Shown: in pieces, positions 1-40,190 of the stretch
Layout of the letters: every line of letters begins with the position of its first letter
How positions within the stretch are numbered: position 1 is the first letter of the stretch
Origin: Ignavibacteria bacterium
GTDB lineage: Bacteria; Bacteroidota; Ignavibacteria; Tepidaquicellales; Tepidaquicellaceae
Assembly: GCA_016783945.1 (NCBI GenBank)
Contig: JADHVP010000019.1
Coordinates: 1 to 40,190, forward strand
Reading direction: 5' to 3'
Length of the DNA: 40,190 nucleotides
Translations under genes and position numbers: made by a program
Notes under the pieces: generated by a model
Database searches by the model: none
Told to the model about the DNA's origin: nothing
The model's input: only the letters and a program-made list of their open reading frames with translations

Positions 1-443
1 ATAAATAAAACTAAAAGCTGTTAGTTATCTGACTGAAGCAGGATGCAAAACCGAAAGCAAAAAACTGAATTTTTGTAAAAAAATTCTTTACAGGATAACT
101 GTTTTTACTTGACTTTCTTTTCTATAGACGAAGGGATGATAGTTTTATAGCATATATTAATTTCGTAACGGCATAACTCCGTAGGGGTGACATATTCTGT
201 TATACCTTTGTTTAATTATATTTCACCTTTTTTTTGTAATCGCAGAGTCTCCTCGTCAGAGTGACTCTGCGTAAAATCTCGCTGTAAGACTCGGAAGACT
301 CTGCTTCTACTCCCTCGTTGTTGAAATCAAATGTAACTCATAATACACCACAGGTTCCCCGTAGAGGCAGACATATAACATACGTTCCTCTGTGCATCTT
401 CGTGTATCTCCATTTATCTCCGTGTAACGCTTTTACTAATGAT

Positions 444-512
444 AGGCATAACATGATAAGGTTTGTGCCGTGCACGGGAAGTCAACTCAGGTAAAGATAG
501 CACTACAAATGT
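444..512 (+). repeat. Dispersed repeat, partner of 18910-18990
   Basis: Shared blocks ggcataaca, aaggtt, cgggaagtcaa, agcactacaaatg in the same order. Confidence 0.7.
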
Positions 513-664
513 CCCGCCCAAAAAGAGTTGTCTCCATAGGAGCAGGCGGGCAAGTACCAAATTAAATCCCTTTTTATTTATCATCATATCTCAAGTCGCT
601 ATTGCATTTATAATTGTAGCTTACTATCTTGGAATTATTTAAAGTTTAAACATTTACAAATTCT

Positions 665-2116
665 ATGACTGAAAACAAATCAAAAGGTCTGTCTGTTGAC
701 GAGGTTATGGATAAAGCTACGAAAGCTGCTGAATCATTCCGTCAACTAAATCAGGAACAAACTGATAAAATTGTGAAAGCAGTTTATGAAGCGGGTTTTG
801 ATAATCGTATAGTGTTAGCAAAGCTTGCTTGTGACGAGACGAGACTTGGTGTACTGGAAGACAAAGTGATGAAAAACATCATTGCAACGAGATATGTGTA
901 TCACGATATAAAACATCTTAAAACTGTGGGTGCGATTGCAGAGGACAAAAAGCACCAGGTTCTCGAAATTGCAGAACCTCTCGGACCGATATTTGCGATA
1001 ACCCCGATTACAAATCCAACATCGACAGTTCTCTTTAAGATTCTCATATCATTAAAAACCAGGAACCCGATTATTATACGCCCGCATGGTGCCGCGAGAA
1101 AGTGTTCTATCGAAGCAGCCCGGATATGTTATGAAGCTGCATTGAAAGCAGGAGCGCCCGAGAATTGTATTCAGTGGATTAAGCGTTCAACAAATGAACA
1201 GACAATAGAATTTATGAGTCATAGAAAAACAGCATTGGTTCTTGCAACCGGGTCGGTTGAACTCGTAAGAGAAGCGTATCGTTCAGGCAATCCCGCTATT
1301 GGCGTTGGTCCCGGGAACGTTCCCGTTTATATTGGAAAAACCGCCGATATACCTTTTGCAATCGAACAGATTTTCATTTCGAAAACATTCGATAACGGTA
1401 CTGTGTGTGCAAGTGAACAAGCACTGATTGCCAACAGGATAAATGCAGATGAGATTATTGATGAATTGAAAAAAAGAAAAGCATATTTCTTATCGAAGGA
1501 TGAAATAAAACTTCTCGAAGCAGTTGCTTTTAATAAAGAGCAAAAAGTAATGAGTGCACAGGTTATAGGACAGCCTGCACCTGTAATTGCAAAGCTGGCT
1601 GGAATTGAAGTACCGCCGGATACAACACTTTTAATTGCTGAACTTGATGATGTTGGTTTAAAATCTCCTCTTTCCCTTGAAATTCTTGCACCAATTCTTG
1701 CGTTATATATAGCAGAGGAATTCGAAGAAGCGATTGAAATGTGCAGGAAAATAAATGTGCATGGAGGGATGGGTCATACGGTAAGTATTTTCTCGAACGA
1801 TGAGGATAAAATTGAATATTTTGCTTCGGTAATGAATGCCGGAAGAATTCTCGTTAACACTCCTGCATCACAGGGTGCTCTGGGAGGAACGTACAACGCA
1901 CTGCGACCATCGCTCATGTTAGCATGCGGAACAGGCGGGAAAAATATTACAACAGATAATATTTCTGCAAAACATTTATTGAACGTTCACCGCGTTGCAA
2001 GAAGAAAGGTGAGTGATTGTTTGGTCTGCGACCATTATGATTTTTTAGATGACGAACATAGCGCAAGAATAGTTGATAAAGAGTGTTCAACATTCAAAAG
2101 TACTTTTGATAGATAG
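665..2116 (+). CDS. Acylating (CoA-dependent) acetaldehyde dehydrogenase, EutE / AdhE N-terminal-domain type
   Basis: Full ORF; AdhE/EutE-like motifs ([30 protein letters not shown]-terminal [25 protein letters not shown]). Confidence 0.85.
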
Positions 2117-2151
2117 TTTTTGATTTATATTCTTGTGAATTATAATTTGTA

Positions 2152-3102
2152 ATGAAAGACTTTGAACCTGCATATATTAAGACTTATCATGAAGGTTTAC
2201 TAAGAGATAAGGTAGATGAAGCTAATTCTCAATTGAGAAATTGCACACTCTGTCCGAGAAATTGCGAGGTGGATAGGATAAATATTAAGAAAAGTAAGAA
2301 TGTAGGAATTTGTAGAACAGGCAAGCATACTGTCGTTTGCAGCAGCCAGCCTCATTTTGGTGAGGAAGCACCGCTTGTCGGAACGAGAGGTTCTGGAACG
2401 ATATTTTTTACTCATTGCAATCTGTTATGCAACTTTTGCCAGAATTTCGATATTAGTCACGAAGGATGTGGAAGGGAAGTCCTTGACGCTGAGTTAGCTT
2501 CTATGATGATAACTTTACAAGAACAAGGGTGTCATAATATTAATTTCATTACACCTTCCCACGTTGTTCCGCAAATACTTTCTGCGATAGAGTTAGCTGT
2601 TGAGTATGGATTATCAATTCCATTGGTTTATAATTCAAGCGGGTATGACAAAGTAGAAACATTGAAACTTCTTGAAGGTGTAATTGATATTTACATGCCT
2701 GATTTCAAGTTTTGGGATCCCACTGTTGCTTCAAAGACATGCAAAGCACAGGATTACCCGGATACAGCACGTAAGGCAATAATAGAAATGTATCGTCAGG
2801 TTGGGGAATTATTTATCAATGAAAATGGAACAGCGGAACGTGGTCTGTTAATCAGACATCTTGTTCTCCCAAAAGGTCTTGCAGGTACGAAGGAGATTAT
2901 GAAATTTATTTACAATGATATATCCCCGAATACTTATGTAAATATTATGTTTCAATATAGACCATGCGGGGATGCTTCTGAAATAAGTGAGCTTTCACAA
3001 GCTCCAACCCGAGATGATTTTGAATCAGCTCTACAAGCTGCATCAGAGGAAGGAATCACAAGGCTTGATAAACCTGAATTGTCTTTCTTGAGATGGTTTT
3101 GA
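2152..3102 (+). CDS. Radical SAM protein, PflA-like (COG1313-type)
   Basis: Contains CNLLCNFCQN (CxxxCxxC) and the N-terminal CTLCPRNCEVDR...GICRTG motif typical of PflA-like proteins. Confidence 0.85.
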   Translation: MKDFEPAYIKTYHEGLLRDKVDEANSQLRNCTLCPRNCEVDRINIKKSKNVGICRTGKHTVVCSSQPHFGEEAPLVGTRGSGTIFFTHCNLLCNFCQNFDISHEGCGREVLDAELASMMITLQEQGCHNINFITPSHVVPQILSAIELAVEYGLSIPLVYNSSGYDKVETLKLLEGVIDIYMPDFKFWDPTVASKTCKAQDYPDTARKAIIEMYRQVGELFINENGTAERGLLIRHLVLPKGLAGTKEIMKFIYNDISPNTYVNIMFQYRPCGDASEISELSQAPTRDDFESALQAASEEGITRLDKPELSFLRWF

Positions 3103-3195
3103 TTTTTTTTATAAGAAATTGATATTTATTTTAAACTTTTTTTATTGAATAATAGTTAAAATATTGTAGTAAGTTTTGTAAAATATTCATTAAAG

Positions 3196-3504
3196 ATGAG
3201 CACTGAAAAAGAATTTAATTTTATCGTTAGCAGATTAATCGAAGAACTGGAGTTCTTTATGAACTATAACGAAGAAATCCCGGATGAGGAGTATCCGATT
3301 GCCTATATAGTTCACCCTAAGATTCTGAGTGCCGTTCAAATATTTTTTACTAATGAAGATTCAAAACATTTAAAGAGAAGTATAAAAATAAAAAACATCA
3401 ATGGTATTGATATTTTCAAAGACAAAAAACTAAAAGACTTAAATGGCAATCCCACTTTTAAAATAATTTATGATCAGGAAGAGTTGGCTATATATATGAA
3501 GTAG
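3196..3504 (+). CDS. Hypothetical protein (102 aa)
   Basis: ORF with plausible spacing in an intergenic interval; no family recognised. Confidence 0.5.
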   Translation: MSTEKEFNFIVSRLIEELEFFMNYNEEIPDEEYPIAYIVHPKILSAVQIFFTNEDSKHLKRSIKIKNINGIDIFKDKKLKDLNGNPTFKIIYDQEELAIYMK

Positions 3505-3575
3505 GACTTGTACTGTATTAATTAAATGTTTGTTGAATTGTTTGGTGAGATATTTTTGATGTACAGACCGGGAAA

Positions 3576-4514
3576 TTAATTACTAAAGGTGATAGTGGTA
3601 TTTAGCGGTTTGTTTTTTAGTATACCATTTATAAAATCATTCGAACTCATTCTTTTTTTACCTTCAAGTTGTAACTCTAAAATTTCAATCATACAATCTT
3701 TTGTATTCACAAATAATTTTTTATCCTCGGTGTGAATAGTTGCTGGATTACTCGTAACCTTCATGTTAGTCAATTTGGATTTATAAATTTTAACAATTTT
3801 ATTATCAAGATATGTGTATGATGCGGGATAAGGTGAAAGCCCTCTAATAAAATTATAAATCTTTAGTGAGTCCTGTTCCCAATTTATTCTACAATCTTCT
3901 TTAAAAATTTTTGGAGCAGGTGATGCAAGCGAATTATCCTGTGATGTTACATTTACGTTTCCTTTTTCAATAAGCTTGACTGTCTTTAGAACTGTTTCAG
4001 CACCAATTTCAGAAAGCTTATCGTGTATAGTTCCAGCATCATCATCGTCATTTATTGGAATTTTTGTCTGAAGAATTATATTTCCCGTATCGACGGTTTC
4101 TTTTAAGAAAAATGTTGTAACTCCAGTTTCTTTTTCACCATTTATTAATGCCCAGTTTATCGGGGCAGCACCACGATATTTTGGTAGGAGTGATGCATGT
4201 AAATTGAAAGAACCATATTTGGGTATTGTAAATATCTCTTTAGGTAGAATGCGAAATGCGACAATGACTATCAAATCAGGTTGAAGGTTTTCGATTTCTT
4301 TTATAAAAGAAGGGTCTTTCATTTTTTCAGGTTGCAGAAGATACAAATTATTTTCAATAGCATATTTTTTAACATCAGAATACTGCATAGTCCTGCCTCT
4401 GCCTTTTCTTTTATCAGGAACCGTGACAACACCTACGATATTGTGGTTGTTTTTCAATAATATGTCCAGTGAAGGAACAGCAAATTCCGGTGTTCCCATA
4501 AAAATAATTTTCAT
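3576..4514 (-). CDS. fmt: Methionyl-tRNA formyltransferase
   Basis: MKIIFMGTPEFAVPSLDILL; NLHASLLPKYRGAAPINWALINGEKETGVTTF; adjacent to def. Confidence 0.95.
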   Translation of the reverse strand: MKIIFMGTPEFAVPSLDILLKNNHNIVGVVTVPDKRKGRGRTMQYSDVKKYAIENNLYLLQPEKMKDPSFIKEIENLQPDLIVIVAFRILPKEIFTIPKYGSFNLHASLLPKYRGAAPINWALINGEKETGVTTFFLKETVDTGNIILQTKIPINDDDDAGTIHDKLSEIGAETVLKTVKLIEKGNVNVTSQDNSLASPAPKIFKEDCRINWEQDSLKIYNFIRGLSPYPASYTYLDNKIVKIYKSKLTNMKVTSNPATIHTEDKKLFVNTKDCMIEILELQLEGKKRMSSNDFINGILKNKPLNTTITFSN

Positions 4515-4555
4515 AATAAGAAAATAATTATTTCATATTGAGGAATCAAAGGTTT

Positions 4556-5122
4556 TTAGAAACCATGAAACTCATCTGAGTTTACGTGCAGAGGATAGTC
4601 AGGGGTTACTTTGCCTTTCTTTATATCCGATAGAAGTTGTTTATACTCTTTCTGAACTTCTTTGGAAAAGTAATCAATAAACAGTTTTCCACTCAGATGA
4701 TCAATCTCATGTTGTATAACCCTCGAAAGAAAACCATCAAATTCTTTTTTTACTTCTTTCATATCAAGGTCATGGTATTTAACAAGTACCTGATCTGGTC
4801 TCTGCAGTTCTGCTCTAACTTCTGGAATGCTAAGGCAACCTTCTTCAAAAACAGATTCTCCGTGCGATTCTTCAACAACAGGATTCAGTAGTATTACGGG
4901 TTTTACATTTTTGTATTCTTCTATACAAGAAATATCAACGATTGTTAGTGATAAGTCTACATTTATCTGGGGAGCAGCCAGTCCAATACCGTTAGCATGC
5001 CGCATTGTATAATACATATTTTCGATGAGTTCGATTAGACCTGTATCAACATCTTCAATCGATTTTGTCTTCGATCTTAGGATCTTCATTCCATATGTCG
5101 TTATTGGTAAAAGGTCAGGCAT
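4556..5122 (-). CDS. def: Peptide deformylase
   Basis: Motifs GIGLAAPQ, EEGCLSIPE, QHEIDHLSGKLFIDY. Confidence 0.95.
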   Translation of the reverse strand: MPDLLPITTYGMKILRSKTKSIEDVDTGLIELIENMYYTMRHANGIGLAAPQINVDLSLTIVDISCIEEYKNVKPVILLNPVVEESHGESVFEEGCLSIPEVRAELQRPDQVLVKYHDLDMKEVKKEFDGFLSRVIQHEIDHLSGKLFIDYFSKEVQKEYKQLLSDIKKGKVTPDYPLHVNSDEFHGF

Positions 5123-5185
5123 TTGTTTTTAAACTAAAGGCGTATTGTTATACGCCTTCGTGCTAAATTTAATAAATTTTAAAAA

Positions 5186-6682
5186 TCAGTTTGACAATGC
5201 ATTATTTATATCATCGAAGACAGGATTTACAGAGAGACTTGGACAATTGTTCATTTCCAACAACTCTTCAGCACTAAATTTTTGCCCTAAACCCCAGAGG
5301 TCGGTTAAAAACTTTCCCGCATTTGGATTAGCGAACCAGTCTTCGTTGAATTTATTTCTCAAACATTTATGAAGATTCGCCTGAAACATCCAGGCTCTTA
5401 GATATCGTGCAACGTAAAAATAACCATCTACATCTTCAAGATAATTTGTGCCTGAGTAATGAACTTTTGAAGCATCCGAAAGTACTTCGCTGTAAACTTC
5501 ATCCATACCTTTTAATGAGTCGGCTTCAGCAAGCTTAATTTCATAATCGAGTTTTCCAGCATATCTTCTCAACATCATTAATTCAAAGAAATTTCGGTGT
5601 ATATAATAATCTTTCGATTCTTTAAAATTAACTCCGAGAATCTTTTCCATCCAGATAGGATTCATTGTTAAGTGATCCAGACTCATTGCATAACCTTCGG
5701 TGACAGAATTATCTCCATACCATTTATATTCAAAACCTAAATCATTATTAATATTTGCAAAGTGTAACGCATGACCGAGTTCATGAAGGAAAGATGTATA
5801 ATCATTTTCACCACCCCTTGGATAAATTACGAGATAAACTTCACTCGGAATTTTAACAGGTGAGCAGAAAGCTCTTGGTGATTTTTTTTCTCTTATATCC
5901 AGATCGAACTTAATATTATTTCCTGCACTAATATCAATACCCATTTTAGATACGAACTTACTCATCTCGGGTAAAAGGTCCTGTTGAGGAAAGAATTTAT
6001 CGAACTCTTTACCTCTTAATATATATAAGAGATCATGTTTCTTCAGTTCTGAAATTTTAAGATTTAATTTATTCTTTGCATAGTATGAAAGAATGTCTAC
6101 ATACATATCCTCACTCATTTTCAAAAAATTCTGCATAGAGTCATTTAGCGTATACAGATTTATTCCAGAGAGTGACTGAAACATATCGATCAGGTTTTTA
6201 TATTCAAGTTTTTCAATTAATTCTTTTTCCTGGTTGTGAATTTTAACATGAATCGGATTTAAATTATCATCTATAAATTCATTTCTCTTTTTCCTGATAC
6301 TTTCCCTTATATTTCTGTCTTCCTGGTTTATCATTTCTATCATCGAACTTCTGAAATATGCATCCTTTCCATTTATTTCAATTTTCCCTGATGCTTCTTT
6401 GAGCAAAAGCTCCTCTGATAAAGAACTTAATTCTGAGGAGATAACTTCGTTGTAAATATTCTCTAAAAATAAAGTTAGTTTTCTACTTTCTTCAGGATTA
6501 TCTTCATTTTTAGAAATAGCTTGTTTTAGAATATTAATGTTTTCTTTGTCTTTTATTTCAGGATACTTTTTGTAGATTTCATCGAATTTTATGTCATCTT
6601 TAAGACCTGCGCCCTGTAAATAATATTCTTTCGAAATTTCCTGATTAAATTTCTCTACAATATTTCTTAATTTTTCTATCAT
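5186..6682 (-). CDS. M3-like zinc metallopeptidase (oligoendopeptidase-like)
   Basis: HELGHALHF zinc-binding motif plus a downstream Glu region (TEGYAMSLDHL), M3/MA-clan architecture. Confidence 0.7.
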   Translation of the reverse strand: MIEKLRNIVEKFNQEISKEYYLQGAGLKDDIKFDEIYKKYPEIKDKENINILKQAISKNEDNPEESRKLTLFLENIYNEVISSELSSLSEELLLKEASGKIEINGKDAYFRSSMIEMINQEDRNIRESIRKKRNEFIDDNLNPIHVKIHNQEKELIEKLEYKNLIDMFQSLSGINLYTLNDSMQNFLKMSEDMYVDILSYYAKNKLNLKISELKKHDLLYILRGKEFDKFFPQQDLLPEMSKFVSKMGIDISAGNNIKFDLDIREKKSPRAFCSPVKIPSEVYLVIYPRGGENDYTSFLHELGHALHFANINNDLGFEYKWYGDNSVTEGYAMSLDHLTMNPIWMEKILGVNFKESKDYYIHRNFFELMMLRRYAGKLDYEIKLAEADSLKGMDEVYSEVLSDASKVHYSGTNYLEDVDGYFYVARYLRAWMFQANLHKCLRNKFNEDWFANPNAGKFLTDLWGLGQKFSAEELLEMNNCPSLSVNPVFDDINNALSN

Positions 6683-6881
6683 TTATATGATTAATATTAT
6701 GTTCTTGAATTATTATTTAAGCATGCAATATATAAATATTAAAAATTTTTATAAAGTAACTTTAAAATATTAAAAATGTATATTATCTTACAGTTTTCGA
6801 AAAAATCAATTCTAATTTTTTAATTTCAAATATAATAATTTATTTTTATCAATAATACTTCACTCAAGGAGAATATAATTT

Positions 6882-8990
6882 ATGCCCGATTATAAATCAG
6901 AACAAATTAGGAATATTTCTATCATTGGTCACGGTGGTACTGGAAAAACAATATTTTCAGAAGGAATATTGTATGCAGCCGGTGTAACGAACAGGTTTGG
7001 AAAAATTGAAGAAGGAAATACTGTTAGTGATTATCATAAAGATGAAATAGATAAACAAATATCAATCAATTCTTCGATAATGAATGCTTTTTGGAAAGAT
7101 TCAAAAGGTGTGCTGAAAAAAATGAACATTATCGATACACCCGGGTATATGGATTTTAACGGGGAAGTGAAATCATCATTGAGAGTTACGGATACAGCAT
7201 TAGTTGTTATAGATGCATTTAAAGGAGTCGAGGTTGGAACAGAAACATGTTTCAAATTTACTACTGAATTTAGTAATAATGTAATTTTTGTAATTAATAA
7301 GCTTGATTCTGATAACGCTGAGTATGAGGAAACAATATCGCATATTAAAGAAAGCTTTGGTTCGGAATCTGCAGTATTGCAATTTCCTGTGAATCCCGGA
7401 GCTGGATTCGATACTATAGTTGATGTTTTAAGAATGAAAGTATTAAAATTTAATATAGATGGTAAAGGTGAGTATAAAGAGGAAGAGATTCCGGAAGATT
7501 TAAAAGAGAAAGCAAACGGTTACAGACAAGGATTATTAGAAGCAATTGCAGAAGAAGATGAAGAGCTTTTAGAGAAGTTTTTTGAGGAGGGACAAAATTT
7601 CACTGATGAAGAAATCAAATACGGCTTAAACAAAGGAATGCGTGAAAGAAAATTATTTCCTATTTTCTGTGCAGCAGCAGGCACTAACGTTGGTGTCAGA
7701 CCTATACTTGATTTCATAGCAGATTATACAGAATCACCTCTCGATAAACCTGCTGAGAAAGGGCATAAGCCTGATAGTGAAGATGTTATCGAGGTTCCGG
7801 CAAAAGCAGATGGTGAGCCATCTTTGTTTATTTTTAAGACTTTTTCCGAGCAAAACGTTGGCGAGTTATCTTTCTTTAGGGTATATTCCGGGAAAGTCTA
7901 TCCTGGTATTGATATGGTGAATGAAGCTACCGGAAAATCAGAAAGACTTTCTCAGATCTATTCCATGAACGGGAAAGACAGGAAAGAACTGGATGAAGCT
8001 ATTTGTGGAGACATCGCCGGTGTAGTTAAGTTAAAAGATTCACACACAAACAATACTTTAAGTTCAAAGGCTTTTCCAGTAGTTTTGAAGGAGATTGAAT
8101 TTCCTGGACCAAACATGGCACTTGCAATAATTGCAAAAAGAAAAGGAGATGAGGATAAGATTGCAACTGGTTTGCATTCACTTCATGAAGAAGATCCCAC
8201 ATTTATAGTTTCTTATAATACTGAAACCAGTCAAACAATAATATCTGGTCAGGGTGAACTTCATTTGAATACTATATTAAACAGGATGAAAAGCAAATAC
8301 AATCTGGATGTAGAGGTTACCGAGCCCAAGATTCCTTATAAAGAAACTATTCATGCAGCAGTGAATGATGTTGTGTATAGACACAAGAAACAATCGGGTG
8401 GCAGAGGACAATTTGCTCACATACATATTAACGTCGAACCTCTCGAAAGGGGAAAGGGTTTTGAATTTGTAAACAAAATCGTCGGTGGTGTTATACCAGG
8501 TAGATTTATCCCTGCGGTTGAAAAAGGAATTGTCGAAGTAATGAAGAATGGTGTTATGATAGGATGTAAAGTTGTTGATGTTAGAATTACTTTATTTGAT
8601 GGTTCATTCCATACCGTAGATTCGGATGAGCTGTCTTTTAAGCTTGCAGCTACGCAGGCTTTTAAGAAGGGTTTTAAAGCTGCTAAACCTGTTTTATTGG
8701 AACCGGTTTATAATGTTGATATATTTTTCCCGGAAGAGTTCATGGGTGCTGTATCGGGTGATGTATCTTCCAGGAGAGGAAGGATTCAAGGCATGGAAGC
8801 AGAAGGACGTTTACAGGTCATTAAATGTCAAATGCCACTTTCCGAAATGAACGGATATTCATCGAGACTTCGTTCTCTTACTCAGGGAAGAGGAAACTAC
8901 ACCAGGCATTTTTCACATTATGAAGATGTTCCTAAAGAGATTGAGAACAAAATAATTTCTGATTACGAGAAGGAAAAAGATAGCAAATAG
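6882..8990 (+). CDS. Elongation factor G-like translational GTPase (EF-G paralogue)
   Basis: GTPase P-loop GHGGTGKT, DTPGYMDF, NKLD; EF-G domain IV/V sequences (HKKQSGGRGQFAHIHINVEPL, SSRRGRIQGME). Confidence 0.9.
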   Translation: MPDYKSEQIRNISIIGHGGTGKTIFSEGILYAAGVTNRFGKIEEGNTVSDYHKDEIDKQISINSSIMNAFWKDSKGVLKKMNIIDTPGYMDFNGEVKSSLRVTDTALVVIDAFKGVEVGTETCFKFTTEFSNNVIFVINKLDSDNAEYEETISHIKESFGSESAVLQFPVNPGAGFDTIVDVLRMKVLKFNIDGKGEYKEEEIPEDLKEKANGYRQGLLEAIAEEDEELLEKFFEEGQNFTDEEIKYGLNKGMRERKLFPIFCAAAGTNVGVRPILDFIADYTESPLDKPAEKGHKPDSEDVIEVPAKADGEPSLFIFKTFSEQNVGELSFFRVYSGKVYPGIDMVNEATGKSERLSQIYSMNGKDRKELDEAICGDIAGVVKLKDSHTNNTLSSKAFPVVLKEIEFPGPNMALAIIAKRKGDEDKIATGLHSLHEEDPTFIVSYNTETSQTIISGQGELHLNTILNRMKSKYNLDVEVTEPKIPYKETIHAAVNDVVYRHKKQSGGRGQFAHIHINVEPLERGKGFEFVNKIVGGVIPGRFIPAVEKGIVEVMKNGVMIGCKVVDVRITLFDGSFHTVDSDELSFKLAATQAFKKGFKAAKPVLLEPVYNVDIFFPEEFMGAVSGDVSSRRGRIQGMEAEGRLQVIKCQMPLSEMNGYSSRLRSLTQGRGNYTRHFSHYEDVPKEIENKIISDYEKEKDSK

Positions 8991-9039
8991 AAGCAATCTT
9001 TCAAACCGAATATTATAAAATCCTAATCTAAGAATCTTA

Positions 9040-9780
9040 ATGGGTTTTTTTGAGCTGTTTACTCAAACCGGGACTTATATAAGTCTTGCTACACTCACCT
9101 TTATGGAAATCGTACTCGGTATTGATAATATTATTTTTATATCAATAGTCACGGGCAAGTTACCCGATGAGATTCAGGAAAAAGCAAGAGTAGTTGGTTT
9201 AACATTAGCTGTTCTATTCAGAATTATACTTCTTCTGTGTATCATATGGATAGCGGGATTGGTCGAACCGTTGTTTACAATATTCAATTTCGATGTTACG
9301 GGAAGAGATATAGTCTTAATAGGCGGTGGACTTTTCTTGATTACTAAAAGCACATTGGAGATTCATTCTAAGATCGAAGGTGGAGAAGTAGCTGAGGAAA
9401 AAAGAAGAGCGACAACAAGATTTGCAACAGTAATAATGCACATCATAATGCTCGACATAGTATTTTCTTTTGACTCGGTTATTACTGCTGTTGGATTAGT
9501 TAAACATGTTGCGATTATGATTATTGCGATTCTTTTATCTCTTGTAGTAATGATAGCTTTTGCTAAAAAAGTAAGCCACTTTGTTAACAAAAATCCAACC
9601 ATTACTATGCTTGCACTGGCGTTTCTTTTAATGATAGGTCTGCTGCTGTTTGCAGAAGGATTCCATATAGAAGTACCAAAAGGTTATGTCTATTTTGCAA
9701 TGGCATTCTCGGTTTTTGTTGAACTGCTAAATATGAAACTAAGGAAAAAAGCTAAATCGCGAGTGTTAAAGGATCAATAA
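9040..9780 (+). CDS. TerC family integral membrane protein
   Basis: MEIVLGIDNIIFISIV...HIIMLDIVFSFDSVITAVGL; multiple TM segments. Confidence 0.9.
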   Translation: MGFFELFTQTGTYISLATLTFMEIVLGIDNIIFISIVTGKLPDEIQEKARVVGLTLAVLFRIILLLCIIWIAGLVEPLFTIFNFDVTGRDIVLIGGGLFLITKSTLEIHSKIEGGEVAEEKRRATTRFATVIMHIIMLDIVFSFDSVITAVGLVKHVAIMIIAILLSLVVMIAFAKKVSHFVNKNPTITMLALAFLLMIGLLLFAEGFHIEVPKGYVYFAMAFSVFVELLNMKLRKKAKSRVLKDQ

Positions 9781-9796
9781 AATGCAAGTGTACAAT

Positions 9797-9826
9797 AAAA
9801 AAATCCCCGGTAAGGGGATTTTTTTA
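9797..9826 (+). terminator. Rho-independent terminator-like hairpin
   Basis: aaatcccc-ggta-aggggatttttttt hairpin plus T-run just downstream of the terC stop. Confidence 0.85.
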
Positions 9827-9851
9827 TGCCTATTTAATAACTTCGTATTTA

Positions 9852-10565
9852 TTATTTACAATAAATTTCCCATAATCTGGTAAACACATCATCAAGAGCC
9901 GGTCCTAATGATTCGTCGTTATCAGTTTTAGAGGGCATGTTTTCGAATACAGCATACGGAACATCAACACCATTGATGTTAATATGTGTTGATGAATTTG
10001 CGGAGACCTCTTCCCAATCAGCTTCTTTGTACAGCTTTTCGAGTTTTTCATCAGGTAAACCGTGTTCTAATATGCTGTCCGGTTTTTCGGGATTGAATCT
10101 CTTTCGATTTTTTCTAAGTGACTCTTCGTAAGGTACGTTAACATAAACCAATGCAGCATTTTCGAGGAGTTCTTTTGAAAGGTGTTTAAAAGCTTCTTTG
10201 TATCCACCGTGTTCGCTTCCACGTGAAAACTCTATTAACCTTGTGACATCACCGCTTTCATTATCGCGGATACTTTTTTTATAATCGAGGCTTATACGTT
10301 CGATTAGCAAATGCCACATATATTCATGCAAGAAGTAACCGTCCGGTGTTGTATGAATTCTTGGTTTGTTCATAATCTTTTCCAGAATAGCATCTTCTTC
10401 GAACCATGTCCAGAGCATAGGGAAGTCATCTATCTCTACCATCTTACCTATATGAAATCTTTTTTTTCTATCTTCATCGTTTGTACGTTTTAGATAATCG
10501 ATTATTTCCGACTTTCCGGAAGCTGGTCTTCCTAAAAGAATGATCTTATCAATAATTTCTTTCAT
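9852..10565 (-). CDS. P-loop NTPase / kinase-like hypothetical protein
   Basis: Walker A GRPASGKSEI near the N-terminus; full ORF. Confidence 0.6.
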   Translation of the reverse strand: MKEIIDKIILLGRPASGKSEIIDYLKRTNDEDRKKRFHIGKMVEIDDFPMLWTWFEEDAILEKIMNKPRIHTTPDGYFLHEYMWHLLIERISLDYKKSIRDNESGDVTRLIEFSRGSEHGGYKEAFKHLSKELLENAALVYVNVPYEESLRKNRKRFNPEKPDSILEHGLPDEKLEKLYKEADWEEVSANSSTHININGVDVPYAVFENMPSKTDNDESLGPALDDVFTRLWEIYCK

Positions 10566-10753
10566 TTGATTGTTTATTATTAGTAAAAATAAATTTGTTA
10601 ATCAAAATACTAATTATAAAATTATAACTCTATGTTCAAAAAGAATGGAATCTGTAAATCTGATCTTTCAAATTTATTCTACTTAGTTTAGTGAAGTTGA
10701 AATTCTTTTTTCTTATTTTCAATTATCTGTTCACAAAATAATCTTATCAAACC

Positions 10754-12874
10754 ATGAAAAAAATTATAATACTTATAGTTTTCTTTTTCTTAACAAATAG
10801 TACTGAAATTTCTTTTTGCCAAACAAAGATTAAATATCCCGAAACTAAAAAGGTTCCTCACATAGATAATTATTTTGGAATCGATGTACCCGACCCTTAC
10901 AGGTGGTTAGAGGATATGGAATCACCGGAAGTGAAGGAGTGGGTTGATGTTCAGAATGAAGTTACTTTTGATTATTTGGAAAGCATTCCATACAGAGAAA
11001 AAATAAAAGAGAGATTGACTGAGCTATGGGATTACCCAAGGTATTCCGCACCTTTTAAATCCGGAGAAAATTTCTTTTTTTATAAGAATGATGGCTTGCA
11101 AAATCAAAGTGTTGTTTACATCCAAAAAGATCTGAATTCCGAACCTGAAGTATTTATAGACCCGAATAAATTCTCGGAAGACGGAACGGTTGCTCTTTCA
11201 ACTCTATCTGCTTCGAAAGATGGCAAGTATGTTGTTTATGGAATGTCGAATGCCGGTTCCGATTGGGTAGAATTTTTTGTTATAGATATTGAAAGTAAAA
11301 AACAGTTGAAGGATCATATCAAGTGGGTAAAATTTTCGGGAGCTTCGTGGTATAGGGATGGATTTTATTATAAAAGGTTCGATAAACCGGAAGAAGGAAA
11401 AGAGTTAATCTCAAAGAATGATAATCAAAAGGTATATTTCCATAGAGTTGGAACAGATCAGAGTGAGGACGTTTTGGTTTATGAAGACCCGGAGCACCCG
11501 AATAGATTTTTTTATATTTCCCCATCTGAAGATGAAAGATATTTATATTTAAGCATTTCTGAAAAAGGTGAGAATGGAAATTCTATTTATTTTCGAGATA
11601 ACCGGAAAGCGGATCTCGATTGGCACCCCATTGTCGAGGGTTTTGAATATGACTACTGGGTTGTAAACAATATTGATGATGAAATATTTATTATAACGAA
11701 TAAGAATGCCCCAAAAAGAAAATTAGTAAAGCTTAATCCAAATCAGTCTCAGATAATATTTGAAGATGTCATTCCTGAAAAAGTAGACGTACTCTCAGAT
11801 GTAACTTTAGCGAGGAATAAATTCATAGCTACCTATTTAAAAGATGCAAGCGATCACATATTTGTGTATGATGTACATGGGAATCTTCTCGAAGAGATCA
11901 AACTTCCGACACTTGGTTCAGTCTATGGTTTCCGGGGAAAAAAAGAAGACAATGAGTTGTTTTATACATTTACATCTTACACACACCCATCTACAATTTA
12001 TAAATATAATGTTGACGAAGGTAAATCGGAACTCTATCGAAAAACAGAGGCGAAATATAATCCTGATGATTATGAAACCAAACAAGTCTTTTTTGAAAGT
12101 AAAGACGGTACAAAGGTTCCGATGTTCATTGTTAACAAAAAAGGTATCAAGTTAGATGGAAACAATCCAACATTGCTATACGGTTACGGAGGTTTCAATA
12201 TAAGTTTTACTCCTCATTTTGAGTCTTCTCTTTTGGTATTTCTTGAAAACGGGGGTGTATATGCTTTAGCGAATCTTCGCGGGGGTGGTGAGTATGGTGA
12301 AGAATGGCACAAAGCGGGGATGGTTCTTAATAAGCAAAATGTATTTGATGATTTCATTTCTGCTGCTGAATATCTTATCGAGAATAAATATACTTCTCCT
12401 GAAAAACTTGCAATAGAAGGTGGCTCAAACGGAGGCTTACTCGTTGGTGCTGTTATGACTCAAAGACCTGAACTGTTTAAAGTTGCTTTACCCGGAAAAG
12501 GTGTGCTGGATATGTTAAGATTTCATGAATATACAATCGGCTGGGCATGGATTACTGAATACGGTACGAGCGAGGACTCTGTTCAGTTCAGGAACTTACT
12601 TTCTTATTCCCCATTGCAAAATCTTAAAGATGGTGTAAACTATCCTGCAACTTTAGTGACGACTTCAGACCATGATGATAGGGTTGTTCCTATGCATTCG
12701 TATAAATACATTGCAACTTTGCAGGAAAAACAGGCTGGCGATGCTCCCGTACTATTAAGAGTTGAAACAAATACAGGTCATGGATTCGGTAAACCATTAA
12801 GTAAGATAATAGATGTAGAAACTGATATATGGTCGTTTGTTTTTTCTAACTTAGGGATGAATCCTTCTTATTGA
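10754..12874 (+). CDS. Prolyl oligopeptidase (S9A)
   Basis: VPDPYRWLED; GGSNGGLLVG catalytic Ser; C-terminal DHDDRV...TNTGHG. Confidence 0.95.
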   Translation: MKKIIILIVFFFLTNSTEISFCQTKIKYPETKKVPHIDNYFGIDVPDPYRWLEDMESPEVKEWVDVQNEVTFDYLESIPYREKIKERLTELWDYPRYSAPFKSGENFFFYKNDGLQNQSVVYIQKDLNSEPEVFIDPNKFSEDGTVALSTLSASKDGKYVVYGMSNAGSDWVEFFVIDIESKKQLKDHIKWVKFSGASWYRDGFYYKRFDKPEEGKELISKNDNQKVYFHRVGTDQSEDVLVYEDPEHPNRFFYISPSEDERYLYLSISEKGENGNSIYFRDNRKADLDWHPIVEGFEYDYWVVNNIDDEIFIITNKNAPKRKLVKLNPNQSQIIFEDVIPEKVDVLSDVTLARNKFIATYLKDASDHIFVYDVHGNLLEEIKLPTLGSVYGFRGKKEDNELFYTFTSYTHPSTIYKYNVDEGKSELYRKTEAKYNPDDYETKQVFFESKDGTKVPMFIVNKKGIKLDGNNPTLLYGYGGFNISFTPHFESSLLVFLENGGVYALANLRGGGEYGEEWHKAGMVLNKQNVFDDFISAAEYLIENKYTSPEKLAIEGGSNGGLLVGAVMTQRPELFKVALPGKGVLDMLRFHEYTIGWAWITEYGTSEDSVQFRNLLSYSPLQNLKDGVNYPATLVTTSDHDDRVVPMHSYKYIATLQEKQAGDAPVLLRVETNTGHGFGKPLSKIIDVETDIWSFVFSNLGMNPSY

Positions 12875-14043
12875 TTATTAAGGTATTCAATAAGTTCTTT
12901 CGCGGCTTTATCAATATTATCCGAGTTAACGATTAGCAGGGGATTCTTAGGTTTTTCTTTGTATCGAATATCATAATATTTATTAATCATAATCTCGGTA
13001 AATTCATTCACGTTACCTGACTGCAATTTTGTTAGAAGATCATCATAAACAGGGTTGCTTAATTGCTGACGGAAAAATCTTTCGCTTTTCATAAATATTT
13101 TTTTCATCTCAGGAATTCCCTCGTTGTCATTACCAAAATAATCTTTCACAATCCTTTCGATTCTATTATTAAAACTGCATTCTACTCTGATAGTCGGGGC
13201 AAGCTGCAATTTTTCATACAATGGTATGGGAATTAAAAAGTCACCAACTTTTTTACTTTCACTCTCAATAAGAAAAGTATTATGATTTGGAAAGTATTTA
13301 TTATTCATTACGATTTGTGAAAAGATATTATTTTCAAATGCGCTTTGATTTGCAACAGGTGTATAGTTTTTAATTTTATAAGGTACGAAACCAAACAATG
13401 ACGAGAAATGCCTTGCTGCCAGTTCAAGATCTATAACAGGAAAATTATTCACAACAGCTTTTATTATTTCCGTTTTTCCGGAACCGGTTAAGCCAGATAG
13501 CTCGATTAAATCATACAAAAATTCCTGTTTGGAAAAAAACTCGAAAACTTTATTCCTATATGATTTAAATCCTTCAAGTAGTGTTGCAGGTTTATATCCC
13601 AGGTCGCATACCATTTTAGCGAGATAACTGCTCCTGCCTCCACCACGCCAGCAGTTAACGAGAATATTTTTGTCAGCGGCTTTATTTTTTTTCAGGAAGA
13701 GTTTAAGAGATTCTTCTTTTGGTTCAGCATATTCTAAAGCGAGTTTTAAAGCAGCCATTTTTGAATATTTTTTATAGATCAAACCTACATTATGCCTCTC
13801 TTCTGTGCTAAGTACCGGAAAGTTTTCAGAAAAAGGGATAGACGAATTATCATATTCTTTTTCAGAGCGGGTGTCAATCAATAAGAAATTATTTTCAGTA
13901 GTAATGATATTCAGTAACTCATTTATATCGATGCAAGACCAGTTGTACTGCTCAATGATTGATTTTAACGTTGGGATTTTCTCTAAATCAAAAGTTCTGA
14001 CATACTTGAATAGTTCTTCCTTATTTCCCGGAACTGTTACCAT
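12868..14043 (-). CDS. mnmH: tRNA 2-selenouridine synthase (rhodanese + P-loop)
   Basis: Rhodanese LVNCWRGGGRSSYLA and P-loop GLTGSGKTEI; adjacent to selD. Confidence 0.9.
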   Translation of the reverse strand: MVTVPGNKEELFKYVRTFDLEKIPTLKSIIEQYNWSCIDINELLNIITTENNFLLIDTRSEKEYDNSSIPFSENFPVLSTEERHNVGLIYKKYSKMAALKLALEYAEPKEESLKLFLKKNKAADKNILVNCWRGGGRSSYLAKMVCDLGYKPATLLEGFKSYRNKVFEFFSKQEFLYDLIELSGLTGSGKTEIIKAVVNNFPVIDLELAARHFSSLFGFVPYKIKNYTPVANQSAFENNIFSQIVMNNKYFPNHNTFLIESESKKVGDFLIPIPLYEKLQLAPTIRVECSFNNRIERIVKDYFGNDNEGIPEMKKIFMKSERFFRQQLSNPVYDDLLTKLQSGNVNEFTEIMINKYYDIRYKEKPKNPLLIVNSDNIDKAAKELIEYLNNQ

Positions 14044-15113
14044 TATCGAAAATCAAAAATGATTGTTCCCGGTTTTGTCTCCTTAGTCGGGGATACAACC
14101 TCTCCGATTATTCGGGAATTATCATCACCGCAAGTATGCAGGTCTTTAAGGAGTGATTGTGATTTATTTTCTGGAACTGATATTAATAAACCTCCGGAAG
14201 TTTGTGGATCGTATACTATGTGTTCTTTTGTTTTATCGATTTGCCCTTCGTTGATAACAAAGTCTTTAGTATACTCTCTATTGGATTTATCACCTCGTGT
14301 CAGCAGGTTTTCCTTTATAGCCAATTCAGCACCGTTTAATATCGGGAGTTCATTGGTTTTTATTTTTATGATTACATTACTCGCTTGAGCCATTTGCATT
14401 GCGTGTCCTGCTAATCCAAATCCTGTCACATCTGTACAAGCGGTTGCCTCGGCTCTTATCATTGCCTCCGAAGCACACTTGTTAAGTCTTGTCATGGATT
14501 TAACAAGCTCAGTATAAACTCCATCGTCAAGTTTATCGTATTTTATAGAATTATTCAACAGTCCCGTACCGAGTGCTTTTGTGAGAATCAGTGCATCTCC
14601 TGCTTTTGCTTTATCATTGCCTTTGACATGGGCAGGATTAACGGTACCGGTTACAGATAGACCGTAAACGATTGTAGGAATATCAATCGAATGTCCACCA
14701 ATAATAACGCAATCATCTTCGCTCGCTTTCTCCATACCACCGCGGAGGATTTCTTTTAAAATGTTAATATCTTCCTTTTGAGGAAATGCTACTATATTTA
14801 ATGCACTCAGTGGAACTCCTCCCATAGCATAAACATCGCTCATTGCATTCGCGGCTGCAATTTGTCCGAACGTGAAAGGATCATCGACTACGGGAGTAAA
14901 AAAATCCGTAGTATGTATTAACGCCAGGTTATGACCTAATTTATATACACCGGCGTCATCTTTTCCTGAAAAGCCAACCAGAACGTTTTCATTAGTGACC
15001 CATTTAATACTCTTTAGAGCATCGGATAAAATGTACGGGAAGATTTTAGCAGCACAGCCTGCTGATGTAACCATCTGTGTTAAACGTATTTTTTTATTAT
15101 CCATAATACTCAA
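14043..15113 (-). CDS. selD: Selenide, water dikinase
   Basis: RLTQMVTSAGCAAKI, DDAGVYKL, FGQIAAANAMSDVYAMGG; overlaps the mnmH start by 1 nt (TAATG). Confidence 0.95.
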   Translation of the reverse strand: MSIMDNKKIRLTQMVTSAGCAAKIFPYILSDALKSIKWVTNENVLVGFSGKDDAGVYKLGHNLALIHTTDFFTPVVDDPFTFGQIAAANAMSDVYAMGGVPLSALNIVAFPQKEDINILKEILRGGMEKASEDDCVIIGGHSIDIPTIVYGLSVTGTVNPAHVKGNDKAKAGDALILTKALGTGLLNNSIKYDKLDDGVYTELVKSMTRLNKCASEAMIRAEATACTDVTGFGLAGHAMQMAQASNVIIKIKTNELPILNGAELAIKENLLTRGDKSNREYTKDFVINEGQIDKTKEHIVYDPQTSGGLLISVPENKSQSLLKDLHTCGDDNSRIIGEVVSPTKETKPGTIIFDFR

Positions 15114-15433
15114 CCTAATTAATCTAAAAATTAATAAAAAAGTAAATATTGTTCACTTTATGATATATTTTTATAAAAAATAATTTTATCTTGTGAAATG
15201 TAATATGAGGTTTTCAAAAACTTTTTCTCCGTTATTAATTTATAATTTACAATTTCCAATTTTCAGTCAATTTTTAATTTTCAAAGAATCAATAAAATAT
15301 AGGTATACTATTATATGATAAAAAAATATTTTTTAAAAATTGTTCATTGTAAATTCATTAAAAATCAAAAATTGAAAATTATATCTATATATTAAGTGCA
15401 CATTTTCCAGACGAACCATAATTAATTTTTGAA

Positions 15434-17506
15434 TTGAAAGAATTTCCCTTTAAGAATTTATATACACGCCTTACACGAAGAACGTTAACTCTTTTTGAGC
15501 GTGCTAAGCTGACAGAGTACACTTTTATGATAGTCATAGCGATTGTTATAGGATTGCTCGCCGGATTTGCTGCGGTTGGTATTACTTCTCTCATAAAACT
15601 TCTCTCAAATCTGTCATTTCCCGGGGCGGGAAATCTGCTTGAAAATATAAAAGATGCTCCCTGGTATTTAAAAATTCTTGTACCTGTAATCGGGGGATTA
15701 ATAGTAGGACCGATAATTTATTTTCTTGCACCGGAAGCAAAAGGTCATGGTGTACCCGAAGTTATGCAGGCTATTTTATTGAAAGGCGGTAAGATAAGAC
15801 CGAGAGTTGCTCTTGTAAAAGCTATAGCGTCTACAATAACTATTGGAACGGGCGGTTCGGTCGGAAGGGAAGGTCCTATCATTCAAATTGGTTCGAGTTT
15901 AGGTTCTACAATAGGGCAATTCTTCAAGCTGCCGAGTAACAGGCTTAAAACACTCGTAGGGTGTGGTGCTGCCGCGGGAATTGCTGCGGCTTTCAATGCA
16001 CCGGTTGCCGGTGCCCTGTTTGCAATGGAAATTATTCTTATGGAATTCACCGCTGCACAGTTTTCACCGATTGTTATATCTTCTGTAATGGCGACAGTAG
16101 TTTCACATTCGCTGGAAGGGGATTTCGCTGCTTTCCAGGTTCCTGCTTATTCTCTTGTATCTCCTTACGAATTGATATTTTATTTTATTCTTGGTCTGAT
16201 TGCCGGGTTAGTTTCGTTTCTGTTTATTAAAACTCTTTATTATTCCGAAGACTTCTTCGAGAATAGATTTCCTATCCCGGATTATTTCAAACCAGCGGTT
16301 GGAGGATTTGGTTTAGGAATGTTAGCGTTATATTTTCCTGAAATACTGGGCATCGGTTATAATTCGATGGACGATGCTCTGCACGGCAACATGCTCTGGT
16401 ATTTTGCTTTTGCTTTAATCTTTATGAAAATCCTCGCAACTTCTGTAACTCTCGGCTCGGGAGGTTCGGGAGGTATTTTTGCGCCTTCGTTGTTTATGGG
16501 TGCAACGCTGGGATGTTTCTTTGGTGGATTTGTTCATACTTATTTTCCTGAAATATCCGCAGACGCAGGAGCTTATGCTCTCGTCGCAATGGGAGGCTTG
16601 GTAGCGGGTACTACACGCGCTCCCATAACAGCCATCATAATCGTTTTCGAGTTAACGGGTAATTACCATATCATTCTTCCTTTGATGATAACATGCATTA
16701 CGAGTACGATTCTTTCGACCAAACTTTCACGTGAATCGATTTACACACTCAAGCTTCTGCTCAGAAACATTGGTATAAAAGAGGGTGCGGAAATAAATAT
16801 CATGAAATCGATTTTTGTTAAAGAGGTCTACACAAATAAATATGGTTCCGTTTTTATAACGGATAATTTCCAAAAGGTTGTTAATCGTTTTATCTCGGGA
16901 AGGGGAGTGGAGTTTCCCGTTGTGGATTCTCACGGGCGCCTGCATTCCGTAATTTCAATCAATGACATCAAAGAGCTTTTGTTTGATAAAGACGCACTGA
17001 CGAATATATTAATCGCCGGTGATTTTTCGACAAAAGATATCGAAGCATTAACACCCGATGACAACTGCGAGACTGCATTAGACAAGATGAGGTATTACAA
17101 TGTAGCTGGTATTCCGGTTGTCGACAGTCTTAAATCGAAAAAGCTACTTGGGATGATATGGAGGAAAGATATCAGCGATGCCTACCAGGAAGAGATAGAA
17201 CGAAGGGAAATCACATCGAGCCTTGCGAGTAAGATAACGATGAGGCAGGAAGAAACGCAGGTACAATTCCATGAGGGTTATTCTATTGCCGAAATAGCAC
17301 CGCCGAAATCTTTCATAGGCAGGTCTATAAGCTCATTGAACATAAGAACCAAATACGGTGTGGATGTTCTTTCTATAAAGACAAAAGAAAAACGCGGTGA
17401 TAAAATAACTGCTATACCCAGCCCTAATTATGTTATAAATGAGGAGGATACGCTTGTAGTTGCAGGTGAGATAAAGAATATTAATCATTTGAAGACGCTG
17501 GATTAG
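15434..17506 (+). CDS. ClC family chloride channel with C-terminal CBS domains and TrkA-C-like domain
   Basis: GTGGSVGREGPIIQIG, GSGGSGGIFAPSLF, CBS-like repeats, C-terminal GEIKNINHLKTLD; the N-terminus may start slightly upstream. Confidence 0.9.
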   Translation: MKEFPFKNLYTRLTRRTLTLFERAKLTEYTFMIVIAIVIGLLAGFAAVGITSLIKLLSNLSFPGAGNLLENIKDAPWYLKILVPVIGGLIVGPIIYFLAPEAKGHGVPEVMQAILLKGGKIRPRVALVKAIASTITIGTGGSVGREGPIIQIGSSLGSTIGQFFKLPSNRLKTLVGCGAAAGIAAAFNAPVAGALFAMEIILMEFTAAQFSPIVISSVMATVVSHSLEGDFAAFQVPAYSLVSPYELIFYFILGLIAGLVSFLFIKTLYYSEDFFENRFPIPDYFKPAVGGFGLGMLALYFPEILGIGYNSMDDALHGNMLWYFAFALIFMKILATSVTLGSGGSGGIFAPSLFMGATLGCFFGGFVHTYFPEISADAGAYALVAMGGLVAGTTRAPITAIIIVFELTGNYHIILPLMITCITSTILSTKLSRESIYTLKLLLRNIGIKEGAEINIMKSIFVKEVYTNKYGSVFITDNFQKVVNRFISGRGVEFPVVDSHGRLHSVISINDIKELLFDKDALTNILIAGDFSTKDIEALTPDDNCETALDKMRYYNVAGIPVVDSLKSKKLLGMIWRKDISDAYQEEIERREITSSLASKITMRQEETQVQFHEGYSIAEIAPPKSFIGRSISSLNIRTKYGVDVLSIKTKEKRGDKITAIPSPNYVINEEDTLVVAGEIKNINHLKTLD
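17388..17506 (+). repeat. R0: resident 3' end of the ClC gene, parental member of the clc-end repeat family
   Basis: aacgcggtgataaaataactgctatacccagccc...ggtgagataaagaatattaatcatttgaagacgctggattag, shared with R1-R3. Confidence 0.85.
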
Positions 17507-17558
17507 AATATAGAGTGTTTCTTTCTCGCAACGAAGCAGGGCTTCATTGTGAGTTAAA

Positions 17559-17777
17559 TTATTTTTGCTCTCGTTTTGATATTAAATGTTTCGTGAAATC
17601 ATCGAATACAGAATTATCAATGCTTTCCCATGCACCAGCAAAAGACAGTATTTTATTCTTTGCAGATTTTTTATCGTCAATCTTATTTATAAAATTAAGT
17701 AATTCATCTAACTTATCAGCGGATAACTTCTCAATACGTCGAATTATTTTTTTCCTGTCAACTTTTTCTTTTATCAT
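17559..17777 (-). CDS. Small antitoxin-like protein (72 aa), orphan
   Basis: MIKEKVDRKKIIRRIEKLSADKLDELLNFINKIDD...ILSFAGAWESIDNSVFDDFTKHLISKR resembles small antitoxins of type II TA modules; no toxin ORF adjacent. Confidence 0.55.
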   Translation of the reverse strand: MIKEKVDRKKIIRRIEKLSADKLDELLNFINKIDDKKSAKNKILSFAGAWESIDNSVFDDFTKHLISKREQK

Positions 17778-17961
17778 TACGATTTAAGTTAATTAAATAT
17801 TGGTTCTAAATTTATTCGTTTTAAGCACAAGATTAAAGTACAAAGAATATTTTTTTTAAGAAACAAAACGCGAGATAAAATAACAGCTATACCGAGCCCG
17901 ATGTATATTATTAATGAGGAGTATACACTTGTGTTTGCAGGGGAGATAAAGAATATTAATC
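17691..17961. repeat. Copy 1 of a ~270-bp direct repeat (5' half of antitoxin gene + spacer + clc-end repeat)
   Basis: Near-identical to 19101-19370 at constant offset ~1410/1409. Confidence 0.9.
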
Positions 17962-17981
17962 ATTTGAAGACGCTGGATTAG
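17807..17981 (+). repeat. R1: displaced copy of ClC gene 3' end with ~50-bp unique leader
   Basis: taaatttattcgttttaagcacaagattaaagtacaaagaatat...ggggagataaagaatattaatcatttgaagacgctggattag. Confidence 0.9.
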
Positions 17982-18028
17982 AATATAGAATACTATTTTC
18001 CTATAACCAAGCCCCGATTCGTTGCGAG

Positions 18029-18364
18029 TTAAAGAATCTGTGATATTTTTTGTTTTAGAAGTGGGATGTCTTTCTTAATAATTTGCCATACGATGTAAAT
18101 GTCGACTCCAAAATATTCGTGGACTAAAATGTTTCTCATACCTGTAATTTTATCCCATTCGATTTTTGAAAAATTTTGCTTTGTCAAAGATGATATATGA
18201 TTACTTGCTTCACCAATTATTTCTAGTTGCTTAATGCACGCATAAGTCATCATTGAATTATTAACAAAATCATCAAACTCAACATTCGAAATATAGCTTT
18301 CAATTTCTGTGATTGCATCTAAAATATGTTGTAGTCTTACTCTATCGTTAATGGACTCTTTCAT
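18029..18364 (-). CDS. HEPN domain (DUF86/HepT-like) toxin
   Basis: RNILVHEY (Rx4H) motif; ORF start trimmed to MKESINDRVRLQHILDAI, overlapping the MNT gene end by 17 nt. Confidence 0.85.
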   Translation of the reverse strand: MKESINDRVRLQHILDAITEIESYISNVEFDDFVNNSMMTYACIKQLEIIGEASNHISSLTKQNFSKIEWDKITGMRNILVHEYFGVDIYIVWQIIKKDIPLLKQKISQIL

Positions 18365-18695
18365 AGATAAGTTGTTTGTCCTTATCGATGTAAGGGATAA
18401 TATATTTAGAGACTCCATTCGAAGATACCATGTCAATTTTCTTTTTTAGCATTTTCTGTAAATCAAGCTGCATACCAATGAACTCCAGACCAATATGCTC
18501 TGAATAGTCAAGCTCTAATAATAAGTCAATATCACTGCTGTCCTCAGCTTCATTTCTTGCATAAGAGCCAAATATATATACTTTGATCACTGGCTTATTG
18601 CGAAAGAATTTCTTTATTATTTGTATTTCCTTTTCTTTCAGTGACATAGTCTTGAAATAATTGTTTACAATTAAATTTATTCGTTTTAAGCACAA
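18348..18695 (-). CDS. Minimal nucleotidyltransferase (MNT/MntA-like) antitoxin
   Basis: GSYARNEAEDSSDIDLLLEL (GSx10DxD); paired with the HEPN gene. MSLKEKE at 18647 is an alternative start. Confidence 0.85.
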   Translation of the reverse strand: MCLKRINLIVNNYFKTMSLKEKEIQIIKKFFRNKPVIKVYIFGSYARNEAEDSSDIDLLLELDYSEHIGLEFIGMQLDLQKMLKKKIDMVSSNGVSKYIIPYIDKDKQLIYERVH

Positions 18696-18845
18696 GATTA
18701 AAGTACAAAGAATATTTTTTTAAGAAACAAAACGCGAGATAAAATAACTGCTATACACAGCCCGATGTATGTTATAAATGAGGAGGATACGCTTGTGGTT
18801 GCAGGGGAGATAAAGAAAATTAATCATTTAAAGACGCTGGATTGA
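18672..18845 (+). repeat. R2: second displaced copy of ClC gene 3' end
   Basis: taaatttattcgttttaagcacaag...gcaggggagataaagaaaattaatcatttaaagacgctggattga. Confidence 0.9.
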
Positions 18846-18909
18846 ATCTTACTCACTTCGGTCAGGAGAAACTCTCGACGGGCATAAAAAAAATAAACAG
18901 GTAGTTGGT

Positions 18910-18990
18910 GGCATTTGTAGTGCTGTCATAACATGGATTGACTTCCCGCGAGCGGTATGAACCTTTGGAGTGTTATGCCTGACGTGTGTT
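18910..18990 (-). repeat. Dispersed repeat, inverted relative to the copy at 444-512
   Basis: Reverse complement reads ggcataacactccaaaggttcataccgctcgcgggaagtcaatccatgttatgacagcactacaaatgcc, matching ggcataacatgataaggtttgtgccgtgcacgggaagtcaactcaggtaaagatagcactacaaatgtcc. Confidence 0.75.
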
Positions 18991-19008
18991 GTGCCAAGTC
19001 TTTTCGCT

Positions 19009-19094
19009 TGTTCCCAAGTTGCACTTGGGAACATAAATATTTTAAGAAACTTAGTTTCTTATTCAATTGCGTTCCCAAATACAATTTGGGAACG
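19009..19094. repeat. Triple-hairpin palindromic element (REP-like)
   Basis: tgttcccaagt-tgc-acttgggaaca (19009-19033), taagaaac-tta-gtttctta (19043-19061), cgttcccaaat-aca-atttgggaacg (19070-19094); all perfect palindromes with 3-nt loops. Confidence 0.85.
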
Positions 19095-19097
19095 AGT

Positions 19098-19187
19098 TCA
19101 AAAATTAAGTAATTCATCTAGCTTATCAGCGGATAACTTCTCAATACGTCGAATTATTTTTTTCCTGTCAACTTTTTCTTTTATCAT
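19098..19187 (-). pseudogene. Truncated copy of the 72-aa antitoxin (29 codons, then TGA)
   Basis: Encodes MIKEKVDRKKIIRRIEKLSADKLDELLNF* identical to the N-terminus of 17559-17777, cut where the hairpin element begins. Confidence 0.85.
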
Positions 19188-19370
19188 TACGATTTAAGTT
19201 AATTAAATATTATTTCTAAATTTATTCGTTTTAAGCACAAGATTAAAGTACAAAGAATATTTTTTTAAGAAACAAAACGCGAGATTAAATAACTGCTATA
19301 CACAGCCCGATGTATGTTATTAATGAGGAGGATACGCTTGTGGTTGCGGGGGAGATAAAGAATATTAATC
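19101..19370. repeat. Copy 2 of the ~270-bp direct repeat, including R3 clc-end copy (19217-19370)
   Basis: Near-identical to 17691-17961; R3 lacks the last ~15 bp and the stop of the clc end. Confidence 0.9.
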
Positions 19371-19396
19371 ACATTATCTTTTGAACATTTCTATTT

Positions 19397-19921
19397 CTAT
19401 ATATCCGGATTTAAATTAACTTGAACTCTTAATTCCCCTTCCCAAACAAAAATACCGAAAATATTCTCAAGCTTTTTAGTTAAAATATTCGTCCCGTATT
19501 TTTCATATAACTTTTCAATTGTCTGTGGAGTTGTTAAAACATAATGAAGAGCATGTGAGATACCTGCAAAGCCCATTGGATATTTTTCTTTGGGAATGTA
19601 TGTCACTAGTAATTCTAATTTCTTAATTTGTTCAGTCAATTGAGGATCGTCATAAACGCTTGCTGCTAAACGAAAATCATCACGATGTATGATAGGTAAT
19701 ATTAAGGATTGACTAAACATTGGAGACTCGACATGCAAGTAACCATAAGGCTTAATTTTACTTATAGCTAATACGTTGCCATCTTTGTCTATTGTTGTTT
19801 CAGCTCTGTCGAAGTCTAAAACTCGGAAAACATGTCCAATAATTTTAGTCCATTTGATGTCACGTCCAATCTCCGGAGTAACAGAAGGTCTGAACCAATT
19901 AAAAATTTTCATGATTTTCAT
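19397..19921 (-). CDS. Hypothetical protein (174 aa)
   Basis: Complete ORF in the accessory region, no family recognised. Confidence 0.6.
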   Translation of the reverse strand: MKIMKIFNWFRPSVTPEIGRDIKWTKIIGHVFRVLDFDRAETTIDKDGNVLAISKIKPYGYLHVESPMFSQSLILPIIHRDDFRLAASVYDDPQLTEQIKKLELLVTYIPKEKYPMGFAGISHALHYVLTTPQTIEKLYEKYGTNILTKKLENIFGIFVWEGELRVQVNLNPDI

Positions 19922-20029
19922 TTGTTTATATTTAGTTATCTGCTGTCCAAAGCATTAATGCTAAAATCTAAATTAACATACGTCAGGATGTACTCCTGAC
20001 AAATATAAATAAAGTACATTTAGCTGGTT

Positions 20030-20752
20030 TTATAATTTACCTTGTTTTTTCATATCAATACCAAAATTAGTTAAAAATGCAAGATCATCAAATTTCTCTT
20101 TATGAATTGTTAATGTTCCGTTCTCTAATAGAAAAAATTTCTTCCATTTATATTGATAATTATGACTTGAAACAAAATAAGCCCAAATGAATCCGCCAAA
20201 AACGAATCTATATAATCTATATCCCTCAATTCTTAAGTATTCTGGATTCAACATTAAACCTTCTATCAATTTTGAATCATCTATTATAACTGCAATTTGT
20301 AGACAACCATATTCATAATATTTACCAGGTTTTTCATTATAAATCATTTTTCTTATTATCTCTTGGTGAGGACCCAATTCTATATATCTGAATATTTCTT
20401 TTGACGATATAGAAGCTCTCCATAAAATTGATAGCTGAAAAAGTTTCATTAAAACATAATCAACTTTTTTAATAACAATAATCTTATCATCTTGAATAAC
20501 ATTATTTGTTGTTTTGTTAAAAAAAACATCATTGACATATTTCTCGTATCTACCAATTTGCTGTTCGCAATCATTACATAGCAAATATTCTCTCAAACCC
20601 TTTTGCATAAACTTATTCTTTTCATTTAATTTTGTTGATATTTCAAAAAATCTATGTTTTGAATCGTACATAGATTTGTAAAAAAACTCTGATATAATGT
20701 GAGAATTTATAAGTGTTTTATCTTTAAGACATAATTTACATTGACCTTTCAT
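20030..20752 (-). CDS. HNH-like / zinc-ribbon protein of unknown function (240 aa)
   Basis: CKLCLKDKTLINSHIISEFFYK...LLCNDCEQQIG: CxxC...SHIIxEF...CxxC layout resembling HNH-associated proteins. Confidence 0.55.
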   Translation of the reverse strand: MKGQCKLCLKDKTLINSHIISEFFYKSMYDSKHRFFEISTKLNEKNKFMQKGLREYLLCNDCEQQIGRYEKYVNDVFFNKTTNNVIQDDKIIVIKKVDYVLMKLFQLSILWRASISSKEIFRYIELGPHQEIIRKMIYNEKPGKYYEYGCLQIAVIIDDSKLIEGLMLNPEYLRIEGYRLYRFVFGGFIWAYFVSSHNYQYKWKKFFLLENGTLTIHKEKFDDLAFLTNFGIDMKKQGKL

Positions 20753-20849
20753 CTTATAAAAAGTTTGCTTTAAAAAGAATCATCTTTTATTAATCAATAT
20801 ACCCATCCTCCTCAACAATCTCCCCTCAAAAATTTCCTCAAAAAACCAA

Positions 20850-20976
20850 AAAGGCAACCCCACTCTTAAAATGCATTTTGAAAGGAGACATCGTGTGCAG
20901 GGCTGCCTTTAATAATCCCCCCGCCCTGTAAACCCCCAGGGCAACTGTTGACCTGACCTCAGTTACGGGGCGGGGG
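20850..20976. other. GC-rich structured intergenic element (candidate ncRNA or leader)
   Basis: Stem 20850-20860/20900-20910 (aaaggcaaccc/gggctgccttt) and 14-bp stem cccccgccctgtaa/ttacggggcggggg (20918-20931/20963-20976). Confidence 0.5.
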
Positions 20977-21137
20977 AAAGTATGATATAGATTACGGTAC
21001 TATCTTCGTTTCGACACCAAAATTTATTTTCATACTTTTATTAATATTTCATTTTTCAATCGCAAGTTTTTTTAGCTTTACAAAACATTTTATTTTATTT
21101 AACGTTGCAATAACTAAAAGCGAAATTTATAAAAAAG

Positions 21138-22340
21138 ATGATATTAACATATAAACTTAATTCAAACATGATGAAATATAAAATTATTATCCCGATAGCT
21201 TTCGTGTTAACGTTAGTAGCGGGATTCGTGTTAGGCAAAATGTTATTTCCTGATTACTTCAACACCAATAAAGATTCGAATTTTAAAATTGCTTCTTTCG
21301 ATAAGAGCCAGACAACTGATAACATAAGTGACGACAGACACAATGCAATAACGAAAGCGATTGAGATGGTTTCACCTTCTATCGTTGGAATAAACGTCGA
21401 AGAAGAACGCGAAGTGAGCAATCCATTTTTCAATGACCCGTTCTTCAGACAATTTTTTGGAGAGCAGGGTCCTCAAAAGCAAATCGTAAGGGGACTTGGT
21501 TCGGGTTTTATTATTTCTGAGGATGGTTATATTTTGACCAACGACCACGTTGCAGGCAATGCAACAAAGATATCTGTTACGCTGACTTCCGGTGAGACAG
21601 TAAATGCAGAGCTTATCGGTTCAGACCCGACTACCGACGTCGCGTTATTGAAAATAGACAAAGATGGTCTGCCTTTTGTTAAAATTGGAAATGCGGACAA
21701 TGTAATTATCGGTGAATGGGTAATTGCTTTGGGCAATCCTTTTGGTTTGTTCGAGATAAACGATAAGCCGACTGTGACGGTCGGAGTTGTGAGTGCGGCG
21801 AATATGAAAGTGAGTGCTGATGGCAGAAGAGTTTATAAAGATATGATTCAGACGGACGCATCGATAAATGCCGGAAACTCCGGAGGTCCTCTTATCGACG
21901 CAAACGGATACGTCATTGGTATGAACACGATCATCTTTACAGGAAATCAGTTTAGTTCCGGGAGTATTGGTGTTGGGTTCGCGATATCTATTAATCGTGT
22001 GATGAAGATTGTCGAAGAGCTTAAAGACAAAGGCTCAATCAATAGGAATTTCAATGTTGGATTCAGGATACAGGGAATCGATGACCAATTGGCAAAATAT
22101 TACAAGCTTGAGAATAAGGATGGGGTGATTGTTACTCAAATAATGCAAGGCAGTATTTCTGACAAAGCCGGATTAAAAGCGGAAGACATAATAATTTTTG
22201 TCAACGATGAGAAAATAAAAAATGAGCAGGATTTAATTTTTGCGATTAATGATATGAGAGTAGGAGACGTTTTGAAATTAAAGGTACTCAGAAATGGTAA
22301 TGAAGAAATTATCGAAATGAAATTGGTCTCGGAGAAGTAG
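21138..22340 (+). CDS. HtrA/DegP-like trypsin-like serine protease with PDZ domain (start may be the internal Met of MKYKIII)
   Basis: TNDHVAGNA, TTDVALLKID, GNSGGPLIDANG; C-terminal PDZ. Confidence 0.95.
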   Translation: MILTYKLNSNMMKYKIIIPIAFVLTLVAGFVLGKMLFPDYFNTNKDSNFKIASFDKSQTTDNISDDRHNAITKAIEMVSPSIVGINVEEEREVSNPFFNDPFFRQFFGEQGPQKQIVRGLGSGFIISEDGYILTNDHVAGNATKISVTLTSGETVNAELIGSDPTTDVALLKIDKDGLPFVKIGNADNVIIGEWVIALGNPFGLFEINDKPTVTVGVVSAANMKVSADGRRVYKDMIQTDASINAGNSGGPLIDANGYVIGMNTIIFTGNQFSSGSIGVGFAISINRVMKIVEELKDKGSINRNFNVGFRIQGIDDQLAKYYKLENKDGVIVTQIMQGSISDKAGLKAEDIIIFVNDEKIKNEQDLIFAINDMRVGDVLKLKVLRNGNEEIIEMKLVSEK

Positions 22341-22373
22341 AAAAGTTTACGATCCTGATTTTTAATACGTAAA

Positions 22374-22409
22374 AACCCCTTGATATCGTTTGTTAAATAT
22401 CAAGGGGTT
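22374..22409. terminator. Bidirectional terminator between convergent htrA and bactofilin genes
   Basis: Perfect 13-bp stem aaccccttgatat/atatcaaggggtt, A-run before and T-rich after. Confidence 0.8.
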
Positions 22410-22436
22410 ATTAATTTAATGATTATAAAAACTGTT

Positions 22437-22871
22437 CTACACTTCCTCTTCGACTTCAGGAGTTTCTTCTTTTTCGGAAATCATATTCTGTTCTGTTGTT
22501 TCAGTCATTTTGCTTTGCCCGTTAAACTTCGAGCCATGCTCCATAATTAAATTATCTACTGCTATATCACCCATGACAGAACCACCTCTTTTTATTTCAA
22601 GCTTGTGGGCTTTTATATTTCCGTTTACATTACCGTAAACAACAACTTCCACCGAGCTTACATCTCCCTCGATCACTCCCTTTTCCCCGATAACCAGACC
22701 GCCTTCGCCTCTGAGGTGACCGATTACATTACCATCAATTCTTGTATAATCGGGAGAAAACAAATCTCCTTCAAATTTACAACCTTCACTGATGAGTGTT
22801 TTAATCTGTGCATTGTCCGATTTTGATGAAGAAGAAATAGGAAATGTTTGTTTGTCTTTTTGTCCGAACAT
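22437..22871 (-). CDS. Bactofilin (polymer-forming cytoskeletal protein)
   Basis: ISEGCKFEGDLFSPDYTRIDGNVIGHLRGEGGLVIGEKGVIEGDVSSVEVVVYGNVNGNI. Confidence 0.9.
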   Translation of the reverse strand: MFGQKDKQTFPISSSSKSDNAQIKTLISEGCKFEGDLFSPDYTRIDGNVIGHLRGEGGLVIGEKGVIEGDVSSVEVVVYGNVNGNIKAHKLEIKRGGSVMGDIAVDNLIMEHGSKFNGQSKMTETTEQNMISEKEETPEVEEEV

Positions 22872-22880
22872 TTTTTTTAT

Positions 22881-23708
22881 TTAATTTAGATTTAAGAAAT
22901 CATTTGGATTAATGTCTGTTCCGTTCTTTCTGATTTCGTAATGAAGATGGGGTCCTGTCGATCTGCCTGTATTTCCGACATAGCCGATTATATCACCCGC
23001 TTTTACGTTTTGACCTGTTGTTACATTAATTTCAGATAGGTGTCCGTAAAGACTGGAATAACTATGTTTGTGCCTGATGATGACACATTTTCCATAACCG
23101 TTGTGATAGTCAGCCAGTTCAACAACGCCGTCTGCTGTACATTCAACTTTATCACCTATTTCTCCTTTGAAGTCTATGCCGGAATGAAATTCAAAACTTC
23201 TTCCCCCGAATGGATTTGTTCTGTTACCATATTCGGAACTTACCTCCCCGATGTAAGGATATCCAAGAGGAATTTCTTGAATATTACTTAGAATAAAATC
23301 TGTATGCTTATCGTAAAAATCGTATACAGTATAATCAACTCTTTCCGGATTATATTCCCCGCCGATTCCAGATGTATCAGTACTGATGCCTTTTTCTCTT
23401 AAGAAGTTATTAATATTAAAAATTCTTTGCTCAATATTATTGATCTTATTCTTAATATGCAAACTATCCATTACCTCTACATCTTTTTCCAAAGATACAA
23501 TTTTGCTATGAAGTTTAGAATTATTATTCTGCGAGATTATTAATCCTAAAAAAAGTGATAGAGTAATTAATGCAAATGCAATAATCGATGCAGAAGCAAT
23601 TTTTGCATAAAGCCTGAATCTTTGAACATGTTTTGTAGGTATATTGAAGGATTTTGTTTCGTGATTGTCATTACTGACAAATAAAACGGTAGTAAATTTT
23701 TTATTCAT
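22881..23708 (-). CDS. M23 family peptidoglycan endopeptidase, membrane-anchored
   Basis: HSGIDFKGEIGDKVECTADGVV...YGHLSEINV...GNTGRSTGPHLHYEIRKNG; N-terminal TM. Confidence 0.95.
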   Translation of the reverse strand: MNKKFTTVLFVSNDNHETKSFNIPTKHVQRFRLYAKIASASIIAFALITLSLFLGLIISQNNNSKLHSKIVSLEKDVEVMDSLHIKNKINNIEQRIFNINNFLREKGISTDTSGIGGEYNPERVDYTVYDFYDKHTDFILSNIQEIPLGYPYIGEVSSEYGNRTNPFGGRSFEFHSGIDFKGEIGDKVECTADGVVELADYHNGYGKCVIIRHKHSYSSLYGHLSEINVTTGQNVKAGDIIGYVGNTGRSTGPHLHYEIRKNGTDINPNDFLNLN

Positions 23709-23928
23709 ACACTGATTTGATTAGAACAAAGCACAATGTAATGATAATAATTTATAATCTCTATTGAAATTATTATAACTTTTCAACTATCTTTTATAGA
23801 GTCAAAGACCTATAGAAATGACTTAGTCAAGTATTCATAGTCGTAAAAGTAATCTTAAAGTAAGCGAATATGTTTAACATTTTATATATTCAACAATAAT
23901 CTTTCAATTATTAACAAAGTCTTTTTTA

Positions 23929-23959
23929 TTGTTTTTGAATACACTTAAATCTATATTTG
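23929..23959 (+). promoter_or_regulatory. Bacteroidota-type promoter (TTG - N20 - TATATTTG)
   Basis: TAnnTTTG -7 element at 23952-23959 with TTG at 23929-23931, ~30 nt before the ABC ATPase start. Confidence 0.5.
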
Positions 23960-23989
23960 TAAATTATTAATTAAATTGAATCACAATTC

Positions 23990-24982
23990 ATGTCTGAGAT
24001 ACTTCTGGATATAAGAAATCTTAAAAAGTACTTCCCAATAAAAAAAGGTATTTTTTCTAAAACAACTGGTAATGTTAAGGCTGTCGACGATGTTACATTT
24101 ACTATTAAGAAAGGTGAAACCTTAGGTCTGGTAGGGGAGTCGGGTTGTGGAAAAACAACTGTTGGTAGAAGTATCTTAAGATTGATAGAACCCACCGCTG
24201 GGAATGTTTTTTTTGAAGGTAAGGATATTATGACTTTAGATACGAAAGAGTTAAAAACGATTCGTAAGGAAATGCAGATTATTTTTCAGGATCCTTATTC
24301 TTCTCTAAATCCTCGTATTACCGTCGGGGGTATGTTAATGGAAATTTTAAAGTTTCACGAGATTGCAGATGGAGAAGCCGCAGAAAAAAGGGTTGAAGAA
24401 ATTCTTGATACGGTTGGCTTAAGAAAAATACATGCACGAAGGTACCCGCATGAGTTTTCAGGCGGACAAAGGCAGCGTATTGGTGTTGCGAGAGCATTAG
24501 CTGTCGAACCAAAGTTTATTGTTTGTGATGAACCGGTTTCAGCACTTGATGTGTCGATACAATCACAGATAATAAATTTGCTTATGGATCTTCAAAAAGA
24601 GATGCACCTTACTTATTTATTTATATCTCATGACCTGTCTGTGGTAGAGCATATCTCAGATACAGTTAGCATAATGTATCTTGGAAAATTGGTTGAAGTT
24701 GCAGGATGTGAAGAAGTATATGAATCACCCAGGCACCCTTATACTGAAGCTTTACTATCAGCCGTACCGGTACCCGATCCGAGAAATAAATCAAAACGAA
24801 TTCTTCTTCCCGGTGATGTCCCATCTCCTGCGAACGCTCCGTCCGGATGTCACTTCCATCCAAGGTGTCCTAAAGTTTTTGGGGATTGCAGTTCGATTTG
24901 TCCCGAGCTTGCCGGTGGTGAGCATAAGGTAAGATGCCTTCTTTATCCTGAGTCTTATCCTTCCAAAATAAAGGCAGCCTAA
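23990..24982 (+). CDS. Oligopeptide/dipeptide ABC transporter ATP-binding protein (OppF/DppF-like)
   Basis: GESGCGKTT, SGGQRQRIGVARAL, FHPRCP C-terminal oligopeptide-transporter motif. Confidence 0.95.
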   Translation: MSEILLDIRNLKKYFPIKKGIFSKTTGNVKAVDDVTFTIKKGETLGLVGESGCGKTTVGRSILRLIEPTAGNVFFEGKDIMTLDTKELKTIRKEMQIIFQDPYSSLNPRITVGGMLMEILKFHEIADGEAAEKRVEEILDTVGLRKIHARRYPHEFSGGQRQRIGVARALAVEPKFIVCDEPVSALDVSIQSQIINLLMDLQKEMHLTYLFISHDLSVVEHISDTVSIMYLGKLVEVAGCEEVYESPRHPYTEALLSAVPVPDPRNKSKRILLPGDVPSPANAPSGCHFHPRCPKVFGDCSSICPELAGGEHKVRCLLYPESYPSKIKAA

Positions 24983-25115
24983 TTTGTTTTCTTGATTTAT
25001 TAAATATTTAAAAGATTGAATCTTTATAATTGAGATTTCAGATTCACATCTCTCATTTGATGTGTAGAAAATTATTTTTATTATGGTTACATTTTAAAAA
25101 ATTAATTCTAGTATT

Positions 25116-26963
25116 ATGAAAAAGTTAATACTATTTATCCATTCTGTTTTTATTATTGCAATACTTTTCTCTTTTATTTTTAAACCATCAAGACTAATTA
25201 CTTATACAGAATCATCATACGGTTTACAAACAATAAATCTTGAATCAGGAAGAACCGAAATTGAAATGGAAGATATAAATGATGATGGTTTTAAAGATAT
25301 ACTTTCTATAGGAGATCACGGTAGTCCATACGTTAATTCACAGGAACATGGAATTATGGTATGGTTTGGAAATGGAACAGGCAGTAACTGGTCGATTTAC
25401 CAGATGGGCAATTTTGGTTATGGTGGGATTGCAGTAGGAGATGCAAACAACGATGGTTTTAAGGATGTAGGTTATGGGATACATCATGATTATTCGAGTA
25501 CTGACCTTGGAGATCAATTACTCGAAGTAGCTTTGGGTGATGGTTCCGGTATGAACTGGACAGCATGGGATGACAGCCTTGCATCGCAGGGAGAGACATG
25601 GGGAATGTTCGGAACGGATTTCGGTGATGTAAACAATGATGGTCTCCTGGACGTTGGTTCGATTTCGTTTGGATGTTGTGCAGGAGTTCATGTTTACAAA
25701 AATCTTGGAACAGGTACATGGAGACAAACTTTTGGTTTTATTGGCGGTAACTCAACTATGGAATTTTATTTCGGGGATTTTAATAAAGACGGAAATTTAG
25801 ATTTTGCAGTTACACACCAATACGGAACACCATATTTTGGCGACGGAACAGGTAATTTTACATTGAAACATAATAATCTACCAGCACCTGGTAATATAGG
25901 CTTAAAAGGTGTTTCAATTGGAGATGTAGACAAAGATGGTGCAGATGACCTTTCTTTTATTGGAACAAGTGGGAGTGTACAGGTCTGGACATGGAATGAG
26001 TCGTCACTGCAATGGAATAATTTATCTGGAAATCTTCCATCATCAAGCAGTTATTCAGCGACTGTTTTATACGATATGGATATGGATGGTTTCAAAGATA
26101 TTGTTTTATTTGGCTCGGGTACATGTACTGTCTATGGAGGTAATGGTGGTTCAACCTGGACGCAAATCGCATCGTTCACAACTCCACCTTCCGGAACGTA
26201 TTCGGATATAACCGTTGGTGATGCTGATAATAACGGTTATCCGGACATAGCAATTTTAGCAAAAGAAGGATCATGGCCAAGTGATATTAATAGGCTTAGA
26301 TTTTTTAAAGAATCGTCTACAGTTGCATCGTTAGTGGTAATACCAGATTACCCGATAGGAGCTGAAAAGTTTAAAGAAAATTCTATAAGGTTTATAAAAT
26401 GGATAAGTGCTGTTCCACCAGGAGCAAATCCAAAGGTTAAACTGGAGCTTTCATCAACCGGTATCACAGGTCCCTGGATTTTAATCGCTGACAGCTTGCC
26501 TAATAATGGTAGATATCAATGGCAGGTACCAGGTGCAATAAATTCTACTAACTGTTTTATCAGATATACATTATTTATACCGGATAGTGCCAGCTCGGTT
26601 ACTTCTATCACACCGAATGCTTTTACAATTAGCGGTTTGGTTGGTTTAACCAATCAAACTCAAACAGTAAATAAATTTAAACTCTTTCAAAACTACCCAA
26701 ATCCATTCAACCCGTATACTACTATTAAATACATAGCACCGCTATCTTCATTCATAAATTTAAGAGTGTATGATATTAATGGCAGAGAAATAAAAAATTT
26801 ATATACTGGTGAACAGTCCGCAGGAGAGTATGAGTTGATTTGGGATGGGAAAGATTTTAGCGGAAATGATGTTGCTTCCGGTATTTATTTTATTAAGTTA
26901 AAAGCAGTATCGAGTAACAGTAAGGAATTCATACAGGTTCGAAAGATGATGCTGTTAAGATAA
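25116..26963 (+). CDS. FG-GAP/VCBS-repeat secreted protein with T9SS type A C-terminal sorting domain
   Basis: Repeated D(I/V)NDDGFKDI-type Ca-binding repeats; C-terminal FQNYPNPFNPYTTIKY...YDINGREI...SGIYFIKL. Confidence 0.9.
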   Translation: MKKLILFIHSVFIIAILFSFIFKPSRLITYTESSYGLQTINLESGRTEIEMEDINDDGFKDILSIGDHGSPYVNSQEHGIMVWFGNGTGSNWSIYQMGNFGYGGIAVGDANNDGFKDVGYGIHHDYSSTDLGDQLLEVALGDGSGMNWTAWDDSLASQGETWGMFGTDFGDVNNDGLLDVGSISFGCCAGVHVYKNLGTGTWRQTFGFIGGNSTMEFYFGDFNKDGNLDFAVTHQYGTPYFGDGTGNFTLKHNNLPAPGNIGLKGVSIGDVDKDGADDLSFIGTSGSVQVWTWNESSLQWNNLSGNLPSSSSYSATVLYDMDMDGFKDIVLFGSGTCTVYGGNGGSTWTQIASFTTPPSGTYSDITVGDADNNGYPDIAILAKEGSWPSDINRLRFFKESSTVASLVVIPDYPIGAEKFKENSIRFIKWISAVPPGANPKVKLELSSTGITGPWILIADSLPNNGRYQWQVPGAINSTNCFIRYTLFIPDSASSVTSITPNAFTISGLVGLTNQTQTVNKFKLFQNYPNPFNPYTTIKYIAPLSSFINLRVYDINGREIKNLYTGEQSAGEYELIWDGKDFSGNDVASGIYFIKLKAVSSNSKEFIQVRKMMLLR

Positions 26964-27010
26964 AGTAGTTTATTCATATTATATTCAATTCATATTTGAT
27001 ATTTTGAAGT

Positions 27011-28519
27011 ATGAAAATGAATTTATTAAACAAATCAGAAGATATTACACTCGAGAATTACTTTAGCTCTTTTAGAGAACAGGTGATTGGCAATAATGAA
27101 TATTTTGAATCTCCATACGGGAGAAAAAAAATTGTTTATGCTGATTGGATTTCGAGTGGAAGGTTATATAATCCTATCGAGGAAAAGCTAAAGAATGAAT
27201 TTGGACCTTTTGTAGGCAACACGCACACCGAAGCATCAGTTACAGGAACTTCCATGACGATTGCGTATCATATTGCAAGACAAACGATAAAAGATCATGT
27301 GAATGCGAATTCAACAGATATTATAATAACTTCCGGATCAGGCATGACGGGTGTGGTTAATAAGTTTCAGCGGATTTTAGGAATAAAACTTCCCGATAAA
27401 CTTAAAGGATATCTAAAAATTGATGATGAAACCAGACCAGTAGTCTTCGTTACTCATATGGAACATCACTCGAATCATACATCATGGCTTGAGACGATTG
27501 CTGATGTGGAATGTATTGCACCAACATCCGAAGGACTTGTTGATTTAAATGATTTTGAAAATCTTATTAAGAAATACGAAAATAGAAAAATAAAGATTGC
27601 TGCAGTTTCAGCTTGCTCAAATGTAACGGGAATTATGAATCCTGTTCACAAAATTGCAAAGTTAATACATCTTTATGGTGGATTCTGTTTTGTAGACTAT
27701 GCATGTTCTGCTCCATACGTAAACATTAACATGCATCCGGAAGATCCGCTTGAAAAACTTGATGCAATATGTTTTTCTCCCCATAAGTTTCTGGGAGGTC
27801 CCGGTAGTTCAGGTGTATTGATCTTTGATTCGAAACTATATTCGAGCAAAGTTCCTGATCAACCGGGAGGTGGTACAGTCGAATGGACAAACCCATGGGG
27901 TGAACATAAATATGTTGAAGATATTGAATCACGTGAAGATGGAGGTACTCCTGCTTTCTTACAGTCGATTAAAGCAGCTCTTTGTGTTATACTTAAAGAA
28001 GAGATGGGAACGGATAATATGTTAAAACGCGAAGAGGAAATGTTTCCAGTTTTGTTTAACGGGCTTGAGAAAATAAAGGGCATGCATATTCTTGCAAATA
28101 ATATTCAAGATAGATTGTGTGTAATATCATTTTTCATTGACGACTTACACTACAATTTATGTGTGAAGTTACTTAATGATCGTTTTGGAGTTCAGGTAAG
28201 GGGTGGTTGTTCATGTGCAGGGACGTATGGTCATTACTTACTTCATATTTCAAGAGATTACTCGAATAAATTGACTCGCAAAATTGATGAAGGCGATTTA
28301 TCTTCAAAACCAGGTTGGGTGAGACTTTCCGTACATCCTATTATGACTGATGCAGAGATAGATTATGTTTTGCACGCTATTAACGAAGTTGCTACAAAGA
28401 GTAAAAAATGGGAGAATGATTATATCTATAATCCGATGATAAACGAGTTTACAATTAAACGACATAAAAAGCAAGATTTAGAAATGCAAATGGTGAAGAA
28501 GTGGTTTAGTAATGTTTAA
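27011..28519 (+). CDS. Class V aminotransferase / cysteine desulfurase-like
   Basis: FVDYACSAPYVNINMHPEDPLEKLDAICFSPHKFLGGPGSSGVLIFD (PLP-Lys region), RGGCSCAGTYGH. Confidence 0.9.
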   Translation: MKMNLLNKSEDITLENYFSSFREQVIGNNEYFESPYGRKKIVYADWISSGRLYNPIEEKLKNEFGPFVGNTHTEASVTGTSMTIAYHIARQTIKDHVNANSTDIIITSGSGMTGVVNKFQRILGIKLPDKLKGYLKIDDETRPVVFVTHMEHHSNHTSWLETIADVECIAPTSEGLVDLNDFENLIKKYENRKIKIAAVSACSNVTGIMNPVHKIAKLIHLYGGFCFVDYACSAPYVNINMHPEDPLEKLDAICFSPHKFLGGPGSSGVLIFDSKLYSSKVPDQPGGGTVEWTNPWGEHKYVEDIESREDGGTPAFLQSIKAALCVILKEEMGTDNMLKREEEMFPVLFNGLEKIKGMHILANNIQDRLCVISFFIDDLHYNLCVKLLNDRFGVQVRGGCSCAGTYGHYLLHISRDYSNKLTRKIDEGDLSSKPGWVRLSVHPIMTDAEIDYVLHAINEVATKSKKWENDYIYNPMINEFTIKRHKKQDLEMQMVKKWFSNV

Positions 28520-28550
28520 AATAGATTCATTTTTTTTACCACCAATTACC

Positions 28551-28558
28551 TACCTTTG
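28551..28558 (+). promoter_or_regulatory. Bacteroidota-type -7 element TACCTTTG upstream of the TauE gene
   Basis: Exact TAnnTTTG match 15 nt before the ATG; T-rich tract upstream. Confidence 0.5.
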
Positions 28559-28572
28559 TAATAATAAATTAT

Positions 28573-29340
28573 ATGAGAAATTTTAGTTTACTGTTGTTAG
28601 GGTTATTGGTTGGACTTTCCAGTGCTGCTTTAGGAATTGGTGGAGGTGTAACTATGGTTCCTGCATTAACTCTGTTGTTTAAATTAGATATAAAAAAAGC
28701 TGTTGGTATATCATTAGTAACAATTATTCCTGTTGCACTATTTGGTGCAGTAACTTATTTCATTTTAGAGAGTAGTTATATAAGAATATTTGTTGCACTG
28801 TTAATAATTGTTGGTTCAGTCATCGGAGCAAAGTATGGAGCTACTATTGCGAATAAAATAAGTAGTAACATATTATCAAAAATATTTTCAGTGTTGTTAT
28901 TATTTATCGGATTAAAGCTTGTTGGATTACTTGATATTCCAATAGTATCGGATTCTAATTCAACTATTTATCCACTGCTTGTTGTTCTGGGATTACTAGC
29001 GGGTTTAAGTTCAGCTATGTTCGGAATAGGTGGTGGTGTAATATTAGTTCCTTTATTAAATCTCTTCTTCGGCTTAACGATTCACGAATCAATTGCTACA
29101 TCTTTAACAGTAATTATTCCGACAACTATTGCTGGTGCTATATTTCATAATAAACTTAATGGTATTAGTAAATCAGAAATAAAATTTCTCATTCCTACTG
29201 CTTTAGTTGGTGCTGTTGTTGGAGCTTTGACTGCCAGCAATTTACCTTCAATGACTTTAAAATTTATTTTCGGGCTATTTTTGATATTATGTTCGTTTAT
29301 AATTTTCTTCAATAAGAAAAAGCCCGGTAAGAAAAATTAA
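28573..29340 (+). CDS. TauE/SafE family membrane transporter
   Basis: Two-fold GLSSAALGIGGGVTMVPAL / GLSSAMFGIGGGVILVPLL repeats. Confidence 0.9.
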   Translation: MRNFSLLLLGLLVGLSSAALGIGGGVTMVPALTLLFKLDIKKAVGISLVTIIPVALFGAVTYFILESSYIRIFVALLIIVGSVIGAKYGATIANKISSNILSKIFSVLLLFIGLKLVGLLDIPIVSDSNSTIYPLLVVLGLLAGLSSAMFGIGGGVILVPLLNLFFGLTIHESIATSLTVIIPTTIAGAIFHNKLNGISKSEIKFLIPTALVGAVVGALTASNLPSMTLKFIFGLFLILCSFIIFFNKKKPGKKN

Positions 29341-29384
29341 TTAATCACTCGTCACCACAAATTCTAAATTATTTTTAAAACAAT

Positions 29385-29819
29385 ATGGATATACAAATAA
29401 GAGAATTTCGTATTGAAGATTATGATAACCTGATAACCTTATGGGAAAGAGCGGGTTTGGAACACAGACCGAAAGGCAGGGACAGACGTGAAAAAATTGA
29501 AAAAGAACACGGGCAAAATACATCAGTATTCCTGATCGCTGAATTAAATGGGGAATTAATCGGTTCTGTTTTTGGTTCACATGATGGAAGGAAAGGGTGG
29601 ATAAACCGTTTAGCTGTTAATCCTGACTTTCGCAAGAAAGACATCGCAAGAAAATTAGTACATGAAGCTGAGAAAAGACTTGATAAACTCGGAATAGATA
29701 TCATCGCATGTTTGATCGAGGGCTGGAATAAAGAATCGATGAAGGTTTTTGAAAAACTTGGATATGAAAAATATCCGGATGTAGCTTATTACACAAAAAG
29801 AAAAAACTGGGATATTTAA
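29385..29819 (+). CDS. GNAT family N-acetyltransferase
   Basis: INRLAVNPDFRKKDIARKLVHEAEKRL; C-terminal FEKLGYEKY. Confidence 0.9.
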   Translation: MDIQIREFRIEDYDNLITLWERAGLEHRPKGRDRREKIEKEHGQNTSVFLIAELNGELIGSVFGSHDGRKGWINRLAVNPDFRKKDIARKLVHEAEKRLDKLGIDIIACLIEGWNKESMKVFEKLGYEKYPDVAYYTKRKNWDI

Positions 29820-29823
29820 TTTG

Positions 29824-30726
29824 TCATTTTCTCTTATGACCAATCAATCTTATTACATCTGATTTACCTGTATGATATTTCCCTACATTTATATTATTAA
29901 CAGCTTGTTCTATGAAATCAATTTCCAGATTTTGAAAATCACATTCTAATTCTTCCTTGCTGAAAAGCATTTCAATATTCCTTGGTCCCCCGGTATCATT
30001 ATTAATTTGTTCTTTCTCAAATGCTTCCAGGATAAGAATCCCACCTGGATTTAAAAGATTGACTATATTTTTGTGGACTATTTTTCTTAGGTCCGGGGTA
30101 AGATGAACAAATATTAGAGCTATTGCATCATAGGAATTTTTATTCGAAGTTAAATTTTCTAACTCATCTATATAACAGTTAATTTTCACTTTATTTTTAC
30201 CAGCAAGTTCTAAAGCTTTCTTAACAGCATTACGGCTAAAGTCGAATGCATCGACCTTCCAACCCTTTATAGCAGCATAGACCGAATTCCTGCCTTCACC
30301 ATCTGCTGGTAATAAAATCTTACCCGGTTTATGTTCATTGATGACTTCTTTAAAGAATTCATTCGGTTCCAAACCATATACATATTCATCACTTCGATAT
30401 CTGTCATCCCAAAATTCACTCATCTTGTTATACGGTTCATCAGAGCTTTGCTCTTCCATTTTTTTACCTGCTCTTTCTTCCACGATTATTTCTACAGCTT
30501 TCTTTTTATTTGTATCCATGAATGCATCGGTTGCCCCGTAGATAGTTACAGGCATGCTTCCACCTCCTTTTCTGGCATTTCGAAAATATTTTGTTAATAA
30601 AAATGCAAAGGCGGTAACTGCGACAATGATCAGCAGGATTTCTAATACTATAACAAGAATGTTATACTGAATAAAAGTTCTATTCTCAATAAGCAGTACT
30701 ATTTTTTGAAGAAATAAATTATTCAT
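29824..30726 (-). CDS. Class I SAM methyltransferase (TehB-like) with N-terminal membrane-anchor extension
   Basis: N-terminal TM (YNILVIVLEILLIIVAVTAFAFLL); SEFWDDRYRSDEYVYGLEPNEFF...LLPADGEGRNSVYAA. Confidence 0.8.
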   Translation of the reverse strand: MNNLFLQKIVLLIENRTFIQYNILVIVLEILLIIVAVTAFAFLLTKYFRNARKGGGSMPVTIYGATDAFMDTNKKKAVEIIVEERAGKKMEEQSSDEPYNKMSEFWDDRYRSDEYVYGLEPNEFFKEVINEHKPGKILLPADGEGRNSVYAAIKGWKVDAFDFSRNAVKKALELAGKNKVKINCYIDELENLTSNKNSYDAIALIFVHLTPDLRKIVHKNIVNLLNPGGILILEAFEKEQINNDTGGPRNIEMLFSKEELECDFQNLEIDFIEQAVNNINVGKYHTGKSDVIRLIGHKRK

Positions 30727-30748
30727 TTAAGATGTAGATTATAATCAA

Positions 30749-31354
30749 TTATGTTTGTTCATTTAAAGGCAAAACAATGGCACCTTTCCGAAAATTCCCA
30801 ATAACTTCAGCTTTTCTTTGCAAATATAATTGCCCGACAACAGCACCGCTAACAGCATCTAATTCATCTCCATTCATTTTATTGTTGAGACCTTTTATGC
30901 CAAGCTTCTTTAAACCCTTCCTAAGTTTTTCTAGTCCATGCTGCTTACGTGGAATTTTCCAAATATCCTGAGCTGCACCGGGATAAATTTCAATAACAAT
31001 ATGTTTTCTTCTTTTGAGTTTTGTCTTAAGTGCAATTCCTCGCTTTGTTAATGAACGCATCGGTCCGAGTGTGATAGGGAAGAAGCGAATACCTCGTTTT
31101 AATAGTTCACGGTCGCAGGGACGAAAATGCTCTCCATTTCTGTCTTCGAGTGTTTTGCGACCAGGCGGTAGGTTCAAAGGAGCATCAATTGCTATAAGAT
31201 CAGGTGAATAATTCTTAACAAATTCAAAAATCTCATCGTCAGTGTAGACAATTTTACAGGAAAGGATAATGTTATCAGTAAGTAAACAAATACCGGTTTT
31301 GCGTTTCGGACTTCCGGCAAGATCAATACCGATTACTTTAAATTTCTTTTTCAT
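30749..31354 (-). CDS. DUF429-family protein (RNase H-like fold)
   Basis: VIGIDLAGSPKRKTG; IAIDAPLNLP; YPGAAQ; HGLEKLRKGLKKLG; DELDAVSGAVVG. Confidence 0.75.
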   Translation of the reverse strand: MKKKFKVIGIDLAGSPKRKTGICLLTDNIILSCKIVYTDDEIFEFVKNYSPDLIAIDAPLNLPPGRKTLEDRNGEHFRPCDRELLKRGIRFFPITLGPMRSLTKRGIALKTKLKRRKHIVIEIYPGAAQDIWKIPRKQHGLEKLRKGLKKLGIKGLNNKMNGDELDAVSGAVVGQLYLQRKAEVIGNFRKGAIVLPLNEQT

Positions 31355-32142
31355 TATTTCAATTTAATTAAGTATTCACGGTAGACATCAGTTTTTCGAA
31401 ATCCTATTTTTTCATAAGATTTTATAGCACCTATATTGTCAGTGCCAACGTTTAAGCCAACTATGTCAACATTTTTTAATAACTCCTTACATAATTTTGC
31501 AGTTGCAGCTGTTCCATATCCATTGTTGCGATAATCCGGATGGGTTGTAATGTTTCCGAGTGAAGCAACCTTGAATATTTTTGAGTAAACGTGAATCCCT
31601 GCTACGCTTATTAGCTGATTATTTTTTTTAATTCCATAATACATTCCTGTTTCAAGCATTCTCGGATCGAAGAAATTATCAGGGTATGCTGAGTTATAAA
31701 GTGTATTCAACTCTTCAATATCTCTTGTAAATAATTTATAGACCGATGTAGTGTCAATTTTTTGTAAAGACTGTTTGTCTTTTAAAATCATCTTATAGTG
31801 CTCACCTTTTGAAATAAGTTTGTATTTGCTTTCAAGGATTTTTTCAACACCGGATGTAAGATGTGTATAAAATTTATCCGGAAAAATATTCAAACTTGAT
31901 TCAAGTAACTTGTTCAAGTATGATAATTCTTTTTGCGATGAAAGAGCCTGAATAACTATTGGCTGAAACGCTTTATATAAAAGTATAACAGCTTTAAGAT
32001 CGTTATTAGTTTTTAAACCATACCATTGTGTAAGAGGAAAATAAAATTCATCGAGATCACCGATGTGGTATAAGAATAGAGAAGGATTCTTCCTTAAAAA
32101 TGTTTCAATCTCATTTTTGTTATATAAAGTAACAAACTCCAT
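31354..32142 (-). CDS. GNAT family N-acetyltransferase
   Basis: LGNITTHPDYRNNGYGTAATAKLCKELL; SYEKIGFRKTDVYREY. Confidence 0.85.
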   Translation of the reverse strand: MEFVTLYNKNEIETFLRKNPSLFLYHIGDLDEFYFPLTQWYGLKTNNDLKAVILLYKAFQPIVIQALSSQKELSYLNKLLESSLNIFPDKFYTHLTSGVEKILESKYKLISKGEHYKMILKDKQSLQKIDTTSVYKLFTRDIEELNTLYNSAYPDNFFDPRMLETGMYYGIKKNNQLISVAGIHVYSKIFKVASLGNITTHPDYRNNGYGTAATAKLCKELLKNVDIVGLNVGTDNIGAIKSYEKIGFRKTDVYREYLIKLK

Positions 32143-32152
32143 GCAAAGAAAA

Positions 32153-32473
32153 TTATGATTTAATCATTACAAGACACATCTTAAACTTTTTAACCGCTTG
32201 TATCGAATGAGGTTTGTTTGCCGGCATAATAATCATTTCACCTTCTTTCACAATACTAACTTTTCCGGAGATTTTAACTTCCGCTTCACCGTCAGCTATA
32301 TATACAAGTGCATCGAATGGAGCTGTATGTTCGCTTAATCCCTGACCTTCGGCGAAGGCAAAAAAAGTGACATTGCCTGTATCTTTTTTAAGAATCGTTT
32401 TGCTGACAACCGAACCATCCTGGTAATCAGCAAGGTTCTTCATTTTTAATACTTTCGATAATAGATCTTCCAT
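32153..32473 (-). CDS. Cupin domain protein
   Basis: LSEHTAPFDALVYIADGEAEVKISGK...GEMIIMPANKPHSIQA. Confidence 0.9.
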   Translation of the reverse strand: MEDLLSKVLKMKNLADYQDGSVVSKTILKKDTGNVTFFAFAEGQGLSEHTAPFDALVYIADGEAEVKISGKVSIVKEGEMIIMPANKPHSIQAVKKFKMCLVMIKS

Positions 32474-32539
32474 AGTGTTTGTAATTAAATTTGATTAGTA
32501 AAATATGTTGTTTTATAAATTAAGAAGCTTATAAGATTT

Positions 32540-33214
32540 TTAATTTTTAATGATCTCCCAAAAAATACTCGATTTATCAACTTCAGTTATTTTTGGGATT
32601 AAGTTCAACTTCTCGCAAAAGTTCCGAAATTTACCCTCTGTGATGGTTGTCGCTCTAAATCCATCTTTGCATATAATAACACCATCTTTTGTTTTATCTT
32701 CATCAATTTCTCCTAACAGACCACATTCTACCTGTAGTCTAAACCACCCTAATCGATCTTCCCAAAAATTATTTGAGTAACTCGAAAAGAAAGAACTGCC
32801 ACCAATGCGTGTAACACGCAATGTTTCTTTTATCAGGTTTCGTTTATTAAGTTTGAATGCAGACAATCCGTTTTGTAGACATAGCACTTTATCAAAATAG
32901 TTATCGGGAAAGTCTAACTTCTTATCATCCATTTCAAAGACCTGGCAATTTTTAAAATCTTTGAGGATATCCTTTGCAAGCAGAATGCTCTCACCGGAGT
33001 TATCAATACCTACAACTGTCTTTGCTTTCGCTGCTAACTTCAATAGAATCCTGCCGTACCCGCACCCAAGCTCTAAGACTTTATCAGATGGTTTTATTTT
33101 ATTCAGTACAAAATCGATTTCAGCGTTTAGATATTGTACGACTCTTGGAGGAGCTATTTCATAGCATAATCTTAACCGCTCAGCTGATAAATGTTTTGAA
33201 TAATAATCGTCCAA
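32540..33214 (-). CDS. Class I SAM-dependent methyltransferase
   Basis: KVLELGCGYGRILLKLAAKAKTVVGIDNS. Confidence 0.9.
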   Translation of the reverse strand: MDDYYSKHLSAERLRLCYEIAPPRVVQYLNAEIDFVLNKIKPSDKVLELGCGYGRILLKLAAKAKTVVGIDNSGESILLAKDILKDFKNCQVFEMDDKKLDFPDNYFDKVLCLQNGLSAFKLNKRNLIKETLRVTRIGGSSFFSSYSNNFWEDRLGWFRLQVECGLLGEIDEDKTKDGVIICKDGFRATTITEGKFRNFCEKLNLIPKITEVDKSSIFWEIIKN

Positions 33215-33223
33215 AATAAATAG

Positions 33224-34126
33224 TTAATTTATTCCATATACTTGTTTTGGAGCTAAATGATCTGGAAACTTTTCTAAAAGCGAAAGACGGGTAAGGTAAC
33301 ATAAGTGGCATTCTTCAATGTAAGATTCATCAGATTTTATTCCATACTTCTCTGCCAATAATGCCGGACCTCCTTTTATTAAATATTTTAATACGGGGTG
33401 TTCATCCGGATTAAAATTCTTCACAATTTCTGACAAAGGTGTTTTCCAGGCATTACCTATGATGATGCCCTGACAAATATGAACGTTACCGAAAGCATCT
33501 ATATGAATTCTTTCAGGATCGATTAATTCTTCGTGTGGACATTCAGTAAATTCTTTCCAGTGTCTTTTTGGAAGGTCTGAGGTGAGTTTATCAACTGCTC
33601 TTCCTCTGAAACGCGTGTTGCCTCCTATAATAGGTTTTCCCTTTTCTTGAGTATCATCTTTTTCAGAATTAACGACTGGTTTTTCTATACAAATGGTTCC
33701 GGTTGGAATGCCGAGTTTCTCAGCAGCATTGTATGCGAAATAAGCCGGGTTGATTTTAACATCATCATAATGATACTGGTCGTTGCTTATGCTCAGGTCA
33801 GCTACATTTAAATCTTTCAATGGTTTCAGCCAGAGCTTCGCATCCTCTTCTGATGTCGACCAATAACCGTTAGTAACGATTCCCGTCTTAAAACCCATAT
33901 CGCATGCAATTTCGATTCCTTTAAGCATGAGCTGGTAATATAGAAAAGGTTCACCCCCTTCAAAATAGATCCATTCAATGGAGCCAATTTTTGGTAATTC
34001 TCTGTAAATATTCTGGAGCTTTTCTAAAGTAAAAGTTCCCTGTGCTTCAGGACTGCTGTACACGAAACAATGATCACATTCGTATGTGCATTGATAAGTC
34101 AAAAGAAAGTGGATACCGGTTAACAT
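33224..34126 (-). CDS. Radical SAM protein
   Basis: CTYECDHCFVYSSP (CxxxCxxC); C-terminal cysteines ECHLCYLTR. Confidence 0.85.
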   Translation of the reverse strand: MLTGIHFLLTYQCTYECDHCFVYSSPEAQGTFTLEKLQNIYRELPKIGSIEWIYFEGGEPFLYYQLMLKGIEIACDMGFKTGIVTNGYWSTSEEDAKLWLKPLKDLNVADLSISNDQYHYDDVKINPAYFAYNAAEKLGIPTGTICIEKPVVNSEKDDTQEKGKPIIGGNTRFRGRAVDKLTSDLPKRHWKEFTECPHEELIDPERIHIDAFGNVHICQGIIIGNAWKTPLSEIVKNFNPDEHPVLKYLIKGGPALLAEKYGIKSDESYIEECHLCYLTRLSLLEKFPDHLAPKQVYGIN

Positions 34127-34161
34127 GTTATGAGTTAGTTTAAATATTTAATGATAAAAAG

Positions 34162-34373
34162 TTTTAATTGACCTAATTGACCAATTGCACTAATTACTCT
34201 AAAGAAATCCCAAATAACAAATATTAAAAGACAAATAAAATACAAATTCAAAACAACAATGTCTAAAACTTGTTTGGAATTTTCGAATTTGATATTTGCA
34301 ATTTATTTGGCATTTGTTGATTGTAATTTGTGATTTATCCAGGTTAGGTCAATTAGATTAATTAGTAATTAAA
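34162..34373. repeat. Large imperfect inverted repeat, AT-rich intergenic element
   Basis: ttttaattgacctaattgaccaattgcac... vs reverse complement of ...aggtcaattagattaattagtaatt; internal arms rich in CAAATaaCAAAT / ATTTGttgATT. Confidence 0.65.
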
Positions 34374-34410
34374 ATTGTAGTCTGAATTTATTTTAGAATA
34401 ATAATACTCG

Positions 34411-34758
34411 TCAGTCTCTCACATAATGCGGCATCTCAAAAGGTATATCTAAAATCATCTCAACGAAACCTTTATAAATGCCATTTTCAAACCAGGGTGT
34501 ATGGTATACAAAATGTTTCACACCATTCTTTTCCGTTGTATAATAATTCGGTTTTTTTGCTGCAATAAGTTCTTCAAGTTTTTTCTTTGCAGAATCGGGA
34601 TGACAGTCGATTAATTTAGTCCCGATTAATTTTTCTCCCCCCTCTTCTTTGAATGCATTAATTGCCTTATCATTCATTTCAACTATAATCCCATTCTCGT
34701 CGCAAACACTTATAGTTGTATCAATTTCTTTAGTCCAATATTGTTTTTCCATACTCAT
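34411..34758 (-). CDS. PAS domain protein
   Basis: ISVCDENGIIVEMNDKAINAFKEEGGEKLIGTKLIDCHP. Confidence 0.8.
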   Translation of the reverse strand: MSMEKQYWTKEIDTTISVCDENGIIVEMNDKAINAFKEEGGEKLIGTKLIDCHPDSAKKKLEELIAAKKPNYYTTEKNGVKHFVYHTPWFENGIYKGFVEMILDIPFEMPHYVRD

Positions 34759-34886
34759 ATTTTAATTATTAAAAAGTTATGTTTATATTTGTCATTGTAA
34801 AAGCAGAGTCTATTGAAGAGGACTCTGGGATTTAAAATTCTTAATTATTCAGAGTCTCCTTCCCCGAAGGGGCTCCTTCCCCATAG

Positions 34887-34905
34887 CTGTCCATTATACA
34901 CAAAT
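34887..34905 (+). repeat. Left terminal inverted repeat (19 bp)
   Basis: CTGTCCATTATACACAAAT. Confidence 0.9.
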
Positions 34906-35003
34906 CATTTTCTCAATGCAGCTTCATAACCTTTTAAAAAATCTGCTGTTCTTCTAATTCCTATCCAAATTGTTATAGGACCAGGCGGAGAATCACTTTT
35001 CCA
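34905..35003 (-). pseudogene. In-frame remnant of a Tn5-type transposase C-terminus, directly after the DUF4338 stop
   Basis: Translation continuing in the same frame after TAA: WKSDSPPGPITIWIGIRRTADFLKGYEAALRK*, stop overlapping the left TIR by 1 nt. Confidence 0.7.
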
Positions 35004-35951
35004 TTAGCTTACCCCCAATACTGTTCGAAAATTCCTCTCAAGAGGGTAAACGTAGATATCTTTCACAGGTAAACTATGTTTATTATATCTGTCTAACTTA
35101 CCACGACCTTTTGTCTTTCCTAAATATATCCAGTTTGCTGCTTTATAACTTGTTCCTGCAAAACGTCCCGTTTCTACAAATGTCTCTAATAATACAGGGC
35201 GATAACCATAGCAATTGGAAAAATCTTCTTGTACTCTCTGAGTACATATCGAAAGTACTTTTGAAGCAAGGTTCTTACTACGTACCCAGGGTAGGATTAG
35301 GAATCGAGAATTATTAACAATTAAATGTAGCAGCTTCTCTCTTGTCAATGAATCCCAACCTATCCAACTGTCTCTCGGCTTAAGTTTCCAGGCAGAGGCT
35401 GAAAAACCAACTGCCCCAAGTATACCACTATCCCATTTTATTATGTATCGTTGCTGTGCCCCGGGTAATGGAGTATAACCTAAGTAATGATATTTTCCTA
35501 TCAATGCATTCCATAATCTTGATGCCTTGCTGTCTTTCACTGACTCTAAACGCAAACCTCGAAGCTCACCTACAGGATAAACTACCTGTGATTTAGGAAC
35601 TTCGCATATTGGAATGTCTGTAAAATTAAATCGCTTACCGTTACCATTCCTATTACGTGGAGGTGGAAGCTTGATTAGACCTAAACGGTCTAACCTTAGT
35701 AGAGCCACTTTACAACTCATTATCTTTTTCCGACCAAGCCTGTCATACCAGCTTAAACGTTCACATACTTGTCGGGCAATTTCTTCTCTAAAAACCGGAT
35801 TGGCTTTCCTTATCTCTTCTTCTATTATTCCTATTTCATATGACCCAAATTCCCGCCCACATATTCTCTTCTTTTCGAATAAGAATGCCTGCCTCTGCCT
35901 GGCAGTCAAACAGGTGGCTGTCAGACTAAGATTTTTAGCAGTCTCTTGCAT
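35004..35951 (-). CDS. DUF4338 (Druantia DruA-like) protein
   Basis: RLWNALIGKYHYLGYTPLPGAQQRYIIKWDSGILGAVGFSASAWKLKPRDSWIGW...NNSRFLILPWVRSKNLASKVLS...YGYRPVLLETFVETGRFAGTSYKAANWIYLGKTKGRGKLDR. Confidence 0.85.
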   Translation of the reverse strand: MQETAKNLSLTATCLTARQRQAFLFEKKRICGREFGSYEIGIIEEEIRKANPVFREEIARQVCERLSWYDRLGRKKIMSCKVALLRLDRLGLIKLPPPRNRNGNGKRFNFTDIPICEVPKSQVVYPVGELRGLRLESVKDSKASRLWNALIGKYHYLGYTPLPGAQQRYIIKWDSGILGAVGFSASAWKLKPRDSWIGWDSLTREKLLHLIVNNSRFLILPWVRSKNLASKVLSICTQRVQEDFSNCYGYRPVLLETFVETGRFAGTSYKAANWIYLGKTKGRGKLDRYNKHSLPVKDIYVYPLERNFRTVLGVS

Positions 35952-36014
35952 TATATTTCCTTGATTATATTTAAAAAGATATTATACAAAATATTTTCCT
36001 TCGTGTCCAGTCAT

Positions 36015-36033
36015 ATTTGTGTATAATGGACAG
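36015..36033 (-). repeat. Right terminal inverted repeat (19 bp)
   Basis: ATTTGTGTATAATGGACAG, perfect reverse complement of the left end. Confidence 0.9.
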
Positions 36034-36068
36034 TCTTGCTAAGGAGGGGATATGGGGAGGTCTTTTAT

Positions 36069-37352
36069 TTATTTTAAAAAAACCATCATCTTAACATCTA
36101 CAAAATCTCCTGTTACTAATCTGTAGAAATACACACCACTCGGATTACCACTTCCATCCCCCAAAGGGGCAGGCCAATTCACCTCATAACTCCCAGCATT
36201 TAGCTTCTCACTCACAAGGACACCCACTTCTTTCCCAAGTGAATTATATACAACTATCTTTACAAAAGATGATTTCGGAATGTCGAACCTGATTTTAGTA
36301 ATTGGATTGAAGGGGTTAGGATAGTTTTGATATAATTTAAAATCAGAGGGTGTTTTATTGCTGATAGGTTCAACTCCTGTGACACCTCCGTTAGTTGTCT
36401 TTAATATTAATCCGTTTGCTCCGCATGCATAACCTGTTAACGCATTTATCATAAAAATGCCGTTTAATGTAGCAGTGGTTCCGCTTGTTTGTGAAACCCA
36501 GTTTGCTCCGCTATTTGTTGAACGCAATATCATACCATTACTACCTGCAGCAAAACCAATTGAATTATCACCGAAATGAACTGCATTAATGTTATTCCCA
36601 GCGGCTGATCCAATATTAGATACCAATTCCCAATTATTCCCGCTGTTAGTCGAGCGGTATATCTGTCCCCAGGTAGTACCATAATAGTAATTGCTCCCAG
36701 TTGCAAATCCTGTATTATCATCTTTGAAATAGATGTAGGAAAGTGTATATGAAATATTGAGACCTGAATTATTTAACATTAGAACAGTTGACCAGTTATA
36801 TCCGGTGTTGGTAGATTTGTAGATCAATGCTCCTGGCATATCTGTAACACAAACCATCAGCATAGAAGCATTAAAATAATGAACACCCGAAACCATGTGA
36901 GGTGAAGGTGTATATCGCGGGTTCCAACTGGAACCTCCATCGGTAGAATAACACATAAGGTTGCCTCCACCGCCCGTAATTCCCGTTAAAGCATTTATGA
37001 AAGAGATGCTTCTAACGTTTATCCCGCATCCGGTAGCATTAAACCAGGAGCTGCCGCTGTTACTTGTCTTAATTACATAACCTGTATAATCTGATGCGTA
37101 TCCAGTGGTGATTGATGGAAAACAAGTACTGAATATGCTTTGAGTTATAGAAGACGGTATTGTAGTCCAGTTTAAACCGTTGTTAGTTGTTCTTAATATT
37201 ATACCGTTAGAGCCGACAGCAATTCCTGTGGATTCATTTATAAAACATATATCGTATAGACTTTGTGTTGTGCCTGATTGAAGCTGAATCCATTGAGAGA
37301 ACGATACTGAAGTAACAAAAGCCATTAAGAAAATAATAATTAAATTTTTCAT
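36069..37352 (-). CDS. YCF48/BNR-like repeat secreted protein with T9SS C-terminal sorting domain
   Basis: Repeats (AVGSNGIILRTTNNGLNW, AAGSNGMILRSTNSGANW); C-terminal LYQNYPNPFNPITKIRFDIPKSS...SGVYFYRL. Confidence 0.9.
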   Translation of the reverse strand: MKNLIIIFLMAFVTSVSFSQWIQLQSGTTQSLYDICFINESTGIAVGSNGIILRTTNNGLNWTTIPSSITQSIFSTCFPSITTGYASDYTGYVIKTSNSGSSWFNATGCGINVRSISFINALTGITGGGGNLMCYSTDGGSSWNPRYTPSPHMVSGVHYFNASMLMVCVTDMPGALIYKSTNTGYNWSTVLMLNNSGLNISYTLSYIYFKDDNTGFATGSNYYYGTTWGQIYRSTNSGNNWELVSNIGSAAGNNINAVHFGDNSIGFAAGSNGMILRSTNSGANWVSQTSGTTATLNGIFMINALTGYACGANGLILKTTNGGVTGVEPISNKTPSDFKLYQNYPNPFNPITKIRFDIPKSSFVKIVVYNSLGKEVGVLVSEKLNAGSYEVNWPAPLGDGSGNPSGVYFYRLVTGDFVDVKMMVFLK

Positions 37353-37403
37353 AATGTTTTATTATTAGAATTAGTATAAAATCAATCAAGTAAATGCATA
37401 AAA

Positions 37404-38822
37404 CTATTTTAAAAGAACAAGTTTCTTCGTGTCAACAAAACTTTCTGTTATCAATCTGTAATAATACACTCCGCTCGTATAACTGCTTCCATCCCAACTA
37501 ACCTCATAACTCCCCGCACTCAGCTTTTCATTAACAAGTGTTGCAACCTCTCTACCAAGTGCATCATATATGATCAGCTTTGCGTCAGATGTCTTTGGAA
37601 GATCGAATTTTATTGTTGTCGACGGATTAAAAGGATTGGGATAGTTTTGGTGTAGTATGTATGACGATGGAGTGAGTTCGTTAATGTTTTGTATGTATGA
37701 AACAGCCTGCCCATACACTTTGTAAACTGCTTTCGAGGTAACTGTAAATATAGTATCTCCTGAATTAGGATTTTTAACCAGACCTAAAACTGTTTTTGAA
37801 GGGGTAAACGTATTGTTATAAATAAACCAGTTTGCTCCTTTATTTGTCGATTTATAAATTCCGTTATCCGTACCTGCATAAAATATGTTTTCGTTGAGAG
37901 GATCTATTTCCATATCATAACATTTTAAATTGAAAATCACGCTCCAGCTTGTTCCGTTATTCGTTGATTTTAAAATCCCGGCGTTGTTTGTATGAGTAGT
38001 TACGAAAATTGAGCTATCGTTATTATTAAATACGAACCTTCGTATGTCAACAGGAATGATACTGACATCTTGAAAATTATATCCGGCATTAAGGCTGCGT
38101 TTAAGACCACTATTAGTTGTCAAAAAAACTGTGTTATGATTAAAAGGATTTACTTTCATAACGGGAGCATAAAAGTTGTTCGATATAGAATCGACTGCAA
38201 CCCAGTTAGCTCCTCGGTTAGTTGTTTTATTTATTCGGGTAAGCGTATTTGTTTGCCCAATATACATAATATTTTTGTCAACCGGGTCAATTGCCATACT
38301 ATAATTAGTGATAGGAAGTGAAGATGAAAAAACTTCCGATCCGCTTAATCCGTTATCAATAGAATAATAGACATACATCATTGGTTCCCACCATGCTGCT
38401 TGACGAGAACATATAAATTGGCTTGTATCTGTTTTTGCAAACTCAAAATCAATAACATATCCAAACGAAATTACGGGTGGGTACGTCCACAATTGATAAT
38501 TACTGTTCAAGGCGCTGTTATGATAATTACTTTGAAAAGTTTTTGATACATAGTTGTATCTCCAAACAGTATAAACTCTCAAATCTACGTTAGGAAGAGT
38601 CGTGTAAGGTCCTAATAATTGAAAGTAAAAATTCTTATATCCATTTTGCGGCAGGAATGTCTTATAATATTTATATATATAAAGTGAATCGGTTGTATAT
38701 ATCGCTGTGGTGTAAGTTTCAGCAAGAGATGAAGACGATAAATATAAGATGAGAATTACGAGACCGGAAATCTTCTTCATTTTAGAAAATGTTTTGTTAA
38801 GAAGTAAACGAACTGATTTCAT
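37404..38822 (-). CDS. BNR/sialidase-like repeat secreted protein with T9SS C-terminal sorting domain
   Basis: GIYKSTNKGANW-type repeats; LHQNYPNPFNPSTTIKFDLPKTS...SGVYYYRL. Confidence 0.9.
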   Translation of the reverse strand: MKSVRLLLNKTFSKMKKISGLVILILYLSSSSLAETYTTAIYTTDSLYIYKYYKTFLPQNGYKNFYFQLLGPYTTLPNVDLRVYTVWRYNYVSKTFQSNYHNSALNSNYQLWTYPPVISFGYVIDFEFAKTDTSQFICSRQAAWWEPMMYVYYSIDNGLSGSEVFSSSLPITNYSMAIDPVDKNIMYIGQTNTLTRINKTTNRGANWVAVDSISNNFYAPVMKVNPFNHNTVFLTTNSGLKRSLNAGYNFQDVSIIPVDIRRFVFNNNDSSIFVTTHTNNAGILKSTNNGTSWSVIFNLKCYDMEIDPLNENIFYAGTDNGIYKSTNKGANWFIYNNTFTPSKTVLGLVKNPNSGDTIFTVTSKAVYKVYGQAVSYIQNINELTPSSYILHQNYPNPFNPSTTIKFDLPKTSDAKLIIYDALGREVATLVNEKLSAGSYEVSWDGSSYTSGVYYYRLITESFVDTKKLVLLK

Positions 38823-38913
38823 TTTATTTATCCTCCGTAAAATTTTTTTAAATGTTTTATTATTTCAACTTACAACGTTCTGCTAAACACTGCACTCCGG
38901 AATATATTTACTT

Positions 38914-39843
38914 TTATTTCAGCAGCAACATCTTCTTTGTTTCTTTAAAATCTCCAGACAGTAGTGTATAAAAATACACTCCACTCGGATAACTGTTCCC
39001 ATCCCAACTTACTTCGAAACTCCCTGCACTTAGTTTTTCATTTACAATTGTGGAAATTTCTTTCCCAAGCGTATTATACACGATCAGTTTTGTTTGTGAT
39101 GGATTGCGTAAGTCAAATTTTATTTTCGTAACAGGATTAAATGGATTCGGATAGTTCTGATAGAGTGTGTATCTTTCGGGTGTCGTTGAACTAATCTGCT
39201 TGATTGAAGATAATGTTGTATCTCCATAGACAACTCCGTTTATTACACAACCCACGAGAGTATTACTCGAACCATATCCTGGTGGTTCTTCTGCATTGCT
39301 AAAGATAATCCCGAAGTTTTTTGCATAGTCAACGCGTCCTACCATGAGACCATCGTGATGAAATCCCTTTTTCTGAGTGTTAACTCCAAAAACATTCGTA
39401 TAAGATGTATCATCACAGGTTCGTGTCATCCAAACGTAATAAATGCAGCCATCATAAACATCATTTAATTTCGATGAAAGTGAATCTACAACTTTATCAT
39501 GTGCAAAAGGTGCACAACCGTTATTAGGACTATAAGCAAGAGTCACTCCTGTTGTAGAATCATATCTAACCCATTCATTATGATATAACGGGAAATTATG
39601 AAAGTAAAAATATTTCTTTCCATTTATAATTGTGTCTTTAGTAATCTCTGCTTTATATTTATAATTTGATACTGGAATAGGGTAATCATAATAATGATAA
39701 ACATAAATATTCCCTACAGCGAGTGGAAAATATTTTGCGGATTCAGTATCCTGAGCATACGATGATAAATTGTACGATGAGATAATAATAATGAAAAGTA
39801 AAGCAAAGATAAGGGCAGCTTTAAAGAAATTTTTCCGATTCAT
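38914..39843 (-). CDS. Secreted protein with T9SS C-terminal sorting domain
   Basis: Signal-like N-terminus; LYQNYPNPFNPVTKIKFDLRNPS...SGVYFYTL. Confidence 0.9.
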   Translation of the reverse strand: MNRKNFFKAALIFALLFIIIISSYNLSSYAQDTESAKYFPLAVGNIYVYHYYDYPIPVSNYKYKAEITKDTIINGKKYFYFHNFPLYHNEWVRYDSTTGVTLAYSPNNGCAPFAHDKVVDSLSSKLNDVYDGCIYYVWMTRTCDDTSYTNVFGVNTQKKGFHHDGLMVGRVDYAKNFGIIFSNAEEPPGYGSSNTLVGCVINGVVYGDTTLSSIKQISSTTPERYTLYQNYPNPFNPVTKIKFDLRNPSQTKLIVYNTLGKEISTIVNEKLSAGSFEVSWDGNSYPSGVYFYTLLSGDFKETKKMLLLK

Positions 39844-40190
39844 TTTTTTTCCTTTCTGTTAAAGAAGTTTTAAAAATTTAATTTCTATAATTAGCTATGT
39901 ATTTAAGAACTCATAAAATCAAGATGTAGCATTCCAATTCTATGTTACGCTGGGTAAAACTCCGGGTTGTTGTGATAATAATTTGCATAATGAACAACAC
40001 GGATTTAATGCCCGCATTATATTCTATAGCTGTATAAATATAATAAGTTTGAAAGCTTATACAAATCTAAAATTAATCATAACATAGAAGTTGGAAAATA
40101 TTGAATAAATAAGACTCGAAATTGATAATTTTTTTGACAACATTCAAATCTTCCCTTAATTTTTCCATTTTATTACCAACCCTATGCCTG

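Follow-up and report, generated by a model that had tools for sequence, protein, structure and literature searches.

What is a solitary gene of the DUF4338 family doing between the ends of what resembles an insertion sequence? DruA, the protein whose name this Pfam family (PF14236) carries, is a component of Druantia. In the window, by which we mean the whole stretch of 40,190 nucleotides that was analysed, positions 34887-36033 form a 1147-bp unit with perfect 19-bp inverted repeats at both ends and one gene of this family, the unit being read from the minus strand. An earlier note on this DNA had described the unit as a DUF4338 gene packaged as a mobile element and had left it undecided whether the protein is a transposase domain, an accessory factor or a passenger. 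The locus accordingly raises two questions: from what kind of element the unit derives, and what a DruA-like protein might contribute to such an element.

Ends, extent and copy number of the unit

The terminal repeats are exact, as the earlier note had it: the copy downstream of the gene (34887-34905, plus strand) reads CTGTCCATTATACACAAAT, and the copy upstream of the gene (36015-36033) is its exact reverse complement, the minus strand there reading CTGTCCATTATACACAAAT. No longer inverted repeat is present in the 2 kb surrounding the unit. With up to 3 mismatches allowed, the window contains three matches to the 19-bp repeat, against 0.01 expected from the shuffled window; the third (11860-11878, 3 mismatches) falls within a probable coding stretch and looks like a chance match. 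The repeat is identical at 15 of 19 positions to the outer end of Tn5, and likewise at 15 of 19 to the mosaic end; other sites in the 40-kb window reach at most 13 of 19 to the outer end. This match indicates the IS50/Tn5 group of the IS4 family, whose members generate 9-bp target duplications. No 9-bp duplication is found beside the window unit (tccccatag versus tcttgctaa), as had already been remarked. Two similar repeats, AGAGTCTCCTTCCCC and AGGGGCTCCTTCCCC, adjoin the left end of the unit at 34851-34882 and could be the trace of a rearranged insertion site.

Both the unit and its inverted repeats are single-copy in the assembly (2.73 Mb in 139 contigs, about 78% complete), and neither a second copy of the unit nor an empty site was found. 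In 399 genomes of the phylum, a search for the repeat that allowed up to 2 mismatches returned scattered matches and no further inverted pair at insertion-sequence spacing. A single exact match in viral contigs (n=1) lies inside a phage reading frame and was rejected as chance. We infer the mobility of the window copy, which would be mobile only if a Tn5-type transposase acted in trans on its ends.

The sole real ORF in the unit, at 35004-35951 on the minus strand, is an intact druA-like (DUF4338) gene of 315 codons, an assignment borne out by a PF14236 profile search (E=4.6e-51). The description of the unit as this gene and little else holds as far as intact genes are concerned and fails for the space separating the druA stop from the inner repeat, which contains the remnant of a transposase.

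A fuller relative on a plasmid and a transposase remnant in the window

Among homologues whose context is resolved, the nearest is encoded by plasmid NZ_CP020372.1 of Candidatus Thiodictyon syntrophicum. The window protein shares 56% identity with this DruA, and the two pair in a tree of DruA domains with a support of 0.98. The Thiodictyon element (L088:5872-10759) has 19-bp Tn5-like ends (CTGACTATTACCCACATCT and CTGACTATTAACCATATCT; the window repeat is identical to the left end at 13 of 19 positions) and is flanked by a perfect 9-bp duplication, GGCCCTGGG. Within it the stop codon of druA and the start of a Tn5-type transposase gene overlap; the product of the latter matches PF14706 in its N-terminal part (E=5e-20) and, in its C-terminal part, DDE_Tnp_1, the PF02281 domain Dimer_Tnp_Tn5 (E=2e-22 for PF02281) and an NCBIfam IS4 family model (E=5.8e-118). 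An annotated IS91-type insertion, itself flanked by a 19-bp inverted repeat, interrupts this transposase. A piece of a DUF2235 gene lies on each side of the element, and the first of the two spans no more than the N-terminal part of the Tle1-like domain, so that the gene was apparently split by the element.

The gene order and ends of the window unit correspond to those of the Thiodictyon element. Directly behind druA, at 34908-35003 on the minus strand, are 32 codons (WKSDSPPGPITIWIGIRRTADFLKGYEAALRK) that tblastn aligns with the Thiodictyon transposase; they occupy the same position after the druA stop as that transposase does, and their own stop codon abuts the inner inverted repeat. The window tail KSDSPPGPITIWIGIRRTADF can be aligned with KSDGFPGPQTLWIGLQRAADF, close to the C-terminal end of that transposase, at a score reached by none of 2000 shuffles. 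When the same transposase was compared with the whole assembly, the single match (34920-35042, E=1.9e-4) was this stretch, the corresponding search in three other genomes giving 1 to 11 matches. The assembly, about 78% complete, yielded no full-length Tn5-type transposase, and a Pfam search with the 32-residue tail, too short for Pfam, gave no match. An ATG at 35002-35004 (minus strand) overlaps the druA stop as TAATG, an arrangement like the ATGA overlap in the Thiodictyon element; it now opens only M-E-K-stop and probably marks the old transposase start codon. Judged from the sequence, the unit almost certainly consists of these parts: two ends, druA and a transposase remnant.

DUF4338 genes across other transposons

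From GTDB genomes, 80 relatives of the window DruA were recovered by sequence similarity alone, regardless of gene context. At least 61 of them are fused to a DDE transposase gene or lie within 600 bp of one, and many are inside transposon inverted repeats, which upholds the earlier suggestion that proteins of this DUF4338 branch belong to mobile elements. The 61 linked relatives divide into IS66 (38, one with a remnant), PF13808/DDE type (9), ISAs1 (6), IS4 (4), IS701 (3) and Tn5-type (1), families being assigned through representatives (PF03050 for IS66, DDE_5 for IS701, the PF13808 types, and DDE_Tnp_1 for IS4); many of the other 19 are truncated by contig ends. In-frame fusions occur with three transposase families. 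A single 761-residue ORF (L051) contains DruA and a complete Tn5-type transposase; DruA is joined to an IS701 transposase in L061, and also in L056 and L062 as judged by ORF length and overlap; and ISAs1 fusions are seen in L066, L089 and others.

Perfect inverted repeats enclose druA together with the transposase in L004 (18 bp), L009 (21 bp), L010 (19 bp), L013 (17 bp) and L025 (16 bp). In the IS66 element L016, for which an exact 8-bp duplication (ACTAATTC) is present, the order is an upstream small ORF, tnpB, druA and tnpC. A first scan of 350 bp around druA in the relatives had revealed almost nothing because their inverted repeats enclose druA plus the transposase; the repeat scan therefore covered the full core. 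The IS66, IS4, ISAs1, IS701 and related elements (e.g. L004, L010, L016, L025, L061 and L089) resemble the window unit in having a druA-like gene inside inverted repeats or fused to a transposase, but differ from it in transposase family and ends and in that the transposase is present. Among all relatives bounded by terminal inverted repeats, exact target duplications were seen only in the Thiodictyon element (9 bp) and L016 (8 bp), many of the others being truncated by contig ends. One relative, L053, is a short 1504-bp unit comprising druA and just the N-terminal part of an IS66 transposase.

Within the phylum, PF14236 matches 20 places in 12 of the 399 genomes. DDE transposases are linked to at least 12 of these places. 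One of the 20 belongs to a genuine type I Druantia locus in which DruA occurs alongside DruD and DruE, and another is Druantia-like by its next gene. Tn5-type transposases were detected with a 55-residue N-terminal query in 166 plasmid records versus DruA homologues in only 2, which indicates that DruA is optional and not generally required by these transposases.

A few further loci extend the range of contexts. Intact druA homologues in two Nitrospirae MAGs (L020:2992-3900 and L021:2908-3888) have similar flanking DNA and no nearby transposase, and are possibly domesticated copies. A conserved ORF of 232 residues with no Pfam match lies just 3' of druA in an IS66-linked group (L005:2701-3396, L007 and L008; loci 78-79% identical in DNA) and is a possible third gene of that element. 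At L139:329-3217 a druA homologue faces a gene for a 768-residue Transposase_29 protein (PF21804), possibly a further druA-linked transposase type. A 382-residue protein (L140:4931-6076) is DruA-like over 61 residues only, and would be a remote or incomplete member of the family.

Elements of the Tn5 type are already known, as are MITE-like deletion derivatives and the GNAT nature of DUF4338. In the openly accessible papers searched, we found no account of DUF4338 recurring in DDE transposons, whether as a gene or as a fused domain; the association may have been noted elsewhere. Were IS66, IS4, Tn5-type, ISAs1 and IS701 elements to share a helper domain, this would be a new feature in common between separate transposase families.

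Fold of the DruA-like protein and its likeness to Mom

An AlphaFold2 model of the window protein, built with 60 relatives, has a mean pLDDT of 87.5; a search by sequence yielded no solved homologue. Foldseek comparison of the model with the PDB returned GNAT acyltransferases (best E=3.3e-5), so the predicted fold is that of a GNAT acyltransferase and not of a transposase, contrary to one of the roles entertained in the earlier note. The third match was Mom of phage Mu (8bv8; E=8e-5, 16% identity). Forty-nine of the 60 relatives match the Pfam Mom family at E<=0.01; against its curated cut-off of 27.1 bits the window protein scores 15.9, and the relative L061 exceeds the cut-off. An hhalign comparison with the single Mu Mom sequence was weak (E=0.041) and placed the near-invariant DruA stretch FVETGRFAGTSYKAANWIYLG on Mom. 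DruA shares with Mu Mom and the GNAT acyltransferases the predicted fold and a stretch of the form F-x-[DE]...R...G-x-x-Y-x-A-x-N, but differs in an extra helical domain, modelled as a separate region over the N-terminal third, and in the level of identity, which is only about 16%. Consistent with the model, DUF4338 has been described as a GNAT domain, in that case fused to DndF (PMC10853773), and Mom-family enzymes are known to acylate adenine at N6 (PMC7824862).

Proposed role of DruA in transposition

In our reading DruA is a transposon accessory protein, not a transposase. The GNAT fold, the Mom motif and the in-frame transposase fusions suggest that it most likely acts in concert with the transposase, by acylating nucleic acid or protein in the course of transposition. 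An accessory role in which DNA or the transposase is acylated is plausible. Modification of nucleic acid in particular is possible, if somewhat short of probable: the bases of the element would, for example, be acylated, helping it to evade restriction or regulating the use of its ends, and such DNA modification is the reading that we tentatively favour. A broader proposal, which we put forward with still more reserve, is that the proteins of the DUF4338/DruA family act as Mom-like acyltransferases on nucleic acid, and that DDE transposons of many unrelated kinds recruited them independently, either as genes of their own or as fused domains, to mark the transposon DNA during transposition, the DruA of Druantia having been captured from this transposon pool and acting by modifying or reading DNA marks.

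The most serious alternative is that DruA is a neutral or host-beneficial passenger with no role in transposition. It would account for the lack of a linked DruA beside most plasmid Tn5-type transposases and for a druA ORF that has stayed intact although the transposase was lost. We consider it unlikely, since a passenger would hardly be expected to be fused in frame to three transposase families (Tn5-type in L051, IS701 in L061, ISAs1 in L066 and L089), to lie between tnpB and tnpC in IS66 elements (L016), or to have its stop overlap the start of the transposase gene; these three features point to a shared function of DruA and the transposase.

Relationship to Druantia

Another explanation sees in the unit a solo defence gene, an anti-phage DruA that has come to lie between inverted repeats by chance. 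The Pfam name invites it, DruA belonging to Druantia, and the window protein does share the PF14236/DUF4338 family with Druantia DruA. The explanation is nevertheless very improbable given the linkage of the relatives to transposons and the distance of the window protein from Druantia itself. Its match to the PADLOC DruA1 model is 13 bits (E=0.0078), versus 651 bits for a genuine Druantia DruA, and it is about 90 residues shorter than the 404-residue Druantia type I DruA of genome G432. Neither DruD nor DruE accompanies it, in keeping with the earlier remark that no Druantia partner is nearby: the DruE helicase, which in Druantia belongs to the operon, is absent from the assembly, and the same search detects it in the control genome G432. 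Relatives of the window protein were found neither in a scan of viral contigs nor in phage records. In the DruA-domain tree the single full Druantia DruA was too divergent to be placed.

Genes called 'Druantia protein DruA' by Pfam family alone will often be transposon genes, and solo calls of this kind should not be counted as defence. Our results show DruA-like enzymes to be common helper genes of many bacterial transposons rather than mainly defence genes. The literature searched assigns no biochemical role to Druantia DruA; if the family is mainly one of transposon accessory enzymes with a GNAT/Mom-like fold, acyl transfer to nucleic acid or protein would be its likely activity. Were this true, transposition with versus without the gene would offer a simple assay system, and one could test whether a defence component originated from mobile DNA.

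Probable origin of the unit from a Tn5-type element

In light of the fuller druA-tnp arrangement in Thiodictyon, an internal deletion is the most likely source of the window unit. More specifically, the unit is very probably a non-autonomous, MITE-like derivative of a Tn5/IS50-type element composed of druA and tnp, with DruA as an accessory protein; the idea that DUF4338 alone makes up the mobile unit gives way to descent from a two-gene element. The parent would have held two overlapping genes, druA and then tnp, between 19-bp Tn5-like ends, and an internal deletion would have removed about 430 tnp codons (about 1.3 kb), retaining druA, the last 32 tnp codons and both ends. No parent copy was found, and the deletion event is an inference. 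Like the Tn5/IS50 group, the unit has 19-bp ends of the CTG...TATACACA type and the C-terminal remnant of a Tn5-type transposase, and its fuller relative has made the 9-bp target duplication; it differs in having a druA-like gene upstream, in the deletion of its transposase and in the missing duplication. A functional transposase of this group combines PF14706, DDE and PF02281 regions, whereas the window unit has the 32-codon remnant only, which marks it as a deletion derivative rather than a full IS50/Tn5 member; having no transposase of its own, it is also not an autonomous insertion sequence. With MITEs and other deletion derivatives of insertion sequences it shares intact ends and a lost transposase, but it retains an intact accessory gene and multicopy spread was not seen.

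That the short unit arose instead by recombination or through an assembly error might be suspected from its source in a MAG assembly and from the missing target duplication; it is scarcely credible for a unit that sits 4 kb inside a 40-kb contig, has perfect ends and carries its transposase remnant in the expected position beside the inner end. The least tenable alternative, in which DUF4338 would itself serve as the transposase and the unit would be a new single-gene insertion sequence, could appeal to the presence of DruA alone between perfect ends in the window and to L053, a comparably short unit whose only intact gene is druA, but is largely refuted by the transposase remnants in both of these short units and by the linkage to DDE transposases, in that the relatives of this GNAT-fold protein adjoin or are fused to complete enzymes of at least five distinct families with their own ends.

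Descent of the unit from a druA-tnp element is also supported by further pairs of druA followed by a Tn5-type transposase, found in genomes G272, G306 and G327. In G272 (L129, L130, L132 and L133) there are 11 Tn5-type transposase matches, several with internal stop codons, and a druA homologue lies upstream of at least four of them.
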